Of a stretch of 64,000 nt of DNA, positions 1 to 64,000 are shown one piece after another. The DNA lies in NCBI RefSeq assembly GCF_028745505.1, contig NZ_JAQZZL010000002.1, forward strand, positions 992,001 to 1,056,000, written 5' to 3'. Position 1 is the first letter of the stretch, and every line of letters starts with the position of its first letter. A program made the translations under genes and the position numbers. The notes beneath the pieces are model-generated. The model was not told the origin of the DNA. It searched no databases and saw only the letters and a program-made list of their open reading frames with translations. Origin of the DNA: Lentisphaera marina (lineage in GTDB: Bacteria > Verrucomicrobiota > Lentisphaeria > Lentisphaerales > Lentisphaeraceae).

Positions 1-300
1 ATTGGGGTTCTGACTATCACCTTTGGGATCATTCCCCGTAATGCCATGCTGGTGAACGTATTTCCCTGTGGCAAAAGTCATCAAAGAAGGGCGGCAAAGT
101 GCAGTTGGTACATAAGCGCGCTTAAATAAAACGGATTCGGAAGCCAGCTTATCAAGATGCGGAGTCTTAATCTGTTCATGTCCCATGAAGCTGTAGTCAG
201 TCCAAGCCTGATCATCCGAGAGAATCAGAAGAATATTTGGTTTATCAGCTGCCTGAAGGCAGAAGAGTGAGCTTAGTAATATGAAGAGTGCATGTTTCAT
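1..300 (-). CDS. Sulfatase, N-terminal part (runs off window)
   Basis: Only the first 100 codons are in the window. The protein starts with a short signal peptide (MKHALFILLSSLFCLQAA) followed by the sulfatase opening KPNILLILSDDQAW, whose paired aspartates bind calcium. The formylglycine-site cysteine lies in ALCRPSLMTFATG, so the motif is C-R-P-S-L, with leucine where the C-x-P-S-R consensus has arginine. It is closely similar to the gene just upstream, from whose stop it is separated by 2 bases; its AAGGA ribosome binding site lies inside the last codons of that gene, so the two are probably translated together. The product is likely an exported hydrolase of sulfated polysaccharide. Substrate cannot be told from this fragment. 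Confidence 0.9.
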   Translation of the reverse strand, partial: MKHALFILLSSLFCLQAADKPNILLILSDDQAWTDYSFMGHEQIKTPHLDKLASESVLFKRAYVPTALCRPSLMTFATGKYVHQHGITGNDPKGDSQNPN

Positions 301-302
301 TA

Positions 303-1643
303 TTATTTCCTTTGACTATTGGATTGATTGACTGGATGCCATGATTGAATTTTTGATTTTAAATCCGATACGATTTCTGGGTGTTGCTCAGAAAGGTTTT
401 TTAATTCTTGTGGGTCTTTAGACAAATCATACAAGTGGATAGGGGTTTTATCCCATTCATGAACTTTTTTATATTCGGTTGTATCGAGTCCATGATGGCG
501 AATGATGAGTTTCCACTTACCCTTGATACACCATAAGTACTGTAGCGTTTCGTCAGGGTTTTTAGGGTTCATATTGTGAATTGAATTAGTGCAACCAAAA
601 ATAGTGTCTCGCTCAGAGCGTTGCTTCTCATTAAGAAGGTTTATGCCTGTGAGATTCGCAGGTGCTTGAACATTAATAATACTTGAAAGCGTTGGGAAGA
701 TGTCTATAGCATGGGCAAAGTCATTAGATCGTTGTGGAGTGATGTTTCCAGGCCAGGAGATCATAATCGGAGTGCGAATTCCATTATCATAGGGAGAACC
801 TTTAGATTGAGCTGCAAAAGCTTTTTGAATAGATTCTTTATGATTTCCTTTTGGCACAGACTTTGCGACCCAGCCGTTATCACAGATGTAGAGAACTAAA
901 GTATTTTTATAAACATCTTTTTCTTTTAGAAAAGAAAGTAATTCACCACAGGTTTCGTCAAACCATTCGCACATAGCAAAGTACTTGGCTTCATCTAATT
1001 TAGCCGTGACTTTTGTGTACTTATCTAGCAATCTTTGGGGTGGGTTGTGTGGTGTATGAGGTAGAAAAGGTGCATACCACAAGAAGAAAGGTTTATTTTC
1101 AGTTTTTGCTAATTCAACAAAGTCTTTGATTGGCTGCATTCCCTCTCGGCCAATTTTTAAGCCTACATCACCGTGGCGTCCTTTTCTCTTTGGGTCACCG
1201 TGTGTCATACCATGAGTGAAGCCACCGTCTTTGTAGGATCCTTCCCACCACTTTCCCGATTGGTGAGTGAGGTAGCCCTGATTTTTAAGCATTCTAATAA
1301 AGCTAGGGAGCTGATTAAATTTTTTCTGAACAGGTTTATCTAATTCAGCTCGCTTGTTTCTGCCGTCAACATCATTTCCGGTAATGCCATGTTCAAAGGG
1401 CTGAAGTCCCGTAATCATGGAAGCGAGTGAAGGACGACATAAAGGAGAAGCTACGTAGCCTCTTTCAAAGAGAATAGATTCTGAGGCTAACTTATCCAAA
1501 TGTGGGGTTTTTATATGTTCGTGCCCCATGAAGCCGTAATCTGTCCAAGCTTGATCGTCAGATAAAATGAGCACGATGTTGGGCTTTTCAGCTGCTTCTA
1601 AACTGAAAAAGCCTATCAATAATACTAATAAGTTTAATCTCAT
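303..1643 (-). CDS. Secreted sulfatase (arylsulfatase family, S1 type)
   Basis: A 446-residue family S1 sulfatase with a signal peptide (residues 1-17). The N-terminal metal site is NIVLILSDDQAW, the active-site segment is PLCRPSLASMITG, and a C-terminal metal/catalytic segment contains YICDNGW and KGNHKES. Sulfatases hydrolyse sulfate esters using a cysteine converted to formylglycine; here the recognition sequence is C-R-P-S-L and lacks the usual arginine. The GNDVDG stretch after the active site and the overall sequence match the partial gene downstream, so the pair is a tandem duplication. Start supported by GGGAAA about 5 bases before ATG. Likely periplasmic or secreted and active on sulfated marine polysaccharide; the exact substrate is unknown. 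No sulfatase-maturing enzyme is in the window. Confidence 0.93.
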   Translation of the reverse strand: MRLNLLVLLIGFFSLEAAEKPNIVLILSDDQAWTDYGFMGHEHIKTPHLDKLASESILFERGYVASPLCRPSLASMITGLQPFEHGITGNDVDGRNKRAELDKPVQKKFNQLPSFIRMLKNQGYLTHQSGKWWEGSYKDGGFTHGMTHGDPKRKGRHGDVGLKIGREGMQPIKDFVELAKTENKPFFLWYAPFLPHTPHNPPQRLLDKYTKVTAKLDEAKYFAMCEWFDETCGELLSFLKEKDVYKNTLVLYICDNGWVAKSVPKGNHKESIQKAFAAQSKGSPYDNGIRTPIMISWPGNITPQRSNDFAHAIDIFPTLSSIINVQAPANLTGINLLNEKQRSERDTIFGCTNSIHNMNPKNPDETLQYLWCIKGKWKLIIRHHGLDTTEYKKVHEWDKTPIHLYDLSKDPQELKNLSEQHPEIVSDLKSKIQSWHPVNQSNSQRK

Positions 1644-1815
1644 ATTTATTTCCCAACATTAGGATGACCGACGTAAATGTCTTTATCATATATTCGTAGT
1701 CAAAGTCTATAATCTTACAGAACTTCTCTTGATTGACTTAGTAAAAATATAAAGTGCTGAATTTATTATAAAAAAATATCTACTCAACAAAATTATTAAA
1801 GTTTTGTTGCTTCCA

Positions 1816-1854
1816 TAAAAAAACACTATTTGCTAAAAGCTAACAAATAGTGTT
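1816..1854 (-). terminator. Rho-independent terminator of the cytochrome/DUF1080 gene
   Basis: Perfect 11-bp inverted repeat (AACACTATTTG at 1822-1832, CAAATAGTGTT at 1844-1854). Read on the minus strand it is followed directly by seven T residues, and it lies 17 bases after the stop codon at 1871. Confidence 0.85.
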
Positions 1855-1870
1855 CTCAAAATTTACTTAG

Positions 1871-4800
1871 TTAAAACTTCTTAAGTTGAATATTTTTGAA
1901 CCAGGCTTTCATGGGTACACCGGCGTGAAGCTGCATGCCAATCATACCCTTAGCTAAACGTTCAGGGTGATTATCGGTGATATCAACCGTTACTTTACCA
2001 TTAATTTTGTGAATCATGCGGTTACCTTTGCAGATGACTTCGTAGGTTTGCCACTGAGTTACGTCAATTTTTTCTGGTGCAGTAGTATTTCCAGTTACTT
2101 TCACTTTTTGATTAGCATCGATCTCAACTTTTTGTCCACGCTTAGCAATGATACCGCGCTTGCCGAGCCCCTCACCATAAAGCATAGCTAAAAATTCAGG
2201 TTTAGGGTGCATATCACATTGGTAACCACTGAGACGGAAAATGCTTTCGTCTTTCCAGAAAGCACGGTACATCATGCCTGAATTGTTGCCTTCAAAGCGA
2301 CCTTCGAAGCTAAGGTGAAAATCTTCAACATCTCCACCTTCCCACACGAGGAAAGAGTTGGCTTTGAGCTTGTTGCCATGAGTGCTACCATAGATGACAC
2401 CATCTTCGACTTTCCAGAGTTTTGAATCACCTTTCCAGCCAGACAGATCTTTACCATTAAAGAGCTTAGTTGCACCTTCTAAGCTAGCAGAACCTTTGAA
2501 GTAGTCGTGCTCAGGGTTACCTGCAGAGAATATGTAGGCAATGAGGTCACTAAGTTCTTCTGGGTTGAGTGAGTAGATGAGTGCTGGTGGCATTGGTGAT
2601 ACGTGCCATTCTTTTTCACTCTTAATATCTGCGACTTTGATTTCTGCTGTGTATTCAGCCGAGTAGGGGTTAGTCATCAAGTGAAGTAAACCATCTTCCT
2701 CTGTACCTTTACGTCCGACAAGTTCTGAACCGTCTTTCATTTTGAAGACTTTACTTCCATATTGATCAGAAATGACCTTAGAGGGCTCGATTATGTTTTC
2801 CATCATATCTTTAAGTGTGTAGCGGCTGGAGGAACCTGTGAGGTCAGGACCAATACCACTGCCTTCACCCGCAAAGCGGTGACAGCTCGCACAGGCAACT
2901 GCATGATAGAGATTTTCACCAGTCTTAAAATTACGTCCCTTAAGATTATCTTTGACTGCAGCAACGGCGGTTTCAACTGTCCAGACTTGGCCAGGGCCTT
3001 TAGGTGGTGTGATAGCACGAGGCTTAACAAGTGATTTACTAGAGATTTTATCATACTTTGATCTTTTTGCGGGGTCCGCAATATTGGCGAGAGCCTCTTT
3101 GCGAGTATTCTCAATAAATGGTGCAAAACTGTTCCCCCCTTGCCAGGTTTTAGCTTTTGGGAACCAAGAGAAGTACGTTGCGTAGTCCGCATCAGTCCAG
3201 CCATTCTTTATTGAGCGAAGTGAAAAAGCTAAAGAAACCTGCTGTGTATTGGGGCGGAACTGCTCGGTTCTTTTTGCGGCGGCTGCATAACGGTCGTTAC
3301 GTTGTAAAATTTCATCAGAAAGAATCTTCTTTTGTTCTTCAGTAGCACTCACCATTTCGCGAACAGCGCGAGGAATAATATTCGGCGCATCGAGGTAAAG
3401 AAGAACTTGCACGAGTTCACGATTCTCAAAATTGCTTTTTGAGGGGTAATGAGGATTAAGGTTTTTTATAACAAGTTGAGCATCAGTGGTGCTAGGCTTT
3501 CCTAAGCGAGTGAATGCGAGTTGATAAGAGCGAATTGCGGCGAGTTTTTGATCTTCTTTTAAAGAAGTATAATTGATTTGGTTGAGCTTTTTCAGAATGA
3601 GTGATTGATCGCTTTGTTCGCCCATGCGAGCTAGTGCACAAGCACCTTCGATGATTGCCCAAGAATTACTTTCTGATTCAAATTTATTTTTCCAATCCGC
3701 AGTATTTTGCCTCTCGATAGCGACACGAGCAGCGTGACGAATGAAGCGGTCTGAATTAGAGAGGTGGGGCCAAGCCTTGTCAGCAATAGCTTTTGAAGCG
3801 GGTAGGGTGTGCAGTTCTTCGAGTTGTCTGCGCAACAAAATTTCTTTAGTTAAGTTTAAAGGCTTTACAGCTTTTGTTGACTCTTTACCTGTATAAGTCA
3901 CTTTATAAAGTGCTGATGCGGTAAGGCGTCCGCCTACTGCAAAGTACATGTTGCCATCGCTGTGAATGATCACATCTGTAAGAGGGAGAGGTTTTCCTGA
4001 GATGAATTGTTCTTTTGTAGCGGTGTAACTCGCACCTTCTTGATTAAGGTGAATGGCGTACATAGTTCCGTAAGTCCAGTCATTGATAAAATAAGCACGT
4101 TGGTATTTTTCGGGAAATTTTGCGCCAGTGCCCATTACAGTGCCCGTGGGACTACCTGGACCAATATCAATTGTTGTTGGGACCGTGTCGGTGTAGTATT
4201 CAGGCCATTTACCTGAACCATGGCGCCAGCCGTAGTCTGCTCCTGATACAACGTGATTGACGCGGCATGGACGATACCAAGGTGAGCCAATATCATATTC
4301 CATGTCAGCATCATAGGTGAATAGCTCACCTTCAAGAGTAAAACCGGCATCAAATTGATTGCGGAAGCCATGTGCAATGAGTTCACGGTCTTTACCGTCA
4401 GGTGAAACTTTTAAGATAAGTCCACCTGGAGCTAGGCGTCCACGATTGTGGCCACGGCCATCAGCCATACGAGGAAGGATATGATCTTCGCTCCAGTTTT
4501 TTGCCATGCGGTATTTATTTATATAATCAGGTTGATCAGTATTGTTACCACCAATGAGGTAGATGGATTTTTTATCGGGTGAAAGTACCGCACTATGGAT
4601 TCCGTGCTCACCACGTGTTTTGAATTGGATCAAAAATTCTTCTTTATCGTATTGATCATCACCATTTGTATCCGTCAGACGGTAAAGGCCCTTAGGGTCT
4701 TTTTCATTATTGATAACATAAAGGCTACCAAAAGCATAAAGTACACCATGTGCATGACTGACTTTTACATTGAGTTTCTCGACTTGAGCTTTTCCAGAAC

Positions 4801-5437
4801 TTAAAGTGATTCGAAAGATTCCACCATATTGATCACAAGCAATGAGTCGCCCTTTATCATCAGAGCAGAGACCAACCCAAGAACCTTGTGTTTTAGCATC
4901 TACATCATAAATTTTCTCAGCTTTAAAGCCAGGAAGTGTAGTCACAGAAATAATGTTAGGTGTAGAAGTGACAGCTTTAGGTTTTTCTTTATCAAGAACT
5001 TTACCCCAAGGACCTTTGCCATATTTAGCGACTTCGTTAGCAGCTAACCATTGACCTTTTGGCGCACGTGCCTGCCAGTTTTTGTCAGAAGAATATTGTT
5101 TACCATCAATTTCGAGGCTAAAGACTAAACCCGCCATATTGCCTTCATTATCGGCCTGGATAAAGAACTTATTTTTACCTTTCTTCAGGTGTTGCGTCAA
5201 GTTTACTGTTTGCGCTTGCTGCCAGGTTTTTGAGCTAGCAAGTTTCTTGTCGTTGAGGTATAAGATAAATCCATTGTCACAAGTTATGACTATAGAGGCT
5301 TTTTTTGGTTTATTAGCTAAGTTGATAATTCTTTGAAACTCGGCTTTTTCAGTTTGTATTTTTCCTTGTTTCCAAATCCACATGGGTTCGGCTGCTGATA
5401 ATACTGAGCAAAAAAGAATAAGCAGTATGTATTTCAT
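1871..5437 (-). CDS. Secreted PVC-type dehydrogenase / heme-binding / DUF1080 composite protein
   Basis: About 1188 residues. The in-frame ATG at 5437 is preferred over that at 5446 because AGGG lies 9 bases before it and it begins directly with the signal peptide MKYILLILFCSVLSAA. Domains in order: a jelly-roll sugar-binding-like module (about 20-130); a glucose/sorbosone-dehydrogenase-like beta propeller (about 170-570) with motifs such as GHNRGRLAPGG; a HEAT-like helical region (about 580-800); a cytochrome c module with CASCH (about 852-856) and distal methionines; and a DUF1080 / 3-keto-disaccharide hydrolase jelly roll beginning LFNGKDLSGW (about 990 to the end). Such proteins are typical of Planctomycetes and Verrucomicrobia and are thought to oxidise or cleave sugars outside the cytoplasm, passing electrons to the heme. 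The reaction is not established. It sits alone with its own terminator. Confidence 0.88.
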   Translation of the reverse strand: MKYILLILFCSVLSAAEPMWIWKQGKIQTEKAEFQRIINLANKPKKASIVITCDNGFILYLNDKKLASSKTWQQAQTVNLTQHLKKGKNKFFIQADNEGNMAGLVFSLEIDGKQYSSDKNWQARAPKGQWLAANEVAKYGKGPWGKVLDKEKPKAVTSTPNIISVTTLPGFKAEKIYDVDAKTQGSWVGLCSDDKGRLIACDQYGGIFRITLSSGKAQVEKLNVKVSHAHGVLYAFGSLYVINNEKDPKGLYRLTDTNGDDQYDKEEFLIQFKTRGEHGIHSAVLSPDKKSIYLIGGNNTDQPDYINKYRMAKNWSEDHILPRMADGRGHNRGRLAPGGLILKVSPDGKDRELIAHGFRNQFDAGFTLEGELFTYDADMEYDIGSPWYRPCRVNHVVSGADYGWRHGSGKWPEYYTDTVPTTIDIGPGSPTGTVMGTGAKFPEKYQRAYFINDWTYGTMYAIHLNQEGASYTATKEQFISGKPLPLTDVIIHSDGNMYFAVGGRLTASALYKVTYTGKESTKAVKPLNLTKEILLRRQLEELHTLPASKAIADKAWPHLSNSDRFIRHAARVAIERQNTADWKNKFESESNSWAIIEGACALARMGEQSDQSLILKKLNQINYTSLKEDQKLAAIRSYQLAFTRLGKPSTTDAQLVIKNLNPHYPSKSNFENRELVQVLLYLDAPNIIPRAVREMVSATEEQKKILSDEILQRNDRYAAAAKRTEQFRPNTQQVSLAFSLRSIKNGWTDADYATYFSWFPKAKTWQGGNSFAPFIENTRKEALANIADPAKRSKYDKISSKSLVKPRAITPPKGPGQVWTVETAVAAVKDNLKGRNFKTGENLYHAVACASCHRFAGEGSGIGPDLTGSSSRYTLKDMMENIIEPSKVISDQYGSKVFKMKDGSELVGRKGTEEDGLLHLMTNPYSAEYTAEIKVADIKSEKEWHVSPMPPALIYSLNPEELSDLIAYIFSAGNPEHDYFKGSASLEGATKLFNGKDLSGWKGDSKLWKVEDGVIYGSTHGNKLKANSFLVWEGGDVEDFHLSFEGRFEGNNSGMMYRAFWKDESIFRLSGYQCDMHPKPEFLAMLYGEGLGKRGIIAKRGQKVEIDANQKVKVTGNTTAPEKIDVTQWQTYEVICKGNRMIHKINGKVTVDITDNHPERLAKGMIGMQLHAGVPMKAWFKNIQLKKF

Positions 5438-5592
5438 ATAAATCATCCCTAATAAATTTTATTTTAAAATATGATTAACACTAATCATCTATGAGAAGTT
5501 TATATATGAAAAAAATGGCTAAAAATATAATAAAATCGGCAAATGGTGTGTAAAGGATGCTTTCTTGTAACGTTTACAAAGAAATTGAGTTC

Positions 5593-7512
5593 TCAGTTCA
5601 GACATTCTTCGATTTCTTGTAGTTCAAGCTTGAAACCGCCAGATAAAATGGGGAAGCGACACCAGGTTTTTGGATCTAAACTTTCATCGTCTAAGTGAAA
5701 AGCAGGAGCATAGCGTTCACGCTTCCATTGATTGCGACTCCATAAGCTAAAAAATCGTTTAAGGAAAGCAAAAGACTGTTGTGAGTCATTGTTTTTACAG
5801 AGTTCGTCAAAAATCTCTTTTGGGCTCATGCGGTCGCGAATAGCCAATTTTTGTATTTGATCCAGAATTTCGTAGGGCATTAAATCTTCTTCGTCTTTTT
5901 GTTCTTCACCAGGGGGACGCAGTTCTGCCGTTGGTTCTTGTGCATTGACATAAGAAAGTTGAGCTATAGGACTCAGTTCACAGAGTTGATTCTTTTCTAT
6001 ATCTTTAAGGAACTCACGTAGAAAGACTTTACCAATACCTGCCAAGGGGGAAAGTCCACCACAAGTATCGCCATCCATTGTTGCGTAACCTACGGCGGCT
6101 TCAGAGCGATTAGAGGTAGTTAAAAGTAGGGCGCCTTTTAGGTTGGCCATCATCCAAACACCAGGTGCACGACCTCGGGCTTGAATGTTTTGCATTGCTA
6201 GGTCATCACTTTCCCAAGAAAGCTTACGATCCATAGCCCTTTCATTAAGTTGACGATATATATCCAAAACGGGTTCAATATTAAAGAAGTGGTAATTAGC
6301 GCCAATGCTCGTAGCTAACTCTGCGGCAGCTTTTTCAGTTACTGGACCACTATTTTTTGATGCTTGATACACGCATGTCAATAATAGATTACAGAGGCTT
6401 TTAGCCGAGTTAACAGCATCTATTCCAGGGATGTAGAATAAGGATGATTTTGTTTGATCAATACCTAATTCTTTAATAAGGCGTTCACACATATGATAAA
6501 CTAAAGCTGCGCATGTAGCAGAGTCGACGCCACCAGAGAGGGAGAGGATAAAGCCTTTGCTCCAGCTTTTACGCATGTAATCATATAAACCTAAAGTTTC
6601 TGCTAATAAAAACTCTTCATGGGCATTTAAGTCAGTTTTTACTGGTGTTTGAATAAGAGGGAGAGAATTATCGGATCTTTTAAAGTTATGTGAAAAGTGA
6701 ACAATACAGGGCGATTGTGTGTACTTCTCTTTAATTTCTATTTGAGTATCAAATTGATGCAGACGGAATTCTTCTAGATGCAGACGGCTAGATTCATAGT
6801 TTAGTTCATTGGCCTGAGCATAAAAAACGGCACCATCGTAAATGACTCGGCCAGCTTCATTGCCATTGAGATTGGCATAAAAATAATGACAATCAAAGTT
6901 TTTTGCACCGTCAATTATTAATTGCTTTCGGAGCTTTTGTTTTCCTAAGGCAAAATGAGAAGCGCTAGGATTAAAAATGATATCCAGTTGTAATTCACTT
7001 AAGTGTGAATCGAAACGTGTTTCTTCCCAGGCATCCTGACAAATTTCAAAGCCAAAACGCAAGTTATTAAATTGGAAGATACAGTCGCCAACAGGGATTG
7101 AGGCGCCATTTATATAAACTTTCTCGACATGGCGATCGGGCCATGGTTCGAACCAACGTTTTTCATAATGGAGTCCATCATTAGCTAGGTGTTTTTTACA
7201 GTAAAAGCCAATGATTTTTTCATTTGCGAGGACCGCAACGCTATTGTAAAGTTTGCCTTTTATTTCGAGGGGTAAACCAATGGCAACAATTTGCTCTTTG
7301 GTGTGGGGAAGCAATTCATCGAGGATTTGCAGGCTACGTTCTCTTAAGTGTGGGCTCAAAAAGACATCTTCGCAGCCATATGCCGTGAGAGCCATTTCGG
7401 GAAACAAAACAAAATCGCTTTCAGATGATTGCTTTATGGCGGATATGATTCGGTTTAGGTTTCCTTCCCAGTCGAGTGGCGTTTGATTTATGGTGACGGC
7501 CGAGGTCTTCAT
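5593..7512 (-). CDS. nadE: Glutamine-dependent NAD+ synthetase
   Basis: A 639-residue two-domain enzyme making NAD+ from deamido-NAD+, ATP and glutamine. Residues 1 to about 270 are a nitrilase-type glutaminase with the Glu-Lys-Cys triad visible as E39 (FPEMALTAYG), K107 (CKKHLAND) and C159 (FEICQDAW). The C-terminal half is the synthetase, with the ATP pyrophosphatase P-loop SGGVDS at 326-331 and the conserved TTSNRSEAAVGYATMDGD segment. The length fits the glutamine-dependent form, so ammonia comes from the fused amidase. AAGGA lies about 10 bases before the start. It diverges from the small gene at 7611 across a 98-base gap that must contain both promoters. Final step of NAD synthesis, cytoplasmic. 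Confidence 0.96.
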   Translation of the reverse strand: MKTSAVTINQTPLDWEGNLNRIISAIKQSSESDFVLFPEMALTAYGCEDVFLSPHLRERSLQILDELLPHTKEQIVAIGLPLEIKGKLYNSVAVLANEKIIGFYCKKHLANDGLHYEKRWFEPWPDRHVEKVYINGASIPVGDCIFQFNNLRFGFEICQDAWEETRFDSHLSELQLDIIFNPSASHFALGKQKLRKQLIIDGAKNFDCHYFYANLNGNEAGRVIYDGAVFYAQANELNYESSRLHLEEFRLHQFDTQIEIKEKYTQSPCIVHFSHNFKRSDNSLPLIQTPVKTDLNAHEEFLLAETLGLYDYMRKSWSKGFILSLSGGVDSATCAALVYHMCERLIKELGIDQTKSSLFYIPGIDAVNSAKSLCNLLLTCVYQASKNSGPVTEKAAAELATSIGANYHFFNIEPVLDIYRQLNERAMDRKLSWESDDLAMQNIQARGRAPGVWMMANLKGALLLTTSNRSEAAVGYATMDGDTCGGLSPLAGIGKVFLREFLKDIEKNQLCELSPIAQLSYVNAQEPTAELRPPGEEQKDEEDLMPYEILDQIQKLAIRDRMSPKEIFDELCKNNDSQQSFAFLKRFFSLWSRNQWKRERYAPAFHLDDESLDPKTWCRFPILSGGFKLELQEIEECLN

Positions 7513-7610
7513 TTTTACTTTTCCTTAGTGAAATTTCGCAAATATACACCTTTTTGAGCGGAAAGAACTCTTGGAGGTGTTAGCTTTCAAGAAAAATAAG
7601 GATTTTTATT

Positions 7611-7910
7611 ATGTCAGTTGAATTAAACTATTTAGAAGGTCGCAAATTATGCGTGGTTTTTTGTAAACTAGAAGAGGAAGATGAAAAGGGGCGTTGCACA
7701 AACCCTGAAGATCCTAAGTTTCAAATAAAAACGATGCATGGCCGTGCGAATGTGCTTAATAATCAATACTTAGAATGTGTGACTTCCGAAGGCGGGAGCT
7801 TTAAGATTCCACCAAGTGCCTATGATAAAATCTTTCCTAGTGATGGCACAGATATTCTTAAAGATGCAGAATACTTTGTTATGGTTAAAGTATCGGGAAT
7901 GGATCTTTAA
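7611..7910 (+). CDS. Small protein of unknown function (99 aa)
   Basis: I do not recognise a family. The 99-residue product is soluble, mostly polar and beta-prone, with three cysteines (KLCVVFCKL, GRCTN) plus YLECV, and no signal or membrane segment. The start is well supported: AAGGA at 7598-7602, 8 bases before ATG. The gene is transcribed away from nadE and its last four bases overlap the end of the convergent alpha/beta hydrolase gene. The good ribosome site and undisturbed frame argue for a real gene. Confidence 0.75.
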   Translation: MSVELNYLEGRKLCVVFCKLEEEDEKGRCTNPEDPKFQIKTMHGRANVLNNQYLECVTSEGGSFKIPPSAYDKIFPSDGTDILKDAEYFVMVKVSGMDL

Positions 7911-8758
7911 CTTATACTCAAATCTTTTGGTGGATTACCACGCTTTAATAAGTGGTAATCAAAGAAGTTTTTGACTTCGCTATCTAACTTAGGATGAATA
8001 AATTTATGTCCATGCCCATCCATTGTGATGAGATGGCATGGAACTCCTAGTATGGTACTTTTTTCTTTTATAGCCAAGGATTGTTCATAAGGGACTGCTT
8101 CATCTTCTGTCCCATGAGCGAGTAGCAGAGGGCAGGCCTCTTCACTTAGGTGTTCATAAGGGCTTGCATCAAGTAATTTATAGGGCTCTTCCACGGGATC
8201 GCAGCCAATGAGGTGGATAACTGGAGAATCCGGCAAGGTGTGACTTTTAAGGCTGTGCTCTTCGGCCTCCAGTATATCTAAGAGCGGGTGAAAGTGCGAT
8301 GGGGCACAGTAAGCCACAGTGGCTTGTATGCGTGAATCATTTACCATATGAAGACTCAAATGAGCTCCAGATGAAGATCCCCATACTGCAATTCGATCGC
8401 TATCAACCCCATAGAGATCGGCGTTTTCGATAAGGTGATTAAGTGCAGCTGTGCAGTCCTCAATTTGAGCAGGCCATGGAGCATGCTGACTAAAACGATA
8501 ATTTAGTGCTACAGTTATGTACTCACCTGACTCGACGTAAGGAATTAGATGAGGAACCTGCAGGTCCTTGTCGCCATGATTCCATGCACCCCCATGAATG
8601 TAGATGATTAAGGGAAGTTTTTTATTTTGTTCTTTTGGCTTCATCAAATGAAGACTTTGACGAATATTTGTGGAGTGATTTTTATAAAATATATCGCTAA
8701 GGAATTCAATGCTTTCAGGTATTTCTAAAAGAATTTCTGGACGTTGGTATAATTGCAT
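7907..8758 (-). CDS. Alpha/beta hydrolase, esterase/lipase type
   Basis: A 283-residue cytoplasmic hydrolase of the carboxylesterase / BD-FAE-like group. The oxyanion motif IYIHGGAW is at about 52-59, the nucleophile elbow GSSSG at 127-131 (Ser129), the acid is probably Asp219 in HGTEDEAVP, and the histidine lies in the GHGHKF segment near 248-253. Family members hydrolyse small carboxylic esters, acetylated sugars or formylkynurenine; nothing here fixes the substrate. No signal peptide. AAGGA stands 5 bases before ATG. It ends in a 4-base convergent overlap with the small gene at 7611. Confidence 0.9.
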   Translation of the reverse strand: MQLYQRPEILLEIPESIEFLSDIFYKNHSTNIRQSLHLMKPKEQNKKLPLIIYIHGGAWNHGDKDLQVPHLIPYVESGEYITVALNYRFSQHAPWPAQIEDCTAALNHLIENADLYGVDSDRIAVWGSSSGAHLSLHMVNDSRIQATVAYCAPSHFHPLLDILEAEEHSLKSHTLPDSPVIHLIGCDPVEEPYKLLDASPYEHLSEEACPLLLAHGTEDEAVPYEQSLAIKEKSTILGVPCHLITMDGHGHKFIHPKLDSEVKNFFDYHLLKRGNPPKDLSIS

Positions 8759-8809
8759 ATTCTTCCTTGCTGATAAATAAAGTGTATTTTGAAATTGTAT
8801 GTAAAGCGA

Positions 8810-10546
8810 CTACTGAATTGTTTTAACCGTACCCCAATTGCGAACTGAATTACCCAGAGCAACAGATTGAGCATTTTGTAGATCTTCGATAGTTATGGTT
8901 CTTTGTATAATATCTTCGTTTTCTATTAAAACTTGTCTCGAAATACTTGGGAGAATGCCAGATTTTAGGCGTGGAACAACTTTATGCCCATCTTTATCAA
9001 TGATCATAATGGCACTAATTGAGCCTTCGCAGACATGTCCTTGTTCATTGAGGATGATGACTTCATCTAAATTGTTCTGTTTGGCGTAGTCAAAAGCTTT
9101 GTTATAAATATCGCGTCGATCAGTTTTATGGTAAGTGTAGGGGTCTTTAGAATTGATGTGGCTTTCTGTGTAAATAGCAACCTTTAGGTCTTTCCAAAAG
9201 GGATTGGCTAAGTCTTGGTGATTGATTGTATATTGACCATCAAAATCAATCGAGATACGCACTTTAGCATAATCAAATTTTTCTTCTTCTAGGCGTTGTT
9301 TTAGTTTGGATAAACTTTCACGGCAGGCTTGTGCATCAAATGGACGTAGGAGCCATTGACAGCTTTGATCGATACGATTTAGATGCTTGTCTAAATGATT
9401 AAAGCCTTCTGTGCGAGACCAGAGGAAACTAGTGAAAACTTCAGAAGGAGGTGGGGGGAAGTTTAAAAATGAGCTTTTGAGTAAACACTCGTCCCATTCG
9501 GGCCCAGATCCAGAGTCTGCAACAATGCCACTACCGATACCAAGAAGTGTTTGTTCTTTGTGGCACTCAATTGTGCGGATACAAACATTGAAGTCAAAAT
9601 CACCATTGGGATTGAGGTGGAAAATAGAGCCTGTGTAAACTCCGCGAGGAGAACTTTCTAATTCTTCAATAATTTCCATGGCACGGATTTTTGGTGCGCC
9701 GGTAATTGAGCCTGGAGGATAGGTCGCATCTAAAATATTGTGGAGAGATAAGTCGGCCTTGAGTTCACCTTGTACAGTACCAGTCATTTGATGTAAAGAA
9801 GGATAACGAGTAACGGTAAATAAATCTTTACTGGTGACTTTGTTGCAAATTCTTGACAAGTCATTGCGCATAAGGTCAACAATCATAATGTTTTCTGCAC
9901 GGCCCTTGGGGCAAACACTTAAATCCTTTCGTCTTTGCTCATCTTGATCCCAACGTCCCGCACGTTTCGAAGTTCCTTTCATGGGCTTGGTGGTCAAAGT
10001 ATTGTCACGACGACTTAAAAAGAGTTCCGGCGAAAGTGAAATAACTTGGTATTCATCTGTTTCGATATAAGCGGCATAGGGTACGGGGTGATTCTTAATT
10101 AAGTGAAGAAAAAAATCTTCTGGCGAGTTATTTAATCCGAGCTCACAGCGAAAAGTATAGTTGACTTGGTAGATGTCGCCATTTTTGATGTAATCAAGAG
10201 CTCTTTCGATAGCATCACAGTATTCCTCTTTATCAATTAAAGGCGATACAGAAACTTTATTGAGTGTTTGTTTAGGGGAAGGGCTTTCTTCTAATTCTTG
10301 AATAGAATCAAAAACCAAAGCCATAGCTAAAGGGAGCTGTTTATTTTCGATAATTTTATGTTTTTCATCAAAAGCTAAAGAAGCTTCATATGATAAAAAG
10401 CCTAGGGTGTGAAAGCCATTCTGTACTGATTCTTCAGCTTTATTTATAAATGGCTCGATTTGATTAACATCTTTACAGCTATGTATTTCTCTGATTTTAT
10501 CAGAGTAAAAAAGTTTTCCTTTGTTTAAGAAATAAGCTTTAGTCAT
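8810..10546 (-). CDS. pabB: Aminodeoxychorismate synthase component I fused to aminodeoxychorismate lyase (PabB-PabC)
   Basis: A 578-residue bifunctional enzyme for p-aminobenzoate, a folate precursor. Residues 1 to about 340 are a chorismate-binding PabB domain with LSPELFLSRR, TKPMKGTSKR and PPGSITGAPKIRAMEIIEE; the lysine in KPMKGT is typical of PabB rather than anthranilate synthase. Residues about 350-578 are a class IV PLP enzyme like PabC, with the likely cofactor lysine in YHKTDRR near residue 473 and the EGSISAI segment. Such fusions are known in several phyla. The glutaminase partner PabA is not in this window. Its first 8 bases overlap the upstream lipoprotein gene, so the two are co-transcribed. 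Confidence 0.93.
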   Translation of the reverse strand: MTKAYFLNKGKLFYSDKIREIHSCKDVNQIEPFINKAEESVQNGFHTLGFLSYEASLAFDEKHKIIENKQLPLAMALVFDSIQELEESPSPKQTLNKVSVSPLIDKEEYCDAIERALDYIKNGDIYQVNYTFRCELGLNNSPEDFFLHLIKNHPVPYAAYIETDEYQVISLSPELFLSRRDNTLTTKPMKGTSKRAGRWDQDEQRRKDLSVCPKGRAENIMIVDLMRNDLSRICNKVTSKDLFTVTRYPSLHQMTGTVQGELKADLSLHNILDATYPPGSITGAPKIRAMEIIEELESSPRGVYTGSIFHLNPNGDFDFNVCIRTIECHKEQTLLGIGSGIVADSGSGPEWDECLLKSSFLNFPPPPSEVFTSFLWSRTEGFNHLDKHLNRIDQSCQWLLRPFDAQACRESLSKLKQRLEEEKFDYAKVRISIDFDGQYTINHQDLANPFWKDLKVAIYTESHINSKDPYTYHKTDRRDIYNKAFDYAKQNNLDEVIILNEQGHVCEGSISAIMIIDKDGHKVVPRLKSGILPSISRQVLIENEDIIQRTITIEDLQNAQSVALGNSVRNWGTVKTIQ

Positions 10547-11201
10547 TTTTTCTGATTATGATATCATCAATATACACAGGGATGCTGCGTACAGGGTAAG
10601 TCAAAACACTGACTTGTCCTTTTAAATCAAGGTTTTGAAAATCGCCACTAATCATCCAGCTTTTTGGATGCTTACCTTCTTCATAGGCAACACACTGGAG
10701 AGTAGAAGTCGTTCCAACAGTTTTTAAATCAAGACGAATTTTATACCATGTGTCAGGAAGCATTTTCATTTCAACTTCATCATAGATTACGCCATTATAG
10801 ATGAGACGAAGTTTGCCCATTTGATCACCAGTTGGGTAGAGATGGATTTTAAAACCGGCGATACCACCGCCACCAAGTCCTGCAGCAACAGTATTATTTG
10901 CAGTTGATTTGTAAAAGAAACTAGTTTCTAAACTATAATTACTGAGTTTCTCTGGGCCAAATAATAAAGCGTTTTCGCGATTGTTATTAAAACGACTTGT
11001 GAGAGCGTTTCTACCACCTAGTGCGTCTAATACATAATTTCCAGATAGTACAAAAAAACTATCTTTATAATCTTCGAGGTTTTTATGATCAAAGGTTTCA
11101 CTAAAAATAACATCATTTGAGTTTGATGCTACCGATGATTTATACATACTACCGCATGAGGCGAGTAGGAGGACAAGAAGCGATAAGAGGGCAGTTTTCA
11201 T
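10539..11201 (-). CDS. Lipoprotein with LamG/DUF1080-like jelly-roll fold
   Basis: A 220-residue predicted lipoprotein: the signal MKTALLSLLVLLLASCGS has a good lipobox ending at Cys16. The rest alternates beta strands with phrases typical of concanavalin-like domains (SLETSFFYKS, DTWYKIRLDLK, PVYIDDIIIRK), which are common in sugar-binding or glycosidase-associated proteins. I cannot name a family. AAGGA lies about 9 bases before ATG. It overlaps the following pabBC gene by 8 bases, an odd pairing of an envelope protein with a folate enzyme, suggesting only shared transcription. Confidence 0.75.
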   Translation of the reverse strand: MKTALLSLLVLLLASCGSMYKSSVASNSNDVIFSETFDHKNLEDYKDSFFVLSGNYVLDALGGRNALTSRFNNNRENALLFGPEKLSNYSLETSFFYKSTANNTVAAGLGGGGIAGFKIHLYPTGDQMGKLRLIYNGVIYDEVEMKMLPDTWYKIRLDLKTVGTTSTLQCVAYEEGKHPKSWMISGDFQNLDLKGQVSVLTYPVRSIPVYIDDIIIRKND

Positions 11202-11272
11202 GAAGGGAGTTCCTTTTTCTAATTGGCGCTGAATTTATCACCATTGAGAGGAACATAAAATCGTACTTAAGT

Positions 11273-12301
11273 TTAAAGTGATGAAAAAGTATCAATTCTC
11301 ATCGTAGCCGTTTTCGTGAACTTTTTATTAAAGCTTGGTCGGATATTTAAATTCTCTACAGTACTTAGGGTGGATTGTAGTGTTTTTATCACTTCAGACC
11401 AAGTTTGAGGGCGCTCATCAATATCGTAGGCCATGAGCTTGTGCACCGCTTTTCTAACACTTGACGGCAAACCTGGCTGGATCTGTCCAATTGGAATAGC
11501 GTCTTCTTCAAGTTTTTTGACTAAAACTTCCATTGCCTTGTAGTCGTCATAAGGTGGAGAGCCACAAAGACAATGGTAGAGTGTAGCACCTAAGGCATAA
11601 ATATCACACCTATGATCAAGTTCTTTACCTGCAGCTTGTTCAGGACTCATAAAGTGAGGCGAACCCAAGATCATGTCTTTTTGAGTTATGTCACTTGGCT
11701 CTTCTAAGCATTTAGCAATGCCTAAGTCGGTTAAATACGCCTGCTTTTCACTTTGATCGACCAGGATGTTGGAGGGTTTTATGTCGCGATGGATTAGCAA
11801 GTTTTGTGACCAAGCATATTGCATAGCTTCAGCAATTTGCAGTGCGTAAGTTAATGCTTCCGAAACTTCTAAGGGGCCACCAACTTGAATGAGATTCTTG
11901 CAGGTTTTACCATTGATTCGATCCATCGCTAAATAGTAGTCCTCATTAAATTTTCCTGCATAGAAAACGTGAATAAAATTGGGGTGGCGGTAACTAGAAA
12001 GGAGTTCTATTTCACGACGAAAACGTTGATGTTCTTCATGGTTAAGGCGATCGTGTCTAATGATTTTTATCGCACTAATGCGGTTCATGAGTTCGTGTTT
12101 TGATGAATAAACCTCAGCAGAACTTCCCGAGCCAATAAGAGCGTCGATTTTAAAGTCCCCAATGAAAGTTCCGCTAGCATAGTCTGGTGCGGGAGCGTGG
12201 AAATCACATTTGCATTTTGGGCAAGTGATTTCTGCACCGCGGAGGTGCTCATTTATTGAAAGCTTTAGGCCACATACGTGACAATAAAATTTGTAATCCA
12301 T
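11273..12301 (-). CDS. Soluble Ser/Thr protein kinase with N-terminal zinc ribbon
   Basis: 342 residues. An N-terminal treble-clef/zinc-ribbon has Cys7, Cys10, Cys27 and Cys30 (CHVC...CPKC). A Hanks-type kinase follows (about 48-310): glycine loop IGSGSSAEVY, the ATP-binding lysine in SAIKII (K79), catalytic loop LIHRDIKPSN, DLG in place of DFG (LTDLGIAKC), and the activation segment GSPHFMSPEQ. All catalytic residues are present, unlike in the two membrane kinases further along. No membrane segment or C-terminal sensor domain, so the zinc ribbon is the likely regulatory part. No clear ribosome binding site. It is transcribed after the xyl genes but behind their terminator; its targets are unknown. 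Confidence 0.92.
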   Translation of the reverse strand: MDYKFYCHVCGLKLSINEHLRGAEITCPKCKCDFHAPAPDYASGTFIGDFKIDALIGSGSSAEVYSSKHELMNRISAIKIIRHDRLNHEEHQRFRREIELLSSYRHPNFIHVFYAGKFNEDYYLAMDRINGKTCKNLIQVGGPLEVSEALTYALQIAEAMQYAWSQNLLIHRDIKPSNILVDQSEKQAYLTDLGIAKCLEEPSDITQKDMILGSPHFMSPEQAAGKELDHRCDIYALGATLYHCLCGSPPYDDYKAMEVLVKKLEEDAIPIGQIQPGLPSSVRKAVHKLMAYDIDERPQTWSEVIKTLQSTLSTVENLNIRPSFNKKFTKTATMRIDTFSSL

Positions 12302-12372
12302 TTGATATGGCCATTTGAAATTATCTATAATAATTATTTTGCATCAAAATTAATTGATTTTCAAGAGGCCAA

Positions 12373-12418
12373 AGGAAAATACAATGTCATCAATCATTGA
12401 AAAATGTTGATGACATTG
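12373..12418 (-). terminator. Terminator after xylB
   Basis: A perfect 12-bp inverted repeat (CAATGTCATCAA at 12382-12393, TTGATGACATTG at 12407-12418) starts 14 bases after the xylB stop. On the minus strand it is followed by a T-rich stretch, TATTTTCCTTT. Confidence 0.7.
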
Positions 12419-12432
12419 CTGAGTAAGATTAA

Positions 12433-13947
12433 TTAAATAGTTTGAAGTAAATGGGCATAAGCTTTCAACTTATCTTCGTAAATTGATGCATTACTCGAGT
12501 TTGGTAGTAGTTGACTTTTTGCGGCTGTAAAATTCTTATTCAAAGAATCCCACGACTCTTGTCCTGAAGCATTAGCGGCGCGCATGGCAGAACCAAGAGC
12601 TGCTGAATTACTGATTTCAATGCGTTCTACCTTTGCTTGGAATACATCGGCAATCATCTGAGCGATGGCCGTATTCTGTGAGGCCCCACCAGTTAAACGA
12701 ATAGTGTTTATGTTTTTTGCGTGTTTCGCAGCAAAAAAACGAAGGTTGAGTATTTGGCTTTCAATCAGACCAACTAAAGCTTTAGTTGGTAAAAAAGAAC
12801 TTAGGCTTTCTTCGTTTATTTGAGCAGCACATGAAGGGTACATTTCATCTACGATAAAGGGAAGATAATTACTTTCTTTAAAGGGAGTGTTTTCAGAAAT
12901 TAATTTCTCGCCTTCTTGCCAATTTAAACCAGTTGATTTAAGGGCTGCTTCGCGACTGAGAGAACCATTTCTGAAACAAATAAGGCTCATGAAGCCACCT
13001 GCAGGGTTGCCAAAAATATGGCCAATGCCCTTCGTGTCGATAGGTTCATTGCCTATAGCGCCGAAAAATGTATCCGAAGTTCCCATGCTAATGACAACAG
13101 TTCCGGGGTCAGTGGCACCACAACCGATTAAGCTGTTGGGGTTATCGCCTGAAGAGAGACAAATATCACAGTTAGGATTCAAAGAATATTTTTCTACAAA
13201 GTAGTTAGAGGCTTTAGCAGCAACAGTTGAAGCGGGCTCAATATTTGGGAGTTTTGCTTTTAAATTTGGTGCACATGCTTCTAATAGATTGTCATCCCAT
13301 TGACTTGTGGCTAAGTTCATTAAATTCATGCCAGCCCCATCAGAACTATCGATGGAAACATTTTTTCCTGCGAAAACGGATGCACAAAAAGAACTTATTA
13401 AGTGAATGTATTGAGTTTCAGTGTAAGCTTCGGGCGAATTCTTGTAGAACTTGCGTATTTGTGCAGCAGTGAAGCGTTCACAATATAAAGAACCTGACAG
13501 CTCAGTGACTGAGCCATTTAGATTCTTGTCCATTTCTAGGCATTCTTCAGTAGTTGAATTGTCCATCCAGATAGGGACGATAGGACGACTAAAAGCAGGC
13601 GTAAGAGCTTCGCTTAATTGATCAGATTGATTTAGCTCAGCCAAGATTTTGGGTAGTGAAGCATTTAGATAAACTGAGGCATGTTGATGACCAGAAATTG
13701 AGATAGATTCAATTCTTGGATTAAACTCTTGTAAATCATGCATCATTTTATCAATAGCTTTTAAATAGAGCTGTGGGTAAGAATAAAATTCTTGTTTAGG
13801 CCCCCTGATGAAACCGTTTTCGGTTTCAAACTCAGGGAAACTTTCAGCAAAATTAATAGCATGCTCATGAATGATCTCTCCAGCAGTACTATCAATGAGC
13901 ACTGCAGAAAGACTTTGTGTACTTAAATCGAGGCCGAGACTAATCAT
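12433..13947 (-). CDS. xylB: Xylulokinase (FGGY family)
   Basis: A 504-residue FGGY-family sugar kinase that phosphorylates D-xylulose to xylulose 5-phosphate. The N-terminal phosphate loop is GLDLSTQSLSAVLID, the middle has ISISGHQHASVY and PIWMDNST, and the C-terminal ATPase half has VVISMGTSDTFF and RLTGGASQNTAIAQ. Placement directly after xylA (3-base gap) identifies the substrate better than the sequence alone. The GHQHAS segment occupies the position where many xylulokinases have GQMHG, so this belongs to a divergent subgroup. Cytoplasmic. Probably controlled with xylA by the divergent LacI-type gene. Confidence 0.92.
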   Translation of the reverse strand: MISLGLDLSTQSLSAVLIDSTAGEIIHEHAINFAESFPEFETENGFIRGPKQEFYSYPQLYLKAIDKMMHDLQEFNPRIESISISGHQHASVYLNASLPKILAELNQSDQLSEALTPAFSRPIVPIWMDNSTTEECLEMDKNLNGSVTELSGSLYCERFTAAQIRKFYKNSPEAYTETQYIHLISSFCASVFAGKNVSIDSSDGAGMNLMNLATSQWDDNLLEACAPNLKAKLPNIEPASTVAAKASNYFVEKYSLNPNCDICLSSGDNPNSLIGCGATDPGTVVISMGTSDTFFGAIGNEPIDTKGIGHIFGNPAGGFMSLICFRNGSLSREAALKSTGLNWQEGEKLISENTPFKESNYLPFIVDEMYPSCAAQINEESLSSFLPTKALVGLIESQILNLRFFAAKHAKNINTIRLTGGASQNTAIAQMIADVFQAKVERIEISNSAALGSAMRAANASGQESWDSLNKNFTAAKSQLLPNSSNASIYEDKLKAYAHLLQTI

Positions 13948-13950
13948 CTG

Positions 13951-15267
13951 TTAACCGAGGTGGATATTATAGATATTTTCGTATAGTTCTTGCTGACCGG
14001 AGATTTGTTTAGGCTCACCTTTTTCAGCAGCTAAATTGCGAAGATCAGTTAAGCTTAATTTACCCGCTTCAAAATCAGCACCTTTACCTGAGTCAAATGA
14101 CGTGTAACGAGCTGTTTTCATTTTTGGGATATCACCTGCGTTCATTTCATCAGCAATAACTAATGCACGAGCAAAAGCATCCATAGCACCAATGTGACCG
14201 TAGAAAATATCTTCTAAGTCAGTTGAATTACGACGAGTTTTAGCATCAAAATTCAATCCACCAGGAGCTAGACCACCTTGTGCGAGAACAATTCTCATAA
14301 TATCAACAGCACCATCGAGGTTTGTTGGGAACTGGTCAGTGTCCCAGCCATTTTGGTGATCGCCACGGTTAGCATCAATAGAACCGAGCATGCCAGCATC
14401 AGAAGCTACTTGGATATCGTGAGCAGGGTCATGTCCAGCTAGTGTACCATGGTTTGGTTCGTGGTTAATTTTAAAGTGATCTTGTAAACCGTGTTCACGT
14501 AAGAAGCCGATAACGGTAGCTGAATCCACATCGTATTGATGCTTCGTTGGTTCCATTGGCTTAGGTTCAATGAGGAATTGTCCTGTGAAGCCTGTTTCTT
14601 TAGCGTAGTTCACACATTGACGGAGGAATTCAGCGAAGTGAGCTTTCTCACGCTTCATATTTGTGTTGAGAAGTGAGTCATAACCTTCACGACCACCCCA
14701 GAAAACGTAGTTTTCACCACCGAGAAACTTAGTTGCATCTATAGCTGCTTTTACTTGTGCAGCACCATGACAAACAACATCAAAGTTCGGGTTAGTTGCT
14801 CCGCCATTCATATAACGTGGATTAGAGAATAGGTTAGCTGTACCCCAAAGAAGTTTAACTCCTGTTTCATCCTGTTTGTCTTTGGCTTTTTTAACTAAAT
14901 CCCAAAGGTTAGCTTCGGATTCTTCTACAGTATTGCCTTCTGGCGCCATGTCGCGATCGTGGAAACAATAATAAGGAACACCTAACTTGGTGAAAAATTC
15001 AAAAGCAGCATCCATTTTTTGGTAAGCTTGTTCCATAGGGTTAGAAGCATCTAACCATGGTAGTTGTTGTGGACCAGGTCCGAAGGGATCTGCACCCGTA
15101 CCACAAAAAGTGTGCCAGTAACAGACGGCAAAGCGTAAATGTTCTTTCATAGTTTTGCCAGCAACAATTCTGTTTTCATCATAGTAACGGAATGCAAGAG
15201 GATTGTGGCTTTTAAGCCCTTCGAATTGGATTTTCTCAATGTTTGGGAAGTAAGTCTTCATGTTCAT
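13951..15267 (-). CDS. xylA: Xylose isomerase
   Basis: A 438-residue class II xylose isomerase converting D-xylose to D-xylulose. Catalytic and metal-site motifs are intact: [11 protein letters not shown] (His103, Asp106), [46 protein letters not shown] and [18 protein letters not shown]. Length matches the family. Two in-frame ATGs lie 6 bases apart after TAAGGA; the second has the more usual 10-base spacing, the first only 3-4, so the start may be two codons inside. First gene of a xylAB operon, divergent from the LacI-type regulator. Confidence 0.97.
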
Positions 15268-15344
15268 TTTTCCTTATTTTTGTATGGTTATATATCATCA
15301 TAATACCTGTTTGAAAGTAAATCAATAGCAAAATGGTAGAAATC

Positions 15345-15424
15345 ATGTTAAATTATATATGTTAACTATGTTATTAAAAGAGATTGTAAATGTATTTTCA
15401 CTTTATTAATTATGTTAATTAATA
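15345..15424. promoter_or_regulatory. Candidate operator region between xylA and the LacI-type gene
   Basis: The 175-base divergent gap holds a 21-base near-palindrome at 15404-15424 (9-base arms TATTAATTA and TAATTAATA around TGT). It also has ATGTTAA at 15345-15351, 15359-15365 and 15412-15418, with ATGTTAT at 15368-15374. The palindrome lies just upstream of the regulator's start, fitting autoregulation. LacI-family operators usually have a central CG, which is absent here, so the assignment is tentative. Confidence 0.4.
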
Positions 15425-15442
15425 AAGAATTGGAATAATTTT

Positions 15443-16474
15443 ATGAATCAAAGAGTGAGTTTACAGGACGTAGCAAAGGTGGCGGGAGTTTCTGCTATGA
15501 CAGTTTCGCGAGTGATTAATAATCATCCACGAGTCTTAGCGAAAACATCAGAAAAAGTTCAAAAAGTTATAAAAGAATTAGGTTATACAGCAGTTCCATC
15601 ACTACGTAAAAGAGGGCGTAGAAGTCGTGCTCACACGGGGATTCATACAGGACAAATTGCATTAGTATTGTTGGGAATGGAAGAAAGCTTTGCCAATAAT
15701 CCAGTAATCGGAAAAACTTTACATGGAATAAGAAGTCACCTCTCAGCTAATGATATTTCTACTGTTCTCGTACCAGTTCAAGATCAGAAGAAAATCCCGG
15801 ATATATTAGATAGACGAAGTATAGATGGAATGATTGTTACGGGTGAATTTCCAAAAGATTCATTTAAAGAATATTTTGCCGACATGCCTATCGTTTATGT
15901 TTATTGTTTGAGTAACGAAATTGAAATGTCTTATGATCAAATCATGCCAAACAACAAAAAAGTTGCAGGATTAGCTTCAGAAAACTTTTTAAAACAAGGT
16001 GTTAAACACTGTGCTTTTTTTGACCCATCTCCTAATCACCCTGAATTTAATATCCGAGGGCAAGAATTCATTAAATTCTTTGAGAAATCTGGGGGTAAGG
16101 TAGATATGTATTTGGATAAAGATCTTTCTGATGCGCCTGAATCTGCTGAGCAGGATGTGGATCGTTCTAAGTTTAAGAAAATGATAGATCGTTTTTTGTC
16201 TAATAAAGATAGGGCAAGAGCAATATTTTTACCATCAGATTCTGTTACGGCAATTTTTCATAGGGAACTAAGGCAGAAGGGAGAGGATCCCAGTGAGTAT
16301 CAAATAATTTCTTGCAACCAAGAAAGACCATATCTAGAGGGTTTATACCCGATGCCAGAGTCGATTGATATTCAGTCAAAACAAATAGGAATTAAAGCCG
16401 CTGAGAGACTTCTTCTACGCTTGAGTGACTCTGCGTTGCAGACTGAAAAGATCTTGGTAGATCCTAAATTATAA
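15443..16474 (+). CDS. LacI-family transcriptional regulator, probably of xylose genes
   Basis: A 343-residue LacI/GalR-type repressor. The helix-turn-helix and hinge helix are at 4-60 (VSLQDVAKVAGVSAMTVSRV, then VINNHPRV), followed by a basic stretch (RKRGRRSR, 56-63) and a periplasmic-binding-protein-like effector domain (about 70-343) with GQIALVLLG, DGMIVTGEF and IFLPSDSVTA. Divergent orientation next to xylAB suggests xylose or a derivative as effector. It ends 3 bases from the convergent polysaccharide polymerase gene, sharing a terminator-like hairpin. Confidence 0.93.
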   Translation: MNQRVSLQDVAKVAGVSAMTVSRVINNHPRVLAKTSEKVQKVIKELGYTAVPSLRKRGRRSRAHTGIHTGQIALVLLGMEESFANNPVIGKTLHGIRSHLSANDISTVLVPVQDQKKIPDILDRRSIDGMIVTGEFPKDSFKEYFADMPIVYVYCLSNEIEMSYDQIMPNNKKVAGLASENFLKQGVKHCAFFDPSPNHPEFNIRGQEFIKFFEKSGGKVDMYLDKDLSDAPESAEQDVDRSKFKKMIDRFLSNKDRARAIFLPSDSVTAIFHRELRQKGEDPSEYQIISCNQERPYLEGLYPMPESIDIQSKQIGIKAAERLLLRLSDSALQTEKILVDPKL

Positions 16475-16486
16475 ATTTAGATCTTT
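16459..16486. terminator. Possible shared bidirectional terminator
   Basis: Inverted repeat across two convergent stop codons: AGATCCTAAATT at 16459-16470 and AATTTAGATCT at 16474-16484, pairing with one bulged C. It lies within the last codons of both genes; the tails are only weakly T-rich. Confidence 0.4.
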
Positions 16487-18306
16487 CTGAAATTTTCTAT
16501 TTCAAAATCAATGGGTGCGTGTTCTAGGTGTTTGATTTTTTCATACTGCTCATAGTTTAATTGCAGAACACCCATAGCTTCTGATTGGTGCTGTTTTCGT
16601 TCTCCGTGATTTAATAATTTAAAGTAGAATAAGTAAGCTTCTTGAGCACTTTTATCTAAACCTAATTGATCTCTAAGCATGAATAACATATACCAACTAT
16701 CTTTATTGATGGGGGCATAGTGAGAGGCTTTTTGAAAACATTTCTCGGCAAAATCCATTCGTAAATAGTCCTCTGGATCACTTTGTAGTGTGCGTAAGCC
16801 TAGGAAATACCATTGATGCCAGACTGATGGCGCATAACTTATATTTTGACTAAGTTGATCAAGATTTAATTTAGAGCTGTTGTGGAATTTTTTCTTAACC
16901 GTCAGTTCAGAATTGAAGTTGCTCCATATAAGGCAAGTTGTACTTATTAGTATGAGGGGAGTAAAAAGAATAATGCTACTTAGAAGTAAGTGTTGTTTTG
17001 AGTGGTAATCTTTCTTGTAGCTTTTACCTTTAGTGAGCATTAATCCATAAAAGATAGCTATATGAAAGGCGTAGATTGGAATATGAAAGCCATAGTCATA
17101 GCTTGCATGACAAATAAAAACAACTAAAGCAACACTAGAAAAAGCCGCGAGGTTTGAACTAATTTTCTTTTTTCTAATATTGTCTATAACTTTATTAAAA
17201 TAAAAGCCATTCAGAATGAGTAGTAGAACAAAAAACAGTAGCCCGAACTCTTGTATTATATTAAAATAAGTGTTTTCGCTATGATGAAAAAAACTTGTAC
17301 TACTAATTGCGCCAGTATATGAAGGCGAGATATCACCATAAGCACCAGGCCCAACACCGAGAGGAAAGTTTTTTATCACACTTGGAACTGTAGCAAAAAG
17401 CTCTTTTCGAACATTATCATTTAAACCTCTTTCATTGAGTTCTCCTTCAAGCTGAAAGGGAGTGAGAGTCGAAAAGCTTAGGATAATGAATATAATAAAA
17501 AAAGTTTTTAATGGGTTAGAACTATTTTTTCTATAGTTAAATAAATATGAAAGAAATAAAGAGATCAAGCCCAAAAGGTATGCTCCCATGGAAGCGGAAA
17601 GCATGATTCCTAACATCAGGAAAAAACTCATGATAAGGGGAGTTATGAGTTTTCTATAATCTTGTTTTTGTAAGCGATCAAAAAACTGACAAACGGGAAA
17701 ACCTAATAAAGCTGCGCAATAAGCGCCAAAGTGATTTGGATTTACAAAAGAGCCAGAGCTCTTTCCTGTTTGAGTATCCCAGACCCACCAAATATTTCCA
17801 GCGGTATCACGAATATTTACTTGATAGATAAAAGCTAATACGTTACAGACTCCCATGATAGCTATTGCATAAGCTAAATATATTTTATGTTGATGTTTAA
17901 GGCATGCACATAAATAGACAAGAGGAAGGATATTTAAAATTAAGATTAGGATAGAAAGAGATTTGATTAGATTTAAAGTGTTAGTAAATGAAAAATTAGG
18001 TTGATTGAAAAAACCTAATTGGCTTCCTTCGAGCAATAAATTTTGCGCGGTATAATAGTAACTAGCGTTATTTTGGTTTTCATTAAATAAGGGGATAAAA
18101 AAAAAGCTTATAGACAGCAATAATAAAATAGTGGTTGCCACAATAGGGATATTACATAGGCGCTGTTTTTTATGATTTAGATAAGCTTGATAAACGGCGC
18201 CAGAATTTAGTATTATTGATGTTAAAAATAAACTCTCGATCATTAGACCCCCTCCGCTAAGGTGGATAATAAGACAAGAAAGAATTATAATAGATAGAAT
18301 AATCAT
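16477..18306 (-). CDS. O-antigen ligase/polymerase-like membrane protein (Wzy_C family)
   Basis: A 609-residue integral membrane protein with about a dozen hydrophobic helices. The central region has the O-antigen ligase/polymerase signature, FVNPNHFGAY and, in the large periplasmic loop, VGPGAYGD...HHSENTYFNIIQEFG. The last 120 residues are a soluble helical, TPR-like tail. Such proteins polymerise or transfer undecaprenyl-linked glycan outside the inner membrane. Start uncertain: the ATG at 18306 follows uppP by 2 bases and opens a hydrophobic helix, while an in-frame ATG at 18243 has a strong GGAGG 7 bases ahead. Last gene of a co-polymerase-uppP-polymerase operon. Confidence 0.87.
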   Translation of the reverse strand: MIILSIIILSCLIIHLSGGGLMIESLFLTSIILNSGAVYQAYLNHKKQRLCNIPIVATTILLLLSISFFFIPLFNENQNNASYYYTAQNLLLEGSQLGFFNQPNFSFTNTLNLIKSLSILILILNILPLVYLCACLKHQHKIYLAYAIAIMGVCNVLAFIYQVNIRDTAGNIWWVWDTQTGKSSGSFVNPNHFGAYCAALLGFPVCQFFDRLQKQDYRKLITPLIMSFFLMLGIMLSASMGAYLLGLISLFLSYLFNYRKNSSNPLKTFFIIFIILSFSTLTPFQLEGELNERGLNDNVRKELFATVPSVIKNFPLGVGPGAYGDISPSYTGAISSTSFFHHSENTYFNIIQEFGLLFFVLLLILNGFYFNKVIDNIRKKKISSNLAAFSSVALVVFICHASYDYGFHIPIYAFHIAIFYGLMLTKGKSYKKDYHSKQHLLLSSIILFTPLILISTTCLIWSNFNSELTVKKKFHNSSKLNLDQLSQNISYAPSVWHQWYFLGLRTLQSDPEDYLRMDFAEKCFQKASHYAPINKDSWYMLFMLRDQLGLDKSAQEAYLFYFKLLNHGERKQHQSEAMGVLQLNYEQYEKIKHLEHAPIDFEIENFRKI

Positions 18307-18308
18307 AT

Positions 18309-19133
18309 TTATAGATTCAATAAGAGTCCAATAATAGCTACGGCAAAACAGTAATATGCAAAGTATTCCAAGCGCTGTTTACGAATTAGGGCCATTAGAA
18401 ATTTGATGGCAAAAAAACCCGATATAGCGGCGCTACTCATTGCGATTAGGTAATGAACTATTTCTGTACGTGAAATTGCTTCGTTAAGCAGGTCCTTTAC
18501 CTCTAAGATAGTGATCCCAGCAATTACTGGTATAGACATTAAAAAAGAAAATTTAGCTGCAAGTTCTGATTTAATCCCAAGAGCCTCAGCAAGTGCAATG
18601 GTACTTCCAGAACGAGATATGCCAGGTAAGATAGCAAAGGCTTGAGCAAGACCGATTATAAAACTGTCTTTCGTAGACATGAATTCTTTTTTCTGTCTTT
18701 TCTTAGACCACTTTAATGATAAAAGAATGAAGCCAGTTAAGATCAAACAAGTAAAAACCAGGTAAAGATTGTGGTAATATTGCTCTAGGTAATCTTTAAA
18801 GAATAGACCAATAATCATAGCAGGAAGCATTGAGATTAAGATAAAGATATTTAATGAACAGTATTGCTCCTCATCTGTATTCTTCGGTAGTTTATTGGCT
18901 ATGTGCCTTGGGATATTCGGGAGCTGCTTGATGAGTTTTAAAATGTCTTTATAAAAGCAGGTGCAAACAGCGACTAAGGTTCCAAAGTGGACAAAAACCT
19001 CTAGGGCAATACCATCATTTCCTACATTTAAAATATCACCAAAAATAACTAAGTGACCAGAACTCGAGACGGGTAGGAACTCGGTTAGGCCTTGTACTAC
19101 ACCTATGATAATCATACTAATTATGTCATTCAT
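18309..19133 (-). CDS. uppP: Undecaprenyl-diphosphatase
   Basis: A 274-residue BacA/UppP-family membrane phosphatase that recycles undecaprenyl diphosphate to the monophosphate lipid carrier used for peptidoglycan and exopolysaccharide. Both signatures are intact: EFLPVSSSGH (18-27) and PGISRSGSTIA (about 169-179), supplying the catalytic Glu, Ser/His and Arg. About eight transmembrane helices; length typical. It lies 3 bases after the Wzc-type gene and 2 bases before the polymerase gene, suggesting a dedicated supply of lipid carrier to this polysaccharide pathway. Confidence 0.96.
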   Translation of the reverse strand: MNDIISMIIIGVVQGLTEFLPVSSSGHLVIFGDILNVGNDGIALEVFVHFGTLVAVCTCFYKDILKLIKQLPNIPRHIANKLPKNTDEEQYCSLNIFILISMLPAMIIGLFFKDYLEQYYHNLYLVFTCLILTGFILLSLKWSKKRQKKEFMSTKDSFIIGLAQAFAILPGISRSGSTIALAEALGIKSELAAKFSFLMSIPVIAGITILEVKDLLNEAISRTEIVHYLIAMSSAAISGFFAIKFLMALIRKQRLEYFAYYCFAVAIIGLLLNL

Positions 19134-19136
19134 GTA

Positions 19137-21263
19137 TCAGTATTCTTTGTTGTAATCTTTATAATTGTAGGTGTAGCCATATCCGTAACCATGTGAGGAT
19201 TGGTCGCCACCTGTAAATTTAATATCTTTGCTCTTGAAGCCATTGATGACGAAGCCCAGTAGTTTTTCTTTTGGTAAACGTTTAACGGTTGCAGATACAT
19301 TGGGTGCGAGGGTTTTTCCTGCGCGTACAACGATTACAGTAGAGTCAGCAATTTCTGCAAGGTGGACGGTGTCTATTACCCTAACTGCTGGCGCAGAGTC
19401 AATAATTATTAAGTCATAGATACTCCTTAGTTTACTAAAGAGTTCTTGGATTTTTTTACCATCTATTAGTTCAGTTATGTATTCATCCGACGTTCCCGCG
19501 GGTAAATAATCTAAGTTGCCCACGGCTTTCTTGGATATGTACTCATCTATATTTGAATTCTCTTTTTTGAGGTAATCCATTAAGCCTACTGTTTTTGCAT
19601 TAGTAAAAACTTTTCGTAGAGTAACGCGACGAAAATCACCATCAATAAGTAAAACTTTTTTATCAGTCCAGGAACAACATAGGGCCGTGTTTAAAGAAGT
19701 GGATGTTTTTCCCTCACTAGGGCCGAATGAAGTAAAGAGGACAATTTTTCCATGCATGTTTTTTTCCATGAAAAGTCGCAGGCTTCTATACGACTCAGCT
19801 AATACGGAACTTTTCGAAATCTCGTTGAGGAAAAAGGGGTTTTTCTTGCTTTGTTTAGCAGGGAAGTGAGGGATAGTCGCTAGACATGGAAGTTTGTTTT
19901 CTCGAGAAATTCGTGAGAAGTTATAACGCTTAACTTTAAGAAAGAAATTGAGAAGGATTAAAGCCGAAGATATACAAAAACAGACTAGGAAACCTTTGGT
20001 GATGTATTTAGATTGTTGGGGCCAAACAGGACCACCATACATGAAGGGTTCACGAAGCATACGTGTAAAGTATTTGTCACCACCACTACCAGAGAGTGAG
20101 ACTAGGGATTCATGTAGGCTAGCTCTTAAATCACTTAAACGTTGTTGTTTATTAACAAATGCTTCAAGTTGGGAGATGACTCCTGCATTTTGTCCAAAAG
20201 TATCTTCGATTTGGTCAGCTCTTAATAAATAATTTTTATTTTGAGCTTCCAAAGTTTTTATTTTTCCTTTAAGAGAACTCAAAATGTTTTTTCGATAAAC
20301 TTCTTGTTCTACTTCAACTATTTCTAATTCATCTGTAAATGATACAACCTTTGGATGCGATAATTTATATTTTTTCAGCATTATTTTCAATTGAGCTTCA
20401 ATTCTGAATTTAGAAAGTTGTCTTGATTTCCATTGCTGAATATCTTGTTCAAGCCCAGATTGGCTCATAGAAAAACGATTGTTAGTTTCAGTAACTATTT
20501 CAATTAATTGATCAAATACTTCATTGGCTAATTCGGGGTTTTTATCTAATCTCGCGAGTTCTGGTTTTAAAATATCTAGTGCAAATTGATTTTTGTTTGC
20601 CTTTTCTAGTAATTCGGCAATATATTTTTGATCAAATTCTGATTTTGTTGACACAAAGACAAAATTATTGCGAGTTTTAAAGTCAATGATTTCTTTTTCA
20701 ACTTCATCAATTTGTTTGTCCAATAAGGATACCTCATTTTGAAGCCTTTTTTTAGTAGCTTCGACTTCACCACTATTACTGCTAATCCTTAGTTTTTCAT
20801 AAGCAGGAATGAGTTGTTTTAAGTACTCCAAGGAAGCTTCTTTATCGTATGAGTCTACAGAAATATCTATGATGTCATACTGTGCGCCCTTAACAGGATT
20901 TAAGTTTAAACTAAATGAGGTTAAGTTTATTTGCTTTAATTTTGGGAATTTTTCTAATACAGATACCTGAATAGGGGTATTAAGTTTAGAACTCCGCAGC
21001 ATGAGCATGTGCTTTTCCATGGGGTCTTCAACCCAATAATCATCTTTGATTCTATCAGAGATTTGAACGACTTGGTTTTCAAAAATTTCGAAACGGCATT
21101 CAGCACGGTATTTTTTGGGGAGGGTCATGGAGTAGGCCATCATAAGACCTGCGCCAATTAAAGACATGGGACCTATTATCCACCAATAGTGGAGTAAGAC
21201 TTTCGCATACTGAAGTAAATCAATTTCTTGAGAAAATTCATTTTCGTTTACTTGCTGGCTCAT
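19137..21263 (-). CDS. Polysaccharide co-polymerase with BY-type tyrosine kinase (Wzc-like)
   Basis: A 708-residue fused chain-length regulator and bacterial tyrosine kinase. The N-terminal Wzz domain begins after EIDLLQYAKVLLHYWWIIGP with a first membrane helix (about 28-52). A long periplasmic coiled-coil region (about 150-390) ends at a second helix near 425-445. The cytoplasmic kinase has Walker A GPSEGKTS (about 512-520), Walker A' VLLIDGDFRR and Walker B LIIIDSAPA. The C-terminus is a tyrosine cluster (seven Tyr in the last 17 residues), the usual autophosphorylation tail. Such proteins control length and export of capsule or exopolysaccharide. No Wza-type exporter or glycosyltransferase is adjacent. 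Confidence 0.95.
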   Translation of the reverse strand: MSQQVNENEFSQEIDLLQYAKVLLHYWWIIGPMSLIGAGLMMAYSMTLPKKYRAECRFEIFENQVVQISDRIKDDYWVEDPMEKHMLMLRSSKLNTPIQVSVLEKFPKLKQINLTSFSLNLNPVKGAQYDIIDISVDSYDKEASLEYLKQLIPAYEKLRISSNSGEVEATKKRLQNEVSLLDKQIDEVEKEIIDFKTRNNFVFVSTKSEFDQKYIAELLEKANKNQFALDILKPELARLDKNPELANEVFDQLIEIVTETNNRFSMSQSGLEQDIQQWKSRQLSKFRIEAQLKIMLKKYKLSHPKVVSFTDELEIVEVEQEVYRKNILSSLKGKIKTLEAQNKNYLLRADQIEDTFGQNAGVISQLEAFVNKQQRLSDLRASLHESLVSLSGSGGDKYFTRMLREPFMYGGPVWPQQSKYITKGFLVCFCISSALILLNFFLKVKRYNFSRISRENKLPCLATIPHFPAKQSKKNPFFLNEISKSSVLAESYRSLRLFMEKNMHGKIVLFTSFGPSEGKTSTSLNTALCCSWTDKKVLLIDGDFRRVTLRKVFTNAKTVGLMDYLKKENSNIDEYISKKAVGNLDYLPAGTSDEYITELIDGKKIQELFSKLRSIYDLIIIDSAPAVRVIDTVHLAEIADSTVIVVRAGKTLAPNVSATVKRLPKEKLLGFVINGFKSKDIKFTGGDQSSHGYGYGYTYNYKDYNKEY

Positions 21264-21553
21264 TTATGGGCTCCCATACTTATGGTAAAGACAAATTTTG
21301 AAAAATCCTTGCACATATATTTCATCCTCAATAATGCATTTCTATTAAACTAATACTATATCTATCAATTACTGAGTGAGAATTATTGAAAAGTTTATTA
21401 ATTAAGTAAAAAAACTAAAAAACCTTAGCTATACCTTATGATTTCTTCTGATTTACATAAGCCACTAAATTGTCTCTAGGATTAAATATCTTTAAGCTTG
21501 ACTTTTTAAGCATGACTGAAATCTTCAGCCTTAATTAATTTAGGAATTATTTA

Positions 21554-22207
21554 ATGAGTAAAATCGAAGTTTTTTATGATATTATTTCTCCCTATTCATT
21601 CTTGGCTCTAGAGCTCCTTGATCAATCAAGTTTAAAGAATGGAAATGAAATAATTTTAAGCCCTGTAGCTTTAGGTTCAATCTTACAAGTGACTGGTAAT
21701 CCTGGGCCCGCAGGTATAGAAGTTAAGCGTGGTGAGGCTCTTAGAGATTGTTGTATGCAAGCTCAAAGGCAGGGAGTAAAACTTTTAGGACCACCTGCAC
21801 ACCCTTTCAATACATTGTCAGCATTGCGTTTTATATCCTGTATTGAAGATATAAAAGAAAGATATGAAGTGGCAATTGCACTTAATCGTGCCTGTTGGAG
21901 TGAATCAAAAGATATTAGCACTGACGAAGGCATAGAGACCGTTTTAAAAGATTTGGGTCTGATGAAAAATGAATGGCTAGATATCTATGAATTTATCAAG
22001 AAAAATCATGGGAGGAAAGTCCTTAAGCAAGCAACGGCTCGAGCACTCGACTTAAAAGTTTTTGGTGTGCCGACCTTTCGTATTAATGACGGAATGAACT
22101 TTTGGGGATCCGATCGTTTCGATTTAATAGAAGATTATATTCGTAGGCCTGACTTCTATAAGTTTGATGCTTATGAGCGAATGTTAAATATTAACTCAGG
22201 AATGTAA
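21554..22207 (+). CDS. DsbA-like / 2-hydroxychromene-2-carboxylate isomerase family protein
   Basis: A 217-residue thioredoxin-fold protein of the HCCA isomerase / kappa-GST group. The N-terminus has EVFYDIISPYSFLALELL, with Ser in place of the CxxC motif, and the C-terminal half has VFGVPTFRIN followed by FWGSDRFDLIEDYI, the typical cis-proline and end motif. Relatives isomerise hydroxychromene carboxylates with glutathione or act in thiol chemistry; no aromatic-degradation genes are nearby, so the substrate is open. No signal peptide. It heads a co-directional run reaching EboC, and its stop overlaps the next start by one base. Confidence 0.88.
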   Translation: MSKIEVFYDIISPYSFLALELLDQSSLKNGNEIILSPVALGSILQVTGNPGPAGIEVKRGEALRDCCMQAQRQGVKLLGPPAHPFNTLSALRFISCIEDIKERYEVAIALNRACWSESKDISTDEGIETVLKDLGLMKNEWLDIYEFIKKNHGRKVLKQATARALDLKVFGVPTFRINDGMNFWGSDRFDLIEDYIRRPDFYKFDAYERMLNINSGM

Positions 22208-22755
22208 TGATGGAATATGAAGATTGTGCACTCTATATTTTTGCTCAAGACTCTAATTGGGTTCCCGAAGCAAAATTAATGAACTTCCTTCTGAAAATGA
22301 ATGAAGCTTATGACTATTCAGGGAATAATTCTCCTGTTTTTTATAATGGTTTAATAAAAAATGATAATGAAACCTTTATGGATTTCGAAGTTGAGGAAAA
22401 GCAACTTAGGAAATTATTAGCATTGTATAAACATTCTAATGTAGGTTTGCTGGACTGGTTGGGGGATGAATTACTAAAATCAATTGCGGATGACTTTGAT
22501 GATGTAGCTCATCAAGAAAACTTAAGTATTGATGGGATTTCGTTTCTTTTAGGCCAACATGAGATCATGAATATAGAAAATAAACAAATTGCTAAAACAG
22601 CTTTTTCTTTTTCTTTTTATTGTCCAAATCCACCAAAAAGTGACTTATCTAGATTAAATAAAGCACTTCGCAGTGATGACGAATTTATGGACCACTTCAC
22701 ACAACTTCAGAACATCATCGGTACGGACTGTAATTTTATCATAGGGCCTGCTTAA
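22207..22755 (+). CDS. Protein of unknown function (182 aa)
   Basis: I do not recognise the family. The protein is acidic and soluble (CALYIFAQDSNWVPEAKLMN, then a helical middle and a C-terminal IIGTDCNFIIGPA), with no signal or membrane segment. Two adjacent ATGs (22207 and 22210) can serve as start; the first overlaps the preceding stop in a TAATG arrangement, pointing to coupled translation. It lies between the HCCA-like gene and the PHP phosphoesterase gene. It does not look like EboA, the small protein sometimes found in ebo clusters. Confidence 0.75.
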   Translation: MMEYEDCALYIFAQDSNWVPEAKLMNFLLKMNEAYDYSGNNSPVFYNGLIKNDNETFMDFEVEEKQLRKLLALYKHSNVGLLDWLGDELLKSIADDFDDVAHQENLSIDGISFLLGQHEIMNIENKQIAKTAFSFSFYCPNPPKSDLSRLNKALRSDDEFMDHFTQLQNIIGTDCNFIIGPA

Positions 22756-22757
22756 AT

Positions 22758-23606
22758 TTGAATTTACGACAAACAGTTGATTTGCATTGCCATTCGAATA
22801 TTTCTGATGGTAAGTTGTCTCCTGTTGATTTAGTAAACTTGATGCATGAAAAAGAAGTTAAATTATTGTCATTAACGGATCACGATACTACAGCAGGCTG
22901 TGAAGAAGCTGCTCAGCAAGCCAAGAACTTAGATCTTCAATTTATCCCAGGTGTTGAAGTTTCTAGTGACTTTAATGATAAGTCATTACATATATTGGGC
23001 TTGGATATAGATCTAAAGAGTTCATCCCTACAAGATTTTTTATCTAATAATCGAAACTTACGCCGTCTCAGGCTGGAACAAATTTTATCAAGATTAGAAC
23101 ACTTTAATATTGATGTTCGAGAAGAATTAGGCTCCTTTGATGATGGAGCCTCTCCAGGTAGAACTCACTTTGCGGAAGCTTTAGTCAATAAGGGCTATGC
23201 CGCGGATAAAGCGGAAGCTTTTCGGCGCTATTTATTGAAGGGTGGTGCTGCTTATGTAAAATGCCCTTGGCCAAGTATGAAAAAAACCATTGATGCGATT
23301 CATGAAGCCGGCGGTAAAGCGGTACTCGCTCACCCAGGTAGGTATGGATACTCACTACCTGGATTAAGAGGCTTGTTTCGTCAGTTTCGAGATGCTGGTG
23401 GTGATGGTGCGGAAGTATCGAGTGGTCCACAAGCTTTGGGTGTTGTTCAGCGGCTTTCTCAGCTTTGTTCTAAGTTTGGACTTATGGTCTCAGGGGGCTC
23501 GGATTTTCATGATCCATCCTCGCGTTGGGTTAAAGCAGGTGAATATCAACAAATCCCAAAACGTTTACCGCGTATTTGGGATGAAATGGGATGGTTAGTT
23601 GAATAA
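22758..23606 (+). CDS. PHP-domain phosphoesterase, YciV/RNase AM-like
   Basis: A 282-residue PHP-superfamily metal-dependent phosphoesterase. Metal ligands are visible as VDLHCHSNISDG (8-19), SLTDHDTT, FIPGVEVSS, VLAHPGRYG and SGGSDFHD, in the order found in E. coli YciV (RNase AM, 5'-3' exonuclease / 3',5'-nucleoside bisphosphate phosphatase). Role by homology: 5'-end trimming of RNA or hydrolysis of nucleoside bisphosphates in the cytoplasm. No ATG precedes the first motif, so the start is TTG, 2 bases after the previous stop. The next gene, a pseudouridine synthase, overlaps its end by 8 bases, which fits an RNA-maturation pair. Confidence 0.9.
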   Translation: MNLRQTVDLHCHSNISDGKLSPVDLVNLMHEKEVKLLSLTDHDTTAGCEEAAQQAKNLDLQFIPGVEVSSDFNDKSLHILGLDIDLKSSSLQDFLSNNRNLRRLRLEQILSRLEHFNIDVREELGSFDDGASPGRTHFAEALVNKGYAADKAEAFRRYLLKGGAAYVKCPWPSMKKTIDAIHEAGGKAVLAHPGRYGYSLPGLRGLFRQFRDAGGDGAEVSSGPQALGVVQRLSQLCSKFGLMVSGGSDFHDPSSRWVKAGEYQQIPKRLPRIWDEMGWLVE

Positions 23607-24297
23607 GCTTTCAGAGGTTCTTGAAGAGAATCAAGATTTTTTACTGATAAATAAAAAATCAGGAGATAATTTTCATAGTGAAGGAAATGAAGCCGGACTA
23701 TTTCAGCTATTAAAAAATACATATGGGGATTTATATCCCGTTCATCGTTTAGATAAGGTGACAAGTGGTTTGTTACTCATCGCGAAAAATATTGATGCTT
23801 GCAGAGCTCTAAATGAATTATTCGCTAAACGTGAAATTGAAAAATATTACTTGGCTATTAGTGATCGGAAACCTAAGAAAAAGCAAGGTTGGATTATTGG
23901 TGATATGGAAAAGTCGAGGAGGGGAGCTTGGAAACTTTGCGAAAGCCGCATAAATCCGGCTGTAAGTCAATTTTTCAGTTGTTCAATTGGAGTAGGTGAG
24001 AGGTTGTTTTTATTGAAGCCTCAAACTGGTAAGACGCATCAGCTTCGTGTTGCATTGAAGGCAATTGGTTCGCCAATTTGTGGTGACCCACTTTATTATC
24101 CAGGGAAAAATAAAAATTCTGAAGATAGGTGCTATCTGCACGCTTATGCAATGCGCTTCACCTTTAAATCAAAGCAATATAGCTTTATCCAGACGCCAAG
24201 ACATGAAAGTTATCGTTTTGGGGATGAAAACTTTCTTAAATCACTTGACGAAAACTATCTTAAGCCATGGGATATAAATTGGCCCAAAAGGAAATAA
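23599..24297 (+). CDS. RluA-family pseudouridine synthase
   Basis: A 232-residue RNA pseudouridine synthase of the RluA/TruC group without an S4 domain. The catalytic aspartate lies in VHRLDKVTSGLLLIAKN (about 47-63), and the later RluA motifs KPQTGKTHQLRVALKAIGSPI and GDPLYYPG are present. Such enzymes isomerise a uridine in 23S rRNA or tRNA; the exact site cannot be told. Start is TTG at 23599, inside the end of the PHP gene (8-base overlap); no better in-frame start precedes the LLINKKSGD segment. Confidence 0.92.
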   Translation: MNKLSEVLEENQDFLLINKKSGDNFHSEGNEAGLFQLLKNTYGDLYPVHRLDKVTSGLLLIAKNIDACRALNELFAKREIEKYYLAISDRKPKKKQGWIIGDMEKSRRGAWKLCESRINPAVSQFFSCSIGVGERLFLLKPQTGKTHQLRVALKAIGSPICGDPLYYPGKNKNSEDRCYLHAYAMRFTFKSKQYSFIQTPRHESYRFGDENFLKSLDENYLKPWDINWPKRK

Positions 24298-24306
24298 TTA
24301 AACTTT

Positions 24307-25188
24307 ATGAATAAGAATGTTTTAAAAAATTGGGCCGAACTCGTGCGACTCCCAAATCTATTTACTGTACCAGGTGACATCCTTTTAGGGATGTGTGCTG
24401 TGTCCAGTGTAGCTAGCTTAAGTCTAACTAGCTATATATATGTTCTGTCAATATCACTACTTTTGTATGGTGGAGGCATGATTCTTAATGATATCATGGA
24501 CTACGAAGAAGATAAGCAAGCTCGCTCACATCGCGTTTTACCTTCAGGACGTATAGCAATTGAATGGGCAAAAGTAGCTGTAGTTTCTTGCTTTAGTTTG
24601 GCCGTTATCTTAAGTCATTTCTATAGTCAGAGTGTATTTGTGATTACCATTCTCCTTATTGGAGTTATCTATCTATACGATGGCCCCAGTAGAAAAATCC
24701 CTCACTTGGGTTTTGTGACAATGGGAGCTTGTAGATCACTGAACATCCTATTAGGGGCTGTAGCTATAAGTAACATCAACTTCGCAGCTCTTTTAGTGGC
24801 CTTATGTGAAGGAGCTTATATCTACGGTGTATGTGTGATTGCACATAATGAAACAAAAGCTTTACCAAAACCCTTTTGGTGCAAATTCCCTCTCTTAGTT
24901 GTTGCGATCACAATTATTTATTTGATTTTCTACACTTCTTTTGCACTATTTAGTATTATCTCAGGGCTCTTTATTTTATTCACCACATACATGGTAGTAA
25001 AGGATTTAAATAAAATGTTACCTGTAAAGAGCATTCCTCCATATATAGGTAAACTTATTAGAAACCTAATACCACTACAATTTTGTTTAGCTCTTTGTGT
25101 TGCACCGCAATATTGGTACCTTTGTCTAGCTTTAATGTTGAGCTTGCCTTTATGCGTTAAACTAGCTAAAAAAATAACAATGAGCTAA
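24307..25188 (+). CDS. eboC: UbiA-family prenyltransferase, EboC-like
   Basis: A 293-residue membrane protein with about eight to nine helices. It opens NWAELVRLPNLFTVPGDILL, and the first aspartate-rich motif is NDIMDYEEDKQARSHRVLPS, as in UbiA prenyltransferases; the second motif (YLYDGPSRKIP) is present. The RLPN-FT-P-DILLG opening and the EboD/EboE genes downstream point to EboC of the ebo system, which in cyanobacteria helps move a scytonemin precursor to the periplasm and is found in many other bacteria. It starts 9 bases after the pseudouridine synthase gene and is separated from eboD by 242 bases. The prenyl acceptor is unknown. Confidence 0.83.
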   Translation: MNKNVLKNWAELVRLPNLFTVPGDILLGMCAVSSVASLSLTSYIYVLSISLLLYGGGMILNDIMDYEEDKQARSHRVLPSGRIAIEWAKVAVVSCFSLAVILSHFYSQSVFVITILLIGVIYLYDGPSRKIPHLGFVTMGACRSLNILLGAVAISNINFAALLVALCEGAYIYGVCVIAHNETKALPKPFWCKFPLLVVAITIIYLIFYTSFALFSIISGLFILFTTYMVVKDLNKMLPVKSIPPYIGKLIRNLIPLQFCLALCVAPQYWYLCLALMLSLPLCVKLAKKITMS

Positions 25189-25430
25189 TGTACAATCCTG
25201 TATAACTTGGCGCAATTAAACAAAAAGTTGCCGAAATTATCCTATATGGATGTCCTGATCACACATATGATGAGTGTATAATATTAAATCAATATAAATG
25301 ATCAAATTGTATATATTCCTAAGTGATTATTGGAATAATGTTTTTTAAATGATTTACTTTAAGTATATATTTAGGTTAATTAGTATTTAGGGATACAATT
25401 AAGTTTATAGAAAAATCAAAGAGTTTAACT

Positions 25431-26585
25431 ATGAAGTATAAACAGAGCTTTCAGGTTGATTACACTTATGAAGTCCATTTCACTCATAATGTTTTTAGTT
25501 CTGACAATGAAACCTTAAAAGATGTATTTGGCGATACAGCAGCCAAAGCTATGTTTTTCATAGATGAAAATGTTTACAAATCATTTCCCACACTGAAAAA
25601 AGACATTCAACATTGGTGCGAAGAGCACCCTCAAAATATAAACCCTTGCTTACCAATTCATGTTGTTCCAGGGGGCGAAAAAATTAAAAATAATTTTAGT
25701 ATTGTAGAAAATTTAATTTCAGCAATGCTTGAAGGTGGAATATGCCGTCACTCATACGTCGTTATAATTGGCGGAGGTGCCGTATTGGATGCGGTAGGTT
25801 TTGCCGCTGCTATATTCCATAGAGGTGTTAGACAAGTTCGTATCCCAACCACAATTTTAGCTCAAGATGACTCAGGTGTTGGAGTTAAAAATGCGGTAAA
25901 CTTCTTGGGTTCAAAAAATCTCTTAGGTACTTTCGCTCCAGCAACTGCAGTGATTAATGATTCTTTGTTTATCAGTTCTTTAAGTGAAAAAGATCGCTTA
26001 GCTGGTATAGCTGAAGCCTTTAAAGTTGCTTTGATTAAAGATGAACATTTTTATGATTATTTAAAAGTTAACTCTGATGGAATTAAATCAGGTGATCCTT
26101 TAGTAATCGAAAATCTGATTAAACGTTCCGCAAAATTACATATGGATCATATATGTCAGAATGGTGATCCTTTTGAAAAAGGGTCATCACGCCCCTTAGA
26201 TTTTGGTCATTGGTCAGCACATAAACTTGAAGCCTTAACTGATCATGCTATTTCACATGGAGAAGCTGTGGCAATCGGTATTTGTTTAGATATGTTGATT
26301 GCATCTCTTTTAGGAATGGTGGATCTGAAGACAAGTTTGGACGTTATTGGTACATTCCAAAAAACGGGCTACGCAATTTGGCATCCAGCTCTCGAGCAAA
26401 AAAATGAAAAGGGTGAATTAGCAGTAGTCAGAGGTCTTACTGAGTTTAAAGAGCACTTAGGGGGACGTCTGACGATTCCTATGCCTACACGCATAGGTGA
26501 GATGACTGATATACACGAACTTCCTGTAAATCTTGTGAAGGAGTCATTGATTCAATTAAAAGAACTCGCAGGCGTATGCAAATAA
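25431..26585 (+). CDS. eboD: 3-Dehydroquinate synthase-like sugar phosphate cyclase, EboD-like
   Basis: A 384-residue protein of the dehydroquinate synthase superfamily. Visible motifs are VVPGGEKIKNN, the nucleotide site VVIIGGGAVLDAVGFAAAI, HRGVRQVRIPTTILAQDDSG, and zinc ligands in FGHWSAHKLE and AISHGEAVAIG. The FGHWSAHKLE segment and the 10-base overlap with an EboE-type gene favour EboD over the shikimate enzyme AroB. EboD is thought to cyclise a sugar phosphate; its product is not established. The 242-base gap upstream probably holds a promoter; no strong ribosome site (GAG 9 bases before ATG). Confidence 0.88.
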   Translation: MKYKQSFQVDYTYEVHFTHNVFSSDNETLKDVFGDTAAKAMFFIDENVYKSFPTLKKDIQHWCEEHPQNINPCLPIHVVPGGEKIKNNFSIVENLISAMLEGGICRHSYVVIIGGGAVLDAVGFAAAIFHRGVRQVRIPTTILAQDDSGVGVKNAVNFLGSKNLLGTFAPATAVINDSLFISSLSEKDRLAGIAEAFKVALIKDEHFYDYLKVNSDGIKSGDPLVIENLIKRSAKLHMDHICQNGDPFEKGSSRPLDFGHWSAHKLEALTDHAISHGEAVAIGICLDMLIASLLGMVDLKTSLDVIGTFQKTGYAIWHPALEQKNEKGELAVVRGLTEFKEHLGGRLTIPMPTRIGEMTDIHELPVNLVKESLIQLKELAGVCK

Positions 26586-27676
26586 ACCCTGGGCAGCACC
26601 TTTCCTTCTGTCTAAATGTATTTGCCTTAGATAATCTAGATAAGATTTTTTCAGTGCTTACTAATGAGTGTTTAAAAGTAAAAAACATTGTGAGTCAGAA
26701 TCAAGAAATGGGCTTAGGCTTATGGCTTAGCGCTGAGGTAGTAGAAGAGCTTCAAGATTCAGGTAAGTTAGACGTGTTAAAGGCGAGTTTAAAAAATCAT
26801 AATTTATATGTATTTACTTTAAATATTTTCCCTTACGGCAACTTTCATCAAAGCCCAGTAAAAGAGAAAGTCTATTATCCTGATTGGGGTGATAAAAGAC
26901 GTTTAGATTACACTTGTAAAGCAGCTAGAGTTTTAACGAGTTTATGTCCTGATAAGTATGGCTCAATGAGCACAGTTCCTGTGACTTACGGCAAAGAACT
27001 CCCTGAACAGTCTGTAGAGTTCATTCGCCAATGCAGTCAATACTTAATGAGTTTAAAAGAAGAAACAGGTATAAAAATTGAATTAGCTTTTGAACCAGAG
27101 CCTGATTGTTATTTAGAGACATGCGACGAGACAGTTGATTTTTTTAACTTGCTAAAAGATAAGTGTACTAAAGAAGAAATGACTTATTTGGGTGTGTGCC
27201 TGGATACATGTCATTCAGCATTGCAGTTTGAGTCGCCAATTGAGAATATTCAAAAATATATTGACTGCGGTATTCAGCTTTCAAAAATCCAAATTTCAGC
27301 CGCACCAATTTTATATTACAGTGATGAAGAAGATAAGAACCAGCTTGTACCGTTTTCTGAACCTGTATACCTTCATCAGACTCGAGTTTTAAATGAGAGT
27401 GGTATTATTGAGAGTTATGCAGATTTACCGGAAGCTCTTTCTAATGCAAGCAAAGGTGAGTGGCGTTGTCATTTTCATATTCCTCTGCATTTCAAAGGAG
27501 ATGGAGCGCTTCAATCAACAAATAAAGATTTGAATAAAGATTTCTTCGACCTGGCTAAAAAACACTGTCAGCATTTTGAAACGGAAACATATACTTATTT
27601 TGTTCTTCCCAATGCTACGGAGAGTATTACTGAATCAATAAGGAATGAATTAATGTGGGTAAAAGCGAAGTTGTAG
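26576..27676 (+). CDS. eboE: Xylose-isomerase-like TIM barrel, metabolite traffic protein EboE
   Basis: A 366-residue TIM-barrel protein of the sugar phosphate isomerase/epimerase fold matching EboE. Recognisable segments are PGQHLSFCLNVFALD, the NIFPYGNFHQSPVKEKVYYP block, LAFEPEPDCYLETCDE, LGVCLDTCHSALQFE, WRCHFHIPLHFKGD and TYTYFVLP. Glu, Asp and His residues at the strand ends (EPEPD, DTCHS, HFHIPLH) would form the metal site. In other bacteria EboE works with EboC and EboD in making or exporting a small molecule. It overlaps eboD by 10 bases, so the two are translationally coupled. EboA, EboB (TatD-like) and EboF (phosphodiesterase) are not seen nearby. Confidence 0.88.
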   Translation: MQINPGQHLSFCLNVFALDNLDKIFSVLTNECLKVKNIVSQNQEMGLGLWLSAEVVEELQDSGKLDVLKASLKNHNLYVFTLNIFPYGNFHQSPVKEKVYYPDWGDKRRLDYTCKAARVLTSLCPDKYGSMSTVPVTYGKELPEQSVEFIRQCSQYLMSLKEETGIKIELAFEPEPDCYLETCDETVDFFNLLKDKCTKEEMTYLGVCLDTCHSALQFESPIENIQKYIDCGIQLSKIQISAAPILYYSDEEDKNQLVPFSEPVYLHQTRVLNESGIIESYADLPEALSNASKGEWRCHFHIPLHFKGDGALQSTNKDLNKDFFDLAKKHCQHFETETYTYFVLPNATESITESIRNELMWVKAKL

Positions 27677-27684
27677 AGCTGTGA

Positions 27685-28176
27685 TTAGCTGAATTGTTTT
27701 CTCTTAACTCTTTTTCTTATTCCAGAAGTACAATCTTCTAAAGATTGTAGTAGTTCTTGAACATAGCTACTTTCAGTTTGAGAATTATTTATCCATTCAG
27801 TGAAATTTGAGGCCACTTTCTGAACGCTCATGTTTTCAGTGAAAATGATCCAAATACTATCTTTATCAGTATGGTCAATATATAAAAATTCTTTATGACT
27901 TCTGCCAATCATGCTACTATTTAGTAGTCTTTTTGGATGAATAAAACCTAGATCAGAAATAATGATATTGTCTTCTGAAGTTTCAATGAAAGTATTTATG
28001 TGTTGATTCATAATGACTTGAATATCAAAGAAATCCGAAAGTTTTTTTGGAGAAGAAAACAAAGTCCAAGTTCTAAGAGTTGTTTTAGATTTACTTAAAT
28101 AGCGGGGGAATATATATATATCTGTGTGGTTGTGGTTTTCTATAAACTCTGAGTATCTAGATGTTTTTGTTTTCAT
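27685..28176 (-). CDS. Hypothetical protein (about 163 aa)
   Basis: No family recognised. The frame extends to an ATG at 28200, but the ATG at 28176 has AAGGAAAG 4 bases ahead and is the better start, giving MKTKTSRYSEFIENHN. The product is soluble, with basic residues at both ends (the C-terminus is SGIRKRVKRKQFS) and a central beta-rich stretch (DNIIISDLGFIHPKRLL, SIWIIFTEN). It is convergent with eboE, 8 bases away, so it is unlikely to belong to that operon. Confidence 0.68.
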   Translation of the reverse strand: MKTKTSRYSEFIENHNHTDIYIFPRYLSKSKTTLRTWTLFSSPKKLSDFFDIQVIMNQHINTFIETSEDNIIISDLGFIHPKRLLNSSMIGRSHKEFLYIDHTDKDSIWIIFTENMSVQKVASNFTEWINNSQTESSYVQELLQSLEDCTSGIRKRVKRKQFS

Positions 28177-28389
28177 AAATCTTTCCTTTTTAATTGTCAT
28201 ACCTGCGCCTTAGTAATTTTAATCAATGACAAAAAAAAACTAAAAGCAAGCCTTTTAAATATTAAAAATTTATTAGCAAAATTAATCTCTGTGTAAAAAA
28301 AAAAAACTTAATAAAAAATTTATCAAATAAGCTCTGATAAATCTTGAATTTATCATGATTATTCACTTTTAGCGGACTATTTATTATTT

Positions 28390-28418
28390 TTGAGACTGGT
28401 GGAATATGAGAAAATAAT
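28390..28418 (+). promoter_or_regulatory. Possible sigma-70 promoter of the ROK kinase gene
   Basis: TTGAGA at 28390-28395 and AATAAT at 28413-28418 with a 17-base spacer, 37 bases before the start codon at 28456. In an AT-rich genome this match could be chance. Confidence 0.35.
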
Positions 28419-28455
28419 TTAAAATAGATCAAAGTTTAATTTTTAGGTGAAGTGA

Positions 28456-29418
28456 ATGAAGAAAATTTTAGGTTTTGACTTAGGTGGTACGAAAGTCCTT
28501 GCGGCAGTTCTAGATAGTGACTTTAACGTTCTTTCTCGTGTGAAAATGAAAGCTAATGCAGATTTAGGCGTGAAATCAGTCTATAAAGTTATTTGTGCAG
28601 TTATCAATGATGCCTGTGATGAAGCGGGTATAAATACATCAGATTTAGCTGCTATAGGTGGTTGTGCACCAGGGCTAGTAGAACCTAAAACAGGTTTAGT
28701 TTACGACACGCCAAACCTGGGCTTCAAGAATTTTCCTTTACAAAAGAAATTATCCAAAGATTTTAATGTTCCAGTTCATATCGAAAATGACGTTAATGCG
28801 GGACTTTATGGTGAGCTTCATTTTGGCGCAGCTAAAGGCATGAAAAATGTTTTGGCACTATCTCCAGGGACCGGTATTGGTGGAGCGATAGTTATCGATG
28901 GTAAACTCTTCAGAGGTAGTCGTGGTGGAGCAGGTGAGTTTGGGCACATAATGGTACAACCAGATGGCCCTCTCTGTGGGTGTGGTCAGCGAGGGTGTAT
29001 AGAGGCTATATCAAGTAGGACCGCCTTATCTCAACAAATATTATCCTTTGCTCTTAGGGGACGTATCCCCATGGTGATAGCTGAAGCTAAAGGTAATCTT
29101 AAAAAAGTAAAAAGTGGCTTAATTGCCCGTAGTTATAATTCTGGTGATGAAGATGTACAAGCAATAGTTGATTACTCCGCGCGTTACTTGGGTGTCGCTA
29201 TGGCAAATTTAGCGAATACCTTTAATCCAGAGTCAATTATACTTGGAGGTGGCTTAATTGAAGCACTTCCCGAACCATTCCTAAGGATTTCAAGTCAAGA
29301 GATGCGTGACAAAGCGATGGGTATTAATGGTGAAGAAGTAAAAGTCTTAGCTGCTGAACTAGGTGATGATGCGGTGATTAAAGGTGCCGCCAAGCTAGCG
29401 GCCGAGTTACTTGATTAA
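28456..29418 (+). CDS. ROK-family sugar kinase, probably glucokinase
   Basis: A 320-residue ROK protein without a helix-turn-helix, so an enzyme rather than a repressor. Phosphate 1 motif FDLGGTKVLAAVLD (5-18), sugar-binding VHIENDVNAGLYGE, phosphate 2 LSPGTGIGGAIVIDG, the zinc motif (GHIMV ... CGCGQRGCIE) and the adenosine site IILGGGLIE are all present. Glucose is the commonest substrate of this subgroup; N-acetylmannosamine or fructose cannot be excluded. Its end overlaps the convergent 56-residue membrane protein gene by 4 bases. Confidence 0.92.
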   Translation: MKKILGFDLGGTKVLAAVLDSDFNVLSRVKMKANADLGVKSVYKVICAVINDACDEAGINTSDLAAIGGCAPGLVEPKTGLVYDTPNLGFKNFPLQKKLSKDFNVPVHIENDVNAGLYGELHFGAAKGMKNVLALSPGTGIGGAIVIDGKLFRGSRGGAGEFGHIMVQPDGPLCGCGQRGCIEAISSRTALSQQILSFALRGRIPMVIAEAKGNLKKVKSGLIARSYNSGDEDVQAIVDYSARYLGVAMANLANTFNPESIILGGGLIEALPEPFLRISSQEMRDKAMGINGEEVKVLAAELGDDAVIKGAAKLAAELLD

Positions 29419-29585
29419 TCTTTGTGCCGTAAGTTATACCAAGTGAATAGTATCCATAACAAAAGGTGTACTAAAGCTATAATTAAATATAGACTTCGCT
29501 GCTTGTCTTGAGATAAAGCGGAGGCGAAAAACCATATCAAAGTACTGAGAAAAAATATTTTACTTGGTAGAATAGACTTTTTCAT
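29415..29585 (-). CDS. Small membrane protein, 56 aa
   Basis: A short frame reading MKKSILPSKIFFLSTLIWFF at the start and ending TWYNLRHKD. It has two hydrophobic segments (about 10-25 and 32-50) separated by a charged turn (SQDKQRS), the pattern of a small inner-membrane hairpin protein; alternatively the first segment is a signal peptide. AGGA lies 4-5 bases before ATG. The frame fills most of the gap between the ROK gene (4-base convergent overlap) and the glutamate synthase gene. No family recognised. It lies downstream of the gltB-fusion terminators, so it needs its own promoter. Confidence 0.6.
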   Translation of the reverse strand: MKKSILPSKIFFLSTLIWFFASALSQDKQRSLYLIIALVHLLLWILFTWYNLRHKD

Positions 29586-29614
29586 ATTTTCCTAAATCAT
29601 CTTTTAGAAAAATA

Positions 29615-29648
29615 AGTATATAAAAAGAAGATATCCAAGTGATATCTT
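29615..29648 (-). terminator. Terminator downstream of the glutamate synthase fusion
   Basis: Perfect 8-bp hairpin (AAGATATC at 29628-29635, GATATCTT at 29641-29648, loop of 5) followed on the minus strand by CTTTTTATATA. It lies about 87 bases after the fusion gene's stop. Confidence 0.6.
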
Positions 29649-29680
29649 TACATATGAGATTTATATCCCAATTAATCACA

Positions 29681-29719
29681 ATAGAAAGACCTTTGCAGAA
29701 TCCGCAAAAGCCTTTCTAT
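29681..29719 (-). terminator. Stem-loop just after the glutamate synthase fusion stop
   Basis: Arms 29681-29696 and 29704-29719 pair at 14 of 16 positions around a 7-base loop. It starts 16 bases after the stop, but no T-run follows, so it may stabilise the 3' end or act with the next hairpin. Confidence 0.5.
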
Positions 29720-29734
29720 GGATAATTAAGTAAG

Positions 29735-32700
29735 TTAGTAAACGTCTCTAACGTAACGTTTGTCGGACTTCATTTTATCAACATAAGCTACAGCGCTTGC
29801 TGAATCCATTTTACCATGTTCAGAAATGATTTCATGAAGTGCCTTGTCTACATCTTTAGCCATGCGATAGGCGTCGCCACAAACAAAGAAATAACCGCCG
29901 TCTTCAAGCCATTGGAAGAGCTCTGCACCATTTTCACGCATGCGATCTTGAACGTAGATTTTTTCTTCTTGGTCACGAGAGAAAGCAAGAGATAACTTTT
30001 CAAGGTAATTTTTCTCTTTTAATTCCTTAAGTTGATCTTTATAGAAGAAATCATTTGCTTCATTTCTATCACCAAAGAAAAGCCAGTTTTTACCACTTGC
30101 TTGTCGCATTTCACGCTCTTCTAAGAAAGCACGGAAAGGAGCTATGCCAGTACCAGGGCCTACCATTATCATAGGTAAGTTATCATCTTCAGGCACAGCA
30201 AAAGCTTTGTTTGCGTGCATATAGCAAAGAATGTCTGTTTCGTTTACTTTTACACGATCGGCTAGGAATGTGGATGCCACGCCATGACGAGTACGGCCGT
30301 GACTAGTATAACGGACACTTCCGACGGTTAAATGAACTTCACCAGGGTGCTTTTTCGGACTAGATGAAATTGAGTAAGCGCGAGCCTGAAGTTTTTTAAG
30401 TAGAGAGATCAAACTCTGAGCATTAAGTCCGTGTTTGTAGTGAGCGAGGAAGTCGATAAGGTCACGACCCCACAGGAAGTTACTTAAAGCTTCTTTATCT
30501 TCAATGATATTGAGTAAATCACTGTCTTGAGAGTTTTGAGCCACTTGCTTAATGAGGTCCTTTGTAGGAGTCTTGATTTCGAAATGATTAAGAAGAGCTT
30601 CACGGAAGCTCATTTCACCATCTTTACCAAGATCAACAAGAGTTTCGGCATCTTCTGCAAGAACTTCAATGATGTCATCTACTAGAGACGCCTCATTAAC
30701 AGGAATTACATTTAATGCATCACCAGCTTTATAGTCATAGTCAGATCCATCGAGACTAATTTCATAGTGAACTACTTCTTTACTGGAATCATCAGAAGTT
30801 AAAACAACTTTTCTAATGAGTTTAGCAGGGAAAGGTTTTTTCTTACCAAAGGCATTATCGTCTTTTTTAACGCTAGTGTTAGCATTACCTACGAGGTCAC
30901 CAGCGGATTGATCGCCTAGAGCAGATAAGGCAGGAAGAGATTCCTGAGCCCATTCTTCAAATGGATCCTCAAAGTCAACATCACAATCGACGCGCTTGAA
31001 TGCGCGACTAGCTCCTTGCTTCTCCAAAACTTCGTCCCATTGCTTACCTGCTTCACAGAAAAGGTCGTAAGAACTATCGCCTAATGAACATATAGAAAAG
31101 AACATGCCTTCAAGACTGGGAGCATCTGCGGCAGTCATAGCAGTGTATAGAGCTTGGGCATTATCAGGTTGTTCACCTTCGCCATAAGTTGAAGTGATGA
31201 TAATCACTCGTTCCATAAGCTTTAAATCATCGATCGATATATTGCCCATGTCGTGGACTTGAGCAAGCATACCAAAGTTTGTCGCTAATGCCGCGCAATC
31301 ATTGGCGAGAGATTCAGAGTTTCCTGTTTGAGTGCCAAAGAGGATATGAAGTTCTTTACCTTTTGGTGATGAGTCTTCTGAACTCGCAACACCAAAACTT
31401 AGACCATTGAAGTAGCCATTGAGCCATTTTAGTTGACCTTCACTAAAAGGAACATTCTCTGGGATGAGTGGAAGTCCAGTTTCTTTATTGAGGGCGTCTT
31501 TTACTAGCGCCAAAGATATTTGCGCTGCAAAATCTTTTAAGAAAGTCATGCGTGCCGTAATCGCTTCTTGATTTTTTAGGTCTTGTTCAATAATCCATGC
31601 GTAGGAGCCAAGTGAATTATTTTCCAAAACATCGCGTAAGTAGAGTGCTTTTTTGTAATCATAAACGCGTTTGTCGGCTAAGCTTTTAGCTAAAAGTTCA
31701 TCATCAAATTTGGAGAGAACATCACGAGATACTTTCAGCAAGAGCTCCATGAGTCCTTTATCTTCAGTGAAAATGATATTTTTGATGTACTTAGCCAAAG
31801 TTTCGTCTTTGAGTGCTAAATCAAATTTATTCATTTTATCTAAAGTAATGCGTGAAGCTTTGCAAAAAATCGAATAACGAGAAATTAAGCGGAAGATTAA
31901 AGCCGTATCAGTATCGCCAATTGCTGGAGTCTTACCTTTGAAAAGACGAGTCTCATTTTTGTAAGCATCTTTGATTTGTTCGAGTTGAACATGAGTATAA
32001 TTACTAGCCAGCTCTTCAAGCATTTCTTTACGTGAAGTATTTTTAAGCAAGCAGTCCCAAGTTTGAGTCTCATATAAAGCCAATGGAATTGCGTAGTAGA
32101 AATGATTTTTTTCGACTTCCCAATTGGCGAGGATAGACTCAGCTATTTCAGAGTGATTGAATTTAACTTGTTCTTCCAGCAGGTACTTAATAATGTTTTC
32201 ATGAACCTCAGAGCTGTCACTTCCATCACATTTTTTAATGATAACGGAGTCCTGATTGTAAAATAAGGGGAGCTTGTTATTTGGATCATACTGATAAGCG
32301 TTGCCGCCAGACATACCATTGCCCCAGCCCTTACCAAATGTACCAAGATTTAGTATGGTTCCCGAAGTCATGTATTCACAGAAGAAATCACCCACGCCTT
32401 CGACTACTGCCATGGCACCAGAGTTGCGAACAGCAAAACGGTCACCTGCTTCACCATTAATATAGCAACGTCCACCAGTAGCGCCAAATAGAGCAAAGTT
32501 ACCGATGAGAACATTTTCGCCTGCTAAAGATGAGCCACCACCAGGTGATTTAACAGTGATGATACCACCCGACTGAAGTTTACCAACACCATCATTACAT
32601 GTGCCGAAATGTTGTAATAACATACCATTATTGAGAAGTGCACCGTAGGATTGACCAGCGGAACCATTTGTTTGAATGGTTAAGCTTGAAGGAGCTAGGT

Positions 32701-35700
32701 AACGGCGGCCAGTATCATTTTCAATAACAGCTTCTGCATTATCAAAGTCGCTATCTTTAAAACGGTGATTGAGGATTCTTTCTATATCAACCGAGAGTTG
32801 ACCGCCAACAGATTTATGACGGTTATTGAGTTTATACTCAGATCCCTTTAGAAGGAGTTCTTTTTCTTTGCCGTAGAGTAAATCTTTTTCGACTTTACCA
32901 AGGATTTTGTCATCTATAGAGAAATCAGCTTCAAGGTAAACGGGATCTTCAATTTTCAGTTCGTCAACTTCTGCCAAAAGTGCTGTAAAATCGAGTTGGC
33001 CGATGATTTTATCGTGATTAACTAAGTGAAGTAGCTCGGTTCTTCCACGGATCTCATCAATACTCTTATAACCTAGATAGGCCAATAGTTCACGTACTTC
33101 TTGTGCAACATTAAGAAAGTATTGTGCCAGTGCTCTAGCATCACCTTGGAAGAGTTCAGGGTTAGTTGTGATACCAGCAGGGCATTTGATATTACAGTTT
33201 TTAGCCATGACACATTTAAGCATCATCAAGGCAGATGTGCCGAATTCAAATGAATCAGCCCCAAGTATAGCAGATTTAATAACGTCTATACCAGTTTGGT
33301 GAGCGTTGGACGAGCGTAAAATAACTTTTTCACGTAAACCATTAAGAGCTAAAGCTTGGTGAACTTCTGCAATACCGAGTTCAGCTGAACGACCGGTGTT
33401 TTTGAGGGATGTTACTGCAGCTGCACCTGTGCCACCAGTATTACCCGCAACGTTAATTACATCTGCACCAGCTTTGGCGACGCCAACAGCAATAGTACCA
33501 ATGCCTTCAGAGGACACAAGTTTAACAATAACTTTGGCACGAGAAGCTTTACAGTCGTGAATGAGTTGACCTAAATCTTCAATTGAGTATGTGTCGTGAT
33601 GAGGAGGAGGGGAAACCAATTCGATTTGAGGTGTGCCACCACGACTTGATGCAATCATCACAGTGACTTTAAAGGAGGGGAGTTGACCTCCTTCACCGGG
33701 TTTGGCACCTTGGGCGATTTTGATCTCAACTTGCTCTAGGTAAGGATCTGCAAAATAGCCTGCCCATACACCAAAGCGACCAGAGGCAACCTGTTTAATT
33801 GAGCTTGCTTTGATTGTGTTGTAACGAACTCTTTTTTCGCCACCTTCACCAGAGTTTGATAGAGCACCCGCAATATTAGCACCTTGAGATACAGCTTCAT
33901 GAGCTTCAGCAACAAGAGCACCGTGCGACATGGCAGCTGAAGAGAAGGTTGCCGTGATCTTATGGGCTTTTTGTACTTGTGACTTATCAATTGAATCACT
34001 AGCGGTGCGAATGTTTTTGAGGTAATTAAGGATTTCTGGGTTCTCTGTCTCAACAATGATACTAGCATCTTTTATTGTAGTGATAGCTTTAGAAGCAAAG
34101 CGCTCATCAAAATACTCTTTTAACCACTGTAGTCTTTCCTCGCTGCTAAGTGACATACTCAATTCAAAACTATTTGAACTAATTTCTTTATTAGATAAGC
34201 CTTTTACTTTAAAGCAGTTGTTACCTTTGAGTGCCTGTTTATTCAAAATCGCTTTGAATTTACTGGCATCTTTGGCTTTGTTGATATCCGCAGGGAAGTA
34301 CATGATGTCACGTAAAGCGGCTGGACGAACTTTTCGTTCAGTATAGACATTGCGGGCAAATTGACGGTAGGCCTGGGTAATACGGTGTGAATCTATTTCT
34401 TCAGGAGTGCGTTGTCTTTCGCCGTATTTTTTATAAGTTAGATGACCAAGAGGATCATCTTCTGATTGATCTGACTCTGACAAGAATTCATCAATGTCAG
34501 AAGTGTAATCTTGTGAATCAGCGATTTCGGTGTCGCGGATTAAATTACGGTCCATGACACTGGCAATGGAACGCATGGCTGCTTGGTGCATGGAGAGTTC
34601 TGCATTCTCGAATATGCTGGATAAAGCGGCGATCAGGTCGCTTTCGTGCATGATGTCCTTGCCGATTCTTTTGTATATCTGTTTTAATTGCGAAAGGGCA
34701 TCAGGGAAAGATTCTTTAAGTTCAAAACGTTCAAAGATATCCTCAAGTTCTTCATCAATTGAATAAAGTACTTCTTCTTCAGTCATGTTGATATATTCAC
34801 GAACTGCAACTAAGCCGAATGAATGGCCTGCACCGCCTTGGCGTTCTTTAAATAGCCCAAGGTGTGGGATGTCATTTTCATCTTTGATGCCAAAAGCTTT
34901 GTAATGCCATTCACTAGCAGAAGCGGCAATTTTACTAAAGCCTACACCACCAACAGGCGAGGTGATATTAGGAAAGCGTTCTTTGAGTTGTGGGTCATTG
35001 GTATTGAGGTAGTTTGACTCGAATATTTCTCCACCAATGTAAGATTCTGCCGTACAAAGGCCAAATTTCCCCATGATTTTCATGAGCGATTTTGCAATGG
35101 CTTTTTTGTAATTGGCTAGAGCTTTATCAAGCTCCTTGGGCATAAGTGTAAGTGCGCGATCATGTATTGTTAGAGGGCACATTGCAGAGGCACCAAAACC
35201 TAAGGCTGTAGCAACATCGTGAGAGGATGCGATTTGTCCAGTTTCGGCGATTATGGAAGAGTTAAAGCGCAGACCTTTTTCGATGAGGTGTTGATTGCTA
35301 GAGGCAATGGCTAGCAAAAGAGGAATTGCCGCTTTTGATTTTGATATTCCCTTGTCGGAAAGGATGATGATGCCATTTTTTGCGATAGCAGCAGATTCTA
35401 CCTCATTACAGAGCTCAGTGATGGCTGCGTTTAAATTAGCTTCGTTTTCTTTTGGATCTTTAGAAGGAGTGTAAAGACAGCTGATAGTACACGTGGCAAT
35501 GTCTTTTTGTGAACGAATTGCGGACAATTCATTAACAGTCAGAAAAGGGTTTTGAATAACGATTTGTTTTGAATCCGATTCTGAAAAATTAGGCTTTGCA
35601 CCAAGTGATACACGAAGGGTCATGCCATCTTTTTCACGAATTGAGTCGAGTGGAGGATTGGTGACCTGAGCAAATCGTTGAGAGAAATAGCGCGACATGC

Positions 35701-37180
35701 CACCTTCATCTGCGTTGAGGACGTTGAGGGAGACGCCGTAACCCATAGCCGATATTTTCTCTGCAGCACCCTGAATCATTGGGTCCAGGAGGAAGCGGAA
35801 TGACTCTTGATTCATGCCATAAGCAACGGCACGTTCATATGTGTCGAGTTCTGGTTGTGTTTGATCGATTTCACCAGCTTCTAGATCTGCTAAATCAATT
35901 TTTTTCTTTTTTAGTAAAGATTTGAAATCTTCTTGACTCGCAAGTGACTTTTCTATACTTTCTGTAGTATAAGATTTGCCAGTTTCATGGTCAAAATAAA
36001 GCATGCCACCAGCTTCGATACGGCCTCGGGTAATGACTTCTTCAGGGGGAAAGTCTATTTGACCAGCTTCAGACATGACACAGACATATTCGTTTGTTTC
36101 AATTGATCTAAGTGGGCGTAAGCCAAGGCGGTCTAAACGTGCACCAACTTTTGTGCCATCAGAAAAAAGTAGGGCAGCGGGGCCATCATTTTTTTCTTCG
36201 TATAAAGAGAAGTACTCATACATATCTCTAATTAGCGGATCGATGTCTTGTTTATTTTCCCAAGCAGGGGGCATCATTGCGAGGACCGCAGTGGCTATAT
36301 CCATTTTATCTTCAATCACGCGGCGTTGAAGAGTTTGATCAAGGCGAGCTGAGTCAGATTGACCTTTAGGAAAAATCACTTTTTTGTTTTTTTGCTTGGC
36401 TATAGCATCTTCTGAAAGGCGGTTTTTCTTGTCGGTATTTAACTCGCCATTGTGCGCCATGCGACGAAAGGGCTGTGCCATAAATGTTGCAGGAGCTGTG
36501 TTTGTGGAAAAACGAGTGTGGAATAAGAAAACACGGATTTCCATATCTAGGTCAGAGAGGTCTTTGAAATAAGGGACAACTTCGCCTGAATTTAAACGAC
36601 CCTTGTAAACAATCGTTTTTGAACTTAGTGAAATAGGGTAGAAACCATGGAGTTTTTTGTTTGAATAAGCAGCCGATTCAATCTCATTTAAGGCTTCATC
36701 AATCAAGTTTTCAAATTCCAGTTGATCACGGCATGATTCAGGCTTAGCAAAAATAAGTTGATGAATGGGGAGCTGAGCTTTGGCTGCGGCTTCATTTAAT
36801 GCTTTTTTATTAACGGGTACTTCGCGCCATTTTAGGATAAGGACGTTTAGTTTTTCGAAAGTGCTTTCAATTATTTCACGAGCTACATTATCCTGTGTGC
36901 TATCTTCAGGGAAAAAGAAATTACCGACGGCAAATTCACCAAGTTCTACTGAGTCATTCTCGAGGACTTTTTGGAAAAACTTCAGTGATAAGTCAATGTT
37001 GACACCCGCACCATCGCCAATGCCTTCAGCGCTCATGCCTCCACGGTGTGGTATAACACAGAGGGCTTCGTGACCTTTTAGTAAAACATCGTGGCTTTGC
37101 TTACCATCTTTACGAGTAATAAAGCCAACACCACAGTTATCGTGATATTTATCGGCATCGTATAATAATTTATCGTTCAT
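29735..37180 (-). CDS. Glutamate synthase large subunit fused to a CysJ-like diflavin reductase
   Basis: A 2481-residue single frame. Residues 1 to about 1600 are a complete GltB/Fd-GOGAT: the class II glutaminase nucleophile is Cys16 (YHDNCGVGF) after a 15-residue propeptide; the central domain has SQRFAQVTNPPLDSIREKDG; the FMN synthase domain has VASGRFGVWAGYF, KIAQGAKPGEGGQLP and NVAGNTGGTGAA; cluster cysteines are 1323, 1329 and 1333; the GxGxG helix domain has SPGGGSSLAGENVLIGN and TGGRCYINGEAGDRFAVRNS. A helical linker (about 1600-1900) follows. From about 1905 (PFSEGQLKWLNGYF) the chain is CysJ-like: flavodoxin FMN site FGTQTGNSES (about 1948), FAD site RAYSISSS (about 2267), NADP site VGPGTGIAPFRAFLEER (about 2340) and the CysJ-type end RYVRDVY. 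I infer a self-sufficient NADPH-dependent glutamate synthase: NADPH to FAD to FMN to the cluster to the synthase FMN. No gltD is adjacent. No frameshift or stop at the junction. Confidence 0.93.
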   Translation of the reverse strand: MNDKLLYDADKYHDNCGVGFITRKDGKQSHDVLLKGHEALCVIPHRGGMSAEGIGDGAGVNIDLSLKFFQKVLENDSVELGEFAVGNFFFPEDSTQDNVAREIIESTFEKLNVLILKWREVPVNKKALNEAAAKAQLPIHQLIFAKPESCRDQLEFENLIDEALNEIESAAYSNKKLHGFYPISLSSKTIVYKGRLNSGEVVPYFKDLSDLDMEIRVFLFHTRFSTNTAPATFMAQPFRRMAHNGELNTDKKNRLSEDAIAKQKNKKVIFPKGQSDSARLDQTLQRRVIEDKMDIATAVLAMMPPAWENKQDIDPLIRDMYEYFSLYEEKNDGPAALLFSDGTKVGARLDRLGLRPLRSIETNEYVCVMSEAGQIDFPPEEVITRGRIEAGGMLYFDHETGKSYTTESIEKSLASQEDFKSLLKKKKIDLADLEAGEIDQTQPELDTYERAVAYGMNQESFRFLLDPMIQGAAEKISAMGYGVSLNVLNADEGGMSRYFSQRFAQVTNPPLDSIREKDGMTLRVSLGAKPNFSESDSKQIVIQNPFLTVNELSAIRSQKDIATCTISCLYTPSKDPKENEANLNAAITELCNEVESAAIAKNGIIILSDKGISKSKAAIPLLLAIASSNQHLIEKGLRFNSSIIAETGQIASSHDVATALGFGASAMCPLTIHDRALTLMPKELDKALANYKKAIAKSLMKIMGKFGLCTAESYIGGEIFESNYLNTNDPQLKERFPNITSPVGGVGFSKIAASASEWHYKAFGIKDENDIPHLGLFKERQGGAGHSFGLVAVREYINMTEEEVLYSIDEELEDIFERFELKESFPDALSQLKQIYKRIGKDIMHESDLIAALSSIFENAELSMHQAAMRSIASVMDRNLIRDTEIADSQDYTSDIDEFLSESDQSEDDPLGHLTYKKYGERQRTPEEIDSHRITQAYRQFARNVYTERKVRPAALRDIMYFPADINKAKDASKFKAILNKQALKGNNCFKVKGLSNKEISSNSFELSMSLSSEERLQWLKEYFDERFASKAITTIKDASIIVETENPEILNYLKNIRTASDSIDKSQVQKAHKITATFSSAAMSHGALVAEAHEAVSQGANIAGALSNSGEGGEKRVRYNTIKASSIKQVASGRFGVWAGYFADPYLEQVEIKIAQGAKPGEGGQLPSFKVTVMIASSRGGTPQIELVSPPPHHDTYSIEDLGQLIHDCKASRAKVIVKLVSSEGIGTIAVGVAKAGADVINVAGNTGGTGAAAVTSLKNTGRSAELGIAEVHQALALNGLREKVILRSSNAHQTGIDVIKSAILGADSFEFGTSALMMLKCVMAKNCNIKCPAGITTNPELFQGDARALAQYFLNVAQEVRELLAYLGYKSIDEIRGRTELLHLVNHDKIIGQLDFTALLAEVDELKIEDPVYLEADFSIDDKILGKVEKDLLYGKEKELLLKGSEYKLNNRHKSVGGQLSVDIERILNHRFKDSDFDNAEAVIENDTGRRYLAPSSLTIQTNGSAGQSYGALLNNGMLLQHFGTCNDGVGKLQSGGIITVKSPGGGSSLAGENVLIGNFALFGATGGRCYINGEAGDRFAVRNSGAMAVVEGVGDFFCEYMTSGTILNLGTFGKGWGNGMSGGNAYQYDPNNKLPLFYNQDSVIIKKCDGSDSSEVHENIIKYLLEEQVKFNHSEIAESILANWEVEKNHFYYAIPLALYETQTWDCLLKNTSRKEMLEELASNYTHVQLEQIKDAYKNETRLFKGKTPAIGDTDTALIFRLISRYSIFCKASRITLDKMNKFDLALKDETLAKYIKNIIFTEDKGLMELLLKVSRDVLSKFDDELLAKSLADKRVYDYKKALYLRDVLENNSLGSYAWIIEQDLKNQEAITARMTFLKDFAAQISLALVKDALNKETGLPLIPENVPFSEGQLKWLNGYFNGLSFGVASSEDSSPKGKELHILFGTQTGNSESLANDCAALATNFGMLAQVHDMGNISIDDLKLMERVIIITSTYGEGEQPDNAQALYTAMTAADAPSLEGMFFSICSLGDSSYDLFCEAGKQWDEVLEKQGASRAFKRVDCDVDFEDPFEEWAQESLPALSALGDQSAGDLVGNANTSVKKDDNAFGKKKPFPAKLIRKVVLTSDDSSKEVVHYEISLDGSDYDYKAGDALNVIPVNEASLVDDIIEVLAEDAETLVDLGKDGEMSFREALLNHFEIKTPTKDLIKQVAQNSQDSDLLNIIEDKEALSNFLWGRDLIDFLAHYKHGLNAQSLISLLKKLQARAYSISSSPKKHPGEVHLTVGSVRYTSHGRTRHGVASTFLADRVKVNETDILCYMHANKAFAVPEDDNLPMIMVGPGTGIAPFRAFLEEREMRQASGKNWLFFGDRNEANDFFYKDQLKELKEKNYLEKLSLAFSRDQEEKIYVQDRMRENGAELFQWLEDGGYFFVCGDAYRMAKDVDKALHEIISEHGKMDSASAVAYVDKMKSDKRYVRDVY

Positions 37181-37577
37181 AGTTTTGTTAACCTTAGTAA
37201 GATTTTACCTGTATATGACAGGCTAACCCTTATTTTTATATAAAGGTTTGATTGAATTTTATAAATCCAATAGGTCTATCATTATTGATATTACAATAAT
37301 GTTCTATTTATTTTTCTTAAAAATATCTTTATACATTTTATTTTATAGTCATAAAATGTTTTTTATAATGTGTTTATGTTATTATCAAGGTCTATGATTT
37401 GGTGCTTAATCTTTCAGTTGTTTTACAATTTAGTTATTTTATTTAATGTAAAAAATAAAAAAAAGATTACAATTATGAAAAAATGAAAAAAATATTACAT
37501 AAATATATCTAATCACTTTGGTTCATTCTAATAAGTAAAAACCATTAAGGGCTTGCGTATATTATCTAATATACGAA
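37181..37577. other. 397-base AT-rich intergenic region upstream of the glutamate synthase fusion
   Basis: No coding frame with a convincing ribosome site was seen. It must hold the promoter of the fusion gene. At its far end, 37556-37575, is a perfect palindrome with 9-base arms (CGTATATTA and TAATATACG, 2-base centre) 2 bases after the FHA-cyclase stop. No T-run follows it, so it is either a weak terminator or a protein-binding site. Confidence 0.5.
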
Positions 37578-38528
37578 CTACTTGCTTACAGGTCGGAATG
37601 GGTTGGGGTTTTTCTTTAGCCAAACTTGCAGCTCATCAAAAGACATAGAAGAAACCATTAAGCGACGAGTTTTACCTTTAACAGCAATTTTATATTCATT
37701 CTTAAAAGCCTCAGAATTACAAAGAGACGAAAAGGAATGATTCATAACAATATTTCCATGTAAAGTTTTTGAGGCTTCCTCTAAACGAAAAGCTGTATTA
37801 ACGACATCACCTAAAATAGTATTTTCACTCATGGCAACAGAACCCATATTAATACCACAACCAATGTCTATATCTTTGGGGATTTCCGGGTGTATTTTTG
37901 GTAGAGTTTTAGTCAGTTGATGGATGTCATATGCGGCATCTAAAATCAAAGGCACTGCGGCAGGGTCAGGGTGTTTTAATTCCCACTTAGCAAGAACGCA
38001 ATCACCAATGAATTTATCTACTACGCCAAAATTTCTCTCAATAATATTTCTTGTCGCTTTAAACCAGTAGGTCATGGCTTTAGTTAGGCTTTCTATAGGC
38101 AGATTTTCTGACATGTTAGTGAAATTACGTATATCTGCAACCAATATAATCACAGAGCGAATTTCTGCACTTACTGGAACATCACCATGGTCATAAGTTT
38201 CCATATCACTACTAGGTGCATTAGGGTGTTTATGAAAAACCATTTGAGTATTACCAATGATCAATTTATCTTGATCCGAAAGTAGTATTGGACTGATTAC
38301 TCTTTGATTATTAAGATAGACACCATTTCGGCTTCCCATGTCGATGAGGTAGTAATTACCTTTACCAACATAATTGATTACTGCATGGTTCCTAGAGCAA
38401 AGAGGGTCAGTTAATTGTACGACATTTGTAGAATCTCTCCCGATAGGAGTGATTGGAAGGCAATTAACCTGTTGGACAGATTTATCGCAATTTATGATTT
38501 CTACGAATGAGGTCATTTTACTTAACAT
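37578..38528 (-). CDS. FHA domain-class III adenylate cyclase
   Basis: A 316-residue soluble protein. Residues about 20-100 are a forkhead-associated phosphothreonine-binding domain (IGRDSTNVVQL, CSRNHAVINY, IDMGSRNGVYLNNQRV). Residues about 124-300 are a class III nucleotide cyclase: metal aspartates 132 (ADIRNFTNMSE) and 176 (DKFIGDCVLAKW), adenine-specifying Lys172 and Asp241, and transition-state residues Asn244 and Arg248 (GDVVNTAFRLEEAS). All are intact, so an active adenylate cyclase making cAMP is expected. The FHA domain suggests control by Ser/Thr kinases, which this window has in number. Two ATGs (38528, 38516) are possible; neither has a strong ribosome site. Confidence 0.92.
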   Translation of the reverse strand: MLSKMTSFVEIINCDKSVQQVNCLPITPIGRDSTNVVQLTDPLCSRNHAVINYVGKGNYYLIDMGSRNGVYLNNQRVISPILLSDQDKLIIGNTQMVFHKHPNAPSSDMETYDHGDVPVSAEIRSVIILVADIRNFTNMSENLPIESLTKAMTYWFKATRNIIERNFGVVDKFIGDCVLAKWELKHPDPAAVPLILDAAYDIHQLTKTLPKIHPEIPKDIDIGCGINMGSVAMSENTILGDVVNTAFRLEEASKTLHGNIVMNHSFSSLCNSEAFKNEYKIAVKGKTRRLMVSSMSFDELQVWLKKNPNPFRPVSK

Positions 38529-38950
38529 ATTTTTATTTAATTAATACCTATGTAGATAGCAACATCAATAGGTACATGTTTTACAATGCTAGTTGAGTCA
38601 GAACTAAACAATTGTTTACTTCAGCGCTACTAATAAATTGTTACATATTAATTGTTTTTTCACTAAATCTGATTGAAAAACAAAGGTTTTCAAAAGTTTT
38701 AACAATTATATAATTGGATTTTTGTATATAAAAAAGAAACACAGTTAGGATTTATACCAACTTAGTAGTCCCCTGTGTTGATGTATGAAAAATGTTGATT
38801 TTTTGAGCTTTTTTACAAGATTGTCATAATCTTTAAAACTATGAAAAGTAGGGTATTCCAAAAATATTGTAAAAAAAAAACTTTTAAGCAAGACGCATAA
38901 ATATATGGCTTTATAGTCCACGAAAATATATTAATTATTAAGGTATAAAA
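38529..38950. other. 422-base divergent intergenic region (FHA-cyclase / nhaD)
   Basis: Very AT-rich, without a convincing coding frame. It contains a perfect 14-base palindrome at 38703-38716 (CAATTATATAATTG) and a long-range inverted repeat (AACACAG near 38738, CTGTGTT near 38776) upstream of nhaD. Promoters of both genes must lie here. I could not match a known sodium or pH riboswitch. Confidence 0.45.
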
Positions 38951-40450
38951 ATGATAGACTCATTCTTGCTGGCGAGTTCTTCGGGACTTAATGCGACAGA
39001 CCACCCATTAGGCTATTTAGCACTAGCCGTTTTTGTGCTATCCTATGCATGTGTGATTTTTGAAGAAATGCTTCACATGAAAAAATCCAAGCCAGTAATG
39101 TTAGCTGCTGGTTTAATTTGGATTATCGTCGGAATGATTATCTACACTAAAACTGATGATACTCCCATTAAAAAAGAAGCAGTCGAACATGTTCAACTCA
39201 TCGACTCAAATAATACAGAACAAAGTCAGTCAGCTCCTTCCGTAATAGATGAAGAGTCAAAAAACTTAGATGAAGTCAATGTAGATGGCCATGGTGAAGA
39301 AGTCATAAAAACTGAACGTGAAGAAGCTTTTCATCATTATAACTTAGAAATCAAGCATCTACTTATAGAGTTTGCGGAACTGTTCTTTTTTCTATTTGTA
39401 GCTATGACATTTATTTTAACGATGGAAGAACGTGGTGTGTTTCGAGTCTTACGAGCCTACTTAGTTGGAAAGGGCTATAGCTTCCGTCAACTTTTTTGGA
39501 TTACGGGTATCATCTCTTTCTTCCTTTCACCAATAGCAGATAACCTAACAACAGCTTTAATCATGGGCACAGTTGTATCACGTATGGCCGACGGTAATAA
39601 AAAATTCTTAATCCCTGCATTTGTGAATATCGTCGTAGCTTCCAACTCTGGTGGTGCCTTTTCACCATTTGGCGATATTACCACGCTTATGGTATGGCAG
39701 GCTGGGAAAGTGACTTTCTTTGAGTTTTTTGCTTTGTTTTTCCCTGCAGTCGTTAATTTCATTATACCAGCAGCCATTCTTTACTTCTTTGTTCCGAACG
39801 AAAAACCACACCCACTCAAAGAAGAAGTCAAAGTTTACTATGGTGCTAAAACTGTAAGTTTACTTTTTCTCGTAACCGTAGCTTTATCAGTAACTTTGCA
39901 TAACCTTTTTCACATGCCTCCATTTTTGGGTATGATGACAGGAATGTCATTTCTTCTTATTTATAACTACACACAAATTGTTAGAAATCGTGAAAAACAT
40001 AATGGTCAACCAGAGATCAATGTATTTAAATACATTGAGAAAACAGAGTTTGATACCTTATTCTTTTTCTTCGGAGTAATCTTTTGTATTGGTGGTTTAG
40101 CCTATATTGGTTATATCGACAAATTAGCATCAGTTATGTATGCAGCGGAAGATAAAACCATGGCGAATGTAATTGCAGGCCTCTTATCTGCGGTTATTGA
40201 TAATATCCCAATGATGTTTGGTGTCTTAAAAATGGATCCCACCATGAGCCACTACCAATGGTTAATGATTACCTTAACGGCAGGTGTAGGTGGCTCCGTC
40301 TTAGCTTTGGGTTCTGCCGCAGGTGTTGGACTTATGGGAGTAGCTCGTGGAGAATACACTTTCATGGCTCACCTAAAATATTCATGGGTAATTTTAATCG
40401 GTTATGTAGCCGCTGTTTATTCACACTATTTAATTAATTATCCCGGTTAA
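38951..40450 (+). CDS. nhaD: Na+/H+ antiporter, NhaD type
   Basis: A 499-residue sodium:proton antiporter of the NhaD/ArsB superfamily with about 12-13 membrane helices. Hallmarks are SPIADNLTTALIMGTVVSRM, the ion-site block NIVVASNSGGAFSPFGDITT, and near the end AVIDNIPMMFGVLKM and TAGVGGSVLALGSAAGVGLMG. It exports Na+ using the proton gradient, as expected for a marine bacterium. Between the second and third helices is a hydrophilic, acid-rich loop (about 75-135; EDEESKNLDEVN-like composition) that may face the cytoplasm or periplasm. Its own terminator follows, so it is monocistronic. Confidence 0.94.
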   Translation: MIDSFLLASSSGLNATDHPLGYLALAVFVLSYACVIFEEMLHMKKSKPVMLAAGLIWIIVGMIIYTKTDDTPIKKEAVEHVQLIDSNNTEQSQSAPSVIDEESKNLDEVNVDGHGEEVIKTEREEAFHHYNLEIKHLLIEFAELFFFLFVAMTFILTMEERGVFRVLRAYLVGKGYSFRQLFWITGIISFFLSPIADNLTTALIMGTVVSRMADGNKKFLIPAFVNIVVASNSGGAFSPFGDITTLMVWQAGKVTFFEFFALFFPAVVNFIIPAAILYFFVPNEKPHPLKEEVKVYYGAKTVSLLFLVTVALSVTLHNLFHMPPFLGMMTGMSFLLIYNYTQIVRNREKHNGQPEINVFKYIEKTEFDTLFFFFGVIFCIGGLAYIGYIDKLASVMYAAEDKTMANVIAGLLSAVIDNIPMMFGVLKMDPTMSHYQWLMITLTAGVGGSVLALGSAAGVGLMGVARGEYTFMAHLKYSWVILIGYVAAVYSHYLINYPG

Positions 40451-40468
40451 TCTATCCCACAATTTATT

Positions 40469-40502
40469 AAAAAAGCCTTGAGTGTACAACTCAGGGTTTT
40501 TT
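40469..40502 (+). terminator. Terminator after nhaD
   Basis: Hairpin CCTTGAGT (40475-40482) with ACTCAGGG, one G-T pair, flanked by an A-run before and TTTTTT after. The symmetric A and T runs mean it can also stop the convergent gene at 40528. Confidence 0.85.
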
Positions 40503-40527
40503 AGTTTTACATTGATCAAGTAAGCCT

Positions 40528-40839
40528 TTATGGACCAGAATAAAGATCATTCTCTTGTTCTGCTTTCATTTGTCGTTTTAAGTCATCCATTTTTCGATTG
40601 TGGTGAATGGTTTTAGCATCATTATATTTCTGTAAATATTCTGGAGAAGGAGAGCGATGTTCAGGAGTGTATTCTTGAATAAGTCTCTGACGCTCTAGAG
40701 CATTGGCTTTACGTTCAGCGCGTCTTTCGCGTTGTTCCTTGTCTTTGTAATACTTGCTACTGGAAGTTGAGCAATGGCAACCGCAGGAAGTTGCCACAAA
40801 GTAGATACTAGCAATAATTGAAAGGTATATGAATCTCAT
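40528..40839 (-). CDS. Small putative lipoprotein with charged helical body
   Basis: 103 residues. The N-terminus MRFIYLSIIASIYFVATSC is a signal sequence ending at a cysteine in a weak lipobox, followed by a cysteine-rich bit (CGCHC) and then an almost wholly charged helical region (KDKEQRERRAERKANALER and on). I do not recognise a family. Convergent with nhaD, separated by the shared terminator. GGAG about 7 bases before ATG supports the start. Confidence 0.65.
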   Translation of the reverse strand: MRFIYLSIIASIYFVATSCGCHCSTSSSKYYKDKEQRERRAERKANALERQRLIQEYTPEHRSPSPEYLQKYNDAKTIHHNRKMDDLKRQMKAEQENDLYSGP

Positions 40840-41054
40840 AAGAAAACTCCTTCTCTTTATTATGGCTTAAGCTATGTGCATAAAAGCTTTAAGACTAGAG
40901 TATAATAGGGATTCATCTTTTATTTAACAGATTTAAAATGATCATTCTTAAACAAGAATACTACAGTTGATTTCTTACTTACCATGTATTACTCATGTCA
41001 TTTTTTATACAGTTCATTATTTTTTTGACCAGTAGTAAGAAGAAGATTTTATAG

Positions 41055-41095
41055 TGGAATGAGAAAAGGGTTCCAAGCTGAACTTGGAACCCTTT
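41055..41095 (-). terminator. Terminator of the 41.1-42.7 kb sulfatase gene
   Basis: Perfect 13-bp hairpin: AAAGGGTTCCAAG at 41065-41077 and its complement at 41083-41095, loop of 5. On the minus strand it continues TTTTCTCATT. It begins 26 bases after the sulfatase stop. Confidence 0.8.
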
Positions 41096-41121
41096 GAATG
41101 TTAATCAGTGCTTAAAAAGAA

Positions 41122-42678
41122 TTATTTACCGTATACCCATGGAGCAGTAAAGGTGGACTCTGGAACATCAAACTCTTTGCGTTGAGCTTTAAGCTGTTTG
41201 AGTAATTTCTTTTTGATTTCTACATATTCAGGGTTGTTTGCGACACTATTAACTTCATTTGGATCATTCTTTAGATCGTAGAGTTCAAATTCTTTATTAG
41301 TATAGAAATTGATGAGTTTATAGCGTTCGGTGCGAATACCTTCATGGCGAGGGACATTATGGGCTCCGTGATGATAGTAATGGTAATAAATTGCATCGCG
41401 AACTTCTTTTTTCTCACCTGAAAAAATTGGGAGTAAAGATTTTCCTTGAAAACGCTCTGGGATATCAGCACCAGCTGCATCGAGGAAAGTTGGGGCATAA
41501 TCAATATTTTGAATCATTGCCTGGGGTTTACTATGTGGCTTAATTTTCCCGGGCCAGCGAATTACGAAAGGCATTTTTAGTGCTTCTTCATACATCCAGC
41601 GTTTTTCAGCCCAACCATGCTCACCAATGAAATAGCTTTGATCTGAACTGTAAATTACGATAGTGTTTTCATCGAGATTATTGTCTTCTAACCAAGTTAG
41701 TAAGCGCCCCACATTATCATCGATTGCCTGAACGCAACGTAGATAGTTTTTAATAAAGAATTGATATTTAAGTTTACGTGCTTTGATGGGATCGTTAAAA
41801 GCACCTGACTTTTTGTACTCATAGTATTCACTATTTTGCGCATCCATTGCATCTAACAAAGCTTTGCGCTGTTCAGGAGTCATACGATCGAGGTGCTTTT
41901 GCTGTTTCTTATTGACGGGTTCAGTGGCATTTTTCGGTGGAAAATAAGCAAGAACTTCTTCATTTTGACCATTGATCTCCATCCAAGCAGTAGAGGCACC
42001 TTTGAGGCGATTTTGATAATTATCATAAAGAGTTTCAGGTTCAGCCACATCCTCAGTGTACATTTTCATGTATCGTGGATGGGGAATACGTGGGACATGA
42101 GGAGATTTAAATTGAACCATCATTAAAAATGGTTTGTTTTGGTCACGTTGATTAAGCCATTTAATGGATTCATCAGTCACAACGTCAGTTGAGTAACCCA
42201 TGATTTTTTCATGACCCTTGTCGATAGACATGAAATCCGGATTGTAAAAATCACCTTGACCACCAGAACCTACCAATACTTTCCAGTAGTCGAATTCATT
42301 AGTAGGATTAGGATGTATATGCCACTTACCAATTAAAGCGGTTTGATAGCCAGCTTTTTTAAGCTCGCGTGGAAAAACGGTTTGATTGCCATTCCAATGA
42401 GCACCATTATAAGTGACGCCATTAATATGACTATGAACACCAGAAAGGATGGATGCACGACTTGGTTGACAGATAGAGTTTGTACAAAAGCTCTTTTCAA
42501 AAACTGCACCTTCATCTGCTATACGATCAATATTAGGAGTCGTGTTTATTTTGGAACCATATGCACCAATCGCATTAGTTGAGTGATCATCTGAAAAGAT
42601 AAAGAGGATATTAGGTTTATCTTGAGCACTAATAAAGTTAGACAAGATTAGTCCACAAAGTGTTAGAAGTTTTTTCAT
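41122..42678 (-). CDS. Secreted sulfatase with canonical C-x-P-S-R motif
   Basis: About 518 residues. The frame runs further upstream, but the ATG at 42678 has AAGGA 6 bases before it and opens directly into a signal peptide (MKKLLTLCGLILSNFISAQ). Sulfatase features: NILFIFSDDHS metal site, TNSICQPSRASILSG with the canonical formylglycine motif CQPSR, GKWHIHPNP, and SSDQSYFIGEHGWAEKRWMYE at the second metal site. The overall pattern resembles family S1 enzymes active on sulfated polysaccharides. Unlike the tandem pair at the window start, its maturation motif is normal. It follows the glycoamylase-like gene by 73 bases on the same strand and has a strong terminator. Confidence 0.93.
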   Translation of the reverse strand: MKKLLTLCGLILSNFISAQDKPNILFIFSDDHSTNAIGAYGSKINTTPNIDRIADEGAVFEKSFCTNSICQPSRASILSGVHSHINGVTYNGAHWNGNQTVFPRELKKAGYQTALIGKWHIHPNPTNEFDYWKVLVGSGGQGDFYNPDFMSIDKGHEKIMGYSTDVVTDESIKWLNQRDQNKPFLMMVQFKSPHVPRIPHPRYMKMYTEDVAEPETLYDNYQNRLKGASTAWMEINGQNEEVLAYFPPKNATEPVNKKQQKHLDRMTPEQRKALLDAMDAQNSEYYEYKKSGAFNDPIKARKLKYQFFIKNYLRCVQAIDDNVGRLLTWLEDNNLDENTIVIYSSDQSYFIGEHGWAEKRWMYEEALKMPFVIRWPGKIKPHSKPQAMIQNIDYAPTFLDAAGADIPERFQGKSLLPIFSGEKKEVRDAIYYHYYHHGAHNVPRHEGIRTERYKLINFYTNKEFELYDLKNDPNEVNSVANNPEYVEIKKKLLKQLKAQRKEFDVPESTFTAPWVYGK

Positions 42679-42751
42679 TATAGTTCCTTTTATTATTGAA
42701 TCTCTAAAAGTAATACGATAAGTAAAAGGTCTGCTTGACAATTAATATAAT

Positions 42752-44215
42752 TTATTTGTAGTTTAACTTCGTTTTTTGTCTAAAAAAGTCTAAGCCCAAT
42801 TCGGGATGCATGGAGGCTAAGCCAAAGAGGAGAGGAGATAAATCAATGCCTTGGACGGCTCGAGGTTGCCAAGCTCTATCCTCAAAACTTATGCGCCAAG
42901 GAATATGCATCTCATTTAATTTAAAAATCGCTGATGGATACAGTTTACTCGACATAAGGGCTTCTTCTGCCATTTCTTTATCAAAAGGAGCAAAGCCATA
43001 CATGGCGGGTAGGTGTGCAATCATATCATGATTCTCTTCTGTAGCATTAACGGAGTAGCCCTTTAATCCGGTACCAGCACTACTTCCCCATATACCATTT
43101 TGTTTAGATTGTTTTTGCCACCAATCACGGTCGACTTCAGCTGCTTTAAGACTTTCTTTAATAAAGATGTCAGATGATATTCGGTAGGGGCTCAAATAGA
43201 GAGGAAATTGAAAGGTGAATAATGGAAGTTTTGCATGTTTGCGATCACTCAAAACAGCATTATTTCCGTAACTAGACCTAGTCCATTGTGGATTGATTTT
43301 CAAGTAAGGTTCCTGATTAGCATAAGAAACGTAGTCAGATAGGAGTAGGTACTCATTAAATATTTTTGTCTTACCAGAGTTTCTACCATTAGTTGATTGA
43401 GTAAGAGAAAAAGTATAAGGGTCAATTCTAGTACTTTCCCAGTTAATGCTAGACCATAATTCCTGGCTGAGTTGTTGAATCACCTGATTGTCAGTAAATG
43501 TGTTTCGGCAAATTGTCGCACCAGCAACCAAGAGAGCGGTATCAATTGTAGAAAACTCGGAATTCCACATTGTTTGACCTGTGTCTTTATCAAACCAATG
43601 ACGATAGAGGCCGTTAAGATTTCGTTCCAACTTTATATTTGGAGATTTATTTAAGCAGGCTTTCAGGGTTTTGATGACCTTTTCTTCAGCCTGTGAGTCA
43701 ATGTTTAATTCATGAGCAATAGCTAAAGAAGCTAAACCAATGCCCGTACTCGCAGAGGAAATACGTTTATCTTCAAGACCAGATTTGCGGTTATATGAAT
43801 CGAGATAAAAACCTGAGTCTGAACGTATGTAATCATAAAACTTATAAGTGTCAATAAGTTGTTTGTATAAGACGGGATCCATTTTGTTGGTGCTCAAACT
43901 TTTTGATTGAGTATCATTTATAGTTACCGTCACTTCATTCTTATATTTAAAGATGAATAGGCTTGTTGCGGAAATCGCAAAAAAAATGAGAAGGCAAATG
44001 ATTTTGATTTTATGGCCTCCTTGGCGAGTGATTGTTTCTTGTTTTTCAGGACTCGTTATAAGCCTTTCCGAGTCAGTCGATTTTGTGTCAGCCTTTTTTA
44101 AAGGTGCAGATATAATGAACTTTTCCCCACACTTATAACATTGCACTTTTCTTCCAGATAGATCTAATTCATCCTCAAAGGGAGCAGCACAGTGTGGGCA
44201 TTGGTACTTATTCAT
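42752..44215 (-). CDS. Zinc-ribbon, membrane-anchored glycoamylase-like protein
   Basis: 487 residues. The N-terminus is an MJ0042-type zinc ribbon (Cys6, Cys9, Cys26, Cys29). One membrane helix follows (about 70-92, IICLLIFFAISATSLFIFKY). The outer part (about 120-487) is an all-helical domain with phrases shared with the glycoamylase-like protein at 47.1 kb: SASTGIGLASLAIAHE, STIDTALLVAGATI, and GIDLSPLLFGLASMHPELG against GIDLGPMLLAIENHRSG. It lacks the YDAFN motif, so catalysis is doubtful. The zinc ribbon would be cytoplasmic and the sugar-enzyme-like domain outside, an arrangement that suggests a glycan sensor. It follows the kinase gene by 124 bases on the same strand. Confidence 0.75.
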   Translation of the reverse strand: MNKYQCPHCAAPFEDELDLSGRKVQCYKCGEKFIISAPLKKADTKSTDSERLITSPEKQETITRQGGHKIKIICLLIFFAISATSLFIFKYKNEVTVTINDTQSKSLSTNKMDPVLYKQLIDTYKFYDYIRSDSGFYLDSYNRKSGLEDKRISSASTGIGLASLAIAHELNIDSQAEEKVIKTLKACLNKSPNIKLERNLNGLYRHWFDKDTGQTMWNSEFSTIDTALLVAGATICRNTFTDNQVIQQLSQELWSSINWESTRIDPYTFSLTQSTNGRNSGKTKIFNEYLLLSDYVSYANQEPYLKINPQWTRSSYGNNAVLSDRKHAKLPLFTFQFPLYLSPYRISSDIFIKESLKAAEVDRDWWQKQSKQNGIWGSSAGTGLKGYSVNATEENHDMIAHLPAMYGFAPFDKEMAEEALMSSKLYPSAIFKLNEMHIPWRISFEDRAWQPRAVQGIDLSPLLFGLASMHPELGLDFFRQKTKLNYK

Positions 44216-44339
44216 TTTTTAAACTTCTCAGCTTCTTCTTAGTTAATTTTAGACCTTTAGCATAAAGGTTATGAAAGTTGTCCTTATTTATAATAAACTA
44301 CGCTGATAAATAGTTTTTTTTGACAGCTAGAGCTAAGAA

Positions 44340-46304
44340 TTATTCTCTGATAATGTTGACACCATTAATTTTGTTACGTTTAGATAAATCGGAATAATCC
44401 TTTTTAGAAATGATTAAGTTCTTAAGGCCCTTGAGTTTAGTTAAGCTTTGAAGCTCGGGGACTTTGGAGTTTTTTATTATTAATGTCTCTAGTGGCATGC
44501 GGCTTAAATCTAAAGTTATTTTTATGCTGGTATTGGAAATGTTTAATTTTTTGACTTTTAAATTCCTTATTCCAGACAGTGAACTGAGCTTTAAGTTGTC
44601 ACTTAAATCAATATCTAAGACATCATCATTCAAGACCTTGATCTTCAAATTCATATTGGGAGCAGCCAATTTATTGGTGACCTTTAACATGTATTCGGCA
44701 ATACTTATTTTATCTTTTACCGAAGTAGCTTTCTGTTCAGCAAAACCCGCCATCAAGAAGGACATTTGCATGTGTTTGAGCTCATTCATCAAATTTAAAA
44801 GCTCTTTAGTTTCGAGTAAATCTTCATCGTTTTTTGAACGGGAATACTTTTTAGCAAGTTCATACAACTTAGTATTTTGGCGTAAGCTTGGGGGTAATAA
44901 ACTAAGTTCTTCAGCCGCAAGTTTGAATTCTTGGCGTATGAAATAAGTTCTCCCTAGAACGAGACGCGCTTCGTGGAAATCAGGGTCTCTAGCTACAGTT
45001 GTTTGCGCTATTCGCAAAGCTTTATCAAAGTCATAGGTACTACTCTCAGAGAGTTCCTTAAGAAGGTCATTGACCATATAGGGCGCAACTTCTTTACCCA
45101 GTTGTTTCGTTTGTTCTTTTTCGTTTTTATAGAGTTCAAGAGCCGCAATTGCTTCTTGCTCATTTTTTACAGCTCTACGTTCGCTAATAATAATTTGGGA
45201 AATACCGTAAATAACAATAATTGTCATTAGACTGAGGATGAAGGTCACATCTTTGTGCCTTTTCATGAGTAGCATTAGAGAACGAGAAAAGCTCGCGTTC
45301 TCCGCATGTGTAGCAAAGCCATTTAGCCATAAGTTGACTTCGCTTAATAAGTCATCTACACTCTCGTAACGATCTTCTTGCTTAAGAGATAAAGCTTTCA
45401 TCGCGACGGCATCTAAACTTTCGGGAATAGAGAAATCGACTCTTTTCGAAGGCGAAATTATTTCACCATTAATCGTTTTGTTTAATGATTCCATTAAATC
45501 GTCATTGGATTTAATGGGTTTCAATCCAGAAAGGATATAATAGAGAATGCCTCCCAAGGCATAAACGTCGGTGCGTTCATCTTTTGTGCCGAATTTAGAA
45601 TCAATTTGCTCAGGCGCCAAATAACCAGGTGAACCCTTGACGACGCCATTTAGAGTCGCATCATTATAAACTTGTGGATCGAGTAAACTTGCTGTCGGTA
45701 AATCTTCGAAATCGTCAATGATTTTGGCTATGCCCCAATCAAAAACAAGAACTTCACCATAGGCACCCACACCAATGTTTTCAGGCTTTAAGTCTAGGTG
45801 AATCACACCATTTGCATGTGCATAGGAAATAGCTTGACACACTTTAACAAAGATTTGGAGTGCTTCTTGAAAGGATTCTTCTTGTGCTTCACGAGTATTA
45901 ATTTTCTCACGCCATTCATCCAAACGTAAGCCTTGGAAGAGTTTCATAGTGAAGAAAGGTTCACCATCATCATTTAAACCCATATCATAAATCGGCATAA
46001 TACTGGGGTGTTGAAGAGAGGCAGTTAAGCGAGCTTCGCGAATAAAGCGATCAATGTTACTGGGATTGTCAGAATCTAATAGCTCAGCAAAAGCGACTTC
46101 GCGCATGGTGAAGCGATCAGAGTAGCTGGACACTTGTTTCATGCCACCATGATCAATGAGACTCTCTTTTTGATAGCGATCATGGAGATTACTTATTTCA
46201 TCATAGAATAGGGTGTCCTTCGACGATTTTTCTTCAAAGGCGGCCTGAAAGTGATTCCCTAAAGGCTTAAAATTCTTATAGAGATCTTGATTTTCTTCGT
46301 TCAT
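44340..46304 (-). CDS. Membrane Ser/Thr kinase with WNK-like lysine placement and repeat-type sensor
   Basis: 654 residues. A kinase domain (about 48-330) is followed by one membrane helix (about 350-372), a helical TPR-like region (about 430-510) and a C-terminal leucine-rich repeat stretch (about 560-650). The usual VAIK lysine is alanine (A73 in EVAFAELL), whereas the third glycine of the nucleotide loop is lysine (K56 in HGGMKQV). The catalytic loop reads HLDLKPEN (Asp171, Arg replaced by Leu170), and the metal motif is DWG (189-191). Its start overlaps the upstream sigma-factor stop by one base (TAATG), so the two are coupled. Likely role: membrane sensor controlling that ECF factor. It is a paralogue of the kinase at 60.3 kb. 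Confidence 0.9.
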   Translation of the reverse strand: MNEENQDLYKNFKPLGNHFQAAFEEKSSKDTLFYDEISNLHDRYQKESLIDHGGMKQVSSYSDRFTMREVAFAELLDSDNPSNIDRFIREARLTASLQHPSIMPIYDMGLNDDGEPFFTMKLFQGLRLDEWREKINTREAQEESFQEALQIFVKVCQAISYAHANGVIHLDLKPENIGVGAYGEVLVFDWGIAKIIDDFEDLPTASLLDPQVYNDATLNGVVKGSPGYLAPEQIDSKFGTKDERTDVYALGGILYYILSGLKPIKSNDDLMESLNKTINGEIISPSKRVDFSIPESLDAVAMKALSLKQEDRYESVDDLLSEVNLWLNGFATHAENASFSRSLMLLMKRHKDVTFILSLMTIIVIYGISQIIISERRAVKNEQEAIAALELYKNEKEQTKQLGKEVAPYMVNDLLKELSESSTYDFDKALRIAQTTVARDPDFHEARLVLGRTYFIRQEFKLAAEELSLLPPSLRQNTKLYELAKKYSRSKNDEDLLETKELLNLMNELKHMQMSFLMAGFAEQKATSVKDKISIAEYMLKVTNKLAAPNMNLKIKVLNDDVLDIDLSDNLKLSSLSGIRNLKVKKLNISNTSIKITLDLSRMPLETLIIKNSKVPELQSLTKLKGLKNLIISKKDYSDLSKRNKINGVNIIRE

Positions 46305-46903
46305 TAACTGAGTTCGTAGTAGAGACGACGTATTTCTTCATGGAATTTATTAGTCACTCGTTTGTTGTAAACATAAACGGTATTTAAGGGCATCCCTGAT
46401 TCTTCGCTAAATTCTTTTGCCGTCTTTCCTTCATTGATTTCCATAAAGCATTTCATCACTGTTTCAGAGAATTTATCTTTTATATTATTGAGAGCCATGT
46501 TGCTAATATAGTTTTCCCATTCTTTTTCAGCAAATTCTTCGATTTCTGGACCGCTTGTTCGCTCTGGGTTCCAAACTTGATAATCGGCAGCTTTTTCTTT
46601 GCGATCTTGGCGACGTTTATAAGACCTAAAAAAATCCTTTACCGTATTGCCAGTGACCATACATAACCACCCGCGAAAGCGACGTTTTTTATCGTACTCG
46701 AATTCAGGGAGCTTATCCCATGCTTTCATCATAACTTTTTGAACTATTTCTTCCGAGTCATGATGATTCACATTCATTCCGCGGCAAATGATATAGACGT
46801 ATTGACGGTAGTAGAACACAAAATCTTCCCACGAAGCTTCATCATGGCGATTGCGGATTTTCTCTAAAAGAGTTTCACGAGTATGGAATTGTTCTTCATT
46901 CAT
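46304..46903 (-). CDS. ECF-type RNA polymerase sigma factor
   Basis: A 199-residue sigma-70 family protein of the Rhodopirellula/Verrucomicrobium-type ECF group. Region 2 spans about 10-95 (SWEDFVFYYRQYVYIICRGM, EEIVQKVMMKAWDKLPEF, FRGWLCMVTGN), and region 4 has ECF-like helix-turn-helix NEGKTAKEFSEESGMPLNTV near 155-175. It directs transcription of a specific regulon. No anti-sigma gene is adjacent; the kinase translated from the same message by a one-base overlap is the likely control. The glycan operon lies 149 bases upstream on the same strand. Paralogue at 59.7 kb. Confidence 0.92.
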   Translation of the reverse strand: MNEEQFHTRETLLEKIRNRHDEASWEDFVFYYRQYVYIICRGMNVNHHDSEEIVQKVMMKAWDKLPEFEYDKKRRFRGWLCMVTGNTVKDFFRSYKRRQDRKEKAADYQVWNPERTSGPEIEEFAEKEWENYISNMALNNIKDKFSETVMKCFMEINEGKTAKEFSEESGMPLNTVYVYNKRVTNKFHEEIRRLYYELS

Positions 46904-47052
46904 TATTTCAAACTAACATATTAATTTGACAAATACAATCACCTTTAAAGCTATAAAATACGGTCTAGTCTTTTTATTTACTCTTATGCTTGTTTAGCTT
47001 AATAAAACGTGGGTTAAGGAGTCTTTTACGGGAACTAAATTTTTGATGCGAT

Positions 47053-48465
47053 TTAAATCTTTTCAAAACCAATATTTTTCAGAGCTTTTTGGATGTGTTG
47101 ATTTTTCATGAATGTTTTCTGAATAAGTCCAGAGCGATGGTTTTCAATAGCCAATAGCATAGGTCCCAAATCAATACCTAGATATTGCTGTGCAACATAA
47201 CCAGAGTCTAAATTAAAAGCATCATAAAAACCGTAGGGAGTCTCACCTTCATTATTCCAAACAATAGCTTTACCATTATCATCGTGAAGTCCGTAATAAT
47301 AGCGAAGTGTTTTTATAGTCTTTTCAGGATCAAACATAATACAGGTTCCTGCTCCGTAGGGAGCAATTTCTCCATTGAGGGTAAAAGCTTGGTTTTGTTC
47401 ACCTCGAGGAAGTATGGCGCCGACATTATAGCCATTAATTGAAGTGTGAGCCGTAAAGCCCCAACCAAAGGGACCATAAGTTCGGGATGCCTGAGAATTG
47501 TCCACGGCCACTAACCAAGCTGCTTCCGTTGCATCTTGGGAGTTCTTGTACCAATTGATAGCAGGAACATGATCAAGCTGATGTTGACGAGGTTGGTCTT
47601 TTCCAAGTTGTTTAAAGTCTAACCAAATATGAGCAAACTGATAGGTGAATAATGCTCCGCTATAACTGTAGACAAATTCGTCTGTGGATTTATATCCAGG
47701 TGTAGCGGGGTGGTATTGGCCTGTATTTCTGGCCCAGTGATAAAAGTAATCTGCGGGGAGCGCAAAATCTTCGTTGGGGTTGGCATTGCCGAGTAAACAG
47801 CAAATAATGCTTTCATCACTGAAGTAATCCCAGCGGACAGGATGAAATTTTCCTATACCTGAAAGCTCATCTTTACTATCTGGTTCCCAAGCCATAAAGA
47901 CTTGCTTATGTTCGTGATCAGTAAAAGCGGACCAGTTACATTTTTCAAAAATTTGATCAGCATACTCTTTGCATTTACCACCGAAGTATTCTCCAGCAGT
48001 AATAGCACCCATAATCAAAAGACCCGTGTCTACAGTTGATATGGCCGTTTCATAGCCATCTGTTGTTACCTGAGAATCTTCATCGAGAAAATGATAGAAC
48101 ATGCCACCTTTAGTTTGAGTTTGGGTCAAAGAATGAAGCATAGTCTCGGTACGCTGCTCAACTTCTTTTGCATCTCTATAACCACGTTCAGCTGCCACCA
48201 CCATTGCACTTAAGCCAAAGCCAATTGAAGCCGTAGAATAAGTGACGGGTTTATTTAAATTGTCGGCAATTATACCAGTTTTTGGTGAAGCTTCATGCCA
48301 GAAGTATTCAAAACTCGCTCGACTTACCATATCCAAAAAGTCATCATCATTCAAATGTGCACTACGTCCAAGTATTTCATAGACATTACGAGTCGCTGGC
48401 TGAACAAAGACATTTTTAGCAGCTTTCGGCGCTTCACCTAATAGGGAGTTGAATAATTTTTTCAT
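47053..48465 (-). CDS. Glycoamylase-like (PF10091-type) glycoside hydrolase
   Basis: About 470 residues. The ATG at 48465 is chosen over a TTG two codons upstream; it lies 8 bases after the previous stop. The whole protein is an (alpha/alpha)6-type domain of the glycoamylase-like family shared by GH144 endo-beta-1,2-glucanases and the cyclisation part of NdvB-like synthases. Diagnostic segments: ASFEYFWHEASPKTGI, STVDTGLLIMGAI, GWGFTAHTSINGYN, and the end block YGFYDAFN...YLGIDLGPMLLAIENHRSGL. No signal peptide is visible, so it acts in the cytoplasm unless exported otherwise. Last gene of an operon with a GH94 phosphorylase, which makes beta-1,2-glucan or its oligomers the leading substrate; other beta-glucans are possible. 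Confidence 0.85.
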   Translation of the reverse strand: MKKLFNSLLGEAPKAAKNVFVQPATRNVYEILGRSAHLNDDDFLDMVSRASFEYFWHEASPKTGIIADNLNKPVTYSTASIGFGLSAMVVAAERGYRDAKEVEQRTETMLHSLTQTQTKGGMFYHFLDEDSQVTTDGYETAISTVDTGLLIMGAITAGEYFGGKCKEYADQIFEKCNWSAFTDHEHKQVFMAWEPDSKDELSGIGKFHPVRWDYFSDESIICCLLGNANPNEDFALPADYFYHWARNTGQYHPATPGYKSTDEFVYSYSGALFTYQFAHIWLDFKQLGKDQPRQHQLDHVPAINWYKNSQDATEAAWLVAVDNSQASRTYGPFGWGFTAHTSINGYNVGAILPRGEQNQAFTLNGEIAPYGAGTCIMFDPEKTIKTLRYYYGLHDDNGKAIVWNNEGETPYGFYDAFNLDSGYVAQQYLGIDLGPMLLAIENHRSGLIQKTFMKNQHIQKALKNIGFEKI

Positions 48466-48473
48466 AGGCAAAC

Positions 48474-50366
48474 TTATGGTGTCTGAAGTTCGTAAGCAAA
48501 AGGTTTATAAGTTAAATTTTCTATTTTTACTTGCTCAGTCTTGGAGCCCAATTGTATGCTGCTAATATCATGTAGACTTAGTACTGCAGGAAGAGTGATG
48601 TTTAGAATGCCTGAATCGGTGGCTTTAAAATTCAAATAGATCTCGTTATCCATTTCCATTTTTCCATATTTAGAATCTGCCTTTCTCATAAAAGTTAGAA
48701 CCACTTTTTCGTCTTGAGTAGCGGAATAACGAATACTTAATTGACCATTACTAAAGTTTTTCGCTTCTGAAAAATGTAGTGTATTACTCGTGATATTATC
48801 AATCTCAGTGAGCGAGCCAGCTTGATAAAATTCAGCAAGTTTATCGTTGAGCTTATAGTGATCCAAGAAACGCTTCATCTTTGTTGGACCAGTTTTTAAT
48901 AAACCTAAACTAAGAGCAAGAGTATGTGCTGATGTTTGAAATTCAATCACTTTATTCTGTGTGGTATTGTAACCTTCCCATGGTCCATGATCCGTCATGA
49001 GAGATTCGATGATTGGCCAATTGCGTTCAAGTAATTTTTCTACACCTTCAGCTTGGTAAATGCTTGCGACTCCTAAAGCATAAAGTGATGCAGCATCAGT
49101 TATGCGATGTTCGCTAGATATACAGTTAGACGGTAAGCCAACATGTCCTGTATACTGAGTTTTATTCCCAGTATAGGATTCAGATAATAAGCCTGGTAAG
49201 TTATTCTGTTTAGAGAAATCTAAATGAATTTTTGCTGCGATAGTCATGAGCTTATGCCAAGCTGGATTATCTTGATCGCGTAAAAAGTTAGTTAGGCCAA
49301 GAAATTGGAAAGCTGAGCCATCCCAAGTTGCTAAAGTGTAAATATCTTTGCCAGAACTATGAGGATAGGGTTTAATCTTAAAGGCAGCATTTGCGAGCGT
49401 CGCAGGATTTAGATCGTAGTAGAGGACAACAAAAGTCCAAGGAGCACGGAATTCATTAATGAAAGAGTTCATATGCGCTTCTTGAAAAACACCATTAACT
49501 TCCCATCCCGTATATGTATCATTAGTTGCATCCCATGCAAAGTAAAAAGATTGTGTACGAGGATCAATGAGAGACTCATATCCTTCTTTTTGCTTATTTA
49601 GGAAAATCTTCAGTTTACTACGGATACCATTAGCTTGAGCATTATTGCTCAGTTTAGGATCAAGTAATGCTCCAATGGCTTTAGCTACAGAAGCCGTTAA
49701 GTTAACGTTGTCACCAAAAACAATATTAACTACGCGTTGATCAAGGACTTCCATGATTTGATATCTTTGTTCAAAGTAAGGCGTGAGTTCACCTTCAAAG
49801 TGCTCAGTACCGTACTTGTCTGAGCGTAGAATATTTGCCCATGTACCATCACTGGAGGGTTTAATCCACTTAGCTTCAATTAAGACATCCCAAAGCTTGT
49901 TGGTATCGATGCCTTCAAGATTCTTTTTGAATTTTTCTTTACTGATTTTTTCTCCAAGTGGGCCGACACGATGACCATTGCCTAAGTCGAGGAAATTTAC
50001 TAATAAGCCTTTTGCAGAAAGAGCAGGATTGGCCTGGTCAGCTAAAAGCGTATCACTGATGTGATTGAGTTTTTCAAGTGAGTCTTCCTGACTGTAGTCA
50101 TTCCCACAATAACCAGCCGACATATTAGCTAAGAGCTCAAGGTACTCACCAATTGCGGATAGCTGAGTGAAACTACGCAAATAAAGACCTCGCTCAGGAT
50201 CTTGATTCCATCCCTCTACAGGGTAAGAAGAGTGAGGATCTATCATGCCGTGTTTATCATCGACAAAGTTTAATGAGTTATCTAGCAACTTTTCAGAGTA
50301 AGTTTTTGTACTAGTGCAGGAGGCTGAAACTAAGGCTAACAGCCCCAATGAGAGTAAATTTTTCAT
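48474..50366 (-). CDS. Lipoprotein, probable helical-barrel glycan enzyme
   Basis: A 630-residue predicted lipoprotein (MKNLLSLGLLALVSASC, lipobox cysteine at 17). The mature part begins with an all-helical region (about 25-500) with spaced aromatic/acidic motifs (YLRSFTQLSAIGEYLELLAN, TGWEVNGVFQEAHMNSFIN, EFRAPWTFVVLYYDL, SGKDIYTLATWDGSAFQFLG), the look of an (alpha/alpha)6 glycosidase barrel, and ends in a beta-sandwich (about 520-630). I cannot assign a GH family. It shares an ATGA overlap with the membrane protein upstream and is followed 8 bases on by the glycoamylase-like gene, so it belongs to the same glycan pathway on the outer side of a membrane. Confidence 0.7.
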   Translation of the reverse strand: MKNLLSLGLLALVSASCTSTKTYSEKLLDNSLNFVDDKHGMIDPHSSYPVEGWNQDPERGLYLRSFTQLSAIGEYLELLANMSAGYCGNDYSQEDSLEKLNHISDTLLADQANPALSAKGLLVNFLDLGNGHRVGPLGEKISKEKFKKNLEGIDTNKLWDVLIEAKWIKPSSDGTWANILRSDKYGTEHFEGELTPYFEQRYQIMEVLDQRVVNIVFGDNVNLTASVAKAIGALLDPKLSNNAQANGIRSKLKIFLNKQKEGYESLIDPRTQSFYFAWDATNDTYTGWEVNGVFQEAHMNSFINEFRAPWTFVVLYYDLNPATLANAAFKIKPYPHSSGKDIYTLATWDGSAFQFLGLTNFLRDQDNPAWHKLMTIAAKIHLDFSKQNNLPGLLSESYTGNKTQYTGHVGLPSNCISSEHRITDAASLYALGVASIYQAEGVEKLLERNWPIIESLMTDHGPWEGYNTTQNKVIEFQTSAHTLALSLGLLKTGPTKMKRFLDHYKLNDKLAEFYQAGSLTEIDNITSNTLHFSEAKNFSNGQLSIRYSATQDEKVVLTFMRKADSKYGKMEMDNEIYLNFKATDSGILNITLPAVLSLHDISSIQLGSKTEQVKIENLTYKPFAYELQTP

Positions 50367-53300
50367 AGAGATTTCCTAGTGTTAGGTAAGAGATAAGATT
50401 TAACAAAGTTTTTGGCTTCATCTTCGTAAAAAGCACAGCCCATAATGAAACGGTTTTTATACTGTTCTTGATTATTTAAGCTGAAGTTTAAAATGAGACC
50501 AGTGGCAGGATCTGGGTGCCAGTGGCGTTGAGTCTTGGGCAATTCTTTCATTAAACTTGTTTCTTTAAAGTCAGTACGATGACGTAAATAAGCATCTGGA
50601 GCTGCCTGAGAGGCAAGTAAGCCCATCATTCCAGTAGTTGGTTGTAGGCAATAAAGTGCGTTTGACCCAGGAGAAAGGAGAATCTCCTGTGATTCACGTT
50701 TTTCTTGAACACGTACTTGATCTTCCTTAGCCTTATCCAAACTCCATTCTTGATAGAGTATAAGTTCTACATCTGCTTTTTTAAGATTTTGAATTTTTAA
50801 ATCTATAAAGTAAACTGGGTCGCTCTTGACGGGAATAGTGACTGTGACTTCCGCGTTAAACTCAGCCGTTTCGAGATCAAAAATAAGACTATCCATCTCT
50901 TTTCTTACTTTGGCATCTTTAAAAAGGTTAAAGCTTTTGTTTTGATGACGGAGAATGAAGACTTGAGAGTTCTCATTAAGCTTATCTGAACGTGTTATTT
51001 GTATATTTGACCTTAGGCCATGCATTGTACTACTTATATGACCATTCTTACAAGATAAGTGTAATTCTTGCTTGCTTAGCTGTAGTGCATATTTCTCTCT
51101 ATTCTTACGGATAGTTAAATAGATTTGGATCACTAGTAATACGGCTATAAATACGCCTGCTAGTATCGCCAGCTTAAGGGAGTTAAAGTTTTGATTGTTA
51201 GCTTGGATTGATAGGGCTTTGTTCCATGCATAATCCCAGTCTGCACCTGATCTAGGTATGTAGTAAGGGATAAGTAAAGGTGCCCAAGTCATGAAGCGTT
51301 TTACGCCTTCAGGAATTACTGATGAACCTTCTTTTCCAGTAAAGCGAGCAAATTTTTTATCTAAGTCATCCATACCAATGAAACTCAAATTGACCAATGT
51401 AGCAACACGTAGTCCCATGTGATCAAGCCATATGAGAATTCGGAATGCCTCGTATGCCATAATCCACATAAAAATCTCCAGTGACCATGAATGAAATTGC
51501 TCGGCAGTCATGGTGAAGCTTGCACCAATACAAAAGAGGGTATGGATAGCACCATCCTGATTGTACCAAGTGGGATCAGGCATTTGGCGTAAGAAAGTGA
51601 AAATGATTGGCGACATCCAAAGACCCCAACGTAAAACTCGGATAGTGCCTTCAGCAAGTTCCGTTAAACCATCTTGAGAAACAATGCGTTTTAGGTGAAT
51701 ACTATTGCGAGTAAAAATAGCTTTGAGTAAGGATTGGTTTAAGGCGAAGAGCCATGCAGCTACACCCCAAGCAATAACACCATTAAGTGCTTGGTTGAAG
51801 AAAAGTTTTGATCCCCCAGTATAAGTTCCTAGTTGAACGTGGCCCCACTTGGAGAGAAGTGTATCAAAAGAATAGTTTTGGGCACTTGTTGCGAAAGTGT
51901 TATAATTAAAGAATCTTTCAGCGACGACAGGCACTTGACCAGCATCAAAATAAAAGGCAAGGGCAGCACCAATAAAACCACCTTGTAGGGCGTTAATGAG
52001 AAATGATTTAGCACTCTTTTCTTTTAGTGCATTAATCCCAGCAAAAATAGCCGTTCCCGCAACAAAACCAAAAAGAGCTCGTAAAAATGTGTGCTGTGAA
52101 CTGAGGTTCCATTGAATAGCAAGACCTAAAGATAAACCGACTAGTGCCCCTCGAGTGAAGAGATGGCCTTCTTTATAAGCAGATTTTGTACGAGCAAAGA
52201 ATCCGTGACTACCGTCAAAACTTTCGATAATAACTTTAATGGCAGGGAAAACAAAAATCATAAGCAAACTCAAGCTGATGATTGGAGATGATTCAAAAAG
52301 TTGACGACTTAAGTTCCACTCACAGAGAATGCCGACGAGTTGTAGGATAGCCATGAGTACACCGGAATAAACACGACCATTATGGCGACCTTTAAAAGCA
52401 TGGTCATGAATAGTGTGTGCTGCAGGACCTATACCGTTGATAGCATCGAGAAGTACACCCGTAATCATAAAGACAAAAGCCCATAACATACCTTGAGAGA
52501 AGATAGTAGTGATGACAGCTATAACTGCTTGAATGAGTCTAGGTAAATCACTGAGATATGGAGCACATCCCAAGTCGGCTACGTAAGGAGATAATACGAT
52601 AGCTAGAGATAAGTAGGCCAGTTTTTTATGAGCATTTTTGTCGAATAAGGCATGCTTGTTAATGATGAATGAAAAAAATTGGCAAATAAATTCGACAAAG
52701 AAAAAGAGGATGAGAAAACGACTTGTTATTAAGCCTAAGTTTTCAGCAATGACTTGAATACTAATGAATTTTAAGGAAATAAGCTCGTTTAAAAATGCAT
52801 TGTTTTGCATTAAAAGTAATAGCGAAATAAAACAAGGAAGTAAAGCTAAACCATAAAAACTGACTAGCGGCAATGACTTCTTGATTGATCTTAAGTAACA
52901 GACGCCAAAGTAAAGTGTTAAAAATAGGATAGTCCCAAAACCACCAGAATAGGGAAGGTCGCTAAAAGAATTAGGCATTGACCATACGGGTGAAGTAGAT
53001 ATGAAAGTGATGATAATTCCCAATATAGAGAAATGCGTAAATACTTCACAACGACTCGGTAATTTAGAGCTAGCAATAATGCTGATGAGAATACTTAAAC
53101 TTACCGCACATAGTAAGGTGAGAAGCGGATAAAATGATCTCTCCAAACTCGATGTGTTGGATAAAGAGTAAACAAGCAAGATTAAACAAAGGTATAAACT
53201 AATCGCGAATGATCTATGCCAATTATTTACTTTAATAAGAGACCTTTTGGTGAAAAATTGAGAAAAAACTAAAGCACACACGAGTATAAGTAGAAGTGCG

Positions 53301-54157
53301 AGGATTTGGTCTTGGTTTACCTTCTCCAAAAAAGTCATTTTAGTACTTTGTAACTGGAAGGATAACTGATCACTGAGGTGGTGAGAACTAGCATTTTCAA
53401 TCAAGAGAACGAGTTCATTGATCTTTCCAAGTTTATTATGATCAAGAACAGTGCGTGTGGAGGTTCTTAGTACTTGGACAATTTCTGTACTGTGTTCACC
53501 TTTGATTTCAATAGAGTATTGTAATTTAGGGTTCAGTTCTGGAAATAAATTAAACTCTAAAATATCCATATCTTGGAGTTCAAAGCCTTTTGCCCATACG
53601 CCACAAATATCACCAGGTGCAAGTGCAAATTTAAGTCTGTCTTCTTCAAGGATAGAAATGGCTGAGTTGATATTTAATGCACCAGATTCAGCTATGGAGA
53701 AACTTTCTTTTTTTTCTAAGACAGGAAAATCTTTAAGTTCAAAACTATAATCGAGTTCTCCCGAAACGGTATCTTGATTTGTATTGCTCACTAACAAGAC
53801 AATTTCGTTTAAATTGCCAAGCAAATCCCATTGAATAAGGATGTCTTGACTTTCAGAACTCAAAGGAAAATGCTGTACGCCACCATCGCCTTTGAGCTCC
53901 AAGTTAATCTGCAGATCCTTCGCTTTTGAAGGATCCGTAATTTTAAAGTGAAGTAAATCTTTTCGGCTTATATCTTTTAAGCGATGCCAGTTACCTATGA
54001 TCGCTAAATGTTTCAACTTGTAGGTCAGTTTCGATTCTTTTTCAGAAAAGGCTGAGTGACCCTCAGCACCATTCATATGAACGGTGCCAGAATCCACAAG
54101 ATCAAGTCCTAGTAAACTAGAACAAAAAAGAAGGCTTAGTAAGAAATACTTAATCAC
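50363..54157 (-). CDS. Giant polytopic membrane protein with terminal NdvB/GH94-like beta-sandwich
   Basis: 1264 residues. A signal peptide (1-18) is followed by two similar extracytoplasmic beta modules (about 20-270; compare QWDLLGNLNEIVLLVSNTNQ with DHNKLGKINELVLLIENASS). A core of some 16-18 hydrophobic helices (about 285-1020) includes the unusual soluble bits FTGKEGSSVIPEGVKRFMTW and YYIPRSGADWDYAWNKAL. The last 240 residues are a beta-sandwich resembling the N-terminal domain of GH94 and the repeats of cyclic beta-glucan synthase (PVYFIDLKIQNLKKADVEL, LYQEWSLDKAKED, HWHPDPATGLIL). No glycosyltransferase DxD signature or phosphorylase catalytic domain was found. Nine bases after the GH94 gene, overlapping the lipoprotein gene by 4. 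Function unknown; glycan translocation or membrane-side modification fits its place. Confidence 0.8.
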   Translation of the reverse strand: MIKYFLLSLLFCSSLLGLDLVDSGTVHMNGAEGHSAFSEKESKLTYKLKHLAIIGNWHRLKDISRKDLLHFKITDPSKAKDLQINLELKGDGGVQHFPLSSESQDILIQWDLLGNLNEIVLLVSNTNQDTVSGELDYSFELKDFPVLEKKESFSIAESGALNINSAISILEEDRLKFALAPGDICGVWAKGFELQDMDILEFNLFPELNPKLQYSIEIKGEHSTEIVQVLRTSTRTVLDHNKLGKINELVLLIENASSHHLSDQLSFQLQSTKMTFLEKVNQDQILALLLILVCALVFSQFFTKRSLIKVNNWHRSFAISLYLCLILLVYSLSNTSSLERSFYPLLTLLCAVSLSILISIIASSKLPSRCEVFTHFSILGIIITFISTSPVWSMPNSFSDLPYSGGFGTILFLTLYFGVCYLRSIKKSLPLVSFYGLALLPCFISLLLLMQNNAFLNELISLKFISIQVIAENLGLITSRFLILFFFVEFICQFFSFIINKHALFDKNAHKKLAYLSLAIVLSPYVADLGCAPYLSDLPRLIQAVIAVITTIFSQGMLWAFVFMITGVLLDAINGIGPAAHTIHDHAFKGRHNGRVYSGVLMAILQLVGILCEWNLSRQLFESSPIISLSLLMIFVFPAIKVIIESFDGSHGFFARTKSAYKEGHLFTRGALVGLSLGLAIQWNLSSQHTFLRALFGFVAGTAIFAGINALKEKSAKSFLINALQGGFIGAALAFYFDAGQVPVVAERFFNYNTFATSAQNYSFDTLLSKWGHVQLGTYTGGSKLFFNQALNGVIAWGVAAWLFALNQSLLKAIFTRNSIHLKRIVSQDGLTELAEGTIRVLRWGLWMSPIIFTFLRQMPDPTWYNQDGAIHTLFCIGASFTMTAEQFHSWSLEIFMWIMAYEAFRILIWLDHMGLRVATLVNLSFIGMDDLDKKFARFTGKEGSSVIPEGVKRFMTWAPLLIPYYIPRSGADWDYAWNKALSIQANNQNFNSLKLAILAGVFIAVLLVIQIYLTIRKNREKYALQLSKQELHLSCKNGHISSTMHGLRSNIQITRSDKLNENSQVFILRHQNKSFNLFKDAKVRKEMDSLIFDLETAEFNAEVTVTIPVKSDPVYFIDLKIQNLKKADVELILYQEWSLDKAKEDQVRVQEKRESQEILLSPGSNALYCLQPTTGMMGLLASQAAPDAYLRHRTDFKETSLMKELPKTQRHWHPDPATGLILNFSLNNQEQYKNRFIMGCAFYEDEAKNFVKSYLLPNTRKSL

Positions 54158-54166
54158 AATTAATGT

Positions 54167-57100
54167 TTAGGAATAAATTTCTACAAGGTTGTTATCACCT
54201 TTGAGGAGAGACTGGAAAGTCGTCCATTTAGTTTTGAGGCCGCCATCGCGATAGGGGTTGTCGTTAGAAGTATTGAGCTCGAGTTCTTTACCGTTGAGAA
54301 CAACCTTTTTGTCAGCAGACTTGTTGTATTTGAATACAACTGGCTTGCCGTCGATGTCGAAGTTGAAGTTAAGACCGTCGAGGTTTTCAGGGAGAACCGG
54401 GTCGATAACGAAATCTTCGTAGAAACGACGAATACCGAGTACACGTGTGATAAGAACGTTTACGTAGATACCAGGACCTGAAGAATAGATTCTCCATCCG
54501 CCTTTGGATTTAACTTTACCAGCGCGGAGGTCTTCTACTGTATCTTGAGCTTCGTAACGATCGTTGTAATCAGCATCAGAAGATGAGAAGTAGCAGTTAG
54601 ACTGACGGATCTCAGCTGACTCGAAGCTGTCCTGGATATTTACAGGGTTAACAACTTCCATAGCAGTTAAGAGCTCTTCAGCTTTACCGAGTTTAGCCAT
54701 TGCTTCCATGTAACGGAGGTGAGCGTGAACGTAGTGGTTACCGATTTCACGGCCTACAAAAGTAGCTGTTTCAGCACGTTGGAAGTTCTTGGAGATACCA
54801 CCCGTGTATTGGGGTGGTGGGTCCATGAGGTGAACACCGTCAGCGAAAAGTAGCTTGTCTTGAATCATCTGGTAGTGAGCTTCAGCCTGTTCTGGCTCGA
54901 AGATCTCGGAGATGATACCGCGAATTGCAGGAAGAAGACGGTACTTAACACCTGTTTTTGTGTCAGTTGGGTGCAAGAGAAGATCTACGTCGTCTTCAGA
55001 GTTAAAGAAGGCGAAACCGGCAGTGAGCTCGTCTTTTACGAGGTACTTGTTGAAATCAACTTTCATTTGTTCGCAAGTCGCTTTGAGCTCAGCAGCGAGT
55101 TCAGTTTTACCAGCTTTTTCGCAAACAACTTGGTAACGAGTAAGAGTTTGGTAAAGGAGTTCAACTGTCCATACAGAAACGAGCTTCTCTTTCATCTCAG
55201 GGTTGTGAGGCTGAAGTGAGTCATTCCAGTCACCGTCGCCGTAGCTAATAAGCTTAGTGTCACCTACGAAAGCATTGCGGATGTGATCTAGTTCTTTGTT
55301 GATGTGATCGAAGAGAGTTTCTTCTTTATCAGTGAATTCGAAACCTTCGATGTTGGTGTAAGGGATCTTTTCGTCGAGGATAGAAACGTCGTTGGAGTAT
55401 TCAACGTAATCACAAACAGCTTTGAGAGGCCATACGATGATATCACCGTGAGCGTGAGCCTGCTGGATGTCGTAGAATTTGTCGAACATGAACCACTGAG
55501 GCCATTCGCCGTTTTGCTCGTACTGGTGTTTGTAAACTTCGAGAACAACTTTTTTAACTGGTTCAGTTTTACCAAAAGCGAGAAGAAGTTCAACTGGACC
55601 CTGACAAACGTCACGGCTACCCCATGCAGCACCAGAGTACTGTTCGAGACCGTAAGGCTTAGTGTAGTGGATCATTGCGTTGTGTTGGAGCCAAGGGATG
55701 ATTTCGCTGAGTTTGGAAACTGAGTTATTTTCGATGCCGGAGCATTTTGCATTGTTATTGAGTGAACGCCAGTATGCATCAGCTTCTACTTTGAAAACAG
55801 AAGTATCGAAATCAGCTGCAGTGTATTTTTTAGCGTTAGCTTCAGCTTTTACGTCGTCAGTAATTGTACCTGTGAGAACGAGCTCAAACTTGCCTGTTGC
55901 AGCAGTTTTGATTGTTGCGTAAGGATAGTTTTTGTTTTCGCCGTCGAGGAAGAGAACTTCGTCACCGCTAAGAGTAGCAGCTGCGTGGCCTTCTTTGATA
56001 GAGAGGTCGAAACGGCTGTTAGGGTATTTGTTCTTACCGAAGTAATCGTGACCTGGGAAGAAAGTGAAACGCTTGTCATCAACGCGACCAACAGTTTCAT
56101 TGGCGTATTCGTTAACACCCATAATGATGTTGTTAGTAACGATGAACTCGAGTTCTTTACCAGACTCAACTTCGATGTTAGTAACGAGAACTGCGTCAGA
56201 GATAGCACACTGAGTTGTAACGATGATCGTTTCTTCTGCGCCTTTGTAGATCCAGCGACAAGCATTGAGGCTGATTTCGAAAGCAGAAGGTAAACGAAGC
56301 TGTTCGATTTTGTCACCATCTCTAACAAAGATACGCTGACCGGAAGCACGCTGGAAGTTAACCCAACCACGAACGATACCGATAGCTTTGTTGAAAGACG
56401 TGTTACCGAAAGTGACTTGTGAGTTGAAAACACCACCCATCCAGCAAGTGGAGGCAATAGCTTCGTCTGAAGGGAAGAGATCTTCGCCTGAACGTACGAT
56501 GTGACCATGAGGACGTTCGCAGTGAACTTCTTTGTGCTTGAGAACAACGTGCTTAGAATCGTCACCGTAGAAGAACGCAGCCGTTTTACCTTCGATTTCT
56601 TCGAGGTTACGCTTTTCGCCAGCAAAGTATTTTTCGAGCTCAGCGTCGTTGAGGTCTTCAGTTTGGAAGAACTTACCTTCGCCGAAGAGGTTGTTGTAGC
56701 CAGTAGTCTGAGGCTCGGGAAGCGAAATTGCTGGGAGTGCAGCAAATTCAGACTTAGCGAGTTCAACTTTTTCGAGGTCAGCATCAGAACTTGTAGCTTC
56801 GTGATTAACTTCGAAGAAAGCGAAGAAAGTTTTTTCTGCTTTAGCACCAGAAGCGAGAGCTACGCGCTTGGACTGAAGTACGTGGCAAGAGAATTCGCCC
56901 TGACGACGGATGCTGCGGATTGTGTCGTCTTTAAGAGCTGCAATTTCAGCGTTCTCTTTGTAGTTGAGACCAAAGAAGTCGATACCGTCTGTAATGAAGC
57001 CTTCAGCTCCGTCAAGAGCACCTGACATAAGGAAAGGGAAACCAGTGTGTTGCTTGAGGTTCTGACGTGCACATAGAACGTAGCCGGTCGCTTTGTCACC

Positions 57101-57580
57101 GAGAACGCTTTGATCGATGTAGTGAGAAACGTAACCTTCGTTATTGAGGGGAGCGCCTTTAGCCGCAACAGCTGCGTCTTGAACGTAGATGAAATCAACT
57201 TCAAGATCAGAACCAGTGTTTTCTGCTTCAGCAGTCCAGAACCATGTCCCAGTATTTTCTGCGAGACGGAAAGTTAGTGAGTAGTCAATATCTTGGAAGC
57301 TACCTTTGAGGACATAAGCGCGATCATCAGTTGCGATGGCAAACTTAGAGTTTTTTGAAACCATAGGGGTAGAAAGAATTTCACCGTTTTTGAAAACGCG
57401 CAGGTAGATATTGCTAACCGCTTCATCAAAAATATTACCCATGAAAAGGTTAACGAGTACGTTGTCGTTTTCGATGCTGTAAGGTGTGCCGTCCTGGAGG
57501 ATACGGAAGTGCATGCCAGTGTTATTGCGAAATTCTTTGAAGCCTAAAGTGTTTTCGTATTTGTATATGATGTCTTTCAT
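54167..57580 (-). CDS. GH94 phosphorylase, 1,2-beta-oligoglucan phosphorylase-like
   Basis: A 1137-residue cytoplasmic GH94 enzyme. An N-terminal beta-sandwich region (about 1-590) carries an extra lobe, and the (alpha/alpha)6 catalytic barrel (about 620-1050) has SGAAWGSRDVCQGPVELLLA, GEWPQWFMFDKF, AHGDIIVWPLKAVCDY and the general-acid block SYGDGDWNDSLQP with Asp787. Length and the split-up N-terminal lobe match 1,2-beta-oligoglucan phosphorylases rather than cellobiose phosphorylase (about 800 residues). Expected reaction: phosphorolysis of sophoro-oligosaccharides to glucose 1-phosphate, reversible. AAGGA about 6 bases before ATG. Codon choice is strikingly biased (CTC for Leu, TTC, AAC), suggesting high expression. 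First gene after a 321-base leader. Confidence 0.88.
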   Translation of the reverse strand: MKDIIYKYENTLGFKEFRNNTGMHFRILQDGTPYSIENDNVLVNLFMGNIFDEAVSNIYLRVFKNGEILSTPMVSKNSKFAIATDDRAYVLKGSFQDIDYSLTFRLAENTGTWFWTAEAENTGSDLEVDFIYVQDAAVAAKGAPLNNEGYVSHYIDQSVLGDKATGYVLCARQNLKQHTGFPFLMSGALDGAEGFITDGIDFFGLNYKENAEIAALKDDTIRSIRRQGEFSCHVLQSKRVALASGAKAEKTFFAFFEVNHEATSSDADLEKVELAKSEFAALPAISLPEPQTTGYNNLFGEGKFFQTEDLNDAELEKYFAGEKRNLEEIEGKTAAFFYGDDSKHVVLKHKEVHCERPHGHIVRSGEDLFPSDEAIASTCWMGGVFNSQVTFGNTSFNKAIGIVRGWVNFQRASGQRIFVRDGDKIEQLRLPSAFEISLNACRWIYKGAEETIIVTTQCAISDAVLVTNIEVESGKELEFIVTNNIIMGVNEYANETVGRVDDKRFTFFPGHDYFGKNKYPNSRFDLSIKEGHAAATLSGDEVLFLDGENKNYPYATIKTAATGKFELVLTGTITDDVKAEANAKKYTAADFDTSVFKVEADAYWRSLNNNAKCSGIENNSVSKLSEIIPWLQHNAMIHYTKPYGLEQYSGAAWGSRDVCQGPVELLLAFGKTEPVKKVVLEVYKHQYEQNGEWPQWFMFDKFYDIQQAHAHGDIIVWPLKAVCDYVEYSNDVSILDEKIPYTNIEGFEFTDKEETLFDHINKELDHIRNAFVGDTKLISYGDGDWNDSLQPHNPEMKEKLVSVWTVELLYQTLTRYQVVCEKAGKTELAAELKATCEQMKVDFNKYLVKDELTAGFAFFNSEDDVDLLLHPTDTKTGVKYRLLPAIRGIISEIFEPEQAEAHYQMIQDKLLFADGVHLMDPPPQYTGGISKNFQRAETATFVGREIGNHYVHAHLRYMEAMAKLGKAEELLTAMEVVNPVNIQDSFESAEIRQSNCYFSSSDADYNDRYEAQDTVEDLRAGKVKSKGGWRIYSSGPGIYVNVLITRVLGIRRFYEDFVIDPVLPENLDGLNFNFDIDGKPVVFKYNKSADKKVVLNGKELELNTSNDNPYRDGGLKTKWTTFQSLLKGDNNLVEIYS

Positions 57581-57901
57581 AAAAGTTCCTTAATTGATGT
57601 TTGCTAAAACTACGAAAGCTTGATTGCCTTATTGACAACTTTCCTTAAGTATTTTTACAATTTTTTTTGGTTTGATTGTTTGGGTTTTTGACCACTTTTT
57701 ATCATCGCGCCCTAAGCCATTTTTCTAAAAACAACTACGTCGTATAAAAATGAGTTTTGACAGGTCTAGAAGAAAAAAAACTGCCTCTAGATAAATAATT
57801 TCAAATAAAAAACACGGCTGATTTGTGGGACAAAAATCGAGTCAAATTCACTTGTGTTCTAAGTGGATTAGAGAAGGGTATTTAGTTTTTTTAGAGAGTG
57901 C
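57581..57901. other. 321-base leader between the GPH transporter and GH94 genes
   Basis: AT-rich, no convincing coding frame. Both neighbours run on the minus strand, so this holds the transporter's 3' end and probably a separate promoter for the GH94 operon. TCTAGA occurs twice (57765-57770, 57786-57791) around an A-run, which is not a clear terminator. No known riboswitch recognised. Confidence 0.45.
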
Positions 57902-59560
57902 TTAAGCTTCTGTAGGTTCTTGGTCTAACTGTGCTTTTATTTTGAGGACTTCTTTTTTACCGAGCGGGTAGATTAGACAAATAAAAGCGGAAATTAAACA
58001 TAGAATAATAGGCAAAGCAATTTCGACGACTCTCATCCAGAGTAATGTATGACTGGATTGCTGAGCTAGCTTTTTACTTGTTAATTCGAGTTTTTCATAA
58101 AGCTCGGTACTATATTTTTGACTAATTCCAGTTTCTATTAAATTTAGATCTTTTATTAGTGTATCTTTATTCTTTGAATCATTTTCTTGTATGTGTGTTT
58201 TGAAAGCCTTGATGGTGTTCTTAATTTTAAGTAAAGTGTCTTCATCAAACTCTTTAACTGTCTTGATTTCACGAATGCTTTTAGTTATGGCTTCCGCTTT
58301 TTGGATCTGAGTTTCATCAAAATCAATGGAGTTAATTAAAAAACCAGTGATGATACTAGCAAAGGCCGTCCCAAGCTTGATGAACCACCAATAAATGGAA
58401 TAATAACTTCCCTGATGTGCTTGGCCTGTTTTGACTGTGTTTTCATCACAAACGTCACCCACCATGGCAGCTCCTAAAGTAAAAAAGAAAGACATTCCTA
58501 TGGAAAGAATAATGGTGGGGATGACTATTAAGTAAGGATGGTTTGGGTTATAACAGAATATTTTAGAGATTTGAGCAAAAATCATAATAATAATGGCAAT
58601 AAACAAAGTTGATTTTTTCCCTAGTTTATGAGTAATCATATTTAATGGGAATACTGCTAATAGACCTGTGAAGCCCCATAACATGCCGTTGAAACCTAGT
58701 AGGGCACCAGCAGCTTCTTTATCTGCCGAAAATATATAATATATTGGAATGTAATACCCTAATAAACCGACAAAATTAAAGCCCATAGCTAAACTAAAAA
58801 CAATAAAAATTAGCTTAACAAAAGTTTTGTTTTGCCAAGTTTTTTTGGATTCTTGAAAAAAACCAAGTTTGAGTTGAGACTTTGACTTATTTACGATTTT
58901 GGGTTCTTTAAGTGCCTTGTATGACCAAAAAGTTAAAGGGATCACGATCAAAGCAACGAGTAGAGAAACATAGCGCATACCATCAATTTCATTGCCTGTA
59001 CCTTTGAAAAACTCTAAATTAGCTAAAAAGAAAAGCCAAGGTGTTCCCATGGCAAATAAATTCCCCATAAAACTCTTGGCAGAAAATAGGCGTGTGCGTT
59101 CATCTGGGTCGTGACTCAATTCCATGCCCAATGCACCATGAGGTATTTCGAAAACTGTGCATGAAGTGTAAAAAATGAGTAAAAAGACGAGAATGTAAGC
59201 TAACTGAAACCACTGAAATGCAGCGTCTGAGGGGAACATGCCCTGGAATTCTTCACCACGGGGAACCCACCACATAAGTACGAAACTGATACCTACGGCA
59301 ATACCACCATATAAAATGAATGGGCGTCGGCGCCCTTTGGGTGACTTATGATTATCTGAAATATAGCCCATGACAGGATCTGAAAAGGCATCCCATAAAC
59401 GTGGAATAAGCATAATGAAGCCCATGAGAATAGCGCTTAATCCCAAACTAATATTTCCCATGAGTCCCATGAGCTGGCCAGTAATGTTAAATAGGGCAAT
59501 AGGTACGATGCCACCAGCACCATAAGCTAATAATTGATCAAACTTTAGTTTTTTAGTCAT
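57902..59560 (-). CDS. GPH-family sugar:cation symporter (MFS)
   Basis: A 552-residue transporter of the glycoside-pentoside-hexuronide family with 12 predicted helices. Typical features: FDQLLAYGAGGIVPIALFN at the start, RLWDAFSDPVMGYISDN in the second helix loop, KSPKGRRRPFILYG, and MVGDVCDENTVKTGQAHQG in the C-terminal half. Such carriers import oligosaccharides with Na+ or H+. An insertion of about 100 mostly charged helical residues (about 415-515) separates the last two helices, which makes it longer than the usual 450-480. Its position before the GH94 gene makes a beta-glucan oligosaccharide the likely cargo. Divergent from the sigma factor at 59.7 kb. Confidence 0.92.
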   Translation of the reverse strand: MTKKLKFDQLLAYGAGGIVPIALFNITGQLMGLMGNISLGLSAILMGFIMLIPRLWDAFSDPVMGYISDNHKSPKGRRRPFILYGGIAVGISFVLMWWVPRGEEFQGMFPSDAAFQWFQLAYILVFLLIFYTSCTVFEIPHGALGMELSHDPDERTRLFSAKSFMGNLFAMGTPWLFFLANLEFFKGTGNEIDGMRYVSLLVALIVIPLTFWSYKALKEPKIVNKSKSQLKLGFFQESKKTWQNKTFVKLIFIVFSLAMGFNFVGLLGYYIPIYYIFSADKEAAGALLGFNGMLWGFTGLLAVFPLNMITHKLGKKSTLFIAIIIMIFAQISKIFCYNPNHPYLIVIPTIILSIGMSFFFTLGAAMVGDVCDENTVKTGQAHQGSYYSIYWWFIKLGTAFASIITGFLINSIDFDETQIQKAEAITKSIREIKTVKEFDEDTLLKIKNTIKAFKTHIQENDSKNKDTLIKDLNLIETGISQKYSTELYEKLELTSKKLAQQSSHTLLWMRVVEIALPIILCLISAFICLIYPLGKKEVLKIKAQLDQEPTEA

Positions 59561-59720
59561 TCATCTCTCAGTTTTTTATTAACTACGCTGGACTTTGTGA
59601 GATTTTGACAAAGCTAGATGAATTTAGTAGAAATTATAATGTGATGAATGAGCGGATAGATTTAATAATCTTGGGCATTTTTTTAACTTTATAAATTTTG
59701 ATAGCGATGTATAAATAACT

Positions 59721-60293
59721 ATGAATGATAAAACGAGCCTAACCTTATTGGAAAAAGTGCGAAATAAGCATGATGAACAATCATGGGAAGATTTCGTTGA
59801 GACATACCGCCCCTTTATTTATTCTGTCTGCCGTAAAATGAATGTAGCTCATTACGAAGCAGAGGAATTAACTCAAGATATTCTATTGAAATTATGGGAT
59901 AAATTACCCGAGTTTCAGTATGAAAAAAATGGTCGTTTTCGTGCATGGTTATGTACGGTTACAGGAAATCAGGTGAAAAATTTCTTTCGTAGCCATCAAA
60001 GAAGAAGTGAACGCAATCGTAAATACTTCGATGAATCAATTAGCGACCCTGAAATTGAGAGTATAACGGAAGAGAGTTGGAAAAAATATGCAGTTCTCAA
60101 AGCAATGGAAAATATCCGCCCTTTATTTTCAGAAAAAGTCATCAAGATTTTTGAGTTGTTACAAGAAGGAAAAAAACGTCCCGAAGTTGCGGACTTAATG
60201 GAAGTTAGCCCCAATCAAGTTTCGGTTTATAAGGAACGTGTTCTTAGGCGCTTAACGGCAGAAATAAGGCGTCTAGATCAAGAATGGGGTTGA
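59721..60293 (+). CDS. ECF-type RNA polymerase sigma factor (second copy)
   Basis: 190 residues, clearly paralogous to the factor at 46.3 kb: SWEDFVETYRPFIYSVCRKMN, EELTQDILLKLWDKLPEF, GRFRAWLCTVTGNQVKNFFR in region 2 and EGKKRPEVADLMEVSPNQVS in the region 4 helix-turn-helix. It is divergent from the GPH transporter gene (160-base gap), so it may control that promoter. Its last 16 bases overlap the end of the convergent kinase gene, its probable partner; in the first pair the two genes run the same way. Confidence 0.92.
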   Translation: MNDKTSLTLLEKVRNKHDEQSWEDFVETYRPFIYSVCRKMNVAHYEAEELTQDILLKLWDKLPEFQYEKNGRFRAWLCTVTGNQVKNFFRSHQRRSERNRKYFDESISDPEIESITEESWKKYAVLKAMENIRPLFSEKVIKIFELLQEGKKRPEVADLMEVSPNQVSVYKERVLRRLTAEIRRLDQEWG

Positions 60294-62146
60294 GGCTCTT
60301 GAATAATGACTTTGATGTTTTGCTTTTCTAAATCTTTTAGAACTTCAGCCAAGTGGACTTTCTGAGACATTTTTTTGTCGACTATTAAAGTCTTTAAGTT
60401 TCCTAAAGTATACAAGAAACTAAAATCACTAACTTTTGTGAAAGCTAAATTAATGCTTTCTAAGGGCATGCCTTTCAGTACGTGAAAGTGTGTTTTAATA
60501 GGGCAATATGACAAGTCTAAATAATTTAACTTCATCTTTCTAACGGGTTCCCATCGTCGCATATTTGTGTTGTGTGAGAGGTCCATATAATGCTTGCCGT
60601 CAATGATATTGAAATCTATTTTTATATCGTCAATTGTATTATTGAGCAGAATCATTTTTTTAATGATGGGGACCTGAGCGTTATAATCACTGATGCGCAG
60701 GACTTGTTCTCTGAACAAGCAATGAGCTTGATGGATTTCTATTTGATAGAGTTGATCAATTAATTCTACTGTGTCATCACTAATTAATAAGTCCGAATCA
60801 TTAGCTTTCTTTTTTGAAAAAATTCGCGCTAGTTTTAAAAGTTCATTATCTTTATAGATTTCACCCTTACTCAAGTAAATTAAAGATTTATGAAACTCTT
60901 GGCGATAAAAATAAATTCTACCATAGAGCATATTCATTTCTTTTAATTGCTTTTTATTTAAGCTTTTTGTAGGGATGGAATCTAATAACTCTAAAGCAAT
61001 TTTACTTGAGTGAGCACTAATGAGTTGTGAGCTTTGTTGAAGAAAGTAATCAGCGCCTAGGGCAGCAATTTTTTTACGGCTCGACTTTTCTATATCATAA
61101 AGTTCTAAAGCCTGTTCAGCACGGTCACGTTGCGAAGCGGTTTGCTGTTCTTTTTCTTTTAAAGCTATGATGTAGTAAAAAGACAATCCGCTAATGAGCA
61201 TCAAACTGAATAGTGTAAATAGACTCAAAGTCTTATGGCGAATTAAAAATAACCATAATTGTTTATTAATAGAGGCACCTTCTGCTTGAGGTGCGAAACC
61301 CGATAAAAATGCTTTTACATCTTTTATAAGAGCCGCACAATCATGATAGCGATTATGAGCATCTTTTGCCATGGCTTTTGTACATATGGCATCAAGTCCT
61401 AAAGGAACCTGTGGGTCAATATTTCTTGGGCTTGAATTTGTCTCAGAGGGAGATTCTTTGGTCAACATTTTATATAATAGGGCACCCAAGGAATAGATGT
61501 CCTGAGCAATGCTTGGAGCTTCCCCAGCTTTTTGTTCAGGGGACATAAAGCCCAGGGTTCCTTTACTTATGGGCGGGCTTAGTTGACCGACTTCCTGTTC
61601 TAAAGTCGAATCTTTAAGTATTTGAGCTGAGCCCCAGTCACATAATAAAACTTCACCAAATTCTCCTAAAAGAATATTATCATCTTTAATATCTCGATGA
61701 ATAGCTCCTAAGCTATGAGCATAGGAAAGGGCTTCACATACTTTAAGAAAAATCTCTAATAAATCAAAAAGACTATTATTAGACTGCTTAAATAAATCAC
61801 TTAGTTTTTTATTGCTACACAATTTCATAGTAAAGAAAGGTTGCCCGTCCTGGCGATAGCCTAAGTTATACACTTGAATAATATTTGGGTGCTGTAGAGA
61901 GGCATTGAGTCTGGCTTCTTCTAAAAAATTATTGATTTGTTCTTTAGATAGGTTTTTGTTGGGAAGCGCTAAGGCAACAGTGCGGCCACTACTTAAATCT
62001 AGGACTTTATAAATTTGTTTACTTGCACCAGAGTCAATTTCATTCATTTCCGTGTAGCGGTTTTCGTCGCTGTTATGGCTCAAAGCCACATCAAAAAGCG
62101 CCGTAGAAGTAGAATCTATTTTTTGGTAATACTCTTCGTTTTTCAT
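60278..62146 (-). CDS. Membrane Ser/Thr kinase with WNK-like lysine placement (second copy)
   Basis: 622 residues, same architecture as the kinase at 44.3 kb: kinase (about 35-310), one membrane helix (about 318-340), helical repeats, and a C-terminal leucine-rich stretch (about 530-600; LNYLDLSYCPIKTHF, LESINLAFTKVSDF). The VAIK lysine is again alanine (A60 in TVALALPN) and a lysine (K43 in GASKQIYKV) takes the third glycine of the loop. The catalytic loop HRDIKDDN (Asp152) is normal, and the metal motif is DWG (170-172). It starts 1 base after the MscS stop and faces the sigma factor gene with a 16-base overlap. Confidence 0.9.
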   Translation of the reverse strand: MKNEEYYQKIDSTSTALFDVALSHNSDENRYTEMNEIDSGASKQIYKVLDLSSGRTVALALPNKNLSKEQINNFLEEARLNASLQHPNIIQVYNLGYRQDGQPFFTMKLCSNKKLSDLFKQSNNSLFDLLEIFLKVCEALSYAHSLGAIHRDIKDDNILLGEFGEVLLCDWGSAQILKDSTLEQEVGQLSPPISKGTLGFMSPEQKAGEAPSIAQDIYSLGALLYKMLTKESPSETNSSPRNIDPQVPLGLDAICTKAMAKDAHNRYHDCAALIKDVKAFLSGFAPQAEGASINKQLWLFLIRHKTLSLFTLFSLMLISGLSFYYIIALKEKEQQTASQRDRAEQALELYDIEKSSRKKIAALGADYFLQQSSQLISAHSSKIALELLDSIPTKSLNKKQLKEMNMLYGRIYFYRQEFHKSLIYLSKGEIYKDNELLKLARIFSKKKANDSDLLISDDTVELIDQLYQIEIHQAHCLFREQVLRISDYNAQVPIIKKMILLNNTIDDIKIDFNIIDGKHYMDLSHNTNMRRWEPVRKMKLNYLDLSYCPIKTHFHVLKGMPLESINLAFTKVSDFSFLYTLGNLKTLIVDKKMSQKVHLAEVLKDLEKQNIKVIIQEPQPHS

Positions 62147-62147
62147 T

Positions 62148-63278
62148 TTAATTATTACGGTGTAAAATTGAAGGAGGGTGTATCTCGTGTGTTTTAAAAG
62201 CTTTCATAATCCGCAAGTTCAAATCAGTTTCGAAGGCAGCTTCATATTGTATATCCAATACATAGGCCTTTACACGCACTCGGTAAGCCATGTAACTTTC
62301 AATGATAACTTGTTTAACCAAAACAACGACCGGCTTTGGCAAACAGATATAATGACTACTTGAGGTCGCCTCATTAACAATTTCGCAAGCTTTCTCAATG
62401 TCTTGATCAAGGCCGATATAAAAATCTATTGTCATTTGCATGGATAATTCACCATAATTACCACAAACAGTAACATCACTTAAGAATTTATTGTTGGGGA
62501 TGGTTACAGTATCATCCGATAAGGTTTGCATGCGCACTGAACGTAGACCAATGGCAGTAATATCTCCATATTGACCATCAAAAGTAATGCGATCACCCAC
62601 TTGGAAAGGGCGATCAATCATAATCATTAAGCCAGCAATAAATGAGGCGATGAGATCTTTGATGGCAAAGCCAAATGAGACGGCAACCGTACCACCTATA
62701 ATACTTAATAGTTGCTCGTTAATCCTAAAGCTCAACAAGAAAATACTAATCGCCAATCCTACGTAAATGAAGAATTGTGCAATAGTCTCGATTTTGTGAA
62801 AGAGCATGCGTTTCTGAGGTATTTGAATACTAAATCGTTCAACCAAGCGATGCATTAAGCGCAATAACATAACCACAACGACTATTAGAGTTATGGAGAA
62901 AATAACTCCACTAACGCGAACGAAACGGGTGATTTTTGTTATGGTTAATTCATCTCCATCATCAGCACTTGCTTGAATAGTTTTTTTAAGGATTTCAGAT
63001 GATTCATTTAAGGCTTTAGTCGGTTCTTGCACTTGGTCTCTACTAAAAGACTCTTTAGATTCTAAGGCATTTATAGCATCACTTGTTAACCCATCAGGAT
63101 CTTGCTTAATTTCATTATCACTTAACTCTTCAGTTTTATCCCAACTAATATGCGAATCACTTTGCTCAAGCTTGGTCGTTTTTCCTGTGCTTGTGCTTAG
63201 TTCTTGAGCTTGTCCGGGGAGAAGTACTGAGAGTACAAAAAGTAGGCAATGTAAAATATATTTCTTCATAGTAATCAT
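62148..63278 (-). CDS. Small-conductance mechanosensitive channel (MscS family)
   Basis: About 376 residues from the ATG at 63278, which forms an ATGA overlap with the upstream ATPase gene; the frame runs further but that start sits directly at the signal peptide (MITMKKYILHCLLFVLSVLL). A hydrophilic periplasmic stretch (about 25-115) follows. Three or four helices (about 120-245) contain the pore-lining segment SIIGGTVAVSFGFAIKDLIA. The MscS beta domain has DRPFQVGDRITFDGQYGDI and VTIPNNKFLSD. MscS channels open on membrane tension to relieve osmotic downshock. Co-transcribed with an AAA ATPase and a sensor kinase, so it may have a signalling role. Confidence 0.92.
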   Translation of the reverse strand: MITMKKYILHCLLFVLSVLLPGQAQELSTSTGKTTKLEQSDSHISWDKTEELSDNEIKQDPDGLTSDAINALESKESFSRDQVQEPTKALNESSEILKKTIQASADDGDELTITKITRFVRVSGVIFSITLIVVVVMLLRLMHRLVERFSIQIPQKRMLFHKIETIAQFFIYVGLAISIFLLSFRINEQLLSIIGGTVAVSFGFAIKDLIASFIAGLMIMIDRPFQVGDRITFDGQYGDITAIGLRSVRMQTLSDDTVTIPNNKFLSDVTVCGNYGELSMQMTIDFYIGLDQDIEKACEIVNEATSSSHYICLPKPVVVLVKQVIIESYMAYRVRVKAYVLDIQYEAAFETDLNLRIMKAFKTHEIHPPSILHRNN

Positions 63279-64000
63279 TTCGATAAAAGGTGTTGACGTT
63301 GAAGTATGATAATGATGGGACGAAACCACCTAGTACTTATGGAGTAGAGTTGATTGTTTTCTTTTATGAAACCATGAAAGAGGAGTAAGTTTAAGCAGTC
63401 ATCAACAAGGTGTATCTTTTCTGCAGCACAAATTTTTAGGTCTTCACGATTACTTTTCCCCATTTGGGCAATGGTTCGAAGAATGAAATATGTCAAAGCA
63501 GGCATGGATTCTAATTTAGCTAAGGGGGGAGGATTAAATAAACGGACCTGTAAAGCCTCAGACTGCTCCTCTTTGTATATTGACATATTAAAACAGTACA
63601 TCGCAATAGTTGGATTTCCCTCTGAATATTCATTGAGTATCCTGTAATAACTCAAATCCTTTTTTCTTCTTCCGTCTATCTGTGGACTATCTAAATGTTT
63701 GGGGATAATGAGTTTTTGAAAAGATATGTTATTCCCAATTTGTTTGACTCGAGAAGAAATGAGGGCTTGCAGCTGATCCATTTCCCATTTAGGTAAATTT
63801 GTGATCGACTCAAATAAAATTTTCTTTGCTCGGACTCGTTTTAAAAATTGCCAAGCTTCAATATTAATGGAACAATACCAAGTAATATGGTTTTGCCTCT
63901 TACGAACGAGTTTTATAAACTCATCGATAATATCGACACCACCAATAATTGGTTTCTGTAGGAGATGGATGTCATCTACAATAATAATTGTCCTTTTGTT
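63275..64000 (-). CDS. P-loop ATPase, C-terminal part (runs off window)
   Basis: The frame is open to the window edge, giving 241 residues of the C-terminal part. Near the edge it has a Walker B strand TIIIVDDIHLLQ and, some 45 residues later, a beta strand with HITWYCSINIEAW (sensor-like). Walker A must lie beyond the window. The rest (ILNEYSEGNPTIAMYCFNMS, LTYFILRTIAQMG, and a winged-helix-like end LLLFHGFIKENNQLYSIST) resembles the helical lid and winged-helix tail of ExeA/STAND-like AAA proteins. The ATGA overlap with the MscS gene indicates coupled translation. Function unknown; possibly an ATP-driven partner of the channel. Confidence 0.8.
   Translation of the reverse strand, partial: NKRTIIIVDDIHLLQKPIIGGVDIIDEFIKLVRKRQNHITWYCSINIEAWQFLKRVRAKKILFESITNLPKWEMDQLQALISSRVKQIGNNISFQKLIIPKHLDSPQIDGRRKKDLSYYRILNEYSEGNPTIAMYCFNMSIYKEEQSEALQVRLFNPPPLAKLESMPALTYFILRTIAQMGKSNREDLKICAAEKIHLVDDCLNLLLFHGFIKENNQLYSISTRWFRPIIIILQRQHLLSK

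Follow-up and report, generated by a model that had tools for sequence, protein, structure and literature searches.

Glutamate synthase (GOGAT) is a main entry of ammonia into amino acids. In the 64,000-nucleotide stretch of Lentisphaera marina DNA analysed here (the window), the large subunit of this enzyme, GltB, and a diflavin reductase resembling the sulfite reductase flavoprotein CysJ are read as one protein. The locus raises the question of whether this join is real and, if so, whether the reductase supplies the electrons of the synthase and stands in for its usual partner. In the parts of PMC5775586 and PMC8097209 available to us, the NAD(P)H-dependent forms of GOGAT rely on GltD or on a part resembling it; ferredoxin-dependent forms are also described.

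One frame, seven domains

The gene occupies positions 29735–37180 on the minus strand of the window and is a single ATG-started frame of 2481 amino acids with zero internal stops. The initial annotation had described a complete GltB running in frame into a CysJ-type unit, and this account is borne out by the open frame and the order of the Pfam domains: all seven that were named are present in sequence, each far over its cut-off, four of GltB type and then three of CysJ/P450-reductase type. The GltB-type domains (all coordinates on the minus strand) are the glutaminase domain GATase_2 (residues 16–421, 35918–37135; PF00310, 339 bits), Glu_syn_central (residues 450–722, 35015–35833; PF04898, 257 bits), the FMN barrel Glu_synthase (residues 1060–1371, 33068–34003; PF01645, 348 bits) and the GXGXG β-helix domain (residues 1484–1654, 32219–32731; PF01493, 165 bits). 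The reductase begins with a segment (residues 1902–1945, 31346–31477) that aligns to the N terminus of unfused CysJ-type partners, and continues with the flavodoxin-type FMN domain Flavodoxin_1 (residues 1946–2077, 30950–31345; PF00258, 91 bits), the FAD-binding and connecting domain FAD_binding_1 (residues 2111–2305, 30266–30850; PF00667, 106 bits) and the NADP-binding domain NAD_binding_1 (residues 2339–2445, 29846–30166; PF00175, 63 bits). Cys16, the nucleophile of the glutaminase domain behind a 15-residue propeptide, and the C-terminal end RYVRDVY are both as first reported.

Family models and structures place the two halves in the same way. The window protein scores 1071 bits with the NCBIfam model of the glutamate synthase large subunit (NF008730, cut-off 1047); among its relatives, L080 scores 1064 bits and L004, at 1024.7, lies slightly under the cut-off. 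With the CysJ model TIGR01931 (cut-off 668), residues 1913–2481 score 589 bits and L080 scores 615, both under the cut-off. In a sequence search of solved structures, the GltB part matched five distinct NADPH-GltS and Fd-GltS sequences, and the best matches of the CysJ part were the sulfite reductase flavoproteins 6efv and 9c91. The same two structures were closest, among the matches listed, in a Foldseek comparison of the AlphaFold2 model of residues 1690–2481 (mean pLDDT 79.6, pTM 0.52).

A sequencing join error at 31.4–31.9 kb, a possibility raised with the original description, is rejected. Among 59 genomes (the host and its relatives) searched with the whole protein, four hold the fused chain at 68–100% identity: the host itself (G000), G001, G002 and G005. 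The two from the same genus, G001 and G002, keep the fused frame intact and are 85% and 89% identical to the window protein; in G005, from another genus of the same family, residues 578–2481 match at 68% and residues 2–389 lie on a second contig. A metagenome-assembled genome of the Lentisphaerales (L009) has a sequence identical to that of G005, very probably from the same contig, and is not counted as an extra case. The genome search found canonical GltB only, and no fusion, in the family members G003 and G004; G004, placed in the same genus as G005, is a draft that is 86% complete. When the three genus members are compared, the junction (residues 1885–1945) has pN of 0.014–0.050 against pS of 0.71–0.77 per site, and no ATG that could start a separate CysJ lies within it. 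Because independent genomes share the fusion and purifying selection spans the junction, the probability that an assembly or annotation artefact produced it is negligible.

Other genes of the window were also noted. The upstream neighbour (37578–38528, minus strand) encodes a protein in which an FHA domain is linked to a nucleotide cyclase domain. A SOGP-type glycoside phosphorylase of the GH94 superfamily (54167–57580, minus strand) adjoins a 1264-amino-acid protein with a weak GH94 match only, and a 1191-amino-acid protein (1871–5446, minus strand) holds cytochrome c and 3-keto-disaccharide hydrolase domains together.

Distribution and gene pairing

We refer to the synthase part and its unfused relatives as GltB′, and to the reductase part and its unfused relatives as CysJ′. 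A contig scan found 15 relatives of the fused protein. In 12 of these the two parts are separate side-by-side genes (with two other frames between them in L013), and the products are about 1800–1920 amino acids for GltB′, where complete, and about 580–600 amino acids for the CysJ-type protein. The remaining three are L009, which is fused; L014, which is cut by a contig end; and L016, which lacks a CysJ-type gene within 6 kb downstream and whose genome (G578) has one on another contig. Two genes are the commoner state of GltB′/CysJ′ and the fusion is the less common one.

A sequence model (A2) of a helical extension of GltB′, described below, served as the probe for a wider survey. It matched 3 of 387 genomes of the window’s phylum (G005 not among the matches listed), 95 of 201 in the order to which a methanotrophic mussel symbiont belongs (the methanotroph order, presumably Methylococcales to judge by how sister loci are labelled), 3 of 244 in the order of a Halieaceae genome, 3 of 132 in the order of a Puniceicoccaceae genome and 4 of 369 in the symbiont’s class, two of which were already among the 95. 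In 86 of the 95 methanotroph-order genomes, the CysJ-type gene follows downstream, in the same direction and within 500 bp (58–438 bp) of the extension match; in five others it follows, again in the same direction, at 1.1–7.0 kb, and in four it is on another contig. The pair is adjacent in all eight further genomes from the Halieaceae-order, Puniceicoccaceae-order and class searches, with the genes in the same direction in six and convergent in two (G059 and G941). Pairs of GltB′ and a CysJ-type protein, as fusions or as same-strand or convergent neighbours, thus span Lentisphaerota, Opitutia, Methylococcales, Halieaceae and other genomes. That one pair has been kept in three arrangements—same-strand, convergent and fused—speaks for the two acting together and against a linkage by chance. 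The distances of GltB′ and CysJ′ are also correlated over 44 loci (r = 0.985; none of 2000 permutations reached this value, the highest giving 0.442). Partner proteins would show such a correlation, but so would linked genes; these 44 pairs leave out L009, and L016 with no CysJ in its locus.

In one genome (G515, C62:137880–151963) a canonical gltB separates gltB′ from cysJ′, which places the two GOGATs in one cluster. Two genomes with a GltB′/CysJ′ pair, G059 (C16:10272–11408) and G864 (C93:193265–194395), also encode CysJ-like proteins of ~403 amino acids that match only from about residue 190 of the module and have no flavodoxin domain.

The initial annotation had proposed a self-contained NADPH-GOGAT with a P450-reductase-like electron input that replaces GltD. 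The first part of this proposal is strongly supported by comparison among genomes; the second is rejected for this organism. No gltD lies beside the fused gene within the window, and elsewhere the host genome has a normal gltB (1513 amino acids) followed by gltD (490 amino acids; TIGR01317, 697 bits). In the host, the fused enzyme is an addition to gltBD, not a replacement. In the methanotroph order, canonical GltB was not found in 26 of 29 well-assembled genomes, which were picked from the 95 for matches on long contigs and all of which hold the pair; across the 95, in which drafts may miss genes, it is present in 18. FMN-domain proteins of about 520–576 amino acids in five of the 29 were not counted as GOGAT.

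Features of GltB′ and CysJ′

A branch with SH-aLRT support of 100 splits GltB′ from every canonical row in an unrooted tree built with a quick model. The trees omit 23 loci (duplicates, truncated pieces and two partial CysJs) and, like the set of 46 GltB′ rows, keep both L009 and L117, which are identical in sequence, lie on contigs of the same length (10722) and are very probably one assembly. One mark of the family is the [3Fe–4S] ligand loop (Cys1323, Cys1329 and Cys1333; 33182–33214, minus strand), whose C-x5-C-x3-C spacing is one residue shorter than the canonical C-x5-C-x4-C. Among rows picked by a pattern allowing 2–5 residues in the second gap, the short form is found in 46 of 46 GltB′ rows and the canonical form in 19 of 19 canonical rows; six of six further distant loci also have the short loop.

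Two further segments are specific to the family. An insert of ~230 residues (residues about 790–1060; 34001–34813, minus strand) sets 274 residues (790–1063) against 46 in PDB 7mfm in a phmmer alignment. After the β-helix domain comes an extension of ~200 residues (residues 1700–1901; 31478–32083, minus strand), which unfused GltB′ proteins have too and which AlphaFold2 predicts to be entirely helical, with mostly high pLDDT. Neither segment matched a Pfam family above cut-off, with sub-threshold matches only, and the fold of the extension had no named match among the best 50 of 1297 Foldseek matches, all of which contain a diflavin reductase or parts of one. Five artificial heme oxygenase–P450 reductase fusions (about 850 columns, rmsd about 21) were not taken as a match to the extension. 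We regard the helical extension as a candidate docking or linker module.

GltB′ has the N-terminal Cys nucleophile of GltB (Cys16, a cysteine in 43 of 43 rows reaching the position) and its three cluster cysteines, and Cys16, Met479, Glu1112, Gln1157, Lys1160, Arg1180, Glu1201 and Cys1323/1329/1333 are invariant in every GltB′ row with letters. Several of these residues presumably correspond, by a mapping made partly by arithmetic, to Glu903, Gln969, Lys972, Arg992 and Glu1013 of Fd-GltS, which have known roles. Met479, kept in 44 of 44 rows with letters, matches Met479 of Azospirillum brasilense by a hand count on the alignment; a possible role for the latter on the path from Fe–S to FMN is given in the available part of PMC8097209. 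Of the 283 positions that are fixed at at least 90% in both groups, 230 carry the same residue in GltB′ and in canonical GltB and 53 do not; several of the 53 family-specific substitutions fall in the FMN barrel. The loop DGGLKTG of canonical GltB, which we take to have a role at the FMN phosphate, is SNAHQTG-like in GltB′. Together, the 53 fixed differences and the changed loop suggest that substrate or cofactor handling may differ in GltB′.

The GltB′-linked reductases form one group of 45 rows (support 98/94) in an unrooted tree with some long branches, in which the placement of single rows is unsure. The group excludes the CysJ of E. coli, four CysJs that are second copies in methanotroph-order genomes, one CysJ from G017 (a class relative of the host) and one that is probably fused to a nitrate reductase. 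FMN, FAD and NADPH motifs are present in 44 of 44 linked reductases, with the FMN loop in the form STxGEG[EA]xPDNA and the second glycine-rich loop in the form GPGTG[IVL]APF; stricter patterns matched two motifs in 29 and 42 of the 44, and the remaining sequences depart from them at a single residue. All 44 also have the NADP-domain motif SRDQ..K.YVQ, presumably for binding of the 2′-phosphate.

Other reductases of these genomes were also noted. In G491, a 1438-amino-acid frame (L108, 1672–5988) finishes with a full CysJ-like module, and its Cys-rich start resembles, by eye, a molybdopterin nitrate reductase; it is probably an NADPH nitrate reductase fusion, and G536 (C12) has a likewise arranged frame of 1392 amino acids. 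In the host genome, a 791-amino-acid siroheme reductase (C1; L059, 5886–8261) lies nearest to NirA models and has a C-terminal TusA sulfur-carrier domain.

Proposed electron input and comparison with known systems

From its architecture and conservation, the pairing of the genes and the trees, we judge that the fused protein is probably a glutamate synthase in a class of its own, self-contained and dependent on NADPH. Glutamine would be split at Cys16, and the ammonia would pass through an internal tunnel to the FMN barrel, where it would be added to 2-oxoglutarate and the imine (2-iminoglutarate) would be reduced by the barrel FMN. The electron path that we infer would run from NADPH to FAD, to the FMN of the flavodoxin domain, to the [3Fe–4S] cluster of the GltB part and on to the barrel FMN. 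In GltBD, according to the available part of PMC8097209, electrons pass from NADPH to FAD, two [4Fe–4S] clusters, the [3Fe–4S] cluster and FMN; the potential estimated for the [4Fe–4S] steps is about −360 mV or lower, and that of the [3Fe–4S] cluster is −280 mV, or −190 mV with 2-oxoglutarate. The two [4Fe–4S] clusters of GltD would have no place in the proposed route: the flavodoxin-type FMN would hand single electrons directly to the [3Fe–4S] cluster, bypassing the uphill steps. The insert and helical extension may hold the mobile flavodoxin domain against this cluster, and a docking site would be sought at the changed cluster loop, the insert and the extension; the AlphaFold2 model of the synthase half (mean pLDDT 58.8) is too poor for docking geometry. 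The products of two separate, adjacent genes would play the part of the fusion in the methanotroph order.

The CysJ-type module might instead serve a sulfite (or nitrite) reductase, as in CysJI, with its adjacency to GltB′ a mere habit, or it might serve both enzymes. CysJ is the closest characterised relative of the module, which is the sole CysJ-like protein found in the host genome and in 22 of the 29 methanotroph-order genomes (60 of 66 at E ≤ 1e-60), and six of six single-CysJ genomes examined have a siroheme reductase. Yet the module is covalently fused to GltB′, with the pairing retained in all three gene arrangements, and the linked reductases group apart from CysJs beside CysI. A second full-length CysJ occurs in 6 of the 29 genomes; that of G553 is unlinked to GltB′ and adjoins a true CysI (852 bits), and a CysI-like peptide was recognised by pattern only at the three other second-CysJ loci fetched. 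The other siroheme reductases scored fall far under the CysI cut-off of 757 bits: that of the host scores 115, and those at L043 and L044, from two genomes in which the pair is present and a second CysJ is not, score 111 and 116, their best models being ferredoxin–nitrite reductase and NirA, also below cut-off. NCBIfam scoring covered two of six fetched methanotroph-order siroheme loci and the CysI-like neighbour of one of four fetched second CysJs (L109). No NIR_SIR match was found in the paired genomes G059 and G064 (1.2 and 2.3 Mb). Because these siroheme reductases score so far below the cut-off, the linked reductase appears to be without an obvious sulfite reductase partner there; its fusion partner or neighbour is GltB′, not CysI. 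We therefore do not favour the module as the ordinary sulfite reductase flavoprotein of the host, and consider service to a sulfite or nitrite reductase, alone or shared, to be quite improbable.

Divergence in specificity could also have turned GltB′ into an amidotransferase that resembles GOGAT but uses a different 2-oxo acid or amide or forms a different product. The family-specific substitutions at otherwise fixed positions, several of them in the barrel, fit such a change, as does the canonical GltB held in addition by the host and by 18 of the 95 methanotroph-order genomes; the presumed 2-oxoglutarate-binding residues are nevertheless unchanged, and the 26 well-assembled genomes without canonical GltB also speak against another substrate, which we hold to be unlikely. 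A different division of labour would have GltB′ fed by ferredoxin, flavodoxin or GltD, with the CysJ module only feeding a soluble carrier or priming the enzyme. The FMN domain of Synechocystis Fd-GltS contains an extra loop (1llw 914–939), which we take to be the ferredoxin loop, and the phmmer alignment sets query residues 1123–1125 against it; with this loop missing from GltB′, membership among the Fd-GOGATs is rejected. The reductase moreover has a flavodoxin domain of its own, fused in four genomes. Feeding through a carrier is chemically possible, as Fd-GltS has a [3Fe–4S] and FMN chain served by a soluble carrier (available parts of PMC8097209 and PMC5775586), but we give it a very small probability.

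The reading that we prefer, an NADPH-dependent synthase driven by its CysJ-type module, likely defines a third glutamate synthase class by electron input, without the low-potential [4Fe–4S] clusters of GltD. This class would serve as the chief GOGAT in many methanotrophs of the Gammaproteobacteria, mussel symbionts among them, and would have been joined into one polypeptide in Lentisphaerota. No description of a GOGAT with a CysJ-type partner was found among the matches listed in the literature (covered without supplements, subscription journals and preprints). The available parts of PMC10623323, PMC5775586, PMC8097209 and PMC8170126 describe no such enzyme, and the words CysJ and diflavin have 0 occurrences in that of PMC8097209. 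If our reading is true, a GOGAT driven by a CysJ-type module is a separate solution to the same electron-wiring problem, and many gammaproteobacterial methanotrophs would have to be modelled differently in their nitrogen assimilation and NADPH demand. It would explain why many methanotroph genomes show no canonical GltB, and the label CysJ on GltB′-linked genes would be misleading. The GltB′/CysJ′ system would also offer a clean test of the need for the two [4Fe–4S] clusters of GltD.

With GltBD of A. brasilense and E. coli, GltB′ shares the glutaminase, central, FMN-barrel and β-helix domains, the Cys nucleophile, the cluster cysteines and Met479, and NADPH is the expected donor of the fused enzyme as well. 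In place of GltD, which has an adrenodoxin-reductase-like fold and two [4Fe–4S] clusters, the fusion has a flavodoxin/FNR-type diflavin module, and GltB′ differs further in its shorter Fe–S loop, large insert and C-terminal extension; the host’s own GltB and the fused protein share about 45% identity over the synthase half and 34% over the N-terminal half. Fd-GltS (Synechocystis, PDB 1llw/1ofd) is likewise a GltB-type chain with an electron source other than GltD, whereas GltB′ carries its own NADPH:flavodoxin-type reductase. CysJ (PDB 6efv and 9c91) is the best match by sequence and fold, sharing full-length FMN, FAD and NADP domains and the C-terminal end; the linked reductases differ in having GltB′ rather than CysI as partner, in grouping apart and, for the two scored, in falling under the equivalog cut-off. 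A catalytic module followed by a diflavin reductase in one chain is the layout of P450 BM3 and nitric oxide synthase, and a P450-reductase-like module in this position is also seen in the likely nitrate reductase–CysJ chain of G491; in the protein described here, the catalytic part is instead a glutamate synthase with an Fe–S relay.
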